A stretch of 64,000 bases of DNA, taken from positions 1 to 64,000 of the forward strand of contig NCIJ01000001.1 in the NCBI GenBank assembly GCA_002282015.1, in the 5' to 3' direction. The notes under the pieces are model-generated. The model saw only the letters and a program-made list of their open reading frames with translations. It ran no database searches and was not told the DNA's origin. This DNA is from Sulfuricurvum sp. 17-40-25 (lineage in GTDB: Bacteria > Campylobacterota > Campylobacteria > Campylobacterales > Sulfurimonadaceae). Positions 1-64,000 of this stretch are shown piece after piece. Every line of letters begins with the position of its first letter. Position 1 is the first letter of the stretch. Both the position numbers and the translations under genes were made by a program.

Positions 1-81
1 GATAATTTCTATCTCTTCTTCATGTAACATATTCATTACTTCATTGGCCACTTGTTGTATTTCTTGTAGTTGGATTAGCAT
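1..81 (-). CDS. N-terminal fragment of an unidentified protein, running off the left edge
   Basis: An open frame on the minus strand starts with ATG at position 81, preceded at good spacing by a GGAG ribosome-binding site, and continues to the window edge (27 codons). The visible peptide begins MLIQLQEIQQVANEVMNMLH and continues with a run of Glu/Ile; it looks like a soluble amphipathic helix. Too little is present to name a family. It points the same way as the truncated hemoglobin gene upstream of it and may be co-transcribed with it. Confidence 0.5.
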   Translation of the reverse strand, partial: MLIQLQEIQQVANEVMNMLHEEEIEII

Positions 82-184
82 TTTGTCTCCATAAAATAAT
101 ATTTAATAAATATTATAGCTGTAAAAAGTTTACACCTAACTCACAGCTATCACAAATATAAATTATACTAAAGTAAAAAAATAT

Positions 185-565
185 TTAAATCTTTAAGTAA
201 CGTATAAACTCTTCCGAAAAAAACATCCCTCTTTCCTTAAAACGATTAGAAATATCAGGTACATACACTTCATCAGCTGATGTAGTAAAAAGTTCTATCC
301 ACTTCTTAAAACTTTCTCTATTTATATGAGGGACCTTAATATGAGCGCCATAAATATTTCCTTTATATGTCTTTAGACCTAAAAGTTCAGCCAACCAAAA
401 ATCAGCTAAAAGCTCTATGTGCTCTATCCAGTCTTCATTTTTGATATCATCTCCAAGTTGATGTATAAAAAAAGGGCCTAATTCGCTATCAGCAATAGCT
501 CTATTATAAAACAAAGTCATCAATACTCTAAGATTTTCTCTAGTAATACTATTTTGAAGTTGCAG
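185..565 (-). CDS. group III truncated hemoglobin (first copy), start codon unclear
   Basis: Small heme protein of the group III truncated globin family (Campylobacter Ctb type), which binds O2/NO. Visible hallmarks are the ELGPFF segment after the first helix, a GAH motif supplying the probable proximal His, and the KWIELF helix with its conserved Trp. The first in-frame ATG/TTG (about 523) would delete half of the first helix. Homology (ITRENLRVLMTLFY, like the Ctb N-terminus) continues upstream to a CTG at 565, which has an AAGGA ribosome-binding site six bases before it. An out-of-frame ATG at about 572 would restore a normal N-terminus if one A of an AAAA run were removed. So this is either a CTG start or a one-base frameshift. 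A second, intact copy lies at 19837. Family confidence is high; the 5' end is uncertain. Confidence 0.8.
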   Translation of the reverse strand: MQLQNSITRENLRVLMTLFYNRAIADSELGPFFIHQLGDDIKNEDWIEHIELLADFWLAELLGLKTYKGNIYGAHIKVPHINRESFKKWIELFTTSADEVYVPDISNRFKERGMFFSEEFIRYLKI

Positions 566-661
566 TATTCATCCTTTTTAATACATTGCCGATAGATACA
601 TGTATCATAAAGGCAAAGGTGATTTCTTTGAAATAAAATTATATCAAATTGATAATAAAAG

Positions 662-1633
662 CTACTTCTTAACTTTAAATAGAGGTATTTGTAAAAAATC
701 AAACTTTTTAATTAACTCATTTAAATCATTATCTATCGCTTCACCGATAAATATCATAATCGATGGTTCTGTATACGACTCTAACTCTTCAAATGAGACA
801 TCACCAAATGAGTAATTAATAACAAGAGGATTTGCAACATCATTTGTTCTCACAACACCTTTTACTCTATATATACTTTTAGGAAGGGCATTCAACACTG
901 CTTCAATATCATTGAATTGTATATTATCTTTTAGATAAGCCACTTTTTGCGTTATTGAATTTCTTGTGGTGTGGTCAAGATGTTGATAGTCTTTTGCAAA
1001 TCCGATGATTTCATCAACTTTATATACGCCATCAAAAACTTCCTTATTCAGAAGACCTTGTTGGGCAGTATCAATTACATATCTGTCAAAAATCATCTTA
1101 CCTGTAAGATTATTTTTAATATTGTATTCTTCTTTGATCCCGATGACCTCTTTCCTAACAGTTTCTAATTCAGAATCAGTCACTAAATCAGTCTTATTTA
1201 ATACGATTATATTTGAGCCACCAATTTGATATTTGGCAGTTGAATTATCTTTATATGAATCTAGATTTTTAGAATCAACAACACAAATAACCCCTTCAAC
1301 AGCAATACCAAGATTTTGTAAAGACAAAAATATAGGAAAAGGTTCCGATGCACCCGAAGTTTCTACAAATATTATCTCAGGATTATATTTATTCATAATC
1401 TCAATAACACCGCTTTCAAATTCTTCAGCTAATTGACAACAGATACATCCCTCAGATATTTCAAGTACTTCACTGTACACATTGCTTAGTATATTACCAT
1501 CAACACCGATATCGCCAAACTCGTTTACCACAATAGCGACTTTTTTATCACTAAAATATTTTTTTACTGTATTTATAAGCATGGTAGTTTTACCAACACC
1601 TAAAAAGCCAGTAATAACAAATGATTGAATCAT
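662..1633 (-). CDS. CobW/P47K-family G3E GTPase, putative metallochaperone
   Basis: A 323-residue G3E P-loop GTPase. Walker A is GFLGVGKTT at residues 9-17, the metal-binding CxCC motif is GCICC at 62-66, and the guanine-specificity motif NKTD lies near residue 147. The C-terminal part matches the CobW C-terminal domain. Members deliver Zn, Co or other metals to client enzymes. The ATG start follows AAGG at good spacing. No cobalamin or urease genes are nearby. The closest metal-requiring clients are DabA (a zinc protein) and the iron-sulfur OFORs, so zinc delivery to DabA is a possible but unproven role. An inverted repeat lies just upstream (1715-1741). Confidence 0.9.
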   Translation of the reverse strand: MIQSFVITGFLGVGKTTMLINTVKKYFSDKKVAIVVNEFGDIGVDGNILSNVYSEVLEISEGCICCQLAEEFESGVIEIMNKYNPEIIFVETSGASEPFPIFLSLQNLGIAVEGVICVVDSKNLDSYKDNSTAKYQIGGSNIIVLNKTDLVTDSELETVRKEVIGIKEEYNIKNNLTGKMIFDRYVIDTAQQGLLNKEVFDGVYKVDEIIGFAKDYQHLDHTTRNSITQKVAYLKDNIQFNDIEAVLNALPKSIYRVKGVVRTNDVANPLVINYSFGDVSFEELESYTEPSIMIFIGEAIDNDLNELIKKFDFLQIPLFKVKK

Positions 1634-1714
1634 ACGTATACCTTAAAAGTTTAATTTTGATTGAGGGGGAATGAAATTTGTAAATGGATAAATAATTTTG
1701 TGCAGTGTTATAGT

Positions 1715-1741
1715 TACAACTGTACAAAATGTACAGCTGTA
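1715..1741. promoter_or_regulatory. inverted repeat upstream of cobW, candidate operator
   Basis: Ten/eleven-base arms (ACAACTGTAC / GTACAGCTGT, one mismatch) are separated by five bases. The core can be read as TGTACA-AAA-TGTACA. It lies between the end of the first OFOR operon and the start of cobW, both on the minus strand. No T-run follows on either strand, so an operator for cobW is more likely than an intrinsic terminator. The regulator is unknown; a metal-responsive regulator would suit a CobW gene. Confidence 0.5.
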
Positions 1742-1748
1742 GTATTGA

Positions 1749-2453
1749 CTAGTGTGGAGTTGGAGCATCCAACATTTGTTCAAAACCAACTTCTTTACAC
1801 CATTCAACAGTCAAGTCAAATGCTGCAGATGCAGTGTCAAGATTTTTTTGGATAAGATCCATCTTCTTTTGAAACTTTTTCTCAATAGCTGAGTCAAGTG
1901 TGGCAGTACCACCAGAAGCTGTATATTTCTTAAGGAATCTATCTTTAATACCTTCTTCAATAGCAGGCTTTCCAACAGTACCTAATGCACCAAACAATGC
2001 ACCCAACATTGCCATATTAGTAGCAAGTTCAGTTCCTGCTTGCTCAATAGCAAACTGAGTAAAATCACGAGTTAGAACTTTTACATTCAAGTCAGATAAT
2101 ACTTTTTTATCATGGTCAGTCAAAAGATCAACATCACTGTTGATGATAACTAGACCATTTTCTTTGATACCAGCATAAAACGGCATTGTGTATGATTTAC
2201 CCATAGTAATAACTTGTGGGTGGTAGATCATGACGATATCTGGATAGATAACTTCACCTCTGTCATAAACAGGTACCGTTCCAATTCTTGCATAACTCTC
2301 AGATGGAGCCATACGCTTTTCAGCACCAAAAAATGGATTAGAAACAGCGTAATAACCTGCTGTATCTGCTGCAGTTGCTGCGATGTGTGCAGCAGTAACG
2401 GCACCTTGCCCACCTAGGGCAGGCATTCTTATTTTAATTGAATCTTTTGACAT
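1749..2453 (-). CDS. 2-oxoacid:ferredoxin oxidoreductase gamma subunit, first complex (PorG/ForG type)
   Basis: Gamma subunit (234 aa) of a five-subunit OFOR, which reductively carboxylates acetyl-CoA or succinyl-CoA using reduced ferredoxin. The N-terminus RMPALGGQGAVTAAHI carries the GGQG motif typical of this Rossmann-like domain, and SGGTATLDSAIEKKF near the C-terminus is shared with the second complex. Its start overlaps the beta-subunit stop (TAATG), giving translational coupling. It is the last gene of the D-E-A-B-G operon. Which 2-oxoacid is used cannot be told by eye. Confidence 0.9.
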   Translation of the reverse strand: MSKDSIKIRMPALGGQGAVTAAHIAATAADTAGYYAVSNPFFGAEKRMAPSESYARIGTVPVYDRGEVIYPDIVMIYHPQVITMGKSYTMPFYAGIKENGLVIINSDVDLLTDHDKKVLSDLNVKVLTRDFTQFAIEQAGTELATNMAMLGALFGALGTVGKPAIEEGIKDRFLKKYTASGGTATLDSAIEKKFQKKMDLIQKNLDTASAAFDLTVEWCKEVGFEQMLDAPTPH

Positions 2454-3319
2454 TATAAACGCCCCTCTTCTTTCAATTTTGCTAAGAGTTCTTCTGCTTC
2501 TGGTGAAACAAATTTGAACGCAGCAAATCTCTCTTTGTCTTGTTCTTTCATCTCTCTAAGTCCTTCATTGGCATTTAGGCCAATTTCAAGAATACAAGGT
2601 GTATAAATATTAAGGAAAGTAGGTCCAAGATAACGAGCTACAAAAATCGCTTCTCTAACTGCTTTAGCAACTGCTTTAGGTGCAGAAGCTGTCATGTTCA
2701 TAGAATAATGACAACCAGATGTTACAGCCAATTCCCACATTCTTACTTTTTCAAACTTCTTACCAGTAGGTGCCATTTTGAAAACTTGACCTTTTGGAGT
2801 TGCGCCTGATTCTTGTCCACCAGTATTTGCATAAACTTCGTTATCAAAACAGATAGTCGTGATGTTCTCTTGTCTAAAGAATGATTGAAGTGTATAGTCA
2901 AGTCCGATGTCAACAGTAGCACCATCACCCGCTAAAACAACAACGTCTTTTTCAATTTCTGGAAATCTCCAGTCTAATACTCTTTTGATACCAGTTGCAA
3001 CTGCGTTTTGGTTACCGAAAAGTGAGTGTACCGTGTGAAGTGCAATATGTGGAAACATCAATGATGTACAACCAGTTGAGTTAACAATAACAGTATCTTC
3101 AGGTTTAGGCAATGCCGCAAGTACATATCTTAATGCAGCTGCTTCTGGACAACCAGCACAAAGTGAGTGCTCTTCTAGCAACTCTTTTGTTTCAGGAAGT
3201 TCTTTAATACCACGTTTATCTGTTGTTGCAGACCATGTAGCGTTTTCCTCAAGATCAATGATCTCTTTAGGCATAATGTCTCTAAATTCAGGATTGATTT
3301 TATAGATATTTGTTCCCAT
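2453..3319 (-). CDS. 2-oxoacid:ferredoxin oxidoreductase beta subunit (TPP-binding), first complex
   Basis: Beta subunit (288 aa) carrying thiamine diphosphate and the proximal [4Fe-4S] cluster. The CxxC pair CAGC, a further Cys in STGC, the TPP-binding stretch AGDGATVDIG, and DNEVYANTGGQ are visible. The segment HSLFGNQNAVATGI resembles pyruvate oxidoreductase beta chains (HSLFENAAAVASGI), a weak hint that this complex is the pyruvate synthase. The ATG follows AGGAG. It lies between the alpha and gamma genes and is tightly coupled to gamma. Confidence 0.92.
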   Translation of the reverse strand: MGTNIYKINPEFRDIMPKEIIDLEENATWSATTDKRGIKELPETKELLEEHSLCAGCPEAAALRYVLAALPKPEDTVIVNSTGCTSLMFPHIALHTVHSLFGNQNAVATGIKRVLDWRFPEIEKDVVVLAGDGATVDIGLDYTLQSFFRQENITTICFDNEVYANTGGQESGATPKGQVFKMAPTGKKFEKVRMWELAVTSGCHYSMNMTASAPKAVAKAVREAIFVARYLGPTFLNIYTPCILEIGLNANEGLREMKEQDKERFAAFKFVSPEAEELLAKLKEEGRL

Positions 3320-3321
3320 AA

Positions 3322-4524
3322 TTATGCTCCTTTTCCAGAGTTGATTTTTTCCATAACTTCTCTTAAAATTGCTTCAGCAGGCATACTCATACCACCAGCA
3401 ACTCTTGGTCCACCGACAACATTAGCGTCACATTTTCCATAAAGACATTTTTTAACTTCTTTTTCTAACCAGCCAACAACGTTAAACTCAGGAACAAAAA
3501 TAGTTTTTACACCTTTTAATGCTTCAAGAAGCTCAGCTTCTGGGAAAGGTCTGATAGTTCGTAATTTGATAACTTTGGTTTTAATTCCCAATTTAGTCAA
3601 TTCTCTATGTGCTTCTTTAGCTTGATACGATGCTGTACCACAAGCAACAAATGCAATCTCAGCATCTGCATCACCAGTAACATGAACAAGACCTTTAAGG
3701 TAGTGTCTAGCATAAGGAACAGAACGCTCAACTGCAGATCTGATCTCCCACTGCCAAGAAGCATGTGTAGCATAAGAAATATAGTTAGATTTCATTACAA
3801 ATGGATCTCTTAAAAAACGGCCCGGAGGTGTTTCTGAATCAATCGCTGGCAATGGTGCTCTATTTGGATCGTACGGGAAAAGTGCAATGTCATCCTCAGG
3901 AAGCATAACTGACTCTCTCGTGTGAGATACAAAGAATCCATCAACAACAGTAATAATTGGAACGTGAACATCAGGTTTTTCAGCAACAACAAAAGCTGCA
4001 ATTGACATGTCAAATAGCTCTTGAACGTTTTCAGCATACCAAATCTGACAACCAGTTTCTAACATGTATGAAACTTCCAAGTTATCTGGCTGAATCGTAA
4101 GTGGTGAGTTAATACCACGAGCCATTAGGATAAGTTGACATGGAATTCTTGTACCAGACCACTGAGCAAAGTTTTCCATTGCTCTTAGTGTACCTGGTCC
4201 AGAAGTCGTAGTAATTGTTCTAGCACCTGCCATCGCACAACCAGCGACCTCAGACATTACACCAAACTCGTTTTCACCTCTAAAGTATACACCTACATAA
4301 CCTTCAGCCCAAAGTTCACCAATAAGGTGAGCCGCTTCAGATTGTGGAGTAATAGGATACGATACAGATGCGTCAACTGTACATCTTTTTACTGCTTCTT
4401 TCAAAACCTCAGAACCAGTCATAAAGTGCTTACTTCTAGGAGCTTCGAAAAGCATATGGTCTGCTGTAACTAGCGTTTGTCCAGACCAATTTTTTGTTTC
4501 TGTCATATCACTTCGTTTACTCAT
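3322..4524 (-). CDS. 2-oxoacid:ferredoxin oxidoreductase alpha subunit, first complex
   Basis: Alpha subunit (400 aa) with the pyrimidine-binding and transketolase C-terminal-like domains. The YPITPQSE motif is the hallmark substrate/TPP region, followed by the GPGTLRAMENFAQWSG stretch and the C-terminal domain (VKTIFVPEFNVVGWLEKEV). ATG with AGGAG upstream. Only two bases separate it from beta and 15 from the E subunit upstream. Roughly half of the residues match the second-complex alpha subunit, so the two complexes are old paralogues with probably different substrates. Confidence 0.92.
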   Translation of the reverse strand: MSKRSDMTETKNWSGQTLVTADHMLFEAPRSKHFMTGSEVLKEAVKRCTVDASVSYPITPQSEAAHLIGELWAEGYVGVYFRGENEFGVMSEVAGCAMAGARTITTTSGPGTLRAMENFAQWSGTRIPCQLILMARGINSPLTIQPDNLEVSYMLETGCQIWYAENVQELFDMSIAAFVVAEKPDVHVPIITVVDGFFVSHTRESVMLPEDDIALFPYDPNRAPLPAIDSETPPGRFLRDPFVMKSNYISYATHASWQWEIRSAVERSVPYARHYLKGLVHVTGDADAEIAFVACGTASYQAKEAHRELTKLGIKTKVIKLRTIRPFPEAELLEALKGVKTIFVPEFNVVGWLEKEVKKCLYGKCDANVVGGPRVAGGMSMPAEAILREVMEKINSGKGA

Positions 4525-4539
4525 TTTAATCTCCTATTT

Positions 4540-5109
4540 CTATAGTTTCAGTTCTGATTTTACTTCTCTGGCAATTTTTATGAACTTTTCAAGCTCATGA
4601 GAGTGCATATCTCTTAATGTTGCCATTGCATCTTCATGACCTGACAAACCACAAATTGCGATTGTGTAACAATCTGTTTCTGCTCTTACGATTTTTAAAG
4701 CAACATTTGCATAGTGACAATGTACACCAATAAATATAGCTGCTTTAATTTCGTTATGCCAAATTGTCAAGTTAGGATGATTTGGATTGATTTCTACTTC
4801 AGCATCAATCTTTGGATACTTAGGTCTGTAATCGTACATTGGAATCATCTTAGCGTTAAGAACTTCAGACATCTCTTTGATAAGTTTAGCTTTTTTCTTA
4901 GACTCTTCATTGTAACCATATAACACTTGTGGACCAGGGAAAATTGTTGCATTTTCACTTGTCAACATCACTTTTGCAATTTCTCTCATTGCAATTTCTT
5001 CATCAACCACTTTTGTTAATAAAAGTGCTTTTCCTTCTGGTGGTGTAATTACACCTTCATACACAGCCGTAGGATACGGTGAATAATACGCTGGGCCTTG
5101 ATTTGCCAT
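4540..5109 (-). CDS. fifth (E) subunit of the OFOR, PorE/ForE-like, first complex
   Basis: A 189-residue protein specific to five-subunit OFORs; databases often name it after a CO dehydrogenase beta-subunit family. Its biochemical role is not settled. Conserved blocks shared with the second copy are IFPGPQ, DYRPKYPKID, EINPNHPNLTI and the Cys/His-rich GVHCHYAN...TDCYT, which could bind metal. This first copy lacks the roughly 50-residue C-terminal extension of the second. Strong ribosome-binding site AGGAG. It lies between the ferredoxin subunit and alpha. Confidence 0.85.
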   Translation of the reverse strand: MANQGPAYYSPYPTAVYEGVITPPEGKALLLTKVVDEEIAMREIAKVMLTSENATIFPGPQVLYGYNEESKKKAKLIKEMSEVLNAKMIPMYDYRPKYPKIDAEVEINPNHPNLTIWHNEIKAAIFIGVHCHYANVALKIVRAETDCYTIAICGLSGHEDAMATLRDMHSHELEKFIKIAREVKSELKL

Positions 5110-5168
5110 AAGATCTCCTAATGTTTTTATTTACAGTATAAGTTTTGAATTAAATATAAATTATAGAC

Positions 5169-5396
5169 TTATTCTTCTTTACCGTGAACCATTTCCATCG
5201 TAATACAATTACGACTTAGCATATCAGTACACACGTACACACAAAGTGCACAGCCTTTACATCTATCTTCATCCACCCAAGATGTATTCCCAACTTTATC
5301 GAACATAAGCGTATTTGCTTCTGGACAATATAGTGTACACGTATTGCATTTATACTCAGCACACATGTCTGCATTAACTTTTGCTACATAATACAT
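5169..5396 (-). CDS. ferredoxin-like delta subunit of the OFOR, first complex
   Basis: A 75-residue 2[4Fe-4S] protein that passes electrons between ferredoxin and the catalytic subunits. The first motif is C12-x4-C17-x2-C20-x3-C24-P, with an unusual four-residue first gap; the second is C46-x2-C49-x2-C52-x3-C56. First gene of this operon, with GGAG five bases before the ATG. The protein is identical to the delta subunit at 15484 except for the last residue (Glu here, Asp there), although the other subunits have diverged strongly. Confidence 0.93.
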   Translation of the reverse strand: MYYVAKVNADMCAEYKCNTCTLYCPEANTLMFDKVGNTSWVDEDRCKGCALCVYVCTDMLSRNCITMEMVHGKEE

Positions 5397-6160
5397 TTCT
5401 ACTCCATATGATGACTTAAAACATAGACATTTGCCATGACAATTGACATTACTAAAATAACTTCAGTAATATCGAGTTAAAAAACTATAAATATAAAAAT
5501 TTTGAAAATCAATCTTTTTATAGTTTTAATAACACATATTTGTCAGCTCAGCTACATTTATGTTCTTAAATGGGACTTTAACTAAAAAAACCTTTCACTT
5601 TTCTTTAATATAAGTTAGTTAAATATATTTATTAAAAAATTAAATTCCCGTGTCGTAATGATGGATAATAGCATTCATCTATCTATTATTGTTATGCAGT
5701 GTGTGAAAATATTTTCACACACTATCATCTCAAATCCATCCATTAAAATAATAGTTTTCTACCTAAATCTTAGCTTTAATTATGAACCATCATCTGTATC
5801 AATAACTTATCTTACAAATATAAATGCTAAAAGTTCTGTTACAAAATAATCGCGCAGTCATTAATACAATCTAGCCCATAGAGAAATATCAAATGTAATA
5901 CGTTATACAACCTATATATTTGAATTAAGCCATTGGTATTATAAACTGAAATTGTAACACCGTCAACTGTTAGATCTAAGTTTGAAGCATCTTTATTATT
6001 ATGTTTTTTACAATATAATCTATAATTAAGAGAGATCCTTTATCAATGTAGCATTGACGCTTTATTATAAATTCACTGTTTAATCAGTACTCCAGCCATA
6101 ATAAAGAGCGAATATTACACTCGTTAGATAAGAATTTTTAGTGGATTATAGGAGTTTTTA
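5397..6160. other. long AT-rich divergent intergenic region between the first OFOR operon and the DAB operon
   Basis: About 760 bases with no credible gene; the open frame at 5658-5849 has no ribosome-binding site or coding character. It must hold the promoters of both divergent operons. Notable contents: an inverted repeat AAAACTATAAA (5481) / TTTATAGTTTT (about 5517), the perfect 26-base palindrome at 5698-5723, and an 11-base direct repeat at 6134 and 6154. Its length and palindrome suggest regulated expression of the carbon-fixation genes. Confidence 0.7.
5698..5723. promoter_or_regulatory. perfect 26-bp palindrome, candidate operator for OFOR/DAB
   Basis: The arms AGTGTGTGAAAAT and ATTTTCACACACT are exact reverse complements with no spacer. 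It lies 302 bases from the OFOR operon start and 438 bases from dabB. There is no T-run on either side, so it is not a typical terminator. The size and symmetry fit a homodimeric transcription factor, for example one sensing CO2, redox state or nitrogen. The regulator is not identifiable here. Confidence 0.55.
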
Positions 6161-7771
6161 GTGGAAAAAATCATATTGCTTATTCCAAGCATACCAATTT
6201 TTATAGCATTGATTCTATTTTTTGTCACAAAAAAAGAGTTAATACCAAAAGTCAGTATCATGCTCTCAAGTATGCTGGCTCTCCTTGCATTGTATGGAAC
6301 TTATTATGTTATAAGTAATGGTACACCTATTATTGGATTTGATGGATTGCTTATTTATAATCAACTGTCAGCTATTTTGGTCCCATACGTTGCAATTTTG
6401 GGTTTAGTAATCCGTAAATATGCAACTAAATATATGTGGGATGAAGCAGGTTACAGAAGATTTTTTATTCTTTTAAACTTTATCTTTTCATCAATCTATT
6501 TACTTGTAATGAGTAACAACCTCATTGTGTTAGCACTAGCTTGGCAGCTTCTAAGTATTAGCCTGTATCTTTTGGTATCATTTAATGTAGGTTCCAACAC
6601 TGCTGTAAGACATGCACGATGGATTATGATAATACATAAAGGTGCTGATCTAGTCTTCATACTTGCAATAGTACTCACCTATCAAACGTTTGGAAGTTTT
6701 GACTTAGCGATACTGAGTGAAAAATGGTTGGCTATGTCTCACAATGCTGTTAATAATCCAATCGTTTTTGTCATAGGACTACTATTCTTGATAGCTGCTA
6801 TGATGAAATCTGCCATTATGCCATTTCATATTTGGTTACCATACACATCTGAAGCCCCTACTCCGGTATCAGCTGTAATGCACGCTGGTGTTGTGAATGT
6901 TGGAGGGATACTACTAAATAAATTAGCGTATCTATTACTGTTAACACCCGCTGTACTTAATATCGCATTTATAGTTGGTCTGCTTACAGCAATTTTTGCA
7001 TCTATTATTATGCTAACTGTCTCTGATATCAAACGTTCACTAGGATACTCAACTGTAGGGCAAATGGGATATATGATCATGGAAGTCGGTCTTGGTGCAT
7101 TTTCCTTAGCTATCTATCACTTGATTGTCCATGGTATTTTCAAAGCCACTCTCTTTTTAGAATCAGGTGGACTCATTAGATTGGCCAGACATGAACCTAA
7201 CCTTCCAAAGCGTCTTTCTTATGAACTCTTTTGGGAAGAAAAAATTAAAAGTAAAAGTAAAAAGATTTTCAACTACTTAGCCTTTTTCACCATCTTGCCA
7301 GTTGTCGTTTTTGTCGGAGTCAAAATGGTTTTAAGTGAAGAGTTCTTCCAATTTAATGCTTCAATTGTTATTTTAGCATTTGCTTGGCTTACAGGAACAC
7401 AATTATTTTTGTCATTTTTTAAAGTATCAAAGTCTGAATCCTTTAAAATGATACTTGCTTTGGTTAGTTCATTTATTATCATCTTGTTTACCTATGAGTT
7501 TATTGGATTAGAGCTTGAACATTTCATATATGGTGATGATGCATTATTATTTTATAAAGCTGCAACGTTAAACGTAACCATGCTAATGGCGCTTGTAATG
7601 TTAGCTGCAATAATGATTGTTGGATGGTTATTTATGTATAAACAACATTTTGTGGATGTTCCAGAAGCTGGAAATAAACCAGCTAAATTCAAATGGTTAT
7701 TCTATAAATTTTTAGCAAAAGAAGGCTATTACTTCAGTCTATTGAAAATTTTTAAAAAGGATAATGCATGA
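6161..7771 (+). CDS. dabB: DabB, proton-channel-like membrane subunit of the DAB inorganic carbon pump
   Basis: A 536-residue polytopic membrane protein of the NuoL/Mrp antiporter family that partners DabA; the DAB complex takes up CO2/bicarbonate energised by the cation gradient. The conserved antiporter blocks PFHIWLPYTSEAPTPVSAVM and YSTVGQMGYM, followed by LIVHGIFKATLFLESGG, are present. The start is GTG with AGGAG upstream; an 11-base repeat TTTTTAGTGGA occurs both over the start and 20 bases before it. Its stop overlaps the next ATG (ATGA), so the operon is translationally coupled. Identification rests on both sequence and the adjacent dabA. Confidence 0.92.
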   Translation: MEKIILLIPSIPIFIALILFFVTKKELIPKVSIMLSSMLALLALYGTYYVISNGTPIIGFDGLLIYNQLSAILVPYVAILGLVIRKYATKYMWDEAGYRRFFILLNFIFSSIYLLVMSNNLIVLALAWQLLSISLYLLVSFNVGSNTAVRHARWIMIIHKGADLVFILAIVLTYQTFGSFDLAILSEKWLAMSHNAVNNPIVFVIGLLFLIAAMMKSAIMPFHIWLPYTSEAPTPVSAVMHAGVVNVGGILLNKLAYLLLLTPAVLNIAFIVGLLTAIFASIIMLTVSDIKRSLGYSTVGQMGYMIMEVGLGAFSLAIYHLIVHGIFKATLFLESGGLIRLARHEPNLPKRLSYELFWEEKIKSKSKKIFNYLAFFTILPVVVFVGVKMVLSEEFFQFNASIVILAFAWLTGTQLFLSFFKVSKSESFKMILALVSSFIIILFTYEFIGLELEHFIYGDDALLFYKAATLNVTMLMALVMLAAIMIVGWLFMYKQHFVDVPEAGNKPAKFKWLFYKFLAKEGYYFSLLKIFKKDNA

Positions 7772-8499
7772 TTACTGATATTGCATTATTAATATTAGCC
7801 GGTGGACTACCGTACTATACGCTTTTAGAAAAAAATACACGTCTTTCAAGTAAAAATATATTTTTGCTGAGTGCTTTTTTACTTTTATGTGCTGTTGTAC
7901 TTTCATTATCTATACCTAATGAACATCCAGTTTCCCTGATAGTTGTTTCACTCCTTAGTGCAATATTTTCCATTTATAAAGCAACGAAGACTACCAATTT
8001 TTATAAGTTGGGCTATTATCTTATATTTGTGAATGCACCGTTTTTTATTCTTTTTGAGGATCGAGGTATTCTGTATAGTGTATCACTTCTTGTATCCTTG
8101 AGTGGATTGTATTTAATCGCAAAGTTTTATGAAAAAAACTATGGAAGTGCCAACTACAGTAATATTACTGGAATTACGCTGGTCGCGCCACATCTTGGAA
8201 CCTATCTTTCATTTTACTTGATTGCTCTGGCTCTTTATCCACCATTTCCAAATTCACTGTTTTTCTTGAACTATATCTTTAAAAGTGATCCGGACTTACT
8301 TTCATACATCGTAGTTACAACACTCTTTTTTGGTAACTTTTTTCTTGCTATGCGCGTTATGAGAAAAACTTTATTTGGCAGACCAAATCCAAATATACAC
8401 TATGTTCGTATGTCCCTAAAAGACAAAGTTATCCACCTTTTTATTTTAATATTACTTTTGATACTAAGTATCTTTGGACTTAAGGAGATTCTACTATGA
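7768..8499 (+). CDS. polytopic membrane protein between dabB and dabA, possible third DAB subunit
   Basis: A 243-residue, very hydrophobic protein with about seven or eight predicted membrane spans. It overlaps dabB by ATGA and dabA by ATGA, so all three proteins should be made together in the same membrane. The segment GITLVAPHLGTYLSFYLIAL followed by FFGNFFLAMRVMRKTLFGRP resembles the discontinuous-helix region and the basic loop near the end of NuoM/NuoL-like proteins, as if it were an extra antiporter half. The well-studied DAB systems are described with two subunits, so this protein is an uncharacterised candidate partner. The antiporter resemblance is my reading, without a search. Confidence 0.75.
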   Translation: MITDIALLILAGGLPYYTLLEKNTRLSSKNIFLLSAFLLLCAVVLSLSIPNEHPVSLIVVSLLSAIFSIYKATKTTNFYKLGYYLIFVNAPFFILFEDRGILYSVSLLVSLSGLYLIAKFYEKNYGSANYSNITGITLVAPHLGTYLSFYLIALALYPPFPNSLFFLNYIFKSDPDLLSYIVVTTLFFGNFFLAMRVMRKTLFGRPNPNIHYVRMSLKDKVIHLFILILLLILSIFGLKEILL

Positions 8500-11369
8500 G
8501 CAGTATCATTGATAAGCTAAATTCTGTCAAGGATACAGTACCACATTATTGGCCTATTGGATCATTTATCCATCATAATCCACTTAAAGGTTTTGAAGGT
8601 CTACATTTTAAAGATGGACTGATTAAAGCGCAAAGTATATTTGGCGGTAAAGTCTATATGGATTCTTCCTATTACATGGATTTGTATGAACAAGGGAAGA
8701 TTCATGACTCAGTTTTTGAAAGTAACCTAAAAAAAGTTCTTGTTGAAAAAGGCTTTGATATTCCCTTAGAGTTTGCAAAAAAGTTTCTTATGGAAGTAAG
8801 CCCAAAATGGAGCAGTCTTAGAATAAAATTTTTATCTGAAAAAGAAAATATTGACCATCAGCTCTATTTATACCTAGAAGAAAAATCAATTTATAATAAT
8901 GAAAAAGCATGGTTAAATAAGCTAATAAAACATATGACTTTGTATGAAATCAATGATGCACTGTTTGGTGGTGATGACAAAGAAAGTGTTGAGAAAAATA
9001 TCATCGAATTTATCTCACGTTTTTTAGATGAAGATCAAACTACTATGCGCATGCCAAATAGAGAGCTTGGAATGTTTGAAGCATTCAAACTTTTTGAAAA
9101 CTTTACCTATGACAAGAATGCTGAAAGTTTTGTGGAGGAATCATTAAAAAAACTCCATATTAAAGATACTGAATCTTACTTTTTATCACATCTACTAAAG
9201 CTTCATGGTTGGGCGGGGTTTATCAAATATCGTTCTGAAGATCCAGATTATATATCACAGCGGCAGCATCCATCTAGATTAATAGAGTACATGGCAATAA
9301 GACTTTATTATGAGTTACAAGCTATGAAAAACAACAAACTTAGCAACTTTGATCTTTTTGATGAATACGCTAATAACAATCTTCAAGATTCAATATTAAA
9401 GCTACTTAAGCATAAAAATATGTTATTTGGTCAGACTTTAGACAGTATTGAAGCCAATGAAAAAACTATTAAAATTTTATCTGAGCATGTCACGAATGAA
9501 TTGAACTTAGACGCTTTACAAATTCAACACTCAAATCAAGTACTCCAAAGTAATCTCCCATTAACACAACTCGCTACCATCTTGAAAAATCTAAGAGAAG
9601 AGGAAGGATATATATGGCTTAAATCCCTCGAGGATAGCTATATCCATACCTATGTTGATAAGATAATCAAAGTTCAAGCTAAAGAGGAAGAAAAAGCAAT
9701 TGCTTCTGCAACATTTTGTTTGGATGTAAGATCAGAAGTCATAAGAAGATCCATTGAAAATAGTGGTCCCTATGAAACGTATGGTGCTGGTGGATTTTTG
9801 GGTATACCAATTGCATTTGTAGAGTTTGATAAAGCACATGAACTTTTTTTATCTCCAGCTATCGTAAAACCTCAGAATGTTATCTTTGAGCTTCCTAATG
9901 AATCTCATGAAGAATACAGTTCCAAAATAGGAATGAATAAAACAACAAAAAAAGTCTTAAGTGACTTAAAAAACAATCCTTATACACCCTACATTATGGT
10001 TGAAGCGATTGGATGGATTTTTGGAATCAACCTTTTTGGTAAAACTTTTTTACCACAAAAAACAAATAAGCTTTTGTCCAAACTTAAAGCAAAAAAACCA
10101 AAGACAAGGTATACCCTGGATAAACTCTCTGTAGAAGAGATCGAGTTTTATGTAAAAAAACTTCATACTAAAATTATTCACTCAGTCTTAGCTGATAGTA
10201 CTTCTCATGACTATACCAAAGATGAGATAGATATCATTAGAAATCATCTTATCTTTAATGATGATTTGAAGATTGATATTTCAGATGAGATAATTGAAAA
10301 ACTTAAAACAGCTCATCAGATTACAGCAGAAGATTATGAGTATCAAAAAAAGAAACTGGCTATGGTTGGTTTTAGACTTGAAGAGAAAGTATCATATCTG
10401 TATAAATATTTAACCATGATAGGTCAAGTAAATAAGTTTCCTGAATTTGCAACGATTATAGGTCATGGCAGTGTATCAGACAACAATCCATTTGAGTCAG
10501 CTCTTGACTGTGGTGCATGCGGTGGAAATATAAGCTTACCAAATACAAGAGCACTTTGTATGATAGCAAATGCGAAAGATGTCCGGATAAAAATCGCAGA
10601 AAAAGGGATTAATATCCCTGAGAGCACCAAGTTTATACCTGGACTTCATATTACCACAACCGATGAAATCACATTTTACGATACTGATATCTTGACAGAT
10701 GAAGAGATGCAAAAATTTTTAAAAGTCAAAGACGACTTCAATAAAGCATCTAAACTGTCAAGAGTAGAGAGATCTGAATCTCTTCCCTATACGCATACAG
10801 AAAAAGACATGATGATCAAATCTATGGACTGGTCTGAAATAAGACCAGAATGGGGTTTAGCTAGAAATATGGGAGTTTTTGCAGGTCCACGAATCTACAC
10901 AAAGCATCTAAAACTAGATAATAGATTTTTCATGCACTCGTATGACTGGAAAATAGATAATGATGATGCTGAAATCCTTACACGTATTTTTGATGGGCCA
11001 TTAATAGTAGGTGAATGGATTAATTTAGAACACTATTTTTCTACCGTTGATAATCATGTCTATGGTGCTGGTTCGAAGGTATATCATAATGTGGTTTCAA
11101 AAATAGGCGTATTTAATGGAAACTATAGTGATTTAAAAATAGGTCTTCCTATTCAATCGGTGTACTTAGACGGAAAGGCATACCATGAACCAGTGAGGCT
11201 TATATCATTTGTCGAAGCACCATTAGAAATAGTAGGAAAAGCGGTTGAAAACTCAATCGCCAAACCTTTTATTCTCAATGAATGGATCAGACCTGTCATT
11301 GTAGATAGAGAGGCTAAAAAAGTCTACTCTTATGAAAACGGTGAATTCATTGTAATAAAAGAGATGTAA
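8496..11369 (+). CDS. dabA: DabA, zinc-binding beta-carbonic-anhydrase-like subunit of the DAB inorganic carbon pump
   Basis: A 957-residue DUF2309/UPF0753 protein. The beta-carbonic-anhydrase-like zinc ligands are visible: Cys408 and Asp410 in FCLDVRSE (with Arg412), and His657 in IGHGS with Cys672 in DCGACGG. The His-to-Cys spacing of 15 and the CxD spacing match those reported for characterised DabA. At 957 aa it is longer than the roughly 800-870 usual, with extra sequence between the CxD and His-Cys motifs. It hydrates CO2 to bicarbonate vectorially at the cytoplasmic face together with DabB. ATGA overlap with the preceding membrane protein. Two small Cys-rich genes follow. Confidence 0.94.
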   Translation: MSSIIDKLNSVKDTVPHYWPIGSFIHHNPLKGFEGLHFKDGLIKAQSIFGGKVYMDSSYYMDLYEQGKIHDSVFESNLKKVLVEKGFDIPLEFAKKFLMEVSPKWSSLRIKFLSEKENIDHQLYLYLEEKSIYNNEKAWLNKLIKHMTLYEINDALFGGDDKESVEKNIIEFISRFLDEDQTTMRMPNRELGMFEAFKLFENFTYDKNAESFVEESLKKLHIKDTESYFLSHLLKLHGWAGFIKYRSEDPDYISQRQHPSRLIEYMAIRLYYELQAMKNNKLSNFDLFDEYANNNLQDSILKLLKHKNMLFGQTLDSIEANEKTIKILSEHVTNELNLDALQIQHSNQVLQSNLPLTQLATILKNLREEEGYIWLKSLEDSYIHTYVDKIIKVQAKEEEKAIASATFCLDVRSEVIRRSIENSGPYETYGAGGFLGIPIAFVEFDKAHELFLSPAIVKPQNVIFELPNESHEEYSSKIGMNKTTKKVLSDLKNNPYTPYIMVEAIGWIFGINLFGKTFLPQKTNKLLSKLKAKKPKTRYTLDKLSVEEIEFYVKKLHTKIIHSVLADSTSHDYTKDEIDIIRNHLIFNDDLKIDISDEIIEKLKTAHQITAEDYEYQKKKLAMVGFRLEEKVSYLYKYLTMIGQVNKFPEFATIIGHGSVSDNNPFESALDCGACGGNISLPNTRALCMIANAKDVRIKIAEKGINIPESTKFIPGLHITTTDEITFYDTDILTDEEMQKFLKVKDDFNKASKLSRVERSESLPYTHTEKDMMIKSMDWSEIRPEWGLARNMGVFAGPRIYTKHLKLDNRFFMHSYDWKIDNDDAEILTRIFDGPLIVGEWINLEHYFSTVDNHVYGAGSKVYHNVVSKIGVFNGNYSDLKIGLPIQSVYLDGKAYHEPVRLISFVEAPLEIVGKAVENSIAKPFILNEWIRPVIVDREAKKVYSYENGEFIVIKEM

Positions 11370-11397
11370 TCAATCATAAATATTAAAGGAAATAAAA

Positions 11398-11718
11398 ATG
11401 TATACACTAGAAATTGAAAAAATGTGCAGTTGTGCTCAAAAAAGTGGCTTAGAACAAGTTATGACATTTGACGAAAGACAGGATATGGTTAATAAGGCAC
11501 GAGTGTTAGAGTGTCGCATGAATCAAGAGTTTTGTATGACGCACTTCTTTGAAGCGGTAGATTATGGTGATAAGATTATTATACATAGTAGTCTAAGACC
11601 TGAAGATGAAGAGGATGATGATCATATTGAAGATGCTAGAACGCTTATAAGAAAAAGTTCGGTTACAATTGGTTTTGATGCTAGTGAAGCCCCACCAAAA
11701 GGAAGTGGAGGGAACTAA
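11398..11718 (+). CDS. small CxC/FCxTH protein downstream of dabA (copy 1), function unknown
   Basis: A 106-residue acidic protein with an AAGGA ribosome-binding site, 28 bases after dabA and probably in the same operon. It is paralogous to the next gene. Shared pattern: MYT at the start, CxC at residues 10-12, a TFD...QD...N stretch, then FCxTH (Cys46, His49) and a beta-like Ile/Val segment. The conserved Cys/His set suggests a metal or redox site. The C-terminal half is very acidic (EDEEDDD). I do not recognise the family. It is a candidate accessory or assembly factor for the zinc enzyme DabA. Confidence 0.8.
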   Translation: MYTLEIEKMCSCAQKSGLEQVMTFDERQDMVNKARVLECRMNQEFCMTHFFEAVDYGDKIIIHSSLRPEDEEDDDHIEDARTLIRKSSVTIGFDASEAPPKGSGGN

Positions 11719-11795
11719 TAATAGGGAGATAGATACATAAAATTTTATTTATCTATAGTACATACTTTTAAAAAGTACCCCAATTTCAGTTACTA

Positions 11796-11819
11796 TAACT
11801 ATACTTTGATTTATAGTTA
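11796..11819. repeat. inverted repeat just upstream of the second CxC/FCxTH gene
   Basis: TAACTATA and TATAGTTA (8 bases each, 8-base spacer) end four bases before the AAAAGGA ribosome-binding site of the gene at 11835. It could be an operator or an mRNA 5' hairpin. It suggests that the second small gene may have its own expression control in the 116-base gap after copy 1. Confidence 0.4.
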
Positions 11820-11834
11820 CTAAAAGGAAGCCTT

Positions 11835-12128
11835 ATGTATACAGTTAAAATGGAACGCGAATGTGCATGTTTTAAGAAAAGTGAATATAAAAGTGAAAAA
11901 ACATTTGATAATCAGCAAGATGCACAAAATTATACTAATATATTAATAGAGTTCATGACTGAAGATTTTTGTACAACACACTTATTTTTCTCTCAGAAAG
12001 TTAGTGATAATGAATTTCTAATCAGAGTAGTTGAAAATCCTAATAAATCTGGCGGTGGCAGTTGTGGTACTGGTATTGGCAGTGAGGATAGTAGTAGTTG
12101 TAGTACTGGTAGTTGCGGTTGTGACTAG
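11835..12128 (+). CDS. small CxC/FCxTH protein downstream of dabA (copy 2) with Cys/Gly/Ser-rich tail
   Basis: A 97-residue paralogue of the preceding protein: MYT start, CxC at 10-12, KTFDNQQDAQN, then FCTTH. Unlike copy 1 it ends in a flexible Gly/Ser/Cys-rich tail with five cysteines in about 25 residues (ending STGSCGCD), which looks like a metal-binding or redox tail. AAGGA ribosome-binding site. It ends convergently against the trigger-factor-like gene. Family not recognised; duplication beside dabA argues for a role in DAB function or biogenesis. Confidence 0.8.
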   Translation: MYTVKMERECACFKKSEYKSEKTFDNQQDAQNYTNILIEFMTEDFCTTHLFFSQKVSDNEFLIRVVENPNKSGGGSCGTGIGSEDSSSCSTGSCGCD

Positions 12129-12185
12129 CCAGTATTTAAAAACCCTATAGAAGTATATACTCCCATAGGACTGACATAACCTCAA

Positions 12186-13442
12186 TTATGCTTTGTGAAA
12201 TCCTAGCATAACCCCAAAAAGCTTATCTTCGGTCAAGCCCATTTTTGCGGATACCATCAGATTGTTATCTTGGTAATATTGCACTAGTCTTTGTGGGTCT
12301 TGACCTGTCATAGTGGCTTGGTATCCAAGTGCTGCAATGACTTCTTGTTCATGGACATCAATACCTTCTCTTTTAGCTAAAGCTTCAACAATCAGTGACT
12401 TTTTGATACTTGCTCTTGCTTCTTCACGTACAGATTCTCTTAGCTCTTTAAACTTACCCTTGTCTTCCATATAAGACTTATGCTGCTCTTCACTAAATGA
12501 TCTTGTTTTTTCACGAACTTTTGCATCTATCTCTTGCTCAACTATATTATTTGGCAAGGTAAAATCAAACTCAGCAAGTAAGTTTTCTACGATTTTAGGC
12601 TTAAGTTCACTCATATACACTTGTGACAACTCTTCAGCAGTTACTTGTTCAGAGAGTTGATTTCTAAGTTTATCAAGTGTCGCCGTTTGGTCACCAAATA
12701 CTTTTTGTGCAAAAGCATCATCTAGTTTTTCAGGTTTTTGTTCTTGAATTTCATGAAGTTTAACAACAAATTTAGTTTCTTTACCGGCTAGATCTTCAGC
12801 TGAATAATCATCAGGAAAACGTACTATTACATCTTTTACTTGATTATATTCCATACCAACAAGTTGCTCTTCAAACCCTGGGATAAATGTATTAGAACCG
12901 ACTTTAATATTAAACTTCTCAGCACTACCACCTTCAAATGTTTTACCATCTATAAAACCTGTAAAATCGATCACAGCGACATCACCATGTAGAATAGCTC
13001 TTTCTGTTTCTAACTTCGTAAATGGTGCATGTTGTTGTGAAAATGCTACAAGCTTGGCTTCTACAGCTTCTGGAGCCGCAATTGGTTTTGTGTATTTTGG
13101 TACGACGTCTTCATAATTAATATTTACATCAATTTCAGGTGAAATAGCTAGTTCTACTTCAAAATAGATGCTATTCTCTTGTTGCTCATACTTTCTAAGT
13201 CCAGGCTGTCCTAGGATGTTTTCTACATCAATCTTGGCTTCTTTTATTCCAGCATCTATGAACTCTTTAAATACTTGACTCGCGGCTGCTTGCTCAATAT
13301 TTTCTTCTTTTGACTCATCAGCCTTTGGTTCTTTAGCAGCTTGCTCTTTAAATTTAGTAACTTTTTCTTCAATCACACTATTGTCAATTGTACCACTCAT
13401 AATAAAGTTAATATCATCTATTTTTTCTACTGTAACTTTCAC
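12186..13442 (-). CDS. trigger-factor paralogue lacking the ribosome-docking motif
   Basis: A 418-residue protein with trigger factor architecture: N-terminal domain (1 to about 120), FKBP-type PPIase domain (about 154-243, with GDVAVIDFTGFIDGKTFEGG) and a helical C-terminal chaperone domain. The preferred start is GTG at 13442, preceded by AAGGA at good spacing; an ATG at 13478 would add twelve residues without a good site. In canonical trigger factor the tip of the N-terminal domain has GFRxGKxP at about residues 43-50. Here residues 36-51 read AKEPKADESKEENIEQ, acidic and without that signature, so ribosome binding is probably lost. It lies in the carbon-fixation island rather than next to clpP, where tig commonly lies. 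A dedicated post-ribosomal chaperone is the likely role. Confidence 0.85.
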   Translation of the reverse strand: MKVTVEKIDDINFIMSGTIDNSVIEEKVTKFKEQAAKEPKADESKEENIEQAAASQVFKEFIDAGIKEAKIDVENILGQPGLRKYEQQENSIYFEVELAISPEIDVNINYEDVVPKYTKPIAAPEAVEAKLVAFSQQHAPFTKLETERAILHGDVAVIDFTGFIDGKTFEGGSAEKFNIKVGSNTFIPGFEEQLVGMEYNQVKDVIVRFPDDYSAEDLAGKETKFVVKLHEIQEQKPEKLDDAFAQKVFGDQTATLDKLRNQLSEQVTAEELSQVYMSELKPKIVENLLAEFDFTLPNNIVEQEIDAKVREKTRSFSEEQHKSYMEDKGKFKELRESVREEARASIKKSLIVEALAKREGIDVHEQEVIAALGYQATMTGQDPQRLVQYYQDNNLMVSAKMGLTEDKLFGVMLGFHKA

Positions 13443-13686
13443 AATAATCCTTTTGGTTTTAGTTTCGTATTTTAACATTATTGACTAAAATTAACTTTTT
13501 AAAAAATATAGATTGCGTTACTTAAAAAAGAAACTCTTATATGCCTTTATTCGATAACTTTTCTTATCCTTAAATATTTTAATTTGTTTTAATTTATATA
13601 TTATCAGTATAATTTGTTTGGTTATCATCTATTTAGTTGCATATTTTATCGTACAATTTTAAGTTGAGATAGAGTTGCTATAAATG

Positions 13687-13704
13687 GGATAAGATTATAT
13701 CCCT
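13687..13704 (+). promoter_or_regulatory. small hairpin in the 5' leader of the VDPD/DSVE gene
   Basis: GGGATA and TATCCC with a 6-base spacer lie directly before the AAAGGAG ribosome-binding site of the gene at 13720, and a TATAAAT-like -10 lies just upstream. The leader would be very short, so the hairpin could stabilise the mRNA or modulate initiation. The remaining bases between 13443 and 13719 are AT-rich with no gene. Confidence 0.35.
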
Positions 13705-13719
13705 TAAAGGAGAAAGATT

Positions 13720-14031
13720 ATGTTAGCAGAACAAAAAGAAAAATTACAAAAAGTTGTAGAGCTTATTGATAATATAGCTGTAGACCCGGATGTTACCATC
13801 GAATATTTTATACCTGGTGTTTTGGTAACTATTGATGGAGGTACTGTTGAATCTGCAGGCCCATATATACAGTTCACATATGCAAAGGAAAATATACATC
13901 CTTGGATACAACGTATGCCTTTGAAACAAAACTATCTTGAAAAAACTCCTACAGATTTAGCTAATTTTATTACCTTTACTTTGGAGCGATTTATTGAAGA
14001 AGTTGATTCAGTTGAAAGTGGTGCACAATAA
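13720..14031 (+). CDS. uncharacterised VDPD/DSVE-family protein, copy 1
   Basis: A 103-residue protein with an AAAGGAG ribosome-binding site. It shares a whole domain with the C-terminal half of the protein at 20262-20678: KLxKV near the start, VDPDxxIEY, then PYxxxTY, TPxDxxNxITF and a closing DSVExG. Predicted mixed helix and strand, soluble, without Cys. I do not recognise the family. One copy stands near each OFOR-DAB segment border, which suggests a function linked to the carbon-fixation enzymes. Confidence 0.75.
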   Translation: MLAEQKEKLQKVVELIDNIAVDPDVTIEYFIPGVLVTIDGGTVESAGPYIQFTYAKENIHPWIQRMPLKQNYLEKTPTDLANFITFTLERFIEEVDSVESGAQ

Positions 14032-14041
14032 ATATTTTACT

Positions 14042-14069
14042 ATAGAGCTATAACTATCAATAGCTCTAT
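14042..14069. terminator. bidirectional hairpin between convergent genes
   Basis: Perfect 10-base arms ATAGAGCTAT / ATAGCTCTAT with an 8-base loop, placed between the convergent genes ending at 14031 and 14085. AT-rich sequence flanks it on both sides. It probably terminates both transcripts. Confidence 0.65.
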
Positions 14070-14084
14070 GTCCCTAAAATTTTA

Positions 14085-14705
14085 TTAAGAAATCCCATGA
14101 AATTCTTTGTATATTCTTTTCACAAAACTAGGTTTCAGCCCTGCAATATAGATCTCTTCCATTTCTTCTTCTATATGCTCTTTCTTGATGGCAATAAGGT
14201 TTTCCCATCTTTTCAATAAAATTCTCCTGACGTCTGTTTCAAAATCGCCTTTATGATCAGGATAAACAGCACTTAACTTCTCAACAACATCACTAAAATC
14301 AGTTTCTTTAATAAGTTCTAACTGCTCTATTGGATGTGTTTTATCAACTTCAATAAACTCTGTCCAACCCGCTATTAATACAGTTTTTAGTTCTTCAGAA
14401 TAGTTTCTAGCTTCATCTGGAAATTTTTTACTCAATGCTCCAGCAATTTCTTTGAATTTATTATTAGTAATAATCTCTAGCTCTTTTTCAAAAGCTTCCA
14501 ATTCTTTTTCATATTCTGCTGCATCTTCATAAAGTTTTGCAACATCAGCATTTTTTTCACGATTATTTTTTGCAGCTATTTCTTTAAGTTCAGCGATCTT
14601 TGCTTTATTGATTTCTCGAGCAGAATCTTCTTCTTCGATCCCAAGAGCAGCTTTCAATTCATCCATTTGTAATTCTAAATAAAGTTTTTTACTATCATCT
14701 GCCAT
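14085..14705 (-). CDS. uncharacterised helical protein with two about 41-residue tandem repeats
   Basis: A 206-residue, highly charged protein. Residues 1-83 look like long alpha-helix or coiled coil rich in Glu, Lys and Ala. Residues 84-124 and 137-177 are two copies of one unit with the pattern F...LS..(F/Y)PD, then E..(L/V)...L...W...I...K.H. A short C-terminal segment follows. No signal peptide, no Cys. The family is not recognised. It lies between the two OFOR operons with no obvious operon partner; a scaffold or assembly role is only a guess. Confidence 0.7.
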   Translation of the reverse strand: MADDSKKLYLELQMDELKAALGIEEEDSAREINKAKIAELKEIAAKNNREKNADVAKLYEDAAEYEKELEAFEKELEIITNNKFKEIAGALSKKFPDEARNYSEELKTVLIAGWTEFIEVDKTHPIEQLELIKETDFSDVVEKLSAVYPDHKGDFETDVRRILLKRWENLIAIKKEHIEEEMEEIYIAGLKPSFVKRIYKEFHGIS

Positions 14706-14928
14706 ATTGCTAACACCTTATAATACATTTTACGTATTCTAACATTAAATGTTTGTACCTAATTAATTAAACAACTAAATTTATATAATTTTTAATGCCA
14801 ATAAAATTTACCATGATCCTGAGAAACTAAAAACATATCAGATGATGCTTTAACATTTAAGATATTAAAAGCTACAATTCGTAAATTTTATCCATTAAAA
14901 ATAAATTAAAATTATAAAGGTAATAAAT

Positions 14929-15396
14929 ATGACAAATACAGAAGAGCTGGAATTAGCTACAAGTAATGAAGAAAATGTCCGATCTACACTCGCACAAAAT
15001 CCAGATACATCCATTGAAACTTTAGATAAATTAAGTCATGACGAAAGCCAATTTGTTCGTATGAGAGTCGCTGCCAATACAAAAACATCTTCTGAAACAT
15101 TGGATAAATTAGGTAAAGACGAGAGCATGTACGTACGAGAATTTGTTGCAGAACATCTTAACACCTCTCTTGAAACTTTGCTAAAGTTAAGTAACGATGA
15201 ATCAATGGCATATTGGATTGCTGGAAACCCAAATACTCCCGCTGGACTATTAAATAAATTCAGTACAGATGAAGATGCAAATATTAGAGCATCCGTTGCC
15301 GTCAATCCAAATACACCGATTGAAACATTGGCTAAATTAAGTCAAGATGAAAATGAAGATGTCAGAGCAGCAGTAACTAAAAATCCAAAAGGCTAG
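14929..15396 (+). CDS. LRV-type repeat protein (leucine-rich repeat variant)
   Basis: A 155-residue protein built of about five 24-26-residue units with consensus NPNTPxETLxKLSxDE followed by xxVRxxVAx, the pattern of leucine-rich repeat variant (LRV)/HEAT-like solenoids. The family is known from an iron-sulfur LRV protein beside the Azotobacter nif genes, but this one has no cysteine, so it cannot carry a cluster by itself. Start ATG with AAAGG upstream. It ends convergently with the second OFOR operon. Probably a protein-protein interaction module. Confidence 0.82.
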   Translation: MTNTEELELATSNEENVRSTLAQNPDTSIETLDKLSHDESQFVRMRVAANTKTSSETLDKLGKDESMYVREFVAEHLNTSLETLLKLSNDESMAYWIAGNPNTPAGLLNKFSTDEDANIRASVAVNPNTPIETLAKLSQDENEDVRAAVTKNPKG

Positions 15397-15423
15397 AGAG
15401 TATAAAATTAATTGATGTATTTA

Positions 15424-15470
15424 ACTAGATAGTAGGAGATATTATCTAGTACGCTCACCCGAGAGGGTGA
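15424..15470. terminator. two tandem hairpins between convergent genes
   Basis: The first hairpin is ACTAGATA (15424) / TATCTAGT (to 15450); the second is TCACCC-gaga-GGGTGA at 15455-15470. They fill the gap between the LRV gene (plus) and the end of the second OFOR operon (minus) and probably serve as terminators in both directions. Confidence 0.6.
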
Positions 15471-15483
15471 AGGTATTTAGAAC

Positions 15484-15711
15484 TTAGTCCTCTTTACCGT
15501 GAACCATTTCCATCGTAATACAATTACGGCTTAACATATCAGTACAAACGTACACACAAAGTGCACACCCTTTACATCTGTCTTCATCTACCCATGATGT
15601 ATTCCCAACTTTATCGAACATAAGCGTGTTTGCTTCTGGACAATATAGGGTACAGGTATTACATTTATACTCAGCACACATGTCTGCATTAACTTTTGCT
15701 ACGTAATACAT
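15484..15711 (-). CDS. ferredoxin-like delta subunit of the OFOR, second complex
   Basis: A 75-residue 2[4Fe-4S] subunit, differing from the copy at 5169 only in the last residue (Asp for Glu). By my count about 14 of 228 bases differ, nearly all silent. It is the last gene of this operon, whereas in the first operon the delta gene comes first. The ATG follows AAAGGAAATAA. The cysteine pattern is the same, with the unusual C-x4-C in the first cluster motif. Confidence 0.93.
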   Translation of the reverse strand: MYYVAKVNADMCAEYKCNTCTLYCPEANTLMFDKVGNTSWVDEDRCKGCALCVYVCTDMLSRNCITMEMVHGKED

Positions 15712-15723
15712 TTATTTCCTTTA

Positions 15724-16431
15724 TTATAAATTTGGAGCTAATTGAACTATTAATTCACTACCAGATAAATCAACAGAATTTGCCATCTCAAATGTTTTTC
15801 TAATAACATTCATATTCGCTTCAAGTAATTGTTCTTTTTTCTTGAACTTTTTCTCAATAGCAGAGTCCAGCATAGCTGTTCCACCAGAAGAAACGAATGA
15901 AGTTCCTAAGAATCTTTCTCTAACAGCTGCTTCAATATGCGCTTCTGTTACAAGTTCTGTAAGACCAAGAAGCATACCCATCATAGCCATGTTTGTTGCA
16001 AGTTCAGTACCTGCAATTTTAATTGCTAAGTCTGTAGCATCAAATTGAACTACTTTTGCATTAAGCTCTTTAAGAACTTTAATATCATCGTCATCAAGAA
16101 CATTTCTATCACTATTAATAATGATAAGACTGTCTGGTTTAAGACCTGTGTAAAATGGCATTGTATATGACTTACCATGAGTAACAACCTGAGAGTGGTA
16201 AATCATAATAATATCTGGGTAAACAACTTCACCTACTTCATAAATGGGCTCTGAAGAAGCTCTTACATAAGCTTCAACCGGTGCCATACGCTTTTCAGAA
16301 CCAAAGAATGGTACCAAAGATGCATACTTACCTGCATTATCCATAGTAGAACCAAGGATGTGAGCAGTGGTAACAACACCTTGCCCACCTAGCCCAGAGA
16401 TACGGATGTTATATCTTTTTCTTGCTACCAT
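15724..16431 (-). CDS. 2-oxoacid:ferredoxin oxidoreductase gamma subunit, second complex
   Basis: Gamma subunit (235 aa from the chosen ATG) with the GLGGQGVVTTAHILG motif near the N-terminus. I chose the ATG at 16431 because GGAGG precedes it; an earlier in-frame start at 16452 lies inside the beta gene. It is clearly paralogous to the first-complex gamma chain (shared PFFGSEKRMAP, VYPDIIMIYH, KSYTMPFY) but differs at about half of the positions. It transfers or binds CoA-linked substrate parts in the complex. Confidence 0.9.
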   Translation of the reverse strand: MVARKRYNIRISGLGGQGVVTTAHILGSTMDNAGKYASLVPFFGSEKRMAPVEAYVRASSEPIYEVGEVVYPDIIMIYHSQVVTHGKSYTMPFYTGLKPDSLIIINSDRNVLDDDDIKVLKELNAKVVQFDATDLAIKIAGTELATNMAMMGMLLGLTELVTEAHIEAAVRERFLGTSFVSSGGTAMLDSAIEKKFKKKEQLLEANMNVIRKTFEMANSVDLSGSELIVQLAPNL

Positions 16432-16432
16432 A

Positions 16433-17341
16433 TTAGTTAACCTCCTCTGCAACGATACCTTTTTTCGCTCTGTGTGCTGCTTTTTCTTCAGCTTCGATAC
16501 GATCGATTACTTCTTTAGCTGCATCAGTCATGTATTCTTCGAATTGGAAACGATCTTTTTCTTGAGCTCTTGCATCTGCAAATACTTCCTCTGTAGGAAT
16601 AGAGTACTCGATATTACATGAAGTGTACGCATGAATAAACGTTGGTCCAACTTCTCTAGCAACAAAGATTGCTCTACGAATAACTTTTGCAGCTTTCTTG
16701 ATGTTAGTTGGTGACATTTTAACAATATACACACAACCAGCAGCTTTTGCCAATGCAGTTGCAGGCATTTTTTCAAAGTTTTTACCACCTGGAGCCATTT
16801 TCAATACAGCGCCCTTAGGAGACATACCACTCTCTTGACCACCAGTATTTCCATAAACTTCATTATCAAGCATGATCGTTGTGAATCTCTCACCACGAAT
16901 CCATGAGTGCATAGTCATAGAGAAACCGATATCCATAGTTCCGCCATCCCCAGCGATTGTGATAACGTCTTTTTGTTTATCAGGAAAACGCAAACGGAAT
17001 GCACGAGACAAACCAGAAGCCATTGCATTTTGGTCACCATAGTTACCGTAAATAAATGGAACTGCAGCTTGAGAAATAGCCAAACGACCACATCCAGCTG
17101 TACCCAATGTTACCGTTTCTTCAGGACATGGAAGTGAAGCAAAAATCAATCTGATGTAATATGCCATCCAACAACCAGAACACATAGGATGCTCTTCCAT
17201 CAACTCTTTAAACTGTCCCATATTACCTGGACCAGCCTCATCCTGAGTTTTTCCGAATGGACCAAAGTCAACTAATTCCACATAATCTTTTGGTAAATAT
17301 TTTTTAAACATTGCTACCGGAGTTACATATTTTAAACTCAT
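16433..17341 (-). CDS. 2-oxoacid:ferredoxin oxidoreductase beta subunit (TPP-binding), second complex
   Basis: Beta subunit (302 aa) with the cluster CxxC (CSGC), GTAGCGR, the TPP motif AGDGGTMDIG and DNEVYGNTGGQESGMSPKG. The substrate-proximal segment FIYGNYGDQNAMASGL differs from that of the first complex, fitting a different 2-oxoacid. It ends in a short charged extension (AHRAKKGIVAEEVN). Strong purine-rich ribosome-binding site AAGGGGATAAA. Confidence 0.92.
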   Translation of the reverse strand: MSLKYVTPVAMFKKYLPKDYVELVDFGPFGKTQDEAGPGNMGQFKELMEEHPMCSGCWMAYYIRLIFASLPCPEETVTLGTAGCGRLAISQAAVPFIYGNYGDQNAMASGLSRAFRLRFPDKQKDVITIAGDGGTMDIGFSMTMHSWIRGERFTTIMLDNEVYGNTGGQESGMSPKGAVLKMAPGGKNFEKMPATALAKAAGCVYIVKMSPTNIKKAAKVIRRAIFVAREVGPTFIHAYTSCNIEYSIPTEEVFADARAQEKDRFQFEEYMTDAAKEVIDRIEAEEKAAHRAKKGIVAEEVN

Positions 17342-17353
17342 TTTATCCCCTTT

Positions 17354-18535
17354 TTATAATTTAAGATTGAATTCTAGACCAAGAGCAGTATGAACTTCTT
17401 TCATAATCAACTCAACTGGAAGTGTCATACCGCCGTATACTCTTGGACCACCTACAACAATACCACCGTTTGGAATAGCTGCTTTAACTTCTTGAGCCAA
17501 CCAACCAATAATGTTATGCTCAGGAACGATTAGTGCCTTAGCATTCTTTGCTGCTGCACAGATTTCATCAACTGGGAATGGTCTGATTGCTCTAACTTTA
17601 ATTAAACCAACACTTAAACCAAGCTCTTGTGATGCTCTGTGTGCTTCTCTAGCTTGTGCAGCTGCACAACCAGAAGCAACAACAAATACTTCTGATTCAG
17701 GGTTAAGAACTTCAATCGGTCCACCAAGATACTCATAAACATACTTCATTGCACGCTTATTAGAATCCCAGATTTCTTGTTGCCATACTGCATGAATCAA
17801 GTAACTCATAAAGTTTGACTTTTGAACAGGAGCATCTCTTTGAATTCTCGCAGGTGGAGTTTCATTATCCATAGCTGGTACTGGTGAAGCAACTGGATCA
17901 AAGGCAGTTAGTGCCAATTCATCAGAAGTCATTTGTACGTAACCTTTTGCGTGTGTAACGAAGAAACCTTCTGTTGCAACTGCTACTGGAATATAAACAT
18001 CAACTTTTTCTGCAATTGCAAATGCTGCCAATGTCATATCAAATACGTCTTGCTGATTTTCAGCATGCAACATAACAGCACCACAATGCATCATGTATGC
18101 CATTTCAATGTTATCTGGCTGAATTGACAATGGTGCATTAACAACACGAGTCAAAATACCAAGTACCGCTGGAACACGGTGTCCTGACCAAGATACGATT
18201 GCCTCTAAACCTCTAAGAAGTCCTGGACCTGATGTTGCTGTAAACAAACGAACACCTGCTCTTGACGCACCAGCAATAGCTGACATCGTACCAAGCTCTT
18301 CTTCAGCTCTATAATACTCTTTAATGTGACCTTGGTGATAAATGTCACCAACAAGGTGCATAACCTCTGATTGTGGCGTAATTGGGTAAGCAATCGCCAT
18401 ATCTACGTTTGCTCGTTTAACAGCTTCCGCCATTGCTTGAGCACCTGTAATAAAGTGTTGCTTTCTTGGAGCCTCTTTTAACATGTAGTTTATGTCTACA
18501 AGTGTCTTGACTAATTTAGGTCTTTCATAACTCAT
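17354..18535 (-). CDS. 2-oxoacid:ferredoxin oxidoreductase alpha subunit, second complex
   Basis: Alpha subunit (393 aa) with YPITPQSEVMHLVGD, SGPGLLRGLEAIVSWSGH and the C-terminal region LIVPEHNIIGWLAQEV. The ATG overlaps the TGA of a 24-codon upstream open frame (18532-18606) whose first residues (MSYDRLELAK) resemble this protein's own start (MSYERPKLVK). AAAGGAG lies inside that small frame and serves this gene. It partners beta, gamma, delta and E in the second five-subunit complex. Confidence 0.92.
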   Translation of the reverse strand: MSYERPKLVKTLVDINYMLKEAPRKQHFITGAQAMAEAVKRANVDMAIAYPITPQSEVMHLVGDIYHQGHIKEYYRAEEELGTMSAIAGASRAGVRLFTATSGPGLLRGLEAIVSWSGHRVPAVLGILTRVVNAPLSIQPDNIEMAYMMHCGAVMLHAENQQDVFDMTLAAFAIAEKVDVYIPVAVATEGFFVTHAKGYVQMTSDELALTAFDPVASPVPAMDNETPPARIQRDAPVQKSNFMSYLIHAVWQQEIWDSNKRAMKYVYEYLGGPIEVLNPESEVFVVASGCAAAQAREAHRASQELGLSVGLIKVRAIRPFPVDEICAAAKNAKALIVPEHNIIGWLAQEVKAAIPNGGIVVGGPRVYGGMTLPVELIMKEVHTALGLEFNLKL

Positions 18536-18606
18536 TTACTATCTCCTTTATTCAACTGCAGTATATCTGCTGGTATTTTTGCTAATTCTAGTCTATCATA
18601 ACTCAT
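18532..18606 (-). CDS. 24-codon open frame between the E and alpha subunit genes, possible duplicated start or leader peptide
   Basis: ATG at 18606 to TGA at 18532, overlapping the alpha ATG as ATGA. It encodes MSYDRLELAKIPADILQLN plus five residues. Both peptide and DNA over the first ten codons are very similar to the alpha-subunit start, as expected for a small tandem duplication. It has no good ribosome-binding site of its own, so translation is uncertain. If translated it would couple alpha translation to the E gene. Confidence 0.4.
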   Translation of the reverse strand: MSYDRLELAKIPADILQLNKGDSK

Positions 18607-18618
18607 TAAGCATTAAAT

Positions 18619-19332
18619 TTATTCAACGTCAGTAACGTGCTCACCTTTTTTCGTCATGATGAGACTTCTGTACTCGCCATAATCAACTGGTGACAACGTA
18701 CTGTTGTCCTCTTTTGGCAAAGATGGATTTCTAGGTGGTTCAGTGGTAACCCAATCAATCCCTAATCTCTTTCTTTCTTGAATGACGATATCTTTAAACT
18801 TTCTAATATCATCTGCATGTAGATCATTGATTGATGCCATAGCTTCTTCATGTCCCATATAAGCACATAATGCAACCGTGTAACAATCTGTACCTGCACG
18901 GATCATTCTAAGTGTAAGATTTGCGTAGTGACAGTGTACACCAATGAAAACACACGCTTTGATCTTGTTGTCTAGGATTGTAAGATTTGGGTGATTTGGG
19001 TTGATCTCAGCCTTAACATCAATCTTTGGATATTTTGGTCTGTAATCTGGCATTGGAATGATTTTACAGTTTGGAATCTCAGATGCAAGTTCTAATAAAG
19101 CGGCAGCCTTTTCAGCAACATCATCTCTCCAGTCCCATAGAATTTGAGGACCAGGGAAGATCGTTGGATTAGCCTTAGTAAGTAATGCTACAGCAGCATC
19201 TCTCATTGCCTCTTCTTCAGTGGCAACATTTCCATAAAGTAAAGCTTGACCTTTTGGTGCAAGCACGACTCCCATGGATGGTGCCGACTGTGGCATATAG
19301 CCTGCCGGACCTTCTATTACTAGTTTCGTCAT
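18619..19332 (-). CDS. fifth (E) subunit of the OFOR with C-terminal extension, second complex
   Basis: A 237-residue homologue of the E subunit at 4540, with the same blocks IFPGPQ, DYRPKYPKID, EINPNHPNLTI and GVHCHYAN...TDCYT. It has about 50 additional C-terminal residues (from GIDWVTTEPPRNPSLPKED onward) that look partly disordered. First gene of the operon, with AAGGAG upstream. The function of E subunits is not established; they are restricted to the five-subunit OFOR class. Confidence 0.85.
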   Translation of the reverse strand: MTKLVIEGPAGYMPQSAPSMGVVLAPKGQALLYGNVATEEEAMRDAAVALLTKANPTIFPGPQILWDWRDDVAEKAAALLELASEIPNCKIIPMPDYRPKYPKIDVKAEINPNHPNLTILDNKIKACVFIGVHCHYANLTLRMIRAGTDCYTVALCAYMGHEEAMASINDLHADDIRKFKDIVIQERKRLGIDWVTTEPPRNPSLPKEDNSTLSPVDYGEYRSLIMTKKGEHVTDVE

Positions 19333-19836
19333 GTCTGACTCCTTATTATATTAAAAAAGATTCGTAAAAGTACTATAAAAGTGCATAAAAGATATTGAAG
19401 TTATCTATCTAATGTGTATATTTTTAGTAGAAATCCAGTTTTAGTACTAAAAGTAACACCTTTTAGCCTCATATGTTTAATATGTATGAATTTTTATCAA
19501 TTTGTCATAATGGAAACCTACATAAATATGATTCATGTTTCCATAGATGTAGACCTAAAACCGATAAAAGCCCATAATTAAGGATTTGAAAGTAAAAAAT
19601 CTGTTAGCATCAATTACTACCTCTACTTATCTATTATACACTCAATAAGAAACAAAAAACATCATTAAGTAGCTGTATAATCAATATATATGAGTAGAAT
19701 AGTTACAATGTTGTTATAGCTACACTTATTTAGAGAATTTTGACAAAAAAATTTACTACTACCCGAAAAAAGCCACTTGATAAGGCTGTTCTATCATAGT
19801 TTAGCTATACTCTCATCATTAATTCTAGGAGAAACT
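19333..19836. other. divergent intergenic region between the second OFOR operon and the second globin gene
   Basis: About 500 AT-rich bases without a credible gene. It must hold promoters for the second OFOR operon and the globin; a TATACT-type -10 lies at about 19806 before the globin. It contains a 14-base perfect palindrome TTTTAGTACTAAAA at 19439-19452 and a looser GGAAAC...GTTTCC pair near 19510-19540. The 26-base palindrome of the first OFOR upstream region is not repeated here. Confidence 0.6.
19439..19452. promoter_or_regulatory. 14-bp perfect palindrome upstream of the second OFOR operon
   Basis: TTTTAGTACTAAAA, 107 bases upstream of the E-subunit ATG and within the probable promoter region. 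It may be an operator. In so AT-rich a stretch a chance occurrence is possible, so confidence is limited. Confidence 0.3.
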
Positions 19837-20232
19837 ATGCCTTACGATACAGTAGATAGAGGTAATATAGAAGAAATGGTTCGTCAGTTTTATGGGGCGG
19901 TTCTAAAAGATGATATGCTGGCACCTATTTTTATTAAATCCTTGGGAGATGATTTAAATAATGGTAAATGGCATGAGCATTTAAATACTTTATACAAATT
20001 TTGGGATCTTATGATGACAGGCAAACGAGGCTATGGAGGTGATCCTTTTCCACCTCATGCGTTTATTGGACCACTTAATCGCGAACATTTCATACGTTGG
20101 CTAGAACTCTTTAAGAAGACCGTCAATGAGCTTTTTACCCCAGAGCTTTCGAATAAATTTTATGTAAAAGCGGATAGATTGGCAGAGCAGTTTATCGATA
20201 ATCTTGGTATCGATGATGAGGACGAAGATTAA
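19837..20232 (+). CDS. group III truncated hemoglobin (second copy)
   Basis: A 131-residue group III truncated globin. I chose the ATG at 19837, which follows TAGGAG; an in-frame start at 19777 would add 20 unrelated hydrophobic residues. Landmarks: VRQFYGAVLKDDMLAPIF, KFWD, PPHAFIGPLNREHF with the probable proximal His, and RWLELF with the conserved Trp; acidic tail DDEDED. It resembles the copy at 185-565. Such globins bind O2 or NO tightly in microaerophiles, and here one would sit next to each set of oxygen-sensitive OFOR genes. Confidence 0.9.
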   Translation: MPYDTVDRGNIEEMVRQFYGAVLKDDMLAPIFIKSLGDDLNNGKWHEHLNTLYKFWDLMMTGKRGYGGDPFPPHAFIGPLNREHFIRWLELFKKTVNELFTPELSNKFYVKADRLAEQFIDNLGIDDEDED

Positions 20233-20251
20233 TTCTCATCGACTTCTTAAC

Positions 20252-20273
20252 GAGATGGGATTTAACCCATCTC
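20252..20273. terminator. bidirectional hairpin between convergent genes
   Basis: GAGATGGG and CCCATCTC are perfect 8-base arms with a 6-base loop. The hairpin overlaps the last codons and stop of the minus-strand gene and follows the globin stop. A likely shared terminator. Confidence 0.55.
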
Positions 20274-20678
20274 TACAGAGTCGATCTCACTTTTGAATTC
20301 TGCAATGGAAAAAGTAATTTGGTTGACAATGTCTTCCGGTGTTCTTTGAAGCATTGCATCCCCTATACTGATTTTACGCGTAGGTTTAGTATATTTACTT
20401 ACTACATAAGTCACTAAAACATAAGGATCATTTGATCCATCAAGCGCACAATACTCAATCTCAATGTCAGGGTCAACCCGTGCGTTTTTCACAAGCACTG
20501 CGACTTTTTCCAATTTCTTTTTATGCTCTTGTTTCTCCATGGCAAACTCTTCTGGATGATTCAAAAGTTCTAAAATACTTTCCAATTTTTCTTTAACTTC
20601 TTTTTCAATTACCGTGATTTCTGGATCATTCATCAGTGCTACGATTTCTTCCAGTCTTTCTTTAATTACTTTATTCAT
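20262..20678 (-). CDS. uncharacterised VDPD/DSVE-family protein, copy 2, with N-terminal helical repeats
   Basis: A 138-residue protein. The ATG at 20678 follows TTAGGAG and is preferred over an in-frame start at 20726. The N-terminal half carries helical repeats of the type KERLEEIVALMNDPE and KEKLESILELLNHPE, then KKKLEKVAVLVKN leads into the family domain: VDPDIEIEY, PYVLVTY, TPEDIVNQITF and DSVEMG, matching the protein at 13720. The family is unknown to me. It probably belongs with the MOSC gene and its neighbour upstream on the same strand. Confidence 0.75.
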   Translation of the reverse strand: MNKVIKERLEEIVALMNDPEITVIEKEVKEKLESILELLNHPEEFAMEKQEHKKKLEKVAVLVKNARVDPDIEIEYCALDGSNDPYVLVTYVVSKYTKPTRKISIGDAMLQRTPEDIVNQITFSIAEFKSEIDSVEMG

Positions 20679-20776
20679 GACAGTTTCTCCTAAAATAAAA
20701 TAGTAGCACTTAGATATCTCTATCAAGTACTTATACTGATTCTATCAAATAAAACTAAAATTATCAAATAAAATAA

Positions 20777-21244
20777 TTATTTTGTAGGAAAGTCTATTTC
20801 GTCTAAAGAAAAGCGTTGCAGCTTGTTAAGCATCCATTGATGCATGCTAGAGTTAGCCTCCATAAAAAAATAAAGCCCACTTCCATCCTCATCATTTTGA
20901 ATCAATACGCTATCGTTATTTTGCTCAGCCCACGCAGTTGAATTATCATACTGTACATATTCTTTTTGCAGTACATAATCTTGTAGCATTATTTCTTTTT
21001 CTAGAGAATAAAAAAGAAATCGTTTAGAAGCAATATCGTCTATCTTTAATGGTATTTCAGAATGTAGTTGATACATTTTAAAATCGAAATTTTTTATAAG
21101 TTCAGATAAAAACTCTTGCGTCCATTCCAATACTTGCTTCATGCACTTTGATGTTGCTGGATCTTTATTGTCTCGATCCAGATAGGATGTATTATAGTCT
21201 TTACAAATGTTACTGTAGTCTACTCCAATGCCTATTTTATTCAT
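20777..21244 (-). CDS. uncharacterised 155-residue protein coupled to the MOSC gene
   Basis: The ATG at 21244 directly follows the stop of the MOSC gene with no gap, so it is co-translated with it. Soluble, with mixed charge, a Cys near each of residues 14 and 34, and several aromatic clusters (FLFYSLEKE, LYFFMEA, MHQWMLNKL). No signal peptide or membrane span. I do not recognise a family or motif. The context suggests a partner of the MOSC protein. Confidence 0.65.
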   Translation of the reverse strand: MNKIGIGVDYSNICKDYNTSYLDRDNKDPATSKCMKQVLEWTQEFLSELIKNFDFKMYQLHSEIPLKIDDIASKRFLFYSLEKEIMLQDYVLQKEYVQYDNSTAWAEQNNDSVLIQNDEDGSGLYFFMEANSSMHQWMLNKLQRFSLDEIDFPTK

Positions 21245-21694
21245 TTAAGCCTCTTTTATTACCTTTACTTCATTTCCAACTGCGATTCCGCCATATTCAA
21301 CAGGCGATACAAAAAGACCACGCTGTCCTTTTATCAATTCAGGAAGTTCAGGTGCAAATGCATACAGATAACGATAATCTTCACATGGCCCTTTTACTTC
21401 AAACAGGGTTTCCCCTATCTCAATGATCGATCCTTCTTTAAGATGATTAAGGTCAATATCCACATAAATATTTTCCATTAACACCCCTTTCTCAAGGACA
21501 AGTTCCGCTTCTTCAATAATGTCATAACTTTTTTTTGAAACCAAAACCAGTAGTTGATCTGTTCCAGTATCATAGTCTCTACTACCTACGATACCGCTAG
21601 AATCACAGTCAAAGTCATCACACTTCATGCGGTGACCAGAACGCATCATATCGGGCATAGTCATATATAATGATAGTACTTTTCCGCTTGTCAT
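21245..21694 (-). CDS. MOSC-domain protein
   Basis: A 149-residue protein resembling stand-alone MOSC domains, which bind molybdenum cofactor or act in sulfur-carrying reactions. Visible signs: the DIDLNHLKEGSIIEIGETLF strand region, the GPCEDYRYL segment with the candidate conserved Cys, and the closing GQRGLFVSPVEYGGIAVGNE typical of MOSC C-termini. Start ATG with AAGGA. It is co-translated with the 155-residue protein downstream. Confidence 0.75.
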   Translation of the reverse strand: MTSGKVLSLYMTMPDMMRSGHRMKCDDFDCDSSGIVGSRDYDTGTDQLLVLVSKKSYDIIEEAELVLEKGVLMENIYVDIDLNHLKEGSIIEIGETLFEVKGPCEDYRYLYAFAPELPELIKGQRGLFVSPVEYGGIAVGNEVKVIKEA

Positions 21695-21946
21695 CTCTAG
21701 TCCTTTGTTATCCTACAAATTTTTGCGATAGTAACATAATTTATACCTAATCTAATTACTCTTTTAAATTAAAAAATTAAAATAATAATAAATGAATAAA
21801 TCATTTTTGATCAAGCTTTAAATTTTTGCTTATATAAATAGACACAATTTTTATAGTTAACTATTTTGCTATGATGTGCTCAATTTTATGCATGATCTAT
21901 AATGCATTAAAAATAAATTGACTTTATAAGTCTCAAGGAACAATGT
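21695..21946. other. AT-rich divergent promoter region
   Basis: About 250 bases between the MOSC gene (minus) and the thiamine-binding protein gene (plus). There is no open frame of note; it should hold promoters for both. AT-rich tracts with -10-like TATAAA (about 21833) and TATGAT (about 21872) are visible, but I cannot pick the start sites with confidence. Confidence 0.4.
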
Positions 21947-22273
21947 ATGTTAAGTGTTTTAATGGAATTCAGTATGTTTCCAACGTCATCTGATGGAAGA
22001 GAAGGGGCATCTGTCTCAAAATCTGTAAGTAAGATCATCGATGCAATCGATAAGTCAGGTGTACCTTATCAATTAACACCTATGGGTACTGTCATAGAAG
22101 CTTCAAGTATGAAAGAAGCACTTGGAATCATAGAGCTAGCATATGAGCAACTGAACGATTGTGATAGAGTCTATTCTTCCCTAAAATTTGATATTCGTAA
22201 AAACTGTGAAAACAGACTCAAAACAAAAATAGCATCTGTTGAAAAAGTATTAAACCGTACCGTTAATCACTAA
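21947..22273 (+). CDS. MTH1187/YkoF-like thiamine-binding protein (UPF0045)
   Basis: A 108-residue ferredoxin-fold protein of the UPF0045/TIGR00106 family, some of whose members bind thiamine. Typical features: MEFSMFP near the start, the GASVSKSVSKIIDAIDKSGVPYQLTPMGTVIE core and an amphipathic C-terminal helix with basic residues. I used the ATG at 21947, five codons before MEFSMFP; an overlapping ATG at 21943 is out of frame. Thiamine handling would suit a cell with two TPP-dependent OFORs encoded nearby, but that link is inferred. Confidence 0.85.
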   Translation: MLSVLMEFSMFPTSSDGREGASVSKSVSKIIDAIDKSGVPYQLTPMGTVIEASSMKEALGIIELAYEQLNDCDRVYSSLKFDIRKNCENRLKTKIASVEKVLNRTVNH

Positions 22274-22294
22274 TGACACAAGTGTGTACTTATT

Positions 22295-22319
22295 ATTTTA
22301 TTCTTAAAAAGAATAAAAT
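22295..22319. terminator. AT-rich bidirectional hairpin between convergent genes
   Basis: Perfect 11-base arms ATTTTATTCTT / AAGAATAAAAT with a three-base loop, between the thiamine-binding protein gene and the end of the reductive TCA operon. A likely terminator for both, and close to the compositional change at about 22.3 kb. Confidence 0.6.
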
Positions 22320-22325
22320 TAAATT

Positions 22326-22577
22326 TTAAGAAAACGGAAACTCCATCTGTTCTGGTTGTTCCTCAACAGGATCATCAAGCAGAGGGTAACCATGATCTCT
22401 TAACACTGATTTTAAAAGTTCTAAATGATCATTATCATTAATTTCAGCTGCTACCGTATGAGGATTACTAAGAATATCAACTCTAACGGATGTAAAACCC
22501 GCAATATCAAGTGCAGTCCTAATGGTGACGGCACAGCCGCCACAACTAAGATCTCTTACTTCTAGTACCTGAATCAA
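22326..22577 (-). CDS. small HMA-domain protein at the end of the sucCD operon
   Basis: An 83-residue heavy-metal-associated-domain protein with C12-G-G-C15 in a ferredoxin-like fold, resembling copper or other soft-metal chaperones, plus an acidic tail ending QMEFPFS. The apparent start is TTG overlapping the sucD stop (TTGA), so it is translated with sucD. A metal carrier at this site is unusual: in related autotrophs 2-oxoglutarate oxidoreductase genes commonly follow sucD. Metal and client are unknown. Confidence 0.78.
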
Positions 22578-23449
22578 AGGTTTTTCATCACTTGAGCAAC
22601 GGCTTTACCAATATCTGCAGGAGAGACTACTACAGTTACTCCAGCAGCAGTTAACGCTGCCATTTTTTCTGCTGCAGTACCTGCACCACCAGAGATGATA
22701 GCACCAGCATGACCCATACGTTTACCCTCAGGAGCTGTCTGCCCTGCGATAAATGCAACGACAGGCTTGGTAATATGTTCTTTGATGTAAGCAGCCGCTT
22801 GAATTTCAAGATCCCCACCGATTTCACCAATCATTACGATTGCTTTTGTCTCAGGATCTGCTTCAAACATTGGCAATAACTGCTTATAGCTAAGACCGAT
22901 AATTGGGTCTCCACCGATACCGACGGCGGTAGTAATACCAAAGCCCTCTTTAACAACCTGATTTGCAGATTCATACGTCAATGTCCCTGATTTAGAGATA
23001 AGCCCGATGTTTCCTTTTTTGAAAATAAAGCCCGGCATGATCCCGATCTTACACTCGTCCGCAGTGATAATACCCGGACAGTTTGGCCCGATAGTCATCA
23101 TATCTTTCTTGGTAGCGTATGCTTTTGCGTACATCATGTCTTTGACAGGAGCACCTTCAGTAATGATGACCGCCATAGTTATACCTGCGTCAGCAGCTTC
23201 CATAACAGCATCAGAAACAAAAGCAGGTGGAACAAAAATCATTGAAACAGTAGCACCTGTTGCTAAAACAGCATCACGAACTGTATTGAATACTGGCAGT
23301 CCTAAATGCTCTTGACCACCTTTACCCGGTGTTACACCACCCATGATTTTAGTACCGTATGCAAGACATTGCTCAGCATGGAAAGATCCCTCTTTTCCTG
23401 TGAATCCTTGTACGATTACTTTTGTATCTTTGTTAACTAAAATTGACAT
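22574..23449 (-). CDS. sucD: succinyl-CoA synthetase alpha subunit
   Basis: A 291-residue ADP-forming succinyl-CoA ligase alpha chain. The CoA-binding Rossmann domain starts at [14 protein letters not shown], and the phosphorylated His lies in [10 protein letters not shown]. With SucC it makes succinyl-CoA for the reductive TCA cycle, the substrate of one OFOR. It follows sucC with a three-base gap and overlaps the HMA gene. Confidence 0.96.
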
Positions 23450-23452
23450 TAC

Positions 23453-24622
23453 TTATTCTCCCTTTGCTGCTGCAACAGCTTTTTTAGCGCCATCTGCAAG
23501 ATCAGTTGCTGCAATGATATTTTTGATACCAGCATTTCTTAAAATCTCTGCTGCTTCGATAGCATTTGTACCATCAAGACGTACAATAACCGGTACATTA
23601 ACATTGGTCAATTTAGTTGCTTCGATAATCCCATTTGCAACACGGTCACAACGAACAATTCCACCAAAAATGTTAACAAAAATTGCTTTTACATTTGGAT
23701 CTTTAAGAATGATTTCGAATCCCTTGGCAACAGTAGTAGCATTAGCTGAACCACCAACGTCCAAAAAGTTTGCAGGTTTTCCACCCTCATAGTTAATCGT
23801 ATCCATAGTACCCATTGCAAGACCAGCACCGTTAACCATACAACCAACATTTCCATCAAGCTTGATATAACTAAGATCAAACTTACCTGCTTCTACTTCC
23901 GTAGGCTCTTCTTCACTCAAATCACGCATCTCATGAACATGCTCTTGACGGTACAATGCATTGTTATCAAAGCCCATTTTAGCATCAAGCGCCAAGAAAC
24001 GGCCATCACCTGTTTTAACTAATGGATTGATCTCGATCATTTCAGCATCATTATCCATGTATACATTGTAGAGTGCCGATGCAAATTTAACAAATGTATT
24101 CACATCTTCTTTTGGTAGACCAAGTCCAAATGCCAATTTACGGCCATGGAATCCTTGAAAACCAGTAATAGGATCAATTTCTACTTTGATAATTTTTTCT
24201 GGAGAATTATGAGCAACATCTTCAATTGCCATACCACCCTCAGTAGATGCCATCATGATTGGCATTTCACGTGCACGGTCCAAAAGTATTCCTAAGTAAT
24301 ACTCTTTTTGGATGTCTGCACCCTCTTCAACGTAAACCTTTTGAACCAATTTACCTTCAGGACCTGTTTGATGAGTCACCAAATTCATACCAATGATTTG
24401 CTGAGCTACTTCACGTACTTCTCCTGTTGAACGTGCAAGCTTTACACCTCCACCCAATCCTCTACCACCAGCGTGAATTTGAGCTTTAACAACCCAAATA
24501 CTTCCGCCTAGCTCTTGAGCAGCTTTTACCGCTTCTTCAGCGGTAAAAGCAATATGTCCACGCAATGTTGGAACATTGTATTTCGCGAATAACTCTTTTG
24601 CCTGATATTCATGAATATTCAT
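23453..24622 (-). CDS. sucC: succinyl-CoA synthetase beta subunit
   Basis: A 389-residue ATP-grasp subunit. It begins [18 protein letters not shown], has the glycine-rich [18 protein letters not shown] loop and the C-terminal [17 protein letters not shown]. It forms the heterodimer with SucD. Preceded by AAGGAG and lying 19 bases after fumC in a compact operon. Length is standard. Confidence 0.97.
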
Positions 24623-24641
24623 TAATTTCTCCTTATTTAAT

Positions 24642-26033
24642 TTAAGCTTTAGGTGCGATCATGTCTTCTGGAATTACGTATTTATCAAACTCTTCTGCCG
24701 TTAAAAGGCCCAACTCAATAGCAGTAGCTTTCAATGTAGAATTATTCTTGTGTGCTGTTTTTGCAATCTTAGCAGCATTATCGTAACCTACGTATGGGTT
24801 AAGTGCCGTTACTAACATCAATGAATCGTGTAAATAGTGGTCAATCTTATCAGCAACCGGTTCAATACCAACAGCACAGTGGTCGTTGAACGATGTGATA
24901 GAATCTGCTAATAAACGTACTGATTGAAGGTAGTTTAACGCGATAACCGGTTTAAAAACGTTGAGTTGAAAGTTACCCTGAGATGCACCCATAGCAATCG
25001 TAATGTCATTTCCAAAGACTTGACACGTAACCATTGTCACGGCTTCCGCTTGAGTAGGATTGATCTTACCCGGCATAATAGAAGAACCCGGCTCATTTTC
25101 AGGGATAGTAATTTCACCAAGGCCACAACGTGGTCCAGATGCCAACCAACGAACATCATTAGCAATCTTCATCATATCCGCAGCAAGTGCTTTAAGAGCA
25201 CCATGAGAGTAGACAAGTGCATCGTGTGAAGTCAGTGCATGAAATTTATTAGGAGCAGTCACAAACTGATGTCCCGTAAGTTCTGTAAGTTTCGCCGCAA
25301 CACGAGTACCTAATTCAGGATGCGCGTTAAGACCTGTTCCAACAGCAGTACCGCCAAGAGCTAATTCACGAACTGGTTCAAGTGACTGAATCGCCATCTT
25401 TTCACATTTATTAAGCATCTCTACCCAACCGCTGATCTCTTGACCAAGCGTAATTGGCGTAGCATCTTGAAGATGTGTACGGCCGATTTTTACTACGGAT
25501 TCAAATTTTGCAGATTTGTTTGCAAGAGTGGCTTTGAGTTTTGCAATAGCTGGAAGGAGTCTGGTCTCAACAGCCATAACCGCCGCAACGTGCAATGCAG
25601 TTGGGTATGTGTCATTTGAAGACTGTGATTTATTGACGTCATCATTAGGGTGAACCAATTTTTCTTTACGGAAGTCACCACCAAGGATCTCAGTAGCACG
25701 ATTAGCAAGTACTTCATTATTATTCATATTTGACTGAGTACCTGAACCTGTTTGCCATACTACAAGAGGATAGTTTCCATCTAGTTTACCCGCTAACATA
25801 TCATCAGCAGCTTGCGCAATCGCTTCTGCTTTTTTTGCATCTAGTTTACCAAGGTCTTTGTTGACAATGGCAACGGCTTTTTTTAGATACGAAAATGCTC
25901 TGGTGATCTCATAAGGCATTGTCTCTTCACCAATAGCAAAGTTTTCAATTGAACGCTGTGTTTGAGCAGCCCAATATGCGTTTTGCGGAACCTTAATCTC
26001 GCCCATTGTATCTTTTTCTATACGGAAAGACAT
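24642..26033 (-). CDS. fumC: class II fumarate hydratase
   Basis: A 463-residue iron-independent fumarase. The signature [17 protein letters not shown], the [14 protein letters not shown] loop and [16 protein letters not shown] are present. It interconverts malate and fumarate, running toward fumarate in the reductive cycle. Being the class II type it carries no oxygen-labile cluster, unlike the class I fumarase found in many relatives. It lies three bases after mdh. Confidence 0.96.
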
Positions 26034-26036
26034 GCG

Positions 26037-26993
26037 TTACACTCCTTGGAAAAATTTATTTTTGTTCAATGTATCGATCATGGATTGAACCGATGCACAT
26101 GATTTTGCAAACATTGCTTTTTCAGTATCATCCAGTGTGATCTCAATGATTTTTTCAACACCATTTGCCCCTAGCATAACGGGAACACCACTGACAACAT
26201 CACTGTAGCCATACTCGCCGTCTAAGTAGACAGCACATGGGTGAATTTGTTTGGTATCTTTTAAAATTGCATCAATCATCATGGCCGTTGATTTTGCAGG
26301 TGCATAATACGCAGAGCCAGTTTGTAACAAGGCTACGATCTCTGCTCCACCGCTACGCGTACGCTGTACAACTTCGTTAATCTCATCTTGTGATAACAAA
26401 TCAGAAAGCGGAACACCCGCGACGGTCGAATAACGTGGAAGAGGAACCATATCGTCTCCATGTCCTCCCATTACCGAGGCACGAATTTGACCTCCGCCGT
26501 ATCCTAGTTTTTCTTGAATAAATGCAGCCATACGCGCACTGTCTAAGATTCCAGCCATCCCGATAACGCGACTTCTATCAAATCCACTCTCTCTAAGAGC
26601 AATATACGTCATAACATCAAGAGGATTAGACACCATAATAATAATCGCATTTGGAGAGTACTTTGCGATTCCCTCAATGACTTCACGAGTTATGTTCGCA
26701 TTAATCATCAAAAGGTCATCACGACTCATACCTGGTAAACGTGGACTTCCAGCTGTAATAACAACGATATCACAATCCGTTAAATCAGACATTTTATCGG
26801 CAACACTAACCACAGTATGACTACGAATTGCAGCCGCTGCTTGAGACATATCAAGCGCTTTTCCTCGTGCGATTTCTATTTTATTGTCGCGTAAAATAAT
26901 TTCATGACATGCGCCTTGCATAGCGAGTGAATAAGCAATCGTTGAACCAACATTCCCTGCTCCAACGATTCCAACACGTTTTCCTTTAACCAT
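26037..26993 (-). CDS. mdh: malate dehydrogenase (LDH-like type)
   Basis: A 318-residue NAD-dependent malate dehydrogenase. N-terminal [17 protein letters not shown] dinucleotide fold; active-site region [21 protein letters not shown] chose ATG 26993 because AGGAG lies eight bases upstream; an upstream in-frame start at 27026 has no site. It reduces oxaloacetate to malate and leads the mdh-fumC-sucC-sucD-HMA operon, downstream of the icd terminator. Confidence 0.95.
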
Positions 26994-27159
26994 ATGCACA
27001 ACTCCTAGTGGCAAAATACGTATCACTCTCTACAATCCACTATACTCATCGCTATTTTTTGTAAAAAACACTAATAAGCATACGGTCAGAGAGTTAATAC
27101 ACAGACGGTATTCTATCGTCTTATATTTATAGAAAGATTATCTACAGAAATAAAACGAT

Positions 27160-27196
27160 AAAAAAAGCCCCCAACATAGACTGTTGAGGGCTTTTG
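27160..27196 (-). terminator. intrinsic terminator of icd
   Basis: On the minus strand AAAAGCCCTCAACA pairs with TGTTGGGGGCTTTT (one G-U pair) and is followed by a run of seven T. It lies 14 bases after the icd stop and separates icd from the mdh operon. Confidence 0.92.
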
Positions 27197-27209
27197 AGGG
27201 GGTATTATA

Positions 27210-29381
27210 TTATATTGAAGCGATAATTGCGTTTAATGTTGCAGATGGGCGCATTGCTTTTTCAGCTTTTGCATCATCTGGACGGAAATAACCACCGATA
27301 TCTTGTGGCTTACCTGCAACAGCAAGAAGTTCTTCCATGATTTTTGCTTCATTGTCTACTAATGCTTTAGCAACTGGCGCAAATTTAGCAGCTAGTTCAG
27401 CATTCTTACCTTCAGCCAATGCTTTAGCCCAAAACTGTGCCAAGAAGAAGTGTGATGCTTTATTATCTGGCTGACCAACCTTACGGCCTGGCTCTTTATT
27501 ATTGTCAAGGTAACCATCATTTGCAACGTCAAGAGCAGCAGTCAATGCTTTTAGTTTGTCATCAGAGTGCTTCTGACCTAGGAAACGTAAAGACTCAGCC
27601 AATGCCAAGAACTCACCAAGTGAATCCCAACGTAGGTGACCTTCGTTTACAAATTGCTCAACGTGCTTAGGAGCAGAACCGCCCGCACCAGTCTCATACA
27701 AACCACCACCTGCAAGCAATGGAACGATTGAAAGCATCTTAGCAGATGTTCCAAGCTCAATGATCGGGTACATGTCTGTCAAGTGGTCACGTAAAACGTT
27801 ACCTGTTACTGCGATTGTATTTTTACCTTCACGAATACGTGTGTTTGTAAAACGTGTAGCATTTGTTACGTTCATGAATTGGATATCAAGACCTGTTGTA
27901 TCAAAATCTTTTAGGTAAGCGTTAACTTTTTTGATCAACTCTGCATCGTGCGCACGGTTTGTATCCAACCAAAAAATTGCAGGGATTCCCTCAAGTTTAG
28001 TTCGCTCAACTGTCAAACGAACCCAGTCTTTGATCGCAGCATCTTTAGTACGAGACATTCTCCAAATATCACCCGCTTCACACTCAAAACTCATAAGAAC
28101 GCCATTTGCACCTGTAACCGTTACAGTACCTGCTTCTTTTAGTTCAAAAGTAGTTGGGTGAGAGCCGTATTCTTCTGCTTTTTGAGCCATAAGACCGATG
28201 TTTTGCATTGTACCCATAGTTGCTACATCGTATTGACCGTGTTTAACACAATCCGCTACCATCTCAGCGTGGAACATTCCGTAAGTAGAGTCAGGAATAA
28301 CAGCAACTGTTTCAAGAGCTGCACCTGTTCTGTCCCACTGCTTACCACCTTCACGAACAACAACCGGCATAGAAGCATCGATGATAACATCGTTAGACGC
28401 GTTAAAGTTTGTTGTACCTTTGTCAGAATCAACCATAGCGATCTTTGGTGCATCACCTTCTACTACTGCTAGGAATGCTGCTTTGATCTCAGCTTCTTTA
28501 GCGTGACCAGCAATTTTTTTCTCTAAGTCTGACATACCCATGTTTGGATTAACACCTACTGCTTTGAAAACATCTGCGTATTTAGCAAATACATCGGCAA
28601 AGAAGATCTCAAATGCGTAACCAAACATGATTGGATCAGAGATTTTCATCATTGTTGCTTTAAGGTGTAATGACCAGATAAGATTTTTTGCTTTCGCATC
28701 TGCGATCGTTTTTTTGTAAAAAGCTTTTAGTGCTGAAATTGACATGAATGTACCATCAAGTACTTCACTTGCAACACCATCAATACTCTTCAATTCTTTA
28801 CCGTTTAGTGCGATTGTAACTTTTTGATCTTTATCAAGTGTTACAGATTTTTCATTTGAGAAGAAATCACCTTTCCCTTCCATATGCGCAACATACGCTT
28901 TAGAGTCTGAAGCGAACGCTCTAAGTTTGTGTGGGTTCTTTTGAGCAAATTTCTTAACGGCAACTGCGGCACGACGATCAGAGTTACCTTCACGTAAAAC
29001 CGGGTTAACCGCTGAACCTAAACAAGTTGCATATTTAGCTTGGATAGCTTTCTCTTCATCTGTTGTTGGGTTTTCAGGGTAATTAGGAATTTTATGACCT
29101 TGAGCTTGAAGCTCAGCAATACAATCTTTTAATTGACCAGCAGATGCTGAGATGTTTGGAAGTTTGATGATGTTTCCATCTTCTTGAAGAACAACTTCAC
29201 CTAGTTTTGAAAGTTCATCTTCTGCAAGACCCATTGCTGCAAGAACACGACCTGAAAGTGAAATATCACTAGTAACTACTTCTACGCCTGCTGCTTTTGT
29301 AAACGCGTTAACGATTGGTAAAAGCGAGTAAGTCGCTAGGGCTGGTGCTTCATCAATGACTGACCAAATGATTTTTGACAT
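27210..29381 (-). CDS. icd: monomeric NADP-dependent isocitrate dehydrogenase
   Basis: A 723-residue monomeric isocitrate dehydrogenase, a type frequent in Campylobacterota and some marine bacteria. Start at ATG 29381 with AGGAG seven bases upstream. Recognisable from MSKIIWSVIDEAPALATYSL, the EGNSDRRAAVAVKKFA stretch, the DNNKEPGRKVGQPDNKASHF region and the length. It catalyses reductive carboxylation of 2-oxoglutarate to isocitrate in the reductive TCA cycle. Transcribed alone with its own terminator. Confidence 0.95.
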   Translation of the reverse strand: MSKIIWSVIDEAPALATYSLLPIVNAFTKAAGVEVVTSDISLSGRVLAAMGLAEDELSKLGEVVLQEDGNIIKLPNISASAGQLKDCIAELQAQGHKIPNYPENPTTDEEKAIQAKYATCLGSAVNPVLREGNSDRRAAVAVKKFAQKNPHKLRAFASDSKAYVAHMEGKGDFFSNEKSVTLDKDQKVTIALNGKELKSIDGVASEVLDGTFMSISALKAFYKKTIADAKAKNLIWSLHLKATMMKISDPIMFGYAFEIFFADVFAKYADVFKAVGVNPNMGMSDLEKKIAGHAKEAEIKAAFLAVVEGDAPKIAMVDSDKGTTNFNASNDVIIDASMPVVVREGGKQWDRTGAALETVAVIPDSTYGMFHAEMVADCVKHGQYDVATMGTMQNIGLMAQKAEEYGSHPTTFELKEAGTVTVTGANGVLMSFECEAGDIWRMSRTKDAAIKDWVRLTVERTKLEGIPAIFWLDTNRAHDAELIKKVNAYLKDFDTTGLDIQFMNVTNATRFTNTRIREGKNTIAVTGNVLRDHLTDMYPIIELGTSAKMLSIVPLLAGGGLYETGAGGSAPKHVEQFVNEGHLRWDSLGEFLALAESLRFLGQKHSDDKLKALTAALDVANDGYLDNNKEPGRKVGQPDNKASHFFLAQFWAKALAEGKNAELAAKFAPVAKALVDNEAKIMEELLAVAGKPQDIGGYFRPDDAKAEKAMRPSATLNAIIASI

Positions 29382-29484
29382 CAAGTACTCCTGTGGTTAA
29401 ATTTTATATTACGTAATAATAACACTTAGTAAACTATTTTTCTACTTTCTCGACCTAATGAGTGTAAAAAGCTGTAAATATGTT

Positions 29485-30480
29485 TCATTTTGTAGCATTT
29501 AGTATGTTTTTATGGTGTGTAGAAAAGTAACTAGTGTAAATATGTTGTCCATCTTTCCCACGTACAAAATACAAATAATCCGTAGACTTTGGATACAGAG
29601 CTGCCCTAAGTGCTTCTTTACTTACATTACAAATAGGAAAATCTGGTAGACCACTATGCTTGTAAGTGTTATACGATGTTTTATCACTACGAATACGTGC
29701 TGCTGTCACCTTTTGATGAGAGTACTTTCCATAGTTCAACGTACCGTCCATCTGCAATCTCATCTTCTTTTTCAGTCTGTTTTGTATAACTGAACTGACC
29801 ATAGGCATATCTTCTACTGAAGCAGCTTCTTTTTGAATAACGGATGCAAGTGTTACTAATTGTAGCCATTTAGCTTCATCATAGCTGCCTAAAAGGTTTG
29901 TTGCCATCCTTATACGTTTTTGTTCTGACTGATCTAACAAAAAAGCCATAAGCCTTTCTTCTGTTATTTCCTTTGGAATACTATAGGTATCTGGAACAAA
30001 CAGTCCTTCCGGTGCTGTTGCCATATCTGCATACACATCTTTTAATTTTTTTGTATCTAAGTTTAGTTGTTCAGCTATTTGTTCTAAGAACACGACAGTC
30101 GTTTCTCCAGGTATGAGTGTAATTGTCTGTGTTGCCGCTTTTGCTGTTGTAAGTTTATTTAAGTATTCAATGCGTGTCGACTTTTCTTCTTTTAAATCAA
30201 TCCATCCGTGCTGTGGGTGCCCAATAAGTCTTAAAATAATCGCATCCACTAAATAAAGATTCACCCCATCTTCTTTTAGATGTGCTATACTTTTAAACAC
30301 AGACCCTTTGGGTATATAAACGATTTTTGGCGACGTGACAGGTGTTAATAGGTAAGCAATGAACGACAAGACAATTACAAAAATCATCACAAAAATCCAC
30401 TTTAATTTACTCACTTTTTTTCTTTTACTCTTTCTTGGTGGCTTTTTTATTTTTGTTGCTTTACTGGAAGGTTTTACCAT
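29485..30480 (-). CDS. mltG: endolytic murein transglycosylase MltG
   Basis: YceG/MltG family (331 aa by this start), which cleaves nascent glycan strands at the inner membrane. N-terminal anchor helix WIFVMIFVIVLSFIAYLL, then a LysM-like part and the catalytic domain (LVTLASVIQKEAAS with the catalytic Glu, and DGTLNYGKYSHQ). The first 31 residues are almost all Lys/Arg/Ser/Pro and lie opposite the membrane-anchor codons of the plus-strand gene at 30359, so the true start may be nearer the ATG at 30387. Confidence 0.92.
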   Translation of the reverse strand: MVKPSSKATKIKKPPRKSKRKKVSKLKWIFVMIFVIVLSFIAYLLTPVTSPKIVYIPKGSVFKSIAHLKEDGVNLYLVDAIILRLIGHPQHGWIDLKEEKSTRIEYLNKLTTAKAATQTITLIPGETTVVFLEQIAEQLNLDTKKLKDVYADMATAPEGLFVPDTYSIPKEITEERLMAFLLDQSEQKRIRMATNLLGSYDEAKWLQLVTLASVIQKEAASVEDMPMVSSVIQNRLKKKMRLQMDGTLNYGKYSHQKVTAARIRSDKTSYNTYKHSGLPDFPICNVSKEALRAALYPKSTDYLYFVRGKDGQHIYTSYFSTHHKNILNATK

Positions 30481-33400
30481 TTCTCATCTCAAATTAGGGG
30501 ATATAAAATTTGAGAGATTATACCTAAAATGGGATAATAGGCTAGCTATTAGTGTTGCTGTGATTGATTTAAACGAACTTCATCCTGACAATGAACCTAT
30601 AACATTAAAACCTCTTTCAAAAATTACTAACACTATTTATTGGATTGAACAATGGGTCTCATCTATCGATATTGAAGCTATACGTTATCAAAAAAATGAA
30701 CTCTCTATACACTACAAAAAAGGAGCTCTTGGTTGGCTTGATGTTCATGTTGGAAATGAACACCTAACTGGAAGCTTTAACTTGTCCCCCGAAGTTCTTG
30801 CAGTATCATTATCTTCAAAAGCAGATTCCGTAGCTTCAATAAACGGATTTTTACATCTGTATCTTCAAAAACAAAAACTTAATGCTTCTGCACACCTAAC
30901 GTTGCCTAATTCTCCAACTCTAATGCTAAGTGCAATAGGTGATCAAGAGAAGCTGTATCTTGATGTAAAAGCCGATCATTCATTCTCAAACCTGGATGCT
31001 TTGGTGGATTTTTTTGATATTGATGCGACAACACGACCATGGATCACTGAATATGCAAAAGCACGTGCCTTTACCCTCCTAGAGTGTCATGGTAGTTTTT
31101 TATACAATAAGCCACAAAAACTTCTACAAAGCATATTCATACGGGCAACTGTAGATAATGCCCAATATACCTTTGCCCCTACTATTGCACCGATCATCGC
31201 TGAAAAAGTCGATCTAATCTTTACGCATGGGATACTTTATATACGTCCAGAAAATGGGCATTTTTATACTATGCCAACACAGCAAAGCAATTTGTTGATT
31301 GATTTCAATCCTGTACATATTTTACTAAAAGCCCATATAAAAACCAATCAAGCACAGTTAAACGATTCTATACTGAACCTACTGCGTTATTATGAAATTA
31401 CCGTGCCGATTCGTCAAAATAAAGGCCTATGCAATGTTGATTTAAATCTTACTGTTGATCTTAATAATTTTAAGACAACCGCAACAGGTAAATTTACCCC
31501 TGGAAAATCAGAACTACAACTGGAAAATTTTATTTTTCAAACAATGGGTGGAATCGTAACACTTGATACCACAAAAGTATCCTTTAGCGGATTTGATGCC
31601 CGTTATAAAAATATTCTTCATGCAAAAGTAAAAGGTTTCTATCATGCAGATATTGAAAAAGGAAATGTTCAAATCATCCCCTATTCTTGTACTCCTACTG
31701 GAGATGCAACCTCTATAGCGTTGTCTCCACTTCCCTTGAATGTTAAGGCTATTTATCATATTAATCCACGTATTGATCGTCTCCAGATATTACCAACACA
31801 GTGGAAAATATTCAATGAAATAGTTAAAGTTGAAGGTTTCACTATTCCCTATGACTTTAACAATACGTCTGCTACTATCCCAAAGCTACGCTTTTATATT
31901 CCCAATAAAGTTCAAGGCTCGCTTGAAGGAAACCTTTCATCCAATGAATGGCTTTTACAGTTTGGCCTTACTAAATTTAATCTCAAAGATCTTTTATTAC
32001 GAAACGGCAGCTATGCATTCACGCTTAAAAGTGATACTAATACAGTCAATATAACCTCTAAATTACCCTCATCTTGGCAACTTAATGGTCAAGATTTTTC
32101 GCTATCTCCCCTAAAAATAAATATCACTGAAAACAAACTGCTATTTGATAATATCAAGGTAAAGGTTGACACTATTATTCAAGGGGCACTTTCTGGTGAA
32201 TATCTTTGGAAGCTCAATAAAGGCTTGTTGACACTTAACGATACAAAACCATTAAATCCCTATATAAGCGGTTACATAAAGCTCAATAAAACTGAAAAAT
32301 TTTCATTTAATACCTTGGAAGGTCAATTGGAGCTTCATTCACAATCAATGGGGGTTGATTTTTCAACGATGAATCAAGGCTGGAAAATCACCGTACCTGA
32401 TATCTCACTTTTGAGTCATAACTCTCCCATATTACGTCAATATCAAATCAAAAATGGGAATGCAAACCTTTACTACAATCCAACTCAACGAATATATACA
32501 TTTCATGGAGTCATTGACTACCCCTACCATTTGATGACGGTCAATGACGAAAGTCTTTCACGCTATCAATTTAACGGTTCATACCAAAATGGAAAATCTT
32601 CTATCAACGTCAACAACCATCTTAGAATTGAGTATGCAGATGATATCAATATTCATGCCATGAATATGGGTATCAATGCTCCAGAGCTTGCAAGATGGCT
32701 TGATATGCCATCTACACACACAGAGTCGAATAAAAGTTCTGCTGATAAGACCATTCATTTGTCCGCTAGCAATGTCTATTTGTATATTATGAAAAATCGA
32801 AAAGTCATGGCCGATACTTTAACCGCGACCTTGAGTCAAGGAGATTTAAAAGCACGCTTAGCCTACGCTCATGGTTCTGCTGATCTAATGATGAAAGACG
32901 GAGTTTATTATGTTGAAGGCAGCCGTTTTAATGATACATTCATGGAAAACTTATTTGCCTTAAGTGACTTTGATGGAGGAGAGATGTCTTTTAAACTCTC
33001 TGGTAAAGCGGATGACTTTGAGGGAATCATGCGTATTGAAAATACCACACTCAAAGAGTATAAACTGCTTAACAATGTACTCTCTTTTATCAATACCATC
33101 CCTGCTTTGGCTACGTTTTCTCTTCCAAACTACAATTCCAAAGGACTTCCCCTTAAAGAAGCGTACAGCCACTACACGTTTAAAAACCATCAATTTATCG
33201 TAGATAACTTCACTCTCAATTCCCCTGAACTAAAAATGGTAGGGGAAGGAAAAGTCAATTATAAAGAAGACAGTATCAAAGGAACACTTACCCTCAAAAG
33301 TGATTTAGGATCACAGATTGGACGTATTCCTATGGTTGGATATATACTGTTTGGAGATGATAGGTCAATCAGTACCACCCTGAATATCAAAGGAAAACTG

Positions 33401-33526
33401 AGCGATCCTGTCGTGGAGACTGGAGTTTTAAAAGAGATCATCACCGCACCGTTCAACATTCTAAAACGAACGATTACCTATCCATTTTTATGGATGATGG
33501 ATGATGACAAGAAAAAAGAAAAGTAG
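30359..33526 (+). CDS. giant AsmA/TamB-like envelope protein (DUF3971 type)
   Basis: A 1055-residue inner-membrane-anchored periplasmic protein. N-terminal anchor FLLLFLGGFFIFVALLEGF, then long beta-rich repeats and a C-terminal AsmA-like region (from about FKLSGKADDFEGIM to RTITYPFLWM). Members of the AsmA/YhdP group act as bridges for phospholipid traffic between membranes. The start region overlaps the divergent mltG gene by about 120 bases, with both genes coding there. Standing alone on this strand between mltG and lolC. Confidence 0.85.
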   Translation: MNDKTITKIITKIHFNLLTFFLLLFLGGFFIFVALLEGFTISHLKLGDIKFERLYLKWDNRLAISVAVIDLNELHPDNEPITLKPLSKITNTIYWIEQWVSSIDIEAIRYQKNELSIHYKKGALGWLDVHVGNEHLTGSFNLSPEVLAVSLSSKADSVASINGFLHLYLQKQKLNASAHLTLPNSPTLMLSAIGDQEKLYLDVKADHSFSNLDALVDFFDIDATTRPWITEYAKARAFTLLECHGSFLYNKPQKLLQSIFIRATVDNAQYTFAPTIAPIIAEKVDLIFTHGILYIRPENGHFYTMPTQQSNLLIDFNPVHILLKAHIKTNQAQLNDSILNLLRYYEITVPIRQNKGLCNVDLNLTVDLNNFKTTATGKFTPGKSELQLENFIFQTMGGIVTLDTTKVSFSGFDARYKNILHAKVKGFYHADIEKGNVQIIPYSCTPTGDATSIALSPLPLNVKAIYHINPRIDRLQILPTQWKIFNEIVKVEGFTIPYDFNNTSATIPKLRFYIPNKVQGSLEGNLSSNEWLLQFGLTKFNLKDLLLRNGSYAFTLKSDTNTVNITSKLPSSWQLNGQDFSLSPLKINITENKLLFDNIKVKVDTIIQGALSGEYLWKLNKGLLTLNDTKPLNPYISGYIKLNKTEKFSFNTLEGQLELHSQSMGVDFSTMNQGWKITVPDISLLSHNSPILRQYQIKNGNANLYYNPTQRIYTFHGVIDYPYHLMTVNDESLSRYQFNGSYQNGKSSINVNNHLRIEYADDINIHAMNMGINAPELARWLDMPSTHTESNKSSADKTIHLSASNVYLYIMKNRKVMADTLTATLSQGDLKARLAYAHGSADLMMKDGVYYVEGSRFNDTFMENLFALSDFDGGEMSFKLSGKADDFEGIMRIENTTLKEYKLLNNVLSFINTIPALATFSLPNYNSKGLPLKEAYSHYTFKNHQFIVDNFTLNSPELKMVGEGKVNYKEDSIKGTLTLKSDLGSQIGRIPMVGYILFGDDRSISTTLNIKGKLSDPVVETGVLKEIITAPFNILKRTITYPFLWMMDDDKKKEK

Positions 33527-33530
33527 CCGT

Positions 33531-34727
33531 TTACTCGTTACGTAAAACAGTTAAAGGATCTACATCTGCTGCTTTCTTTGCCGGATACCATGCTGATAAT
33601 ATTACGATAGTAAATGCACCGATAATAATAGAGAAAAAATCAGTTACCGTTAAATCAAGCGGAAGGGTTGATGTCGGATATACATCCGCTGGAAGTGAGA
33701 TAATATCGAAACTTCCCAAAACCCATATCCCAAAAAATCCAAGCAGAGACCCCGTAATAATACCCAGAGTCCCGATAATCACCCCTAAAATCAAAAAGAC
33801 ACGCTTGATCTCTTGTTTGGATGCTCCAAGTGACAGTAAGAGTGCAATTTCGCTTCGACGGTTCATGACTGTCATCAACAAAGATGAAATAATATTAATA
33901 GCAGCGATGAGTATGATCAACATTAAGACGATAAAAAGAGAGGTCTTTTCCATTTCCAATGCGGCAAAAAAGTTGCCATTATCTTCCCACCAACCACGTA
34001 TGGAAACGGAGTCGGGCAACATGCTTGATACTTTCACAATATCTTCTTGTGGATTGGGCGAATGGACGTGTATTCCATCATAAAGACCCTCAGGAAGTGC
34101 CAAAATCTTTTCCATTGATTCTAGCGTAGTATATGAATACCCTTTGTCGTATGCACTTAATCCAGAGTCAAAATAAGAAGTCGGTTTGAATCGTTTCATT
34201 TTAGGTGCCATACCTATTCCACCCGGCTCTAGCTGGGTAAAGATATAGGTTAGTTTATCGTCTTGATTCATCTTATACGTCTCAAGAAGCGCTTTTCCTG
34301 CCATGACTTCAAATCCGGTAGGAACATGCTTTTCAAGCCCTTTTGCAACAATCTCATTAACTTTTGCTTCACGCTTGAAATCAACCCCGAAAAGATACCC
34401 ACCCTCAAGCTGTGTATCGTATCGAGACAGTACAGAAGAAGTAATGTATGGGCTAAAAGAAAGCTCTGGAAATTTTTGTTCTAATTCCTGCAGAAGATAT
34501 GCATTCACTGAACCATAAAATTTTGGCTGAATGGTGAGTGGATAATTCATAACGGTGAGTTTCTTTTTAAACTCATTGTCAAAACCATTCATCAGTGCCA
34601 TCGCGATGATGAGCACCATAACACCCAACGCAATACCGCTGAATGCCAAAAGTGCTGAAATAAAGATAAAGGGTTGTTCTTTGTCAAAACGTAAAAAACG
34701 CTTGGTCAGGTAGCGGACAATATTCAA
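33531..34727 (-). CDS. lolC: LolC/LolE-type lipoprotein-releasing ABC permease
   Basis: A 398-residue FtsX-like permease with an N-terminal span ([30 protein letters not shown] region), a large periplasmic domain and three C-terminal spans ending [20 protein letters not shown]. It extracts lipoproteins from the inner membrane for LolA. The start is TTG, overlapping the secA stop (TTGA), so it depends on secA translation. As in other Campylobacterota a single permease probably does the work of LolC and LolE. Confidence 0.9.
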
Positions 34728-37291
34728 GAGGCAAATGCCCCTTTTTTAGGTCCTGACTTACCGCAGCAGTTTTTGTATTTTAATCCACTTCCGCATGGGC
34801 AATCATCGTTACGAGACACCTTAGTCGTTTCAGTTTCACTGCTTGTGTGGTTGAGTGACATTTGCAATGCTTCTTGACGTTTTTGAGTTTCCATTTGTCT
34901 TTCTAACGCATGGGCCTCTTCTTCGATGTTTTCTACTCTAAATTGAATAACATGAAGGGTCTTAATCGTATCGTATTTGATCGTCCCTACAAGCTCGCTA
35001 AAGAGGTTATAACTCTCTTTTTTATACTCAACCAACGGATCTTTTTGATTATAGGCACGTAAACGAATTCCCGTTTTCATACTGTCCATTTGATACAAGT
35101 GCTCACGCCAAGCTGTATCAAGGGTCTTAAGGTAGATTTCACGCTCGATATTGGAACGAGTAGCTACATCAATAGCAGACATCTTGGTATCGTATTGTTC
35201 TTTTAACACAGAAATGGAGCGATCTAAAAGAGCACTGTAGGTCTTTTCTGTATAAAGTTCTGTATCCACGACACTGTTGAGCTCTTCTTGAAATATCAAG
35301 ACCAATTTATCCAAATTGATCTCTTCTGACGAGATACCCTCAAAAATACCGGTAAGGGCAAGTGTACGAGCCACATAATCTTCACGAATTGTATCAATTT
35401 TAGTAGCAACATCATATTCAGGGTCCAGAAGTTCACCACGAAATTTGTACACAATCTTACGCTGCTCATTGGCAACATCATCGTATTCAACAATGTGTTT
35501 ACGTCCCTCAAAGTGCATGTTTTCGACTTTTTTCTGCGCCTTTTCAACAGCACGTGTCACCATAGACGATTCGATGTACTCACCGTCTTCGACCCCTAAG
35601 CGCTCCATGATCGACTTGATCTTGTCCGAACCAAAAATACGTAATAGGTTGTCTTCAAGACTCAAATAAAATTGTGTCGTTCCCGGATCACCCTGACGGC
35701 CTGAACGTCCGCGCAGCTGATTGTCGATACGGCGATTTTCATGTCGCTCAGTACCTAGAATATACAAACCGCCCAGTTCTTTGATCTCATCGCTGACTTT
35801 GATATCAACACCACGCCCTGCCATATTCGTTGCAATAGTAATTGCCCCTTTAGCACCCGCATTTTTAATGATCTCACCTTCTTGGGTATGATTTTTTGCA
35901 TTTAGTACCGTATGAGGGATTTTTTGGGCTTTGATCAGGAGGTGCAATTTTTCAGACTTTTCAATCGATGCCGTTCCGATTAGAACCGGCTGACCTTTTG
36001 CATGCAGTTCTTTGATCTTTTCAATTACCGCTGAAAATTTTTCACTTTCGGTCTTATAAATAAGGTCATTTAAGTCTTTACGAATAACAGGGACATTGGT
36101 AGGAATAGAAATAACATCAAGTTTATAAATTTGAGAAAATTCGGTCGCTTCGGTTTGAGCTGTACCCGTCATCCCTCCGATTTTGTCATACATTCTAAAA
36201 TAGTTTTGAAACGTAATGTCGGCAAGCGTTTGGGTCTCTTCTTTGATAATCACACCCTCTTTTGCCTCGAGTGCTTGGTGCAGTCCTTCTGAAAAACGGC
36301 GTCCTTCGGACAGACGTCCTGTAAACTCATCAACAATAACCACTTGATCGTCTTGCAAGACGTAATCAACGTCTGCTTCAAACAAATAGTTTGCTTTAAG
36401 TGCTTGATCCAAGTGGTGAGAAAGAGAAGAGTTTTCAATGCTGTACAAATTATCGACACCAAAAAGCTCTTCGGCTTTTTCAATCCCCTCTTCCGTAGTC
36501 AAAATCAAACGATCTTTTTCATCAACGGTAAAATGTTCATCCTTTACCATTGCTTTTGCTACTAAATCGGCTCGCGTATAGTTTTCCAATGCACGATTTG
36601 TAGGCCCTGAAATAATCAACGGGGTACGCGCTTCATCGATCAAAATAGAGTCCACTTCATCAACAATAACAAAAGCATGATCACGCTGAACCATGTGCTC
36701 TTTTGAGTAAGTCATATTGTCACGTAGATAGTCAAATCCAAATTCATTGTTGGTTCCATACGTGATATCCGCATTGTATTGTAAACGCTTGTTGGCAGGG
36801 TTATATTCCCCTTCCAAAAGAATGCCTGTCTCAAAACCTAAAAATGCATAAAGAGCTGACATTTGTGTTCCATCACGAGATGCGAGGTAATCATTTACCG
36901 TGACAACGTGAACCCCTTTACCGCTCATCGCATTGAGAATAACTGCAAGAGTTGCGACCAGCGTTTTACCCTCTCCCGTTTTCATCTCAGCAATACGCCC
37001 ATCATGCAGTACCATACCACCCAATAGCTGGACATCAAAATGGCGCATGCCTAATACACGTTTACTGGCTTCACGGGTAATTGCAAACGAATCGACTAGG
37101 ACATCCTCTAATGTATGACTTCCATTTAATACGGACTCTTTTAAAAGGGCAAAAGCGTTTTGAAGCGATGCATCATCCAAACTTGAGAAATGTGCTTCAC
37201 GTGCATTGATCTGCGCAACACGTGTAAGATATTTTTTAACTTCACGATCGTTTTTTGTGCCAAAGAGTTTTCCGATAAATGATTGGAGCAT
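34724..37291 (-). CDS. secA: preprotein translocase ATPase SecA
   Basis: An 855-residue motor of Sec export. Walker A in [15 protein letters not shown], Walker [21 protein letters not shown], the GRAGRQGD-like [14 protein letters not shown], and a C-terminal zinc-binding SEC-C motif [13 protein letters not shown]. Full length. Followed directly by lolC on the same strand and facing away from lolA, an arrangement known from Campylobacterota. Confidence 0.98.
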
Positions 37292-37409
37292 TGATAACCT
37301 TCATAAGTATCTGTATCTAAAAAGTCGCTGATTTTAACACAGGAATGCTATTGTTTTGGTTAATGGGTATGTGGGTACAATTCTTTATCAATAACTAAAA
37401 GGAAAATAT

Positions 37410-37925
37410 GTGCGCTTTTTACCCTTAATCTCATTTTTAACTCTGACTTTGTTTGCTTCTCCTCAAGACATCAGCTCATTTAATTCTCCTTTTGAACAAC
37501 GTATCGTTGATGAACATGGCAAAGTAATCGTTTATCGTGGTGAACTGTGGGCTGCAAAACCGCAAAATGCTTTATGGGTCTATCACAAACCGATTCAAAA
37601 AAGTGTTTACATCAATGCCAAACGCTTAGTCGTCCTAGAACCGCAACTAGAACAAGCTACCATCCGGACTTTGGGAGATGAAATCAACTTTTTAGAAATT
37701 ATTAAAAAAGCTAAAAAAGTGGATAATGATCATTACAACGCAACCGTGAATGGGCAAACCTACAGCATCACGTTCAAAAACGATTTACTCACCGCGATTC
37801 AATATAACGATAGTTATGATAACAAGATCACCATCCAGTTTTTAAAACCTACACACAACACTGCCATCCCATCTGCTCGATTTCAACCCTCGATTCCAGC
37901 TAGCTTTGATGTGCTAAAAAACTAG
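37410..37925 (+). CDS. lolA: LolA-like periplasmic lipoprotein carrier
   Basis: A 171-residue LolA family protein with a short signal peptide (MRFLPLISFLTLTLFASPQ). GTG start after AAGGAAAAT; an overlapping ATG two bases earlier is out of frame. The core VIVYRGELWAAKPQNALWVY matches campylobacterial LolA. It receives lipoproteins from the LolC permease encoded nearby and carries them to the outer membrane. Confidence 0.88.
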   Translation: MRFLPLISFLTLTLFASPQDISSFNSPFEQRIVDEHGKVIVYRGELWAAKPQNALWVYHKPIQKSVYINAKRLVVLEPQLEQATIRTLGDEINFLEIIKKAKKVDNDHYNATVNGQTYSITFKNDLLTAIQYNDSYDNKITIQFLKPTHNTAIPSARFQPSIPASFDVLKN

Positions 37926-37989
37926 TAATCCGATAAAATATTTAAGTGATTACTTGCTATATTACAAAAACTGTAAACAAGGATACAAA

Positions 37990-38397
37990 ATGCAAAAACG
38001 TAGAGATTTTCTTAAAACTTCATTATTGACATCAGCAGGTCTTGTAGCTGCAACGGTTTCACCTGCCCTAGCAGACGATAACAAAATGGATAGCATTTTT
38101 GCGTATTCACAAAACAATGAAGGACGATGGAAAGGCAAATCCGGAAGTCATGCGCCTGTTATCACGATCGATGGCAATAAGGTTACTGTGGAGACCAAGC
38201 ATGGTATGTCTGAAGCTCATTACATTGTAAAGCACTCACTTCTTGATAGCAAGGGCAATGTTTTAGGTGAAACCATCTTTTTTCCAACCGATAAAAAAGC
38301 GATCTCTACCTTTGTAGTTGAAGGTAAATATACTGAACTGTACGCGCTTAGCTTTTGTAATATACATGATTTATGGGTTACAAAATTTAGTAAATAA
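37990..38397 (+). CDS. Tat-exported superoxide-reductase-like (desulfoferrodoxin C-terminal type) protein
   Basis: A 135-residue protein from the ATG at 37990 (AAGGA upstream). It begins with a twin-arginine signal, KRRDFLKTS, and a hydrophobic stretch ending ALAD. The mature part carries the superoxide reductase iron-site pattern: SHAP (His), KHGMSEAH (two His six apart) and CNIH (Cys and His), so all five ligands (4 His, 1 Cys) are present. There is no N-terminal desulforedoxin domain. Likely a periplasmic iron protein reducing superoxide or acting as an electron carrier. Located between lolA and a small unknown gene. Confidence 0.82.
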   Translation: MQKRRDFLKTSLLTSAGLVAATVSPALADDNKMDSIFAYSQNNEGRWKGKSGSHAPVITIDGNKVTVETKHGMSEAHYIVKHSLLDSKGNVLGETIFFPTDKKAISTFVVEGKYTELYALSFCNIHDLWVTKFSK

Positions 38398-38429
38398 AAC
38401 TCTATGAAGAGACTAATAAAAGGAAAATA

Positions 38430-38771
38430 ATGGAAAATATAAATACCATTTTAAAAAAATACAACAACTTTAAGGATGCTCAGCTTCGATCCATTGAGCC
38501 GTTATCAGATTCTTCAAAAGTTCTTACACTTGTTATACAAGATGATGATGGTGAAGATATTAATACCATCAAAATAGAGTTCAATAATATCACTAAGTCA
38601 CAGATATTAGATAATAGCGTGTTGTCTTATATGGATATGGGGTTCGGTATTAGTCTTATCAAAGAGCATGATTTATACGGTTTTGCACTGGGAAAAGGGA
38701 CTGCTATGCTGCATGTTCATAATGCACCGTTATATATAATCGCTTCAGAAGTAAAAATTCAGGAAATCTAA
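38430..38771 (+). CDS. uncharacterised 113-residue soluble protein
   Basis: AAAGGAAA precedes the ATG, and the gene follows the superoxide-reductase-like gene by 32 bases, so the two are probably co-transcribed. Acidic, cytoplasmic by appearance, mixed alpha/beta with LTLVIQDDDGEDINTIKIEF and a closing HVHNAPLYIIASEV. No Cys. I do not recognise a family. Confidence 0.7.
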   Translation: MENINTILKKYNNFKDAQLRSIEPLSDSSKVLTLVIQDDDGEDINTIKIEFNNITKSQILDNSVLSYMDMGFGISLIKEHDLYGFALGKGTAMLHVHNAPLYIIASEVKIQEI

Positions 38772-38776
38772 GAATC

Positions 38777-38811
38777 TATAAGAGACTCAATATACATTCA
38801 GTCTCTTTATA
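38777..38811. terminator. bidirectional hairpin between convergent genes
   Basis: TATAAGAGACT and AGTCTCTTTATA pair (one bulged base) across a 12-base loop between the small gene ending at 38771 and the YgiQ gene ending at 38821. Likely terminates both. Confidence 0.6.
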
Positions 38812-38820
38812 AATCCCCTA

Positions 38821-40563
38821 TTAACTTCCAAATCCACTTTTAAAATTATCTTTTGCAACGACGATCTGTTTTTGCTTTTCTTTACGAGAGGTGTCTTTTT
38901 CGACAAAGATCTTTTCTCTCGTCTTAGGATCCATTTCTGTGTAATACATTACCGCAGAATAGGTCCCTGGAGTTGGGGTAAATACTTGTGCTTGTTCAGG
39001 GTTCATCTTGAGCTCATCGCTGGTAAAACGTTTTAGATCATGCATGTCTTTTTCGGTACATCCCGGATGAGCGGCGATAAGATAATAGGTCAAAAATTGT
39101 TTTTTGCCTTCTTCACGGTTGAGTTGATCGTACAGCTTTTTAAAATCAACCAGTGTTTGCTTACCCGGTTTATTCATCAAATGCAGTACATGATCGGAAG
39201 TATGCTCAGGTGCTACTTTCATCTGTCCTGAGATGTGATGTTTGACCATTTCTTTGAGATACTCATAGCCTTGTTTTTTGTCTTCGTTAATAAGGTCATA
39301 CCGTACCCCAGAAGCCACGAACGCTTTTTTAATCCCTCTCACTTCACGTAAACGGCGTAGGAGGTTGATGACACGTGTATGGTCTACTTTCATCGATTTA
39401 CACAAGTGTGTATCGTCCACACATCGCTGATGGGCACAGGTACCAAGTTTGAGCTTTTTATTACACTCATAGCCGTACATATTGGCCGTTGGTCCACCAA
39501 CGTCGCTGATGATCCCTTTGAAATCCTTATACTCGGTGAACTTTGTCGCTTCTTTGATGATCGATTCTTCACTGCGTGTGCGAATTGTGCGCCCTTGATG
39601 TACTCCAATGGCACAAAAGTTACACTCACCCCAACATCCCTGATGGGTCATGATCGAAAACTTGATCGTTTCCAGACATTTTACATCACCCTGCGGTTGG
39701 TGATAAGGGTGAAGTTCTCTGGTATACGGGAGTGCGGATACGGCATCCATTTCGTTCTCATCGAGATAATCAGCAGGAGGGTTTTGGATACTGTAGCGAC
39801 CGTCCACTTCTTGGCATAGTCCTTCGGCAGAAATCGGGTCATTGTTGTCGTAAAACGCATCGAAAAGATCGATGTATTTTTCTTTGTCTTCCAGACACTC
39901 TTTGTGTGAGGGTATTGTCAAATATCCTTTGACCGGTTCTTTGGAGATATAACACACACCGCGTATCTCATGTGGTGAGGTCCCTTCTTTGAGTGCTTTT
40001 GGCAATGCTATAATCGCACCCTCACCCATACCATAGATCAAAAAATCAGCTTTGGCATCAAATAGGATTGGTTTACGTAACTTGTTCGTCCAATAATCAT
40101 AATGGGTCACACGACGCAAACTCGCTTCTATCCCACCTAGAACGATGGGAACCGTATTCTTATAATACTGACGGATAAGATTAGTATAGACCAGTGTCGC
40201 ACGATCAGGACGTTTGTTATTGACACCGCCCGGGGTATAGTCATCATTGTTTCGAAATTTTTTGGTTGCTGTGTAGTTTGAAACCATCGAGTCAACACTT
40301 CCGCCACTCACACCCCAAAAAATAAGAGGCTCACCAAGACGTTTGATATCCACATCACTGTTCACATCAGGCTGACCGATGATACCTACACGGTATCCCT
40401 CACGCTCTAATATACGCCCGACAGCAGCTATACCAATAAATGGAGAATCGATATAGGCATCACCATTGACGAGGATCACATCACATTGATCCCATCCTCT
40501 GGCATCCATTTCAGCACGTGTAGTCGGTAAAAATCGAAAAGTTTCAGGAGTATTAGTTTTCAT
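38821..40563 (-). CDS. ygiQ: YgiQ-family radical SAM protein
   Basis: A 580-residue radical SAM enzyme with a B12-binding-like N-terminal region (YIDSPFIGIAAVGRILEREG) and the cluster motif CWGECNFCAIG (CxxxCxxC), followed by GRTIRTRSEESI. The C-terminal part AHPGCTEKDM and QVFTPTPGTYSAVMY is typical. The substrate is unknown in all organisms as far as I know. Single gene with its own promoter region next to the ars locus. Confidence 0.92.
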   Translation of the reverse strand: MKTNTPETFRFLPTTRAEMDARGWDQCDVILVNGDAYIDSPFIGIAAVGRILEREGYRVGIIGQPDVNSDVDIKRLGEPLIFWGVSGGSVDSMVSNYTATKKFRNNDDYTPGGVNNKRPDRATLVYTNLIRQYYKNTVPIVLGGIEASLRRVTHYDYWTNKLRKPILFDAKADFLIYGMGEGAIIALPKALKEGTSPHEIRGVCYISKEPVKGYLTIPSHKECLEDKEKYIDLFDAFYDNNDPISAEGLCQEVDGRYSIQNPPADYLDENEMDAVSALPYTRELHPYHQPQGDVKCLETIKFSIMTHQGCWGECNFCAIGVHQGRTIRTRSEESIIKEATKFTEYKDFKGIISDVGGPTANMYGYECNKKLKLGTCAHQRCVDDTHLCKSMKVDHTRVINLLRRLREVRGIKKAFVASGVRYDLINEDKKQGYEYLKEMVKHHISGQMKVAPEHTSDHVLHLMNKPGKQTLVDFKKLYDQLNREEGKKQFLTYYLIAAHPGCTEKDMHDLKRFTSDELKMNPEQAQVFTPTPGTYSAVMYYTEMDPKTREKIFVEKDTSRKEKQKQIVVAKDNFKSGFGS

Positions 40564-40621
40564 AATCGGATTGTACGCATAATCCTCTTACAGCTACCGT
40601 AATATTTAAAGGTAAAAAAAC

Positions 40622-41875
40622 TTACAATAATCCCAACAGTGCTACTAGTAATACCGGCGGTGTAATCACCAGCCCTACTTTCATGTATTCCCACCATCCT
40701 ATCTTGACCCCTTTTCGTGCCAATACATGCAGCCATAGCAATGTAGCCAATGAACCAATAGGGGTCATTTTAGGTCCCAGATTACATCCGATGATATTGG
40801 CATAGGCAAGAGCATTATTCCCTGCCTCACCAATCGCTATGTCCATAATCATAATGGTAGGCATGTTGTTCATAACAGAACTCAGTATGGCGGATAAAAA
40901 TCCTGTTCCAATAACGGCGTAAACATTTCCCATACTTTGCAAATGGGTAATGAGTCCCGCGAGATAGGTAGTCAATCCTCCGTTTTTGAGACCATACACA
41001 ACTACATACAGCCCAATACTAAACCATACCACTTGCCAAGGAGCCGCTTTGATCGTCATAATAGGTTTTGTTGCTTTAAAATACGTGGCAATGGCTAAAA
41101 AGAGCAATGCCCCGCCAAGAGCGAAGAGTGAAATAGGAAGATGATACTTGTCCCCGATAAAGTATCCAACCATCAATAGCGCCAAAAACCACCAGCTAAG
41201 ACGAAACATCGTCATGTTTTTAATCGCTGACTCTGGGGATGGAAGATGTTGTGTATCCACGAAGACAGGGATATCTTTTCGAAAATAGACCCATAGAATA
41301 GCTATGGAAGCGATAATACTCAGCAAATTGGGCAAAAACATCGTTTGCGCATATTCCCAAAACCCGATTTGAAAATAGCCAGCTGTTACGATGTTGGTTA
41401 AATTAGAGATTACTAGAGGGTTAGAGGCACTATCACCGATAAATCCACCCGCCATCAAAAAGGCGAACATGGCAATGGGATTCATTTTGAGATGTTTCAT
41501 TTTCGCTAACACAATAGGAGTGAGTATCAATGCCGCACCGTCATTTGCAAAAAATGCAGCTACCAATGCACCTAGAATAAGGATATAGACAAACATCAAA
41601 TGACCGTTACCACCTGATAACCGTGCCATCTTGAGCGCAGCCCACTCAAAAAATCCTATCTCATCAAGTACCATTGAGAGTAATATAATCCCGATAAAGG
41701 CCAGCGTCGCATCCCATACGATTGAGGTCACCGTTACAACATCATGAAAATTTACGACACCTAGCAGTAAAGCCACTATTGCTCCAGCAACCGCAGAAGT
41801 GCCGATCTGCAATCCGCGCGGCTGCCAGATTACTAAAATAAGTGTTGCTAAAAACACCCCTATTGCTAATGCCAT
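40622..41875 (-). CDS. arsB: ArsB-type arsenite efflux permease
   Basis: About 417 residues of the ArsB/NhaD/SLC13-like transporter superfamily with about 11-12 membrane spans; FFANDGAALILTPIVLAKM and SNPLVISNLTNIV are the conserved re-entrant loops. I prefer the ATG at 41875, seven bases after GGAG; an ATG two codons earlier is too close to it. Divergent from arsI-arsR-arsC with a shared 100-base control region, so arsenite (or antimonite) export is the likely role. Confidence 0.85.
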   Translation of the reverse strand: MALAIGVFLATLILVIWQPRGLQIGTSAVAGAIVALLLGVVNFHDVVTVTSIVWDATLAFIGIILLSMVLDEIGFFEWAALKMARLSGGNGHLMFVYILILGALVAAFFANDGAALILTPIVLAKMKHLKMNPIAMFAFLMAGGFIGDSASNPLVISNLTNIVTAGYFQIGFWEYAQTMFLPNLLSIIASIAILWVYFRKDIPVFVDTQHLPSPESAIKNMTMFRLSWWFLALLMVGYFIGDKYHLPISLFALGGALLFLAIATYFKATKPIMTIKAAPWQVVWFSIGLYVVVYGLKNGGLTTYLAGLITHLQSMGNVYAVIGTGFLSAILSSVMNNMPTIMIMDIAIGEAGNNALAYANIIGCNLGPKMTPIGSLATLLWLHVLARKGVKIGWWEYMKVGLVITPPVLLVALLGLL

Positions 41876-41914
41876 ACTCATTCTCCGAAAGTTTAATGGT
41901 GGGATTGTATCATA

Positions 41915-41934
41915 ATATCAATATATCTTGATAT
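41915..41934. promoter_or_regulatory. candidate ArsR operator in the divergent ars promoter region
   Basis: An inverted repeat ATATCAA-N6-TTGATAT lies midway between arsB and the arsI-like gene. ArsR repressors bind such AT-rich dyads and release on arsenite, so it could control both directions. A promoter motif cannot be separated from it by eye. Confidence 0.6.
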
Positions 41935-41977
41935 ATTATTTTTATTTCGTTACACTTTCATAAATTAAGGAGTCATT

Positions 41978-42433
41978 ATGAAGCGTTTACATTTACACAT
42001 CAGCGTCAAAGACCTCGAAAAGAACCGTCAGTTTTATACTACCCTCTTTGGCAGTGAGCCGACAAAAGTAAAAGAGGATTATCTGCAATGGCTGTTGGAT
42101 GATCCGTATATCAATTTTGCCATCTCAAGCGGCCGTGATAAAATCGGTCTAAATCATCTAGGTATCCAAGTAGACAGTGACGAAGCACTCGAAGTCATCG
42201 AACAGCGTCTCATTGATGGAAATATCACAGGTGAAAAGCAAGAAGAGGCACAATGTTGTTACGCTTCGAGCAAAAAATACTGGGTAGAAGACCCGCAAAA
42301 CATCATTTGGGAAAACTATCATACCATGGAACAAATCGAAGTGTTCGGCGGTGATGAGTTTACCGGAGGAACAGGATGCTGTCAGCCCACATTTACTAAA
42401 AATGGTCAATGGTCTACGGGCGGATGTTCCTAA
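41978..42433 (+). CDS. ArsI/CadI-like vicinal-oxygen-chelate protein
   Basis: A 151-residue VOC-fold protein. It begins MKRLHLHISVKDLEKNRQFY with the first metal-ligand His; NHLGIQV gives the second, and WENYHT is near the third (Glu). The CC pair in EEAQCCYASSKKYW corresponds to the organoarsenical-binding cysteines of ArsI C-As lyase; CadI-like relatives have a similar motif. The tail adds a further CC. First gene of the arsI-arsR-arsC operon. It may demethylate trivalent methylarsenicals or bind metal. Confidence 0.82.
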   Translation: MKRLHLHISVKDLEKNRQFYTTLFGSEPTKVKEDYLQWLLDDPYINFAISSGRDKIGLNHLGIQVDSDEALEVIEQRLIDGNITGEKQEEAQCCYASSKKYWVEDPQNIIWENYHTMEQIEVFGGDEFTGGTGCCQPTFTKNGQWSTGGCS

Positions 42434-42436
42434 GTC

Positions 42437-42754
42437 ATGGAAATCTTTTTACAAACCACTGCGGCACTTAATGACGAAACGCGTATTCGTCTTCTCACTT
42501 TTTTGGATATTCATGGGCCCTTGTGCGTGTGTGATTTACAAGAAAGTTTTGGGATGATCCAATCACGCCTCTCACGCCATCTTAAGATTCTAAAAGAAGC
42601 AGGATTTTTGCGAGTTGAGCGTCAAGGGACATGGGCCTATTATTCGATACGCACACCGCTTGATCGTTTTCGTAGTGAGGCATTGGCTGAGATTTTTACG
42701 CTGGGTATCGCCCTTCCCCCACTTATCAAACAAACTGGAGAATGTAAAGTATGA
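42437..42754 (+). CDS. arsR: ArsR-family transcriptional repressor
   Basis: A 105-residue winged-helix SmtB/ArsR repressor. The arsenite-binding CxC is in GPLCVCDLQ, followed by the recognition helix QSRLSRHLKILKEAGFL. It begins four bases after the arsI-like stop and overlaps arsC by ATGA. It probably represses both arsB and its own operon through the dyad at 41915. Confidence 0.93.
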   Translation: MEIFLQTTAALNDETRIRLLTFLDIHGPLCVCDLQESFGMIQSRLSRHLKILKEAGFLRVERQGTWAYYSIRTPLDRFRSEALAEIFTLGIALPPLIKQTGECKV

Positions 42755-43155
42755 AAAATGTATTAATCCTCTGTACAGGAAACAGCTGTCGTTCTATTAT
42801 GGCAGAAGCACTCATCAATGCCAAAATGGGTGATTGTGTCCTGGCTCAAAGCTCCGGGGTAAAAGCCAGCGGAAAAGTGAATCCTCACGCCCAAGAGCTT
42901 TTGGAATCAAAAGGGTACTGGAAAGAAGAATATCATTCAAAAGTAATCGATACCGTTATCAACACACCCTTTGATCTCGTAGTGACCGTCTGTGATCATG
43001 CTCATGAGACCTGTCCGATGTTTCCAAAAGCGGTCAAAACCATCCATGTAGCATTCGAAGACCCAAGTGGTAAAGAAGTTGCAGAGTATGCAAAGACATT
43101 AGACCTTATTGAAGAGACTCTATTGCCCATTATTCATCAAGAATTTGAGTGTTAA
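42751..43155 (+). CDS. arsC: arsenate reductase, thioredoxin-coupled low-molecular-weight phosphatase type
   Basis: A 134-residue LMW-PTPase-fold arsenate reductase. The P-loop CTGNSCRS lies near the N-terminus and the second redox pair is in CDHAHETCPMFP. It reduces As(V) to As(III) for export by ArsB. Coupled to arsR by an ATGA overlap. Length is standard. Confidence 0.93.
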   Translation: MKNVLILCTGNSCRSIMAEALINAKMGDCVLAQSSGVKASGKVNPHAQELLESKGYWKEEYHSKVIDTVINTPFDLVVTVCDHAHETCPMFPKAVKTIHVAFEDPSGKEVAEYAKTLDLIEETLLPIIHQEFEC

Positions 43156-43167
43156 TAAAATAAACAC

Positions 43168-44424
43168 TTATAATTGAATAATATGCACCTGATTTCGCCC
43201 TGCACTTTTTGCTTTATAAAGGGCCACATCACTTTGCTCACATACTTCTTCAAACGGCACATTACTCGTACATGCAAGAATGCTGATTCCCACACTGATT
43301 GTTACCACGTTTTGCACGGATGAGGACAAATGCTCTAATCGGAGCATCTCAATGTTCTTGCATAAGTTTTCTCCCATATTGTGAATGTCTTCAACACTGG
43401 AAGCACTGCAGACAATAGCAAACTCTTCCCCACCGATACGAAAAATAAAATCCGAAACGCGATTAAAAGAACGTTCCATTTCATGAGCCACTTTTTGAAG
43501 TACTATGTCCCCTTTGATATGACCGTAAGTATCATTGTATTGTTTAAAAAAATCAATATCTAACGTAATATGAGCAAGATACTTGAAGTCACGACTGCAA
43601 CGTTGTTTTTCCTTATTATAAATTTCAAAATAAAGATTCCTATTGAGTAATTTAGTCAAAGGATCTCTGGATGCTTTATCTTCTAATAGGCATTTCTTAT
43701 AATGTATCCAAACGACAAGACCGTAAAGTAAAATAAAAATTAGCAGTAATATCAATCCTTCTTTCACTAGTTTAGTTTGTAATGCTTGCATCTCATCATC
43801 TATATCAATATGTACACTGATAATAGAGGCCATCTCTCCAACTTTAAATCCATAACCATGGGTTGTCCCATAAACTCTCGTCAAATCTTTTGGTGCTGAT
43901 GAGGGAGTATCGTGACACTGCAAACAACTCTCTACCATCCGATTTCCGGCAATTGCAAAATAGTAATTCACCCTACCGTTGTTCTCATACACTTTATTAA
44001 ACTTCTTCGTATCATCCAATTTTATTTCTTCAATCCATTGATGTTCCAACGGATTTGCAAAATTATCGATATTCAGAGGGTTCGTAGATGCCCATTTGAA
44101 GTGTAACTCCGGCAAGCCCTCTTTGACTCGCTCCGCATTCGTATATTTATTGATGGTATTGGTAATATAGGAGCTTGATTGCAAGCAAGGAGAAAAGAAC
44201 TCTTTTTTACCTGAGTCTTTAAGCAGTTTCTCAACCGAAGGGCGTTGTTCTTTTGCGACAAAGTTGGATATGGCTCGATTATAAAGTAATAAATTATTGG
44301 TAGTGCGTTCATAGGAATGATGTAAGCTTTCTACGCTGCTATAATAATGATAGCTCATCAAAGCACCATAAGCTACGGCTAAAATACCTAAAGTAACAGC
44401 TTGTCTTTTCATATGTATCAACAT
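43168..44424 (-). CDS. membrane diguanylate cyclase with c-type-heme Tll0287-like sensor domain
   Basis: A 418-residue protein: N-terminal membrane helix (about 10-25), a periplasmic Tll0287-like (DUF3365) sensor with a c-type heme motif CLQCH at 167-171, a second helix (about 222-242) and a cytoplasmic GGDEF domain. The active site is GGEEF at 331-335, and the inhibitory RxxD (R322, D325) stands five residues before it, so cyclase and product inhibition look intact. It should make c-di-GMP in response to redox, NO or O2 at the periplasmic heme. Single gene. Confidence 0.88.
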   Translation of the reverse strand: MLIHMKRQAVTLGILAVAYGALMSYHYYSSVESLHHSYERTTNNLLLYNRAISNFVAKEQRPSVEKLLKDSGKKEFFSPCLQSSSYITNTINKYTNAERVKEGLPELHFKWASTNPLNIDNFANPLEHQWIEEIKLDDTKKFNKVYENNGRVNYYFAIAGNRMVESCLQCHDTPSSAPKDLTRVYGTTHGYGFKVGEMASIISVHIDIDDEMQALQTKLVKEGLILLLIFILLYGLVVWIHYKKCLLEDKASRDPLTKLLNRNLYFEIYNKEKQRCSRDFKYLAHITLDIDFFKQYNDTYGHIKGDIVLQKVAHEMERSFNRVSDFIFRIGGEEFAIVCSASSVEDIHNMGENLCKNIEMLRLEHLSSSVQNVVTISVGISILACTSNVPFEEVCEQSDVALYKAKSAGRNQVHIIQL

Positions 44425-44598
44425 TATTTAAAACCTTTTTTATACATAAATTGTTAAAAATGATTATTTCACTATTGTTCCTACTTTTACTTTAAAATAA
44501 CATAATATTATAATTTAACACACTTGACGTATATATTTATATGTATTTGTACTTAAGTAAAATCAATTATAATTAGGGAATTTAGCAAAAGAGACATC

Positions 44599-45555
44599 AT
44601 GAGCATTCGATCCTTTTATAAAAATCTTACTCCTGATCAGCGTAAAGTCGCATTGGTCATTGTTCTCAATATTTTCATTGTCATTGTCGAAAGTACGGTC
44701 GGTGTCATCAGCGGATCACTTGCTCTACTCTCTGACGCGTGGCATAACCTCAGTGATGTTTTAGCGCTTATCGTCACGGCCATTGCTCTGGGCTTAGGGG
44801 CACGTGCCGCATCTTCTAGTATGACCTATGGGTATGTACGCTCCGAGATGATGGCAACATTCATCAATGCGAGTTTTTTATCGCTATTGATGATCTGGGT
44901 GTCTGTAGAAGCAATCGATCGACTCTTACACCCTATACCTGTTGATGGGTGGCTCACCATGATCACTGCAGGAGTAGCACTGATCGTCAATACCGTAAGT
45001 GCCCTGATACTGGGTGGTCATGCGCATGTACACTCACATGACGATGAAGAAGAACACCATCATGATGATCTTAATGTCCGTGCCGCATTTTGGCATATGG
45101 CTAGCGATGCTATTCTTTCACTCGCGGTTGTACTGGGTGGAGGTGCTATGATTTTATGGGGGATACCGTGGATTGACTCTGTATTATCCCTTATTTTTGC
45201 AGCAGTCATTTTAGTTGCCAGTGCTAAACTCATCACTCAGTCATTTTCCAGCCTGATGGATCGTGCCAATCCTGCTATGGTGACCAAGCTAACGAATATT
45301 CTAAACAATCACCCCATGGTGATTCAAACCCATGATATTCATCTCATCAAACCTTCCAGTAAAGAGCGCTATTTTTCCGCTCATATCGTATTGGATGAAA
45401 CACTGACCCTAGGTGAAATCGAAACCATCATCGAGCACTTACGCCATGATCTCTCTCATGCCGGAGCAACCCATGTGTTACTGCAACCAGAGACTTCAAA
45501 ATACGCACACAGCAATGAACAATGTGATGGACATATCCATCCTCACACACACTAA
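44599..45555 (+). CDS. cation diffusion facilitator (Zn/Cd/Co exporter)
   Basis: A 318-residue CDF transporter with six membrane spans. The metal-site motifs SDAWHNLSDV and HMASDAILSL carry the transport His/Asp residues. A His-rich loop (HAHVHSHDDEEEHHHDD) between spans 4 and 5 and a His-rich tail (HIHPHTH) bind metal. It exports Zn or similar ions in exchange for protons. A TATAAT -10 lies at 44568-44573. It lies near but outside the ars operon. Confidence 0.93.
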   Translation: MSIRSFYKNLTPDQRKVALVIVLNIFIVIVESTVGVISGSLALLSDAWHNLSDVLALIVTAIALGLGARAASSSMTYGYVRSEMMATFINASFLSLLMIWVSVEAIDRLLHPIPVDGWLTMITAGVALIVNTVSALILGGHAHVHSHDDEEEHHHDDLNVRAAFWHMASDAILSLAVVLGGGAMILWGIPWIDSVLSLIFAAVILVASAKLITQSFSSLMDRANPAMVTKLTNILNNHPMVIQTHDIHLIKPSSKERYFSAHIVLDETLTLGEIETIIEHLRHDLSHAGATHVLLQPETSKYAHSNEQCDGHIHPHTH

Positions 45556-45567
45556 AAGTATTAAGGG

Positions 45568-47433
45568 TTAGAGCTTACTGACAATCGATTTAATCTCACT
45601 GACAAGCGCTTGCTGTCGGGCGTAAAGGTATTCGATCAAAAAGCTCTCATACGGCTCTTCCAAATCGAGAAGGACAACTACTTTCGTATAGTCTTCCATC
45701 TCTTTTATAAACTCAATATGTCCTGTTACAATCATACTTACTGCGCCACTTTCTGAACGTTTTGAGGGGAGATGAAAATGTAATGTTACGAGTGTTCCAA
45801 GATCCGGAACCCCTTTAATGTTATTGACTCTACACGCAATTGATTTAATAGAAATATCCAATATCGAAGCTGAAATAACACTTTTAAGAGCATTCATAGT
45901 GAGGTGCATCCTATGATCGCTTTGTATGCGAATGTGTTGACGACTGTTTGCAGATGCTTTTAAAGGGAGGAAATTACGGAAAACCGCTATCTTTCTCCCT
46001 ATATCGACGATTTTTATCTCACCTGCAATGTCAAAAGGGAGATTCGTCCCTTGGATAACGATACTTTTTTCAACCTGCATCGCATAACCTTGGATCTTTT
46101 CAATCGCCATGTATACTAAGCCATCTGCAATTTTGATAATTTGCCCTATGGTATTAATACGTATTCCTTTATAAAAGTTGAGCAGTTTAACTTGAGATTT
46201 TGATAAAAATAGCTTCTCTAAATAATGTAAAGCCTGATCTTTACTGTCCAGTGATTTATCGTCAAAAGTGACCTCATGATAAACGAGATGAGACAAATCA
46301 CTCACTATGAGCTCTCTTTGATTAATATGATCAATGATATTGATCGCTTTATTCAATTCCAGTCTAGACATATCAATAACAAAAGAATCCAAAATAGGAG
46401 TAGCCCCGTTCACTGAAACTTGTGCAGCTACATTCTCATGCAGTCGTTCCAAACCTTCTTTTAGTTCATCGAGTGAATTTCCTTCATCAATAATGGTAAA
46501 GACATCTTTATGCCAAAGGGCGATATTGGCCATCGCATTGAATTGTTTTTTGGCCATCTCAAAGATTTCTTTACATAGTTCATTGTATACGTCTTCACCG
46601 AACTCTTCAATAATCTTCTCTTCATTTTCAATCATCATGATAATAACAGGAATTGGCTCACTCTCTGACTTATGAACGACAAAGGCATCTTTTAAAATCT
46701 CAATAAAATTAATTCGATTCAGAAATAATTTGTCTGCTTTTTTAAATGCTCCTCCTATTGGGCTCATCTCTACTAACATTTCACTATCATTGATTTTATG
46801 CGCATCCACTAAAAAAGATTCTGTGACTTTTTTATGATTAATCAATTCACGTATTTCAGGGGTTGTGACTTGTTTTAAAAAGTGTGCTGAATCCGTTGTA
46901 TCAAATGCATTAAGGGCTGAAAGACCATAAAACTTTTTAAAAGCATCATTGGCAAATGTACCCTTGTTCCCGCGATATATCCAATACATATGCGCTGTAT
47001 TATCAACCACCTGTTTATAATTTAACACTACCAGAGATTCATTATGCTTTTTAATAATACTTGGAAGAGTGGATAGCATCATCGTCGCAAACTCTTGTTC
47101 ACTTGTAATGTATTGTCCCACATGACCTGCTCTGTAACCAAGAGCCTCTTTATACACAGAAATATTTAGATTATCCGAAAGGAGAAAGGTTTCAAGACGC
47201 TGTATTTGTCCACTCAACGTACGTGAACTTGGCAAGGAAATATTTTCCAGAGATCCATTCACGATAAGAATATGACATGATAAAGCTTTAGATGTTATCT
47301 CAGAAAAATTGATACGACGCATCGTCCTAAAATAATCTAAACCTACTTTACAGACAACACTGCTGTTTTCTTCATCGCCGATGACCAAGAGGTCAAAAAA
47401 TTTGGTGTATTTACTAATCTTTTCCATCGGCAT
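45568..47433 (-). CDS. large signalling protein with PAS-like region, degenerate GGDEF-like region and PilZ-like C-terminus
   Basis: A 621-residue cytoplasmic protein. Residues about 120-220 look PAS-like (YWIYRGNKGTFANDAFKKFY), the middle resembles a GGDEF fold without GGDEF, and the C-terminal 120 residues resemble PilZ: RxxxR is present in SRQHIRIQ, and the second motif reads DISIKS instead of the usual DxSxxG. A c-di-GMP effector is plausible given the cyclase gene 1.1 kb away. Domain assignments are by eye, so moderate confidence. Confidence 0.6.
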   Translation of the reverse strand: MPMEKISKYTKFFDLLVIGDEENSSVVCKVGLDYFRTMRRINFSEITSKALSCHILIVNGSLENISLPSSRTLSGQIQRLETFLLSDNLNISVYKEALGYRAGHVGQYITSEQEFATMMLSTLPSIIKKHNESLVVLNYKQVVDNTAHMYWIYRGNKGTFANDAFKKFYGLSALNAFDTTDSAHFLKQVTTPEIRELINHKKVTESFLVDAHKINDSEMLVEMSPIGGAFKKADKLFLNRINFIEILKDAFVVHKSESEPIPVIIMMIENEEKIIEEFGEDVYNELCKEIFEMAKKQFNAMANIALWHKDVFTIIDEGNSLDELKEGLERLHENVAAQVSVNGATPILDSFVIDMSRLELNKAINIIDHINQRELIVSDLSHLVYHEVTFDDKSLDSKDQALHYLEKLFLSKSQVKLLNFYKGIRINTIGQIIKIADGLVYMAIEKIQGYAMQVEKSIVIQGTNLPFDIAGEIKIVDIGRKIAVFRNFLPLKASANSRQHIRIQSDHRMHLTMNALKSVISASILDISIKSIACRVNNIKGVPDLGTLVTLHFHLPSKRSESGAVSMIVTGHIEFIKEMEDYTKVVVLLDLEEPYESFLIEYLYARQQALVSEIKSIVSKL

Positions 47434-47565
47434 ACGAAAACTCTTTTATAATAGATTGATTACTTAATTGTAGCGTGTTCTTATAAGTCTCGCGCAAAAA
47501 ATAGATTAAAATACACATATAATGAGCATTAGGGTAAAATTTCAAAAATATTTACAGGAATTTTA

Positions 47566-48864
47566 ATGCTTCGCTTTGCACCAAGCCCGACAGGAGATAT
47601 GCACATCGGCAATCTTCGAGTCGCTTTATTTAATCATATTATGTCAAAAAAACGAAATGAACCTCTTCTCCTACGCATTGAGGATACCGATAAAGAGCGC
47701 AATATAGAGGGAAAAGAACTTGAGATTTTGGAACTTTTGGCTCTATTCGGTATCCAACATGAAGAACATCAACTCCAAAGTAATAATCTGAAATTTCATC
47801 GTGCTATGGCGTTACAGCTTTTACACGATAAAAAAGCGTTTAGCTGTTTTTGTACTCCCGAAACACTTGACGCCAAACGCGACGCTGCCAAAGAAGCCAA
47901 ACAAGCGTATCGTTATGACGGCACGTGCGCAAATCTGCATGCCGAAGAAGTGATCGATAATATGGCACCGTTTACAGTTCGTATTAAGAAGCCCTCCCAC
48001 AGCATCAGTGTACAGGATATTATTAAAGGCGAGTCTTCCTTTGCCCCTGATGATATCGACAGTTTTATCATCATGCGTACCGATAAATACCCAACCTATA
48101 ATTTTGCCTGTGCCGTAGACGATATGCTCAGCGATGTTTCCCTCATTATCCGCGGAGAAGACCACTTTAGCAATACCCCCAAACAAATCGCGATTCATCA
48201 AGCTCTTGGATACGAGCGTAAAATAGAGTACGCGCATCTACCAATCATTCTTAACAATGAGGGTAAAAAGATGTCCAAGCGTGATGATGCTTCCAGCGTC
48301 AAATGGCTTTTAGAAGAGGGTTTTATACCTGAAGCTATTATGAATTATCTTATTTTGATCGGTAACAAAACACCCAATGAGATCTTTACGATTGAAAATG
48401 CTATCACGTGGTTTGATCTGGCAACGATTTCAAAGTCCCCTGCCCATTTTGACATTGACAAACTCAAATTCATCAATCGCGAACATCTCAGAATGATGGA
48501 TCCAAAAGAGCTCTCCCGTTACGTTGGATTTGCGGATGAAGAAATTGGACGATTGGCAAAACTCTTTTTAGATGAAGCTCCAACACTCAAAGAACTTCGA
48601 ACTAAAATCAGTGCTATTTTTTCCCCGAAAATTGTTCCGGATGAATATAAAGAAGGATTCGATATTCTACGTGATTTAACACTCAAAGCTCCCCATTATG
48701 ATGACTATGAATCCTATAAAGCGTATTTGATACAACACAGCGGGCTAAAAGGTAAAAACCTCTTTAAACCCTTGCGTATTCTCATCGGAGGTTGTGAACA
48801 CGGTCCGGAAATGGGTGATCTGTATGAACATCTCAAAAATTACATAAAAGAGGTAGTAAAATGA
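47566..48864 (+). CDS. gltX: glutamyl-tRNA synthetase
   Basis: A 432-residue class I synthetase. It opens with FAPSPTGDMHIGNLRVALFN (HIGH-type motif HIGN) and has the KMSKR-type loop KKMSKRDDASS. Campylobacterota carry two GltX paralogues, one of them for tRNA-Gln mischarging; which one this is cannot be told here. ATGA overlap with yggT. The gltX-yggT-slt order is shared with other members of the phylum. Confidence 0.95.
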   Translation: MLRFAPSPTGDMHIGNLRVALFNHIMSKKRNEPLLLRIEDTDKERNIEGKELEILELLALFGIQHEEHQLQSNNLKFHRAMALQLLHDKKAFSCFCTPETLDAKRDAAKEAKQAYRYDGTCANLHAEEVIDNMAPFTVRIKKPSHSISVQDIIKGESSFAPDDIDSFIIMRTDKYPTYNFACAVDDMLSDVSLIIRGEDHFSNTPKQIAIHQALGYERKIEYAHLPIILNNEGKKMSKRDDASSVKWLLEEGFIPEAIMNYLILIGNKTPNEIFTIENAITWFDLATISKSPAHFDIDKLKFINREHLRMMDPKELSRYVGFADEEIGRLAKLFLDEAPTLKELRTKISAIFSPKIVPDEYKEGFDILRDLTLKAPHYDDYESYKAYLIQHSGLKGKNLFKPLRILIGGCEHGPEMGDLYEHLKNYIKEVVK

Positions 48865-49154
48865 ACCCATTGGACGGAATAATCAACGGTCTTGGCGGTA
48901 TTGTGCATTCACTGCTTACGGTGTATATTTGGATCGTCATCATCGGTGCTCTACTAACATGGGTTCGTCCTGACCCTTATAATCCTATTGTCCAGATTAT
49001 CTATCGTTTAAGCGAACCAGCCTATCGTTTGGTACGACGCATGATGCCAACCGTTTTTAATGGCTTGGATCTTGCCCCTTTAATCATTATTATTTTGCTC
49101 CAAGTGGCCGACGTAATATTGGTTAACATTATCAATGCTCTGGTTTTATCATGA
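48861..49154 (+). CDS. YggT family membrane protein
   Basis: A 97-residue protein with two membrane spans (VYIWIVIIGALLTWVRPDPY and LIIIILLQVADVILVNII) and the family motif RPDPYNPIVQIIYRLSEPAY. YggT proteins are linked to cell-shape and osmotic or membrane-complex functions, but no biochemical role is established. It is coupled on both sides by ATGA overlaps to gltX and the transglycosylase gene. Confidence 0.9.
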   Translation: MNPLDGIINGLGGIVHSLLTVYIWIVIIGALLTWVRPDPYNPIVQIIYRLSEPAYRLVRRMMPTVFNGLDLAPLIIIILLQVADVILVNIINALVLS

Positions 49155-50788
49155 TGCGCTCTGCTCTCGTATCCCTGCTTCTTTTTTCCAGTGCTTTTGG
49201 GATATCGTTAGACGATATTAACGACAAGCCCTCATCACGTCAAAAGAACTTTTTACTTTGGCAATACCTGCGTCAAGATATTACGCCATCTCAAGCCAGC
49301 GATGCGTTTTATCAAGTTGATAATGTGAATGAACGCTTTTTCTTTGATTATGCCGATAAAACCGATGAAGCAGAAATAAAATACACTGCCAAATGTATGC
49401 GTGAACCTGCTACTAATTTTCCAATAATCGAACAAGACGACTGTTTAATGCTAGCCCTAAGCCCTGCTAAAGCTATCGCATTAAAAAACGAAGAGCGAGA
49501 AGCAATCGCTGTACGTCTTAACAATAAATTTGGCAATATTCAATGGTTACGTGCTATGAATCAAGAGACTTTTTACACTTCTGCAGAAAATTTGAATAAT
49601 GAAACCACTCTTTTTCGCTTAGCAGGGGCTAACTATCGGTATGAGCATTTTAACCATACCTTAACGCCTGAAGTTCTAAGTGCTCTGTCTGATTTGCATT
49701 CATTTGGCTCTATTGTCCATTTAGCCGTCAGTGATCCAAAAATGGATCAGCTACAACAATCTTTGTCCGACATTACCGGTGGAAGATTTGATCCACAGAC
49801 CCATTTCTTCTTGGCTATGAATTCGATTAAATACGGAAAACTCGGTATTGCCCTGGATCACCTCAAAGAGGCACGATCTCGTTATTACTATACGATGGAT
49901 AAGGACAAAACGCTTTTTTGGATGTATCAGATTACCAAAGACCAAAACTATCTTACAGAACTTTCACAGAGTCTGGACATCAATATGTATGTCCTGTATT
50001 CACGAGAACTACTGAACCTACCGACAGAAAACTATTTCACAACCTTGCCTACAAGAGAACATCCTGACAGTATCAAAGGAATCAACCCCTTTGAATGGAG
50101 AAGCTTTTCCCAAGAGATTATGGCCTCTAAGCCTGAGACCGTGAGTGACCTCATCGACCGTTGTGATGGTAATGAATCTATAGGGATACAAGGATTTATT
50201 CTTGAACATACTTATGGCCCTTATATTCACAATTTCACTATGGCCTATGATCAATATATGACCTCTATCAGCACCGATAAAAAAGCACTTATGTACGCTT
50301 TGATGCGTCAGGAAACTCAATTTATTCCTGGACTGATCTCACGTTCATTTGCGCTTGGTTTGATGCAAATCATGCCGTTTAATGTGGACAGTATCAGTAA
50401 AGTTCATCCGCTAAAACCCACTGCCTATTTTGACATGCTAAAACCTGAGCTTAGTATCGCCTATGCAATTTCCCATCTCAAGCATTTGGAAGAGAAATAC
50501 TACAATCCAATTTTGATAGCTTACGGCTATAATGCAGGATTTGGATCGACAAAGCGACTTTTGACTGAGGGTGGAAGATTTTTACCGGGGGAATATGAGC
50601 CGTTTTTAAGTATGGAGCTCATGGGTAATGATGAAAATAGGGAGTACGGTAAAAAAGTACTCGCCAACTACGTCATCTATAAAAAAGAATTGGGAGAAGA
50701 AGTGAAAATCACTTCCCTTTTTGATAATTTAATACAACCGAGCCAGTCTGATTATTTTCGAGCTGAAGCGTTAAAGCTCCCTCGCTAA
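49151..50788 (+). CDS. slt: soluble lytic murein transglycosylase
   Basis: A 545-residue periplasmic enzyme. Signal peptide SALVSLLLFSSAFGISL, a long helical superhelix domain, and a C-terminal SLT domain with the catalytic Glu in LMRQETQFIP, then ALGLMQIMP and AYGYNAGFG. It cleaves glycan strands to 1,6-anhydromuropeptides. Its last 80 bases overlap the convergent lipoprotein gene on the other strand. Confidence 0.92.
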   Translation: MMRSALVSLLLFSSAFGISLDDINDKPSSRQKNFLLWQYLRQDITPSQASDAFYQVDNVNERFFFDYADKTDEAEIKYTAKCMREPATNFPIIEQDDCLMLALSPAKAIALKNEEREAIAVRLNNKFGNIQWLRAMNQETFYTSAENLNNETTLFRLAGANYRYEHFNHTLTPEVLSALSDLHSFGSIVHLAVSDPKMDQLQQSLSDITGGRFDPQTHFFLAMNSIKYGKLGIALDHLKEARSRYYYTMDKDKTLFWMYQITKDQNYLTELSQSLDINMYVLYSRELLNLPTENYFTTLPTREHPDSIKGINPFEWRSFSQEIMASKPETVSDLIDRCDGNESIGIQGFILEHTYGPYIHNFTMAYDQYMTSISTDKKALMYALMRQETQFIPGLISRSFALGLMQIMPFNVDSISKVHPLKPTAYFDMLKPELSIAYAISHLKHLEEKYYNPILIAYGYNAGFGSTKRLLTEGGRFLPGEYEPFLSMELMGNDENREYGKKVLANYVIYKKELGEEVKITSLFDNLIQPSQSDYFRAEALKLPR

Positions 50789-51200
50789 ACGTTTTGTAAC
50801 GAATCAAATAAAACCGGTTCCACGTATTGCGAACCGGGATAAGATTTCGTCGAAGATCTTTTTCAGGTAATTCTTCCATTTCAACCGGTTCTTTACCGTT
50901 TAGTGTCAAATGGTAGCCGATATCGTTAATATCTCTTTTCTTAACACTTCTGATGTCATTTTCAAAATAAATAGCAGCAATAAAATACTCGCCATCCTTA
51001 TATTGTTGTGGATAAACAGGATTTAAATACAAAGCAGAAATAATCGCTTTAGTCTCCAGTGAGAGAACAATACTGTCTGTTCGTAACTCTTCAATTGAAC
51101 GTTCATGGGCTGCATCCATTTTAAAAAGATCAAAAGCCCCTTTATCGGCACATCCGCTCATAGTTAAAAGTGCAATAAGCGAAAGTATGGAAAATCGCAT
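50709..51200 (-). CDS. small lipoprotein of unknown function
   Basis: A 163-residue protein with a lipoprotein signal (MRFSILSLIALLTMSGC, lipobox LTMSGC) and a beta-rich mature part. A homologous lipoprotein gene between slt and mobB-fbp is, from memory, a campylobacterial feature. AAAGGA before the ATG. Its 3' end overlaps slt by 80 bases in convergent orientation. No function known to me. Confidence 0.8.
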   Translation of the reverse strand: MRFSILSLIALLTMSGCADKGAFDLFKMDAAHERSIEELRTDSIVLSLETKAIISALYLNPVYPQQYKDGEYFIAAIYFENDIRSVKKRDINDIGYHLTLNGKEPVEMEELPEKDLRRNLIPVRNTWNRFYLIRYKTFSEGALTLQLENNQTGSVVLNYQKGK

Positions 51201-51297
51201 AGGTATCCTTTATTTGATTCATGTTCACTATCTTAACGAAATTTCAATGATAGTTGACTTCAAGGTTACCTAGTAGAAATATCGTAAATAACTTCAT

Positions 51298-52542
51298 TTA
51301 AAAATACTGAGTGATTCCTACTTGGAAAAGCCAATCTTCGGAGGGTGTATGCAGTCTTGCCATATCCGCCCTCAGTAAAAGATTTGTAAAACCAGTTGGA
51401 ATAACTCTCACACCAGCCCCAGTACTTAAAGCATTTACCCACCCTGCATTATTCCCATCCATGTCCATAGGGCGGAATCGTGCCATATCAACGAATAAGA
51501 CTGGCTGTATAAATGTTCTTTCCCACACTTCCATTGAATGTCTTACTTCTAGATTAAGATAGCCAAGTGCGGAAGTCCTAAAAAATGAATCATCTAGGCC
51601 TCTTACCCCAGACTGACTACCAATTAGTAAGCTGTGATTCACATTCCCAGAATTGACGGCAGCTAATTTTCCATTCATCACCAAACTTGTATTTTCTGCT
51701 AAAGGAGTTGCCGCAATAAACTTTGCCGCGGCTTCTCCTCGAAAGTCTCCATTTGTCATCATTCCAGGGCGCATTTCAATAGCACCTTTGAAACCATGTG
51801 GGTTAAGGTCGTCCCAACTGTATCGGTCATAAATCACTTCAAACAATGTACCAAAATAAGTGGCACTATCTAGATTTTTATTACTATTAACATTTGAATA
51901 ATCTTCACGATATACCTGAACTTGAAATTCATATAATAAAGGTGAATCATACTTAAACGGACTGACCAGTTCAAAGAAACCGCCCAAACGATCTCTTGTC
52001 CAAGCATCATCTTCATCATCATTAAAACGAAAAGAAGAACTAAGCCCATAGACTTCAAGCTCTCTTGACCATCTGTTATGACGGTAGCTGTGCTCATCAA
52101 TCCATGCCATAAAATTTAAATTTCGATCATTGTAACCGATCTTCCCTCCAAGCTTAGTTCCAGTTCCTAAAAAATCATGTTCATTGACGCCCAATACAGC
52201 AGACGTATCCTGAATCGTTTTACCAGTAGAGAGCCCTATAATGGGAGAAAGCGTTGCCTTTCGACGAACTTCAAGAAGCAACTTGTCCTCAACCTTACTT
52301 ACTTTAACAAAATCAAATATACCAAGATTCTTGATTCTACGGCTATATTCAGCTATTTCAGCGTTGGTCAGTGCAGTGGGGAGCTGTCGTGGAAGTATCT
52401 CTATTAGAGCTTCTTTTTTAGTGGAACCATTTCCTTGAATTTCAATACTGTTTACTTCAAACACTTCATCATAATCAGACTGGGAAAAAGCTTCACTTGA
52501 TAACAATAGACTAACGACAACACAAAACACTTTTAACATCAT
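51298..52542 (-). CDS. Omp85-superfamily outer-membrane protein with one POTRA domain
   Basis: A 414-residue protein. Signal peptide (MMLKVFCVVVSLLLSSEAFS), a single POTRA-like domain (about 30-95, VNSIEIQGNGSTKKEALIEI), and a beta-barrel with the lid-loop motif SGVRGLDDSFF and a terminal aromatic residue (QYF). It is shorter than BamA (usually five POTRA) and resembles small Omp85 proteins of unsettled function. It has 90 bases to the lipoprotein gene and stands downstream of the two-component genes on the same strand. Confidence 0.82.
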   Translation of the reverse strand: MMLKVFCVVVSLLLSSEAFSQSDYDEVFEVNSIEIQGNGSTKKEALIEILPRQLPTALTNAEIAEYSRRIKNLGIFDFVKVSKVEDKLLLEVRRKATLSPIIGLSTGKTIQDTSAVLGVNEHDFLGTGTKLGGKIGYNDRNLNFMAWIDEHSYRHNRWSRELEVYGLSSSFRFNDDEDDAWTRDRLGGFFELVSPFKYDSPLLYEFQVQVYREDYSNVNSNKNLDSATYFGTLFEVIYDRYSWDDLNPHGFKGAIEMRPGMMTNGDFRGEAAAKFIAATPLAENTSLVMNGKLAAVNSGNVNHSLLIGSQSGVRGLDDSFFRTSALGYLNLEVRHSMEVWERTFIQPVLFVDMARFRPMDMDGNNAGWVNALSTGAGVRVIPTGFTNLLLRADMARLHTPSEDWLFQVGITQYF

Positions 52543-52662
52543 AATCGACCTTCAATAATTTTAGTATTACCCCTGTTTTCAAACAGCAGTTAATCCTAAA
52601 ATCATAGCTCTTGGAGATGACATGAATATATCAGAATAATTACATTTTTGTAATGCTAGAAA

Positions 52663-54066
52663 CTAAGCGGGAAAAATAATGCGAAAGGTGCATCCTCTGA
52701 TCTGATTATTTTTCACTTCAATATGGGATTGATGTGCATTTATAATCGCCTTAACAAAACTTAGACCAAGTCCCAGCCCTTGAGTTGATCTACTTATATC
52801 GCCACGATACAATCGATCCCATATTTTAGGCATATCCTGTTCTGGGATACCTGGCCCCTCGTCTATAACTTCTAAAATGATATTCTTATTTTTTCTCAAT
52901 CCTTTTATAACTATACAAGAGTCATCAGGAGCATATTTAATAGCATTATCAATAATATTTGCGAATGCTTGAAGCAATCGTCCTTTATCTCCGTTGATAC
53001 ATAGATTTGGAGCAACTTCACTTTTGATCTCAATATTTTTATCTTCACCAATAAATCTATAAATGTTAAGCACATTTTCTACAAGTTCATAAAGAGATAA
53101 ATCTTCTTTATTAAGCAACATTGTCCCTGTCTCAACTTCTGATATATCCATTATGGTATCTAGCATTTTTAATATGGTCTCAGATGTTTCTTGACATTCG
53201 ATAAGTGCATTTTCTAATGCTGAATGATGAGTCTCACTCGTTATATCTTTTAATACTGTGTGAACAGCATTTTGCATTCTCATCACGGGTGTTCGAAGAT
53301 CATGGGCAACATTGTCTAATGTTTCTTTCATCCCTTGTACTAACTTTTCATTTTGATCCTGCATTTGATTAAACATAGCTCCCAACGTGTCTAATTCATC
53401 TTTATTACCCACTAATGGAACTCTTGAACCTAAAAGTCCCGAACGAATTTCTTGTACAGTATCCGTAAGCCATCGCACAGGAGTCAGAATTTTTTTGGAA
53501 AACAGGTGCCCTATAATAAATGAAATCAATACAAAAGGGATCAAGCCGATAAAAAAAGATTCTATAAATTGCCATAAAAATGCTTCTCTGTCTTCTGTAT
53601 CCTTGCCTATTTGTAATATATTTCCATTTGGGAGCTTTTTAGACAAGATTTCAATATCATCTCCGAACTTTGGACTTGAGAATGCAAGCCATTCTCCTTT
53701 GTCTGCGTTTTTTTGTAAAAACACATCAAGCTCAGTCAATGCATTAGTCTGCCCAACGATTTCCATAGACTCTGGAGCATAAATAAATACTGTTTTTCCC
53801 AAATCTGACTGATAACGAACGAGAAAATGATTTCTATCGAGGATATTTTGATTTAAAATTCTAAATTGAAAACTTTCCACCCCATCTTTTTCGAGCAATA
53901 ATGAATACTCTTGAAATTTGACTTCTAAAAGATCCTTATCCTTGTTTTTCAATAATCTGTCTAGAATATACCCTGTCAGAAAAAAGAGCAGTAAAGCTCC
54001 TATAATAAAAGACAAAACATAAAAAACAGTGATTTTTGTACTAATTCGACTCAAAAATATAGCCAA
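52663..54066 (-). CDS. membrane sensor histidine kinase
   Basis: A 467-residue kinase: two membrane helices (about 15-35 and 167-190) around a periplasmic sensor, a HAMP domain, the phospho-accepting H box NVAHDLRTPVMR, and an ATPase domain (NIIDNAIKYAP, DEGPGIPE, GLGLGLSFV). It probably starts at a TTG and overlaps the response regulator gene by 26 bases. The sensor resembles those of heavy-metal/CusS-type kinases in layout, but the signal is unknown. Confidence 0.9.
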   Translation of the reverse strand: MAIFLSRISTKITVFYVLSFIIGALLLFFLTGYILDRLLKNKDKDLLEVKFQEYSLLLEKDGVESFQFRILNQNILDRNHFLVRYQSDLGKTVFIYAPESMEIVGQTNALTELDVFLQKNADKGEWLAFSSPKFGDDIEILSKKLPNGNILQIGKDTEDREAFLWQFIESFFIGLIPFVLISFIIGHLFSKKILTPVRWLTDTVQEIRSGLLGSRVPLVGNKDELDTLGAMFNQMQDQNEKLVQGMKETLDNVAHDLRTPVMRMQNAVHTVLKDITSETHHSALENALIECQETSETILKMLDTIMDISEVETGTMLLNKEDLSLYELVENVLNIYRFIGEDKNIEIKSEVAPNLCINGDKGRLLQAFANIIDNAIKYAPDDSCIVIKGLRKNKNIILEVIDEGPGIPEQDMPKIWDRLYRGDISRSTQGLGLGLSFVKAIINAHQSHIEVKNNQIRGCTFRIIFPA

Positions 54067-54721
54067 CTCCTCTTAACGTAGATATGGTCTTTTTTTCAAA
54101 GTTTTTATCTATTTTATTTCTCAATCGGAATACTAGAACATCGACAACATTAGTCTGGGGATCAAACTGACTGTCCCATACCCCCTCGAGTATTTGAGTT
54201 TTCGTTAGTACGCATCCAGGATGCCTCATAAAATATTCTAACAACAAAAATTCTTTTTTTTGAAGTTCAATTATTTCTCCCTCTCGGCTTACTTTTCTCG
54301 CAATAAGATCCATCGAAATATCACCTAATTGTATCGAGTTTTGGGTAGGCATTGCATGGGCAGTGGAGCGCCTCAAAAGAGCTTGGACTCTCGCCAAAAG
54401 TTCTCCAAATGAAAATGGCTTAGTGAGGTAATCATCACCTCCTAATTGTAAACCTTTTATTCTATCGGCCACGCTTCGCTTCGCACTCAAAATAAGAATT
54501 GGAATTTTTGCATCAAGATGACGAATTTTTGTTATTAGGGTAAAGCCATCCATTTTAGGAAGCATAAGATCCAAAACCACAAGGTCATACGTATAGGTGG
54601 ATAAATAATCAAAGCCCTCTTCACCATCCAAGCAAAGATCAACAATATAACCCGACTCTTTCAAACCTTGGGCAAGATAATCGGAAATTTTTTTATCGTC
54701 TTCAATCAATAACACTCTCAT
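54041..54721 (-). CDS. OmpR/PhoB-family response regulator
   Basis: A 226-residue regulator with an N-terminal receiver (acidic pocket LLIEDDKK, phospho-acceptor Asp in VVLDLMLPKMDG, Lys in YLTKPFSFGELLARV) and a C-terminal winged helix (DPQTNVVDVLVFRLRNKID). Cognate to the overlapping kinase. The Omp85 gene follows on the same strand and may be a target. Confidence 0.94.
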   Translation of the reverse strand: MRVLLIEDDKKISDYLAQGLKESGYIVDLCLDGEEGFDYLSTYTYDLVVLDLMLPKMDGFTLITKIRHLDAKIPILILSAKRSVADRIKGLQLGGDDYLTKPFSFGELLARVQALLRRSTAHAMPTQNSIQLGDISMDLIARKVSREGEIIELQKKEFLLLEYFMRHPGCVLTKTQILEGVWDSQFDPQTNVVDVLVFRLRNKIDKNFEKKTISTLRGVGYIFESN

Positions 54722-54885
54722 CGTCTTAACCTACTTATAAAATAATCACTAAAATGCATCAACAAAATTATACAGCGGCTAATCCTTATATAGCTTACTA
54801 TCCTAGAATACGGTCAATTTAATACCATTTGGCAATTAACGATGTAAAAAACTCTAAAACCCCTATACTGTTTGGGGAAAGTTGT

Positions 54886-54891
54886 TATAAT
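54886..54891 (+). promoter_or_regulatory. -10 promoter element upstream of mobB
   Basis: TATAAT in the context TTGTTATAATGTTG lies 40 bases before the mobB TTG start. No conserved -35 is seen, as usual for campylobacterial housekeeping promoters. It is likely the promoter of mobB-fbp and the genes that follow. Confidence 0.5.
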
Positions 54892-54931
54892 GTTGTCATT
54901 ATTTATAAAAAGCAATAATTGAGGGTATTTT

Positions 54932-55438
54932 TTGAAAAAACGTTTGGCAGTCGCATTTACAGGTCCCTCAAACAGTGGAAAAACTACGCTGATTCTAAAA
55001 GTAGCCCGAAAAATGATTCATGAGATGGGACTGCAAGTTGCCATTATCAAAAACGACCCCAAAGACAAAGCAGTTTTGGATGTTCCGGGCAAAGACAGTT
55101 ATAAGTTCAGTGATACAGGAGCCGAAGTAATCATCACTTCTCCTACCCGTACTACCTATTTTTCCAAACGCCATAAAGAGCTCGAAGAGATGATCGATAT
55201 GTTTGGTGAGTTTGATGTTTTACTCGTCGAGGGCCTCAAAAACCTTCCCCTCCCACGTATCAGTATCTTTCGTAACACAATAGATGAGGATTATTTTCCC
55301 TACATGAACGCACTGGCGATAGATCACACTATCACCATCACAGATTATAGCTTCCCTAGCTCCGTAGACGTACTTGATCTTAATGATCCGGACATGGTAA
55401 TTGATTGGATTTTAACACACGCAAAGGTAATTGAATGA
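54932..55438 (+). CDS. mobB: molybdopterin-guanine dinucleotide biosynthesis protein MobB
   Basis: A 168-residue P-loop GTP-binding adapter of Mo-cofactor synthesis. Walker A is [15 protein letters not shown] near the N-terminus, and [20 protein letters not shown] is the typical second region. Start is TTG with GAGGG upstream. ATGA overlap with fbp, in the mobB-fbp-metG gene order found in other Campylobacterota. Confidence 0.9.
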
Positions 55439-56277
55439 AACAAATTTTAGAAGCGATTGAGCGAAGTGCTATTCGCATTAAGCAGGCTATTGATGTCAAA
55501 GACATCGGCTATTCACAAGAACAAAACAGTTCGGGTGAGACACAGCTGCAACTCGATATTAAAAGTGATCTTATCATCGAAGAAGAACTAAGCCATGTCA
55601 GCAGCGTTCATACCATTGCCAGTGAAGAAAAAGAGCTTCCAATGCTTCTCAATGAAGCGGGACGTTATTACATCGCTTTTGATCCTCTGGATGGCTCTTC
55701 TCTTGTGGACGTAAATCTAAGCGTTGGGTCCATCTTTGGCATCTATGAGGGTGAATTTATAGGCTCTAAACTCATTGCATCGTGCTACGTTGTTTATGGA
55801 CCACGTGTTGAACTCGTTTTTGCTCATGAGGGAAAAGTCAAACTGTATCTACTTCAAGCAGGTGCATTCGAATATGTTAAAGAGATTCATCTCAGTGAAA
55901 AAGGGAAGATCATGGCACCGGGCGGGACTCAACAGTTTTGGGCTCCGTATCATAAAGCGATGATCGATTCTTTTTTCACCACTGGCTATCGTTTACGCTA
56001 TTCGGGAGGGATGGTTCCTGATTTACATCAGATCTTGCTCAAAGGGGGCGGGTTGTTCAGTTATCCGGGTGCATCGGATAAACCAGAGGGCAAACTGCGC
56101 CAATTATTTGAAGTCTTCCCGTTTGCTATGATTTTCGAGATGGCGGGCGGTAAAGCCATTGACGGACAAAAGAGAATTTTAGACAAAGCAACCGCGCACA
56201 TACACGACACGAGTCCGTGTTTCTTTGGTTCAAACCATGAAATAGCAGTTGTAGTGGATGTTTATGGACGAAACTAG
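55435..56277 (+). CDS. fbp: fructose-1,6-bisphosphatase class I
   Basis: A 280-residue enzyme of gluconeogenesis, needed by an autotroph to make hexoses. The metal-binding motif [20 protein letters not shown] and the substrate region [15 protein letters not shown] are intact. Somewhat shorter than the E. coli enzyme, as is usual in this phylum. Overlaps mobB by ATGA and the next small gene by about 20 bases. Confidence 0.95.
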
Positions 56278-56455
56278 CCCCTATGAAGCCAAGCTTGAAG
56301 AGGCCAAAAAGGCTCTTCAAGAGTGTCAGATATCCAAAGCACTGGAAAGCTGTTTAAGTTGCCCATCGCTGATTGGATGCCCTATTCGCACCGCCTATGT
56401 CCGTACCGTTTATGAGAGTATGTCCAAGGGTGAAGTCGGCGGATTTGATTTTTAA
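56258..56455 (+). CDS. small conserved protein between fbp and metG, function unknown
   Basis: 65 residues, starting at ATG 56258 or two codons later (56264), inside the 3' end of fbp. An amphipathic helix ([20 protein letters not shown]) is followed by a cysteine cluster [12 protein letters not shown] and a [12 protein letters not shown] helix. Small genes at this site occur in related genomes. The three cysteines could bind metal. No function known. Confidence 0.75.
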
Positions 56456-56473
56456 TACTTTAAGGAATAAAAC

Positions 56474-58420
56474 ATGAAAAACTATATCACTACTCCCATT
56501 TATTACGTCAATGGCGAAGCACATATCGGACATGCCTATACGACTTTTATTGCCGACACTCTTGCACGTTATTCACGCCTACAAGGTAATGAAACCTATT
56601 TTCTCACAGGAACTGATGAACACGGCCAAAAAATCGAAGAAGCGGCAAAAAAACTAGAAAAACCAACCCAAGAATTTGCCGATGAAATCAGTGCCTCTTT
56701 TAAAAATCTATGGAAAGAATTTGATATCAGCAACGACCAGTTTATCCGTACAACCGATGCAAAGCATAAAATTGGTGTTCAAGCCGCTTTTGAAAAAATG
56801 ATGGCCAAAGGTGATATTTACAAAGATTTTTATGAAGGTAATTACTGCGTCAGCTGTGAGACTTTTTTCCCTGAATCACAGCTAATCGAAGGAGGATTCT
56901 GCCCTGATTGTGGACGTCCTACTACCATTGTCAAAGAAGAGAGTTACTTTTTCCGCCTCTCAAAGTATGAGAAGCCCCTCATGGAGTATTATGAAGCGCA
57001 TACGGACTTCATCCTCCCAAAATCACGTCGTAATGAAGTCATGAGTTTTGTAAAAGGGGGATTACACGATCTCTCAGTAACTCGTACCAGCTTTAGCTGG
57101 GGAGTTCCCGTACCGGCATCTCTCAATGACGATAAACATGTCATGTACGTTTGGCTCGATGCTCTTATGAACTATGTTACTGCTTTGGGATACGGCAATG
57201 ATGAAGCTAAAATGGGATTTTGGCCTGCTACTACACAGCTCGTAGGAAAAGATATCCTACGTTTTCATGCGATTTACTGGCCTGCTTTTTTGATGAGCCT
57301 TGATCTTCCTCTCCCAAAACGTATTGGTGCACACGGATGGTGGACACGCGATGGCGAAAAAATGTCTAAATCAAAAGGCAATGTCGTTGATCCAAGAGAA
57401 GTATCTCAGCATTACGGTGTTGAGAATCTACGCTACTTTATGATGCGTGAAGTTCCCTTCGGTCAAGACGGTGATTTCTCACAACGTGCCCTCATGGACC
57501 GTATGAATTCTGATTTGAGCAATGACCTTGGAAACCTGCTCAACCGTGTGATCGGAATGTCTGAAAAATATTCGGACTTTGTCATCGACAGCGTTGATGT
57601 CCTAAAGTATCATAGCAAAGAGATTGATGATGCCCATGCAATCATAGCGACCTTGGAAAACTACCTTAATGATCTTCAACTACACCGCTACCTTGAAGAG
57701 CTTTGGAAAGTGTTTACCATTGGGAACAAGGCGATTGAAGAACACGCTCCATGGGTCAAGATCAAAGAAGGCCGTACTGAAGAAGCTCTTGCAACGGTAG
57801 CTTTGGTTGCAAATTTACTGGCAAAAGCTTCCGTTATGCTGCATGCTATCATGCCAAAAACAACTGCGACCATTGCAGATGCGCTTGGATTTGAGATTAA
57901 CACCCAAAGCTATCAAGATTTGATCATCAATAAAAAGATGCTTAAAACCTTCACGATCAAAAAAATCCCACCACTCTTCCCAAGAGTCGAAGAACCCTTG
58001 ATGCCAGAAGCACCCAAAGCAATGCTCGATGAAGCACCTGCAGCCCCTGTTACCAAAACTGAAGATAAAAAAGTAAGCACCGTCCCAGAAGATGGGCTCA
58101 TCACTATCGATCAGTTTTTTCAAACATCTCTCAAAGTAGGCACCGTACTCGAAGCCGAAGAAGTACCAAAAAGTTCAAAACTATTGAAACTAAAAGTAGA
58201 TCTAGGAGAGGAATCACCTCGCCAAATCGTAGCAGGTATCCGCGAATACTACAGTGCCCAATCTCTTGTAGGGACACAAGTGTGTGTTGTCGCTAATCTA
58301 AAACCTGCAAAACTTATGGGAATGCTCTCCGAGGGGATGATACTCGCCGCCAAAGATGAAGAGGGGCTTTGCCTTATTCGTCCTGAAAAAACCCGTAAAA
58401 GCGGATGTTCAGTGGGATGA
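56474..58420 (+). CDS. metG: methionyl-tRNA synthetase
   Basis: A 648-residue class I synthetase. HIGH motif in VNGEAHIGHAYT, zinc knuckle CVSCETFFPES...GFCPDCGRP, KMSKS in GEKMSKSKGNVVDP, and a C-terminal tRNA-binding (EMAP-like) domain from about residue 545. AAGGA ribosome-binding site. Its stop overlaps the next ATG. Confidence 0.97.
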   Translation: MKNYITTPIYYVNGEAHIGHAYTTFIADTLARYSRLQGNETYFLTGTDEHGQKIEEAAKKLEKPTQEFADEISASFKNLWKEFDISNDQFIRTTDAKHKIGVQAAFEKMMAKGDIYKDFYEGNYCVSCETFFPESQLIEGGFCPDCGRPTTIVKEESYFFRLSKYEKPLMEYYEAHTDFILPKSRRNEVMSFVKGGLHDLSVTRTSFSWGVPVPASLNDDKHVMYVWLDALMNYVTALGYGNDEAKMGFWPATTQLVGKDILRFHAIYWPAFLMSLDLPLPKRIGAHGWWTRDGEKMSKSKGNVVDPREVSQHYGVENLRYFMMREVPFGQDGDFSQRALMDRMNSDLSNDLGNLLNRVIGMSEKYSDFVIDSVDVLKYHSKEIDDAHAIIATLENYLNDLQLHRYLEELWKVFTIGNKAIEEHAPWVKIKEGRTEEALATVALVANLLAKASVMLHAIMPKTTATIADALGFEINTQSYQDLIINKKMLKTFTIKKIPPLFPRVEEPLMPEAPKAMLDEAPAAPVTKTEDKKVSTVPEDGLITIDQFFQTSLKVGTVLEAEEVPKSSKLLKLKVDLGEESPRQIVAGIREYYSAQSLVGTQVCVVANLKPAKLMGMLSEGMILAAKDEEGLCLIRPEKTRKSGCSVG

Positions 58421-59421
58421 GACTCGAAAACATCCTCGCTTTGACAAAAGGGACACTGTACAGCAGTCCCAATGTCACGCTCTTTGAAAACCTCGCCTTT
58501 GATGTTTCCAAAGTAAAACGAGGATCACTTTTTGCAGCTTACAATCCAAGTGATATAAAAGAAGCCCTAACCAATGGTGCCTATGGGATACTTTTCGATA
58601 AACCCACACAAATGGGCGACAGTGAAGTTGCCTGGATAAAAGTAGAATCTATTGACGATGCCATTAAACGACTACTGCGTTTTTACCTACTTGAAAAAGA
58701 GTTACTGGTTTATGCCTGTGATCCTATCACCTTGCATCTGGCCTCGTCTGTATCGACCCCTGCGAACTTTTGCCCTGTTGAGGGAACGATGGAGCAAGTG
58801 TGGGACAAACTATGGCCTCTGGAGAAAAAATCAATCGTATTGTATTCTCAAGCCCTGACCGATCCCGAAATATTTATCGAAACCTCACAGCTCATACGTG
58901 CGCAGGAAAAGACCATTACCATCATCGAACAGACCCTCTTTGAAACCTCGTTTATCCATAATGATACCTTCTATGAGAGACAGATGCTTTCACCCTTCTT
59001 TATCCCTTATTTAGAACATTTACTCTTTTTTTACACCTTCATGCGCATACCCTTTCAACTCAAAAGCTTTAGTAAAATGGGCCATTTTATTCCCGTTTTT
59101 ACCAATTCACGACTTGAAGTCAAAGAGTTTGGGAGCAGTGAACGCGTTGTAATTTTCGAGCCACTGTTAGAGTTTATCGATGAGCAAAGAGACTTTTTAC
59201 ACGCTCAGGCCTCTTGGGCAAAGATTCTTTATTTGATTCCGGATTCCATGAAATCCAGTGTTACTATTGGTGTCGAAAATATCCTCTTTTATCGATATCC
59301 TGAAGAGATTATAAGTCTATTACAAACCAATGATTTTCATTTCGCCCTTGTTGCCGGTGCCGATAAGAGCATCTTAAATCCTACTCGCTCTTCTATGCGA
59401 CAATTAGGATTTGAGTTTTAA
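58417..59421 (+). CDS. protein with Mur-ligase-like N-terminal domain, function unknown
   Basis: 334 residues from the ATG at 58417, which overlaps the metG stop (ATGA). The first 90 residues resemble the UDP-binding domain of MurE/MurF (AFDVSKVKRGSLFAA like DSRKVKPGDLF; ALTNGAYGILFD; a DDAIKRLLRFYL helix). The central ATP-binding domain with its GxxGKT loop is missing: the following part has no Walker motif and is unlike ligases. Probably a non-catalytic relative. Found next to metG in related genomes as far as I recall. Confidence 0.6.
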   Translation: MRLENILALTKGTLYSSPNVTLFENLAFDVSKVKRGSLFAAYNPSDIKEALTNGAYGILFDKPTQMGDSEVAWIKVESIDDAIKRLLRFYLLEKELLVYACDPITLHLASSVSTPANFCPVEGTMEQVWDKLWPLEKKSIVLYSQALTDPEIFIETSQLIRAQEKTITIIEQTLFETSFIHNDTFYERQMLSPFFIPYLEHLLFFYTFMRIPFQLKSFSKMGHFIPVFTNSRLEVKEFGSSERVVIFEPLLEFIDEQRDFLHAQASWAKILYLIPDSMKSSVTIGVENILFYRYPEEIISLLQTNDFHFALVAGADKSILNPTRSSMRQLGFEF

Positions 59422-60056
59422 TGCATCCGAATTTCTTTTAACTCCTGTCTCAATACTTTTTCATCTTTCAAAATAGTGCGTACCAAATCATGAAATACTT
59501 TTGAATGGTTCATATGACGCATGTGCGCTAACTCATGCACAATAATATAGTCAATATGGCGATACGATAACTGCATCATCATCACATTAAACGTCAGTAC
59601 CCCATTTGAATCACAGCTTCCCCATCGACGTCGTAAGCTCTTATAACGTATTTCGCTGGGTTGTAAATCCATCTTTTGAGCGTAATGCCGTATTCGAGAT
59701 GGCAGTGTCAATAATGACTCATTATGATAAAACTTAGTGTAATGCTTTTTAAAATCACTGTTTTTTCGACTTTTTTCGAGTGATTGTTGTAATTGTGGGA
59801 TTTGCTCCACCGGGATGATCTCACCGCGAAATAAAATAGTTTCTCCTAGACTATGTATTGGAGGTGCTTCACCTAGCATTTTTAATTTTGCATTAATCCA
59901 AGCTTCTCTATCCATAAGCATACGACGCACACGCTTTTCATCCCTTAGCGGTGTTCGCACCCTAACCTCACCCTCTTTTGTCAGAGAAATATAAGTATTG
60001 CGATTGGTGGGGACATGTATATGGATAAAAGACGAATGCAATGGATCAAAGAGCAT
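59418..60056 (-). CDS. YgjP-like (DUF45) M48-type metallopeptidase
   Basis: A 212-residue protein with the zinc-protease motif [16 protein letters not shown] (HExxH plus a downstream His) and the [14 protein letters not shown] segment that defines the YgjP/WLM-related family. Cytoplasmic. Substrate unknown. It overlaps queC by 11 bases and shares a four-base convergent overlap with the preceding gene. Confidence 0.9.
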
Positions 60057-60714
60057 ATGCTATTGGATCCTTTTGCCCTGCCAGTTCAAAACCTCGTAAA
60101 CGTAAACGACAGCTATCACAGACGCCACATGCTGTATCATCACTTTGATAGCAACTCCATGTGAGTTCCAATGGGACATTGAGTTTATACGCTTCTTGAA
60201 CGATCTGTGACTTTTGCAGATGAACTAATGGCATTTCGATACGAATATGAGTTGTTTCTTTTGTACCCAAATTTGCCGATTGTTCAAAAGATCGGATAAA
60301 GGCATCGCGACAATCAGGATAACCACTGCTGTCTTCTTCTACAACCCCTATAGCCATCACTTCACATCCCTCTTTTTCAGCAATAGCTGTTGCTATACTC
60401 AAAAAAATACCGTTGCGAAAAGGGACATAAGTGATGGGAATACCTGGTTCGATTCCCTCAGTAGGAACATCGATAGAATGGTCGGTCAATGCTGAAGCAC
60501 CAATGGTTTTAAAAAAATCCAAGTCGATTTCATAGCGTTCTTGCGTACCTAATGCATCCGTAATAGCTCGAAAAGCCTCAAGCTCTTTAGCAACCGTACG
60601 CTGACCGTAATTAAAGTGCAATGCAATGATCTCATAGCCCTGTGCCCTCATCGTATAAGCAACCAGCGTTGAATCCATCCCACCACTCATAATGCACAAT
60701 GCTTTTTTATTCAT
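60046..60714 (-). CDS. queC: 7-cyano-7-deazaguanine synthase
   Basis: A 222-residue PP-loop enzyme of queuosine synthesis, converting CDG to preQ0 with ammonia and [15 protein letters not shown] is the ATP pyrophosphatase loop; [18 protein letters not shown] carries the four zinc cysteines. Standard length. First gene of a two-gene operon with the YgjP-like protease. Confidence 0.95.
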
Positions 60715-60853
60715 CTACTACCCTTTGATGAAATTATAGCAAGCTTGATCCCTTTTTAAGAGAGAAAAAAATAACCCTTATTCTTGAATGACCCTCACTC
60801 AGCAACTTAAACTCAAAAGACTAACTTCAAAATGATATGATAGAATTCCACTT

Positions 60854-61120
60854 ATGAAATTAAGAGTAATACTATCACTATTTTTTCTTATCACAACAAC
60901 TTTTGCATCTATCCATGAAGTAAAGCATATTGTGCATTCAGATGATGCACCATGTTTGGTATGTCAGATAAGCCATAACTTATCCTGTGGCGATGTCATT
61001 GAAAAAGCCAAAGAAGTTGAAATAATCCACTTTGAAAAGATAGTGCAAAACACTCAAATCATAAAACTACGTGTGTCAGAAAATTCCAACCAAACTCGCG
61101 CACCTCCTGCACTATCCTAA
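60854..61120 (+). CDS. small secreted His/Cys-containing protein
   Basis: 88 residues with a signal peptide (LRVILSLFFLITTTFASIH) and a mature part with several His residues, a CLVCQISH motif and another Cys. Such small periplasmic proteins often stand beside metal-efflux or metal-sensing genes. The next gene on the same strand encodes an outer-membrane protein. I do not recognise a named family. Confidence 0.65.
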   Translation: MKLRVILSLFFLITTTFASIHEVKHIVHSDDAPCLVCQISHNLSCGDVIEKAKEVEIIHFEKIVQNTQIIKLRVSENSNQTRAPPALS

Positions 61121-61182
61121 ACTCAAAAAATAAAACAAAAAACTTTAGAAAAATAAAAAATATTATACATTAGGATATAAAA

Positions 61183-62202
61183 ATGCAAAAAAATTCAATA
61201 AATAAATTAACTCTCATCTCTCTATTGGCATCAGCGACTGCAACATCCACATGGGCTTGTAACGGTTCGCATGTTTTAGGTGTTGGAGGCGGACACACAG
61301 CTACTGCTTACACCATATCGGCAAACACTATGGAAAAAGGAAGCTTTTATCTAGGTGTAAACGCAGAAACTGTACGTAATAAAAACCTCTCAGATTCGAC
61401 TATAATAGATGCTTTAAACAATGGCTCAGAGCATCTACATAACATTGATTCGGTTAACTCATACTCTCTCTCGGCCTCTTATGGAGTCACAGATGATTTG
61501 ACATTCAACTTGCAACTTCCTTACGTCACTCGCAAAGGGATTCGTGCTGGTGAAGATGATGGTAGTGGACCTGTGGTTGACCCTCATGATGACATTAAAG
61601 AGTTAGGTGATGTTACGGCTCTTTTGCAATACAAAGTATATGATGATAAATTCAAAGTTGCTCTTTTAGCAGGGCTTAAAGCACCAACCGGAAAAGATGA
61701 TGTCACGTTTGGAACTGAAGTCCTAGAAGCTGACTTGCAATCAGGTACTGGTTCATGGGATCTTTTCGCTGGTGTAGCTTTTACAAAAGACTTTGAGGAT
61801 TTTTCACTTCACTCAGACCTACTCTATAAGTCTAATAATAAAGGTGTTGGCAATAGTGAACTTGGAGATATATTTACCTATAATGTAGCATTATCCTATA
61901 CTTTAGTAGCTCATAAATCTCATACTGCTCTAACTGAATCAGAAAAAGAAAATCATCATGGATACTCTGTAGATACTTTTATAGAACTGAATGGTGAAAG
62001 AGCAAGAGAAGACCGTTTCAATGGTTCAATAGCGAATAATACGGGACATAATATCATCTTTGCAACGACTGGTTTACAAGTATCTACAGAAAATAATTAT
62101 TCATTCTTTGTTTCTGTTTCAGTACCAGTGTATCAAGATATGAATGGTGTACAAAATGATGTAAGCTATAAATCAACTGTTGGTATAGGAAAAAGTTTTT
62201 AA
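61183..62202 (+). CDS. outer-membrane beta-barrel protein (MetA/SphA-like pathway family)
   Basis: 339 residues. Signal peptide to about residue 26 (ending TWA, followed by CNGSH), then a glycine-rich NTMEKGSFYLGVNAE strand, repeated amphipathic strands (SYGVTDDLTFNLQLPYV, KVALLAGLKAPTGKDDVTFG) and a terminal aromatic residue (GIGKSF). This pattern fits the family once linked to phenol-degradation meta pathways and to metal-resistance regions. Transported substrate unknown. Probably co-transcribed with the small His/Cys protein upstream. Confidence 0.75.
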   Translation: MQKNSINKLTLISLLASATATSTWACNGSHVLGVGGGHTATAYTISANTMEKGSFYLGVNAETVRNKNLSDSTIIDALNNGSEHLHNIDSVNSYSLSASYGVTDDLTFNLQLPYVTRKGIRAGEDDGSGPVVDPHDDIKELGDVTALLQYKVYDDKFKVALLAGLKAPTGKDDVTFGTEVLEADLQSGTGSWDLFAGVAFTKDFEDFSLHSDLLYKSNNKGVGNSELGDIFTYNVALSYTLVAHKSHTALTESEKENHHGYSVDTFIELNGERAREDRFNGSIANNTGHNIIFATTGLQVSTENNYSFFVSVSVPVYQDMNGVQNDVSYKSTVGIGKSF

Positions 62203-62255
62203 CTTTAAAACAAGTACTCAATATAACAATGATTAAATCATGCTACAATTGTGGC

Positions 62256-62675
62256 ATGATAGATTTAGACAACCGAACCTGCAAAAACTATAATTTTGAG
62301 ATGCTTGAAACGATAGCCACCTCCTTGACTCCCTTGGAAATTGAACTTATACTAACTGATAACGTTGAAATAGCACAAATTAATCACGAATTTCGCAGCA
62401 TCGATAAACCCACAGACGTTCTTAGTTTTCCCAATGACCCATTTCCTGGAGCACCGCTTGGTAGTATTATTATCAGTGTAGACAAAGTTAGTGAGGTTGC
62501 ACAAGAATTAGGACACAGTGAAGATGATGAGCTGGCACTGCTCTTTATTCATGGTCTCTTACATCTTTTGGGAATGGACCATGAAGTGGATCAGGGGGAA
62601 ATGCGTAGAAAAGAAGAATCTGTCGTTCGAGAGTTTAGATTGCCTTTAAGCCTTATTGTACGGACCCAAGGGTAG
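62256..62675 (+). CDS. ybeY: endoribonuclease YbeY
   Basis: 139 residues from the ATG at 62256 (start MIDLDNRT, as in relatives); an in-frame ATG at 62229 would add nine atypical residues. The zinc motif HGLLHLLGMDHE is intact, and DKPTDVLSFPNDP is the typical upstream block. Acts in 16S rRNA 3' maturation and ribosome quality control. No clear ribosome-binding site; a TACAAT element lies eight bases before the ATG, so a leaderless mRNA is possible. Its end overlaps the PBP2 gene by 23 bases. Confidence 0.9.
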   Translation: MIDLDNRTCKNYNFEMLETIATSLTPLEIELILTDNVEIAQINHEFRSIDKPTDVLSFPNDPFPGAPLGSIIISVDKVSEVAQELGHSEDDELALLFIHGLLHLLGMDHEVDQGEMRRKEESVVREFRLPLSLIVRTQG

Positions 62676-64000
62676 TATTTTCATCTTTTGGTTGGGTTAG
62701 CTTGATGTAACCCATTTCCAATAATTTGTTATAAATACCCGAAACAATAGCCCCTGTTGCTTCTCCTCCATGCCCTCCATGCTCTACTAAAACGGTGACT
62801 ATAAACTGTGGATTATCAGCAGGTCCGTAAGTCGTGAACCATGCATGAGAACGTTTTAAGTATTCCATACTGTATTCACTTTGACGGTTCACAACGCTTT
62901 GACTGATCCCAGTTGTTTGCGCAGTACCTGTTTTACCAGCAATTGGAAATCGTGTAGAGACATACGCTCTTGCCGTTCCTCTGTCATCATTACAAACATC
63001 CCGCATTGCACTTTGGATAAGGGGCAATTTTTGCTTTTCTAGTGCAGTAAGTACATCTCTGGCTTTTGGATTAAAGATTTTATTACCCGCTTTATAGGCG
63101 ATATGAGGAACAGGTAAAACCCCAGTCGCCATTAGGCCTGTGTATTGAGCAATTTGCATCGGTGTGGTCAAAACATCTCCCTGCCCGATTGCCGTGTTTA
63201 GGGTCTCCCCACGATACCATGGCTGCTTATACTTCTCTTTCTTCCATTGACGGCTTGGAACCGTTCCTATAAACTCGTTAGGAAGGTCAATATTCGTTTT
63301 TCGTCCAAGTCCCATGCGATTTAAGCCTGCAGCCATACGCTCAATTCCAACACTCAGACTTCCTTTATAAAAGTAGTCATCGCAACTTTGAGCGATAGCT
63401 TTTTCGATACTCACGCCAGACCCATGCCCTGTTTTACGCCAACATCTAAACGATCGATTACCCAAGCGAAAGCTCCCTGTACAATTAACATGTGAGCCTT
63501 CGTTTAAAATACCCGAGGAGACATACAAAAGTCCTAATCCGGTTTTAATCGTTGATCCTGGAGGATACAATCCATTCACAATTTTATTGGTAAAAGGAGC
63601 ATCGAGACTATTAATCAAGTAATTCCACTGTTCTGTGCTAATCCCTTCTACAAAAGCATTTAAGTCATATTCAGGATAACTGCCGGCTGCATAAATAGCC
63701 CCCTTGGTATCCATAACAATAATCGCCCCTACTTTACCCTCAAACATACTGCTGATATAGTTTTGCAAACGCATATCAAGATTTAAGACGAGGGTGCGAT
63801 TTTCTTTAGTAATGCTTCTGCTGATCTCTTCTATCTCAACATTGTGCGCATTAACCTTGATCTTACGTTCACCCGCTTCGCCTTGTAAATAACTATTGTA
63901 ATATTTTTCTATACCACTTTTACCTACATGTCCCAATAATTTTAAAATCGGATCTTTATCCACTTCTTTTTGGTTTGCCTTGGAAACATATCCAATAAGA
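62653..64000 (-). CDS. mrdA: penicillin-binding protein 2 (MrdA), C-terminal part, truncated by the window edge
   Basis: The reading frame stays open to the right edge, so only the C-terminal 449 residues are visible. HVGKSGIEKYYNSYLQG, the transpeptidase Ser in YPPGSTIKTG, SCD in AQSCDDYFYKG, and KTGTAQTT are all present. This is the monofunctional transpeptidase for cell elongation. The GTG at 63963 is not the true start, since homologous sequence (LIGYVSKANQ) continues upstream. Confidence 0.93.
   Translation of the reverse strand, partial: LIGYVSKANQKEVDKDPILKLLGHVGKSGIEKYYNSYLQGEAGERKIKVNAHNVEIEEISRSITKENRTLVLNLDMRLQNYISSMFEGKVGAIIVMDTKGAIYAAGSYPEYDLNAFVEGISTEQWNYLINSLDAPFTNKIVNGLYPPGSTIKTGLGLLYVSSGILNEGSHVNCTGSFRLGNRSFRCWRKTGHGSGVSIEKAIAQSCDDYFYKGSLSVGIERMAAGLNRMGLGRKTNIDLPNEFIGTVPSRQWKKEKYKQPWYRGETLNTAIGQGDVLTTPMQIAQYTGLMATGVLPVPHIAYKAGNKIFNPKARDVLTALEKQKLPLIQSAMRDVCNDDRGTARAYVSTRFPIAGKTGTAQTTGISQSVVNRQSEYSMEYLKRSHAWFTTYGPADNPQFIVTVLVEHGGHGGEATGAIVSGIYNKLLEMGYIKLTQPKDENTTLGSVQ

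Follow-up and report, generated by a model that had tools for sequence, protein, structure and literature searches.

Small Cys/His proteins encoded behind dabA as possible metal-site regulators of one type of DAB CO2 pump in Campylobacterota

A dab operon with two additional small genes

The window (the whole stretch of DNA analyzed here, 64,000 nucleotides of Sulfuricurvum sp. 17-40-25) contains a DAB operon, recognized as such by a DabA (PF10070) gene that adjoins the gene for a NuoL/Mrp-like DabB. Its genes are laid out as follows.

6161-7771, forward strand: dabB, NuoL/Mrp-like membrane subunit, 536 aa (PF00361, E=2.6e-41)
7768-8499, forward strand: dabX (name given here), hydrophobic protein of 243 aa between dabB and dabA, no Pfam family
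8496-11369, forward strand: dabA, CO2-hydrating zinc subunit of the DAB pump, 957 aa (PF10070, E=5.7e-204)
11398-11718, forward strand: m1, 106 aa, family domain at about residues 1-66 (CxC at 10-12, FCxTH at 45-49) followed by an acidic, m1-specific C-terminal extension (67-106)
11835-12128, forward strand: m2, 97 aa, same domain as m1 followed by a conserved Cys/Gly/Ser-rich tail

The PF10070 match at 8496-11369 confirms the position behind dabA that the original prediction had given the two small genes. Both reading frames are present as described there, sharing an MYT start, CxC at residues 10-12, TFDxxQD and FCxTH, and the Cys/Gly/Ser-rich tail is indeed an extra feature of m2. Our literature search (including PMC13144422) found no mention of m1- or m2-like genes for any described DAB and no paper on the DABs of Campylobacterota. 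A promoter and terminator scan gave a signal no higher than that obtained with shuffled sequences.

On both sides the operon is flanked by oxoacid:ferredoxin oxidoreductase operons (1749-5109 and 15484-17341), which encode an enzyme kind of the reductive TCA cycle; similar oxidoreductase genes occur on at least one flank of dab at loci L135, L136, L137, L138, L139 and L140. About 4.5 kb upstream of dabB the reverse strand (662-1633) encodes a CobW/HypB/UreG-type GTPase (PF02492, E=1.3e-43), a candidate metal chaperone that carries a GCICC motif. A protein of about 100 residues without an assigned family is encoded near the operon at 13720-14031 (forward strand), and lookalikes of it lie near dab in two other genomes (L136, 3881-4186 and 4266-4631; L053, 11364-11645).

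m1 and m2 are homologous genes under purifying selection

The products of m1 and m2 align with a BLASTP E of 5e-13 over residues 1-51, and comparison of their profiles returns a probability of 98.9 (E=9.8e-18). With dN/dS values of 0.06-0.15, each gene evolves under purifying selection. The C-terminal extension specific to m1 is conserved, and four cysteines of the m2 tail show at least 90% conservation among those m2 sequences long enough to include them. Chance similarity and spurious reading frames are ruled out by this homology, by the dN/dS of about 0.1 and by the invariant residues described below. The two genes had been proposed as tandem paralogs: they are adjacent homologs, but m1 and m2 form two separate clades whose sister relation is uncertain, so that a local tandem duplication is only a possible origin.

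m1 and m2 belong to a wider CxC-CxxH family of Campylobacterota

A profile of the wider family matches both m1 (E=2.5e-27) and m2 (E=2.8e-24). An alignment of 85 members shows no variation at C10, C12, C46, H49 or F51, and since m1 and m2 carry the invariant C10, C12, C46 and H49 they are members of this family. The Cys/His set was thus rightly predicted to be conserved, and the suspicion that it belongs to no described family also held, with neither m1 nor m2 matching any entry of Pfam, NCBIfam or PHROGs. Searches of the PDB with the family gave no significant match. None of the libraries searched contains a description of the family, and the operon of the window is a new dab operon variant.

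Matches to the family profile occur in 113 of 397 Campylobacterota genomes and in 32 of 68 genera, and a search of the 121 genomes of the window's taxonomic family (Sulfurimonadaceae) with the m1 profile is positive for 93. Five members, on four contigs, are present in the window's own genome. Many members consist of just one domain, about 67 residues long, and several subfamilies carry short Cys/Gly tails. The sole match in the plasmid and phage collections is on one Sulfurovum plasmid. Together with a single pattern scan with m1, which covered the chromosomes outside Campylobacterota, these collections suggest that the family may be confined to this phylum.

Most of this wider family has no link to dabA. 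Within the 121-genome set, dabA is lacking in 80 of the 93 genomes in which the family occurs, which rules out a family specific for dabA and implies that the general function of the domain is broader than the DAB pump. Homologs widespread without dabA, or cysteines that are not conserved, would each have spoken against the proposed link to dabA; the former are found, whereas the cysteines are invariant.

In the family tree, m1, m2 and a nif-type group each form one clade largely bound to its own context. In several genera the nif-type subfamily is encoded behind nifK, often as a tandem pair; nifH is present in 40 of the 46 genomes with this subfamily and in 12 of the 75 without it (genomes that are not independent of one another). 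A protein of 62-72 residues without an assigned family is encoded behind nifK and/or beside the nif-type pair at three loci (L050, 7129-7347; L057, 10912-11100; L141, 6482-6670), and those of L050 and L141 have no Pfam match. Further family members are found in isolation or next to queH, chemotaxis-type or TonB-receptor-like genes.

Predicted fold and similarity to known domains

The predicted model of a free-standing 67-residue member (pLDDT 89.6, pTM 0.72) consists of a strand (2-6), the CxC with a short helix (11-16), a second strand (21-24), a helix (27-44), the FCxxH loop and two further strands (49-56 and 59-66). The m1 model has the same core at lower confidence, and its acidic extension is modeled with low confidence. 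Judged by the order of its strands and helices, the domain would have the CxC turn and the CxxH loop at one shared end, as needed for a metal site. Fold searches with the two models returned only generic neighbors (protein L/G, BamA POTRA and ribosome-biogenesis domains; Foldseek E of 0.1 or higher, VIA Z of 5.9 or lower). Hsp33 is absent from the matches listed for the two models, an absence that does not exclude a shared fold.

Among solved structures the best sequence match is the redox-switch zinc domain of Hsp33 (PDB 1xjh), which falls below significance (E=0.11, hhalign probability 58) with the CxC motifs aligned. The Hsp33 profile PF01430 has a best E of 0.075 against 74 family members, not significant, and a search for Hsp33 itself in 61 Sulfurimonadaceae genomes was negative. 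These sub-cut-off matches and the His in place of the fourth Cys leave Hsp33 as a lead and do not support membership in it. Several other assignments were rejected: CDGSH proteins (no PF09360 match, CDGSH motif absent), DUF2188 (PF09954; weak matches for 8 of the 74 members, none better than E 0.015, below cut-off), ISC ferredoxin (TIGR02007; best E 0.004, against a cut-off of 132 bits) and PII (m1 and m2 have no PF00543 match, whereas the PII genes linked to dab match at E of 1e-15 to 1e-19).

m1 accompanies one type of DabA

Strict m1 orthologs (E<1e-40) are tightly linked to DabA. Among the 121 genomes DabA is present in 13, and the orthologs occur in 11 of these 13 and are absent from all 108 genomes that lack DabA. 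They always lie directly behind dabA, 104-245 bases past the end of the DabA profile match. The two DabA genomes without m1 (G373 and G473) encode a divergent DabA (about 31-40% identity). A pattern scan with one genome per species returned 12 relatives, all 12 directly behind dabA. The co-occurrence with dabA raised in the original prediction therefore applies to m1 orthologs and does not extend to the pattern as a whole, which is found in the 93 of 121 and 113 of 397 genomes given above, mostly without dabA; m1 is specific for one DabA type and the wider family is not. A cysteine of DabA, C688, which follows the CxxC near the zinc site at a distance of 13 residues, is conserved in 16 of 16 m1-type DabA sequences and replaced by Ala or Ser in the divergent type, making it a possible partner residue on the basis of a single phylogenetic split.

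m2 and PII alternate in dab operons

The divergent DABs (G373, G473 and G372) have a PII gene directly behind dabA, so that dab operons of Campylobacterota regularly carry a small soluble PII-type gene. In m1-type operons, PII and m2 exclude each other. Five have PII just upstream of dabB and lack m2 (L134, L136, L150, L151 and L152), while m2 without PII is seen in nine operons for which 1.7 kb or more of upstream sequence is available (the window, L052, L053, L135, L137, L138, L140, L153 and L156). L154 and L155 agree with the latter group (m2, no PII) over the roughly 300 bases available upstream; L139, L157 and L158 are incomplete loci and were left out of the count. No m1-type operon has both genes and no resolved operon has neither (Fisher 5e-4, 14 operons, a count that overstates their independence). 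Mapped on the DabA tree the exchange involves at least two switches, which is modest evidence for the alternation. m1 is present in the operons with m2 and in those with PII alike.

Mutual exclusion is the expected pattern if m2 fills the regulatory slot of PII, and suggests that it may do so. Of the earlier proposal that the small proteins regulate the pump, a regulatory role is thus plausible, whereas the wider pattern is not specific to dabA.

An m2-like paralog of 111 residues is encoded outside the dab operon at two loci (L048, 6499-6834; L063, 6907-7242), behind a 68-residue reading frame. At L063, some 2-3 kb upstream of the paralog, there are genes for PII and for an SbtA-type bicarbonate transporter.

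Discussion

We tentatively propose, as a reading with somewhat less than an even chance of being right, that m1 and m2 are cytoplasmic metal-site accessory regulators of one DAB type, with m2 taking the place of PII. The C-x-C and C-x-x-H motifs of these small cytoplasmic proteins would form one metal site, most likely for zinc. That such a site is present is probable; that the proteins regulate the pump is a good deal less secure, although a serious possibility. Zinc is preferred over an iron-sulfur cluster mainly because no iron-sulfur families are matched. As the constant partner of one DabA type, m1 would perhaps dock through its C-terminal extension, and m2 would switch the pump or its assembly on thiol oxidation or metal status, where PII, by contrast, would use metabolite cues. 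The kind of metal, the redox response, the contact with DabA and the direction of control are features that we infer. What makes a redox switch the most attractive version of the regulatory reading is the Cys tail of m2, together with the Hsp33-like motif and the oxygen-sensitive enzymes found in these contexts, namely nitrogenase for the related subfamily and the oxoacid:ferredoxin oxidoreductases that flank the dab operon of the window.

The main rival is zinc delivery, with m1 and m2 binding zinc and loading or maintaining the Cys2His zinc site of DabA. The Cys/His set adjoins the gene of a zinc enzyme; m1 constantly accompanies its DabA type; and the CobW-type GTPase encoded upstream of dabB belongs to a family that includes metallochaperones. 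However, the Halothiobacillus DAB2, a two-gene system with no m1- or m2-like helpers, rescues E. coli deficient in carbonic anhydrase, and purified DAB2 has one zinc per molecule (PMC13144422), which weakens the case for metal delivery to DabA. The divergent DAB type of Campylobacterota likewise lacks m1 and m2, and a chaperone would leave unexplained both the alternation of m2 with PII and the family members found at nif or in isolation; we regard this function as unlikely. The constant place of m1 next to one DabA type and its conserved specific extension would also fit a fixed part of the DAB complex, m1 (and m2) serving assembly or stability with a metal site that only holds the fold. Such a structural role is likewise unlikely given that m2 is dispensable in five operons and that homologs stand alone elsewhere.

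If the 3Cys-1His set held a [2Fe-2S] cluster instead, m1 and m2 would be electron carriers or redox sensors, a notion favored by the resemblance of the ligand set to that of CDGSH proteins and by the sister subfamily at nitrogenase. It is very unlikely in view of the missing significant match to any iron-sulfur family, a spacing that differs from CDGSH, and the description of DAB as independent of electron transfer (PMC13144422). The occurrence of the wider family in many contexts and in 93 of 121 genomes could further point to general stress or metal-buffer proteins that are incidental in the dab operon, but with m1, m2 and the nif-type group each forming one clade largely tied to its context, and with their strong co-occurrence, this is highly improbable.

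How DAB is regulated against futile cycling is an open question in the structural study of DAB2 (PMC13144422), and a small dedicated protein that alternates with PII gives direct genetic access to this question. The family, small and probably easy to express, has links to both DAB and nitrogenase, so that one biochemical answer (metal, partner) would inform two fixation systems. More speculatively, and rather doubtful as a whole, a so far unrecognized family of metal-site regulators may plug into DAB and nitrogenase as separate fixation systems of Campylobacterota, with thiol- or metal-responsive control replacing PII in the case of DAB.

Comparison with known systems

In motif there is a resemblance to the redox-switch domain of Hsp33 (PF01430), where a CxC is likewise followed some 30-33 residues on by a Cys-containing motif. 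That motif is CxxC in Hsp33 and CxxH here (His at the fourth position in 85 of 85 members), and the m1/m2 family lacks the chaperone domain. CDGSH iron-sulfur proteins (PF09360) use a 3Cys:1His ligand set, and share with m1 and m2 such a set with a CxC, but in the m1/m2 family some 33 residues separate the CxC from the following Cys. PII proteins (PF00543), encoded with inorganic-carbon transporters, are the counterpart as small soluble proteins with a gene in the dab operon; m2 is unrelated to them in sequence and has a Cys/His set in place of the nucleotide-binding PII fold. Among described DABs, the three-gene DAB1 of Halothiobacillus neapolitanus also has a hydrophobic gene between dabB and dabA, and the position of dabX resembles that of hneap_0908, the small transmembrane gene of three-gene DAB1 operons (PMC13144422). 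The operon of the window differs from the described DABs in adding the Cys/His genes m1 and m2 behind dabA.
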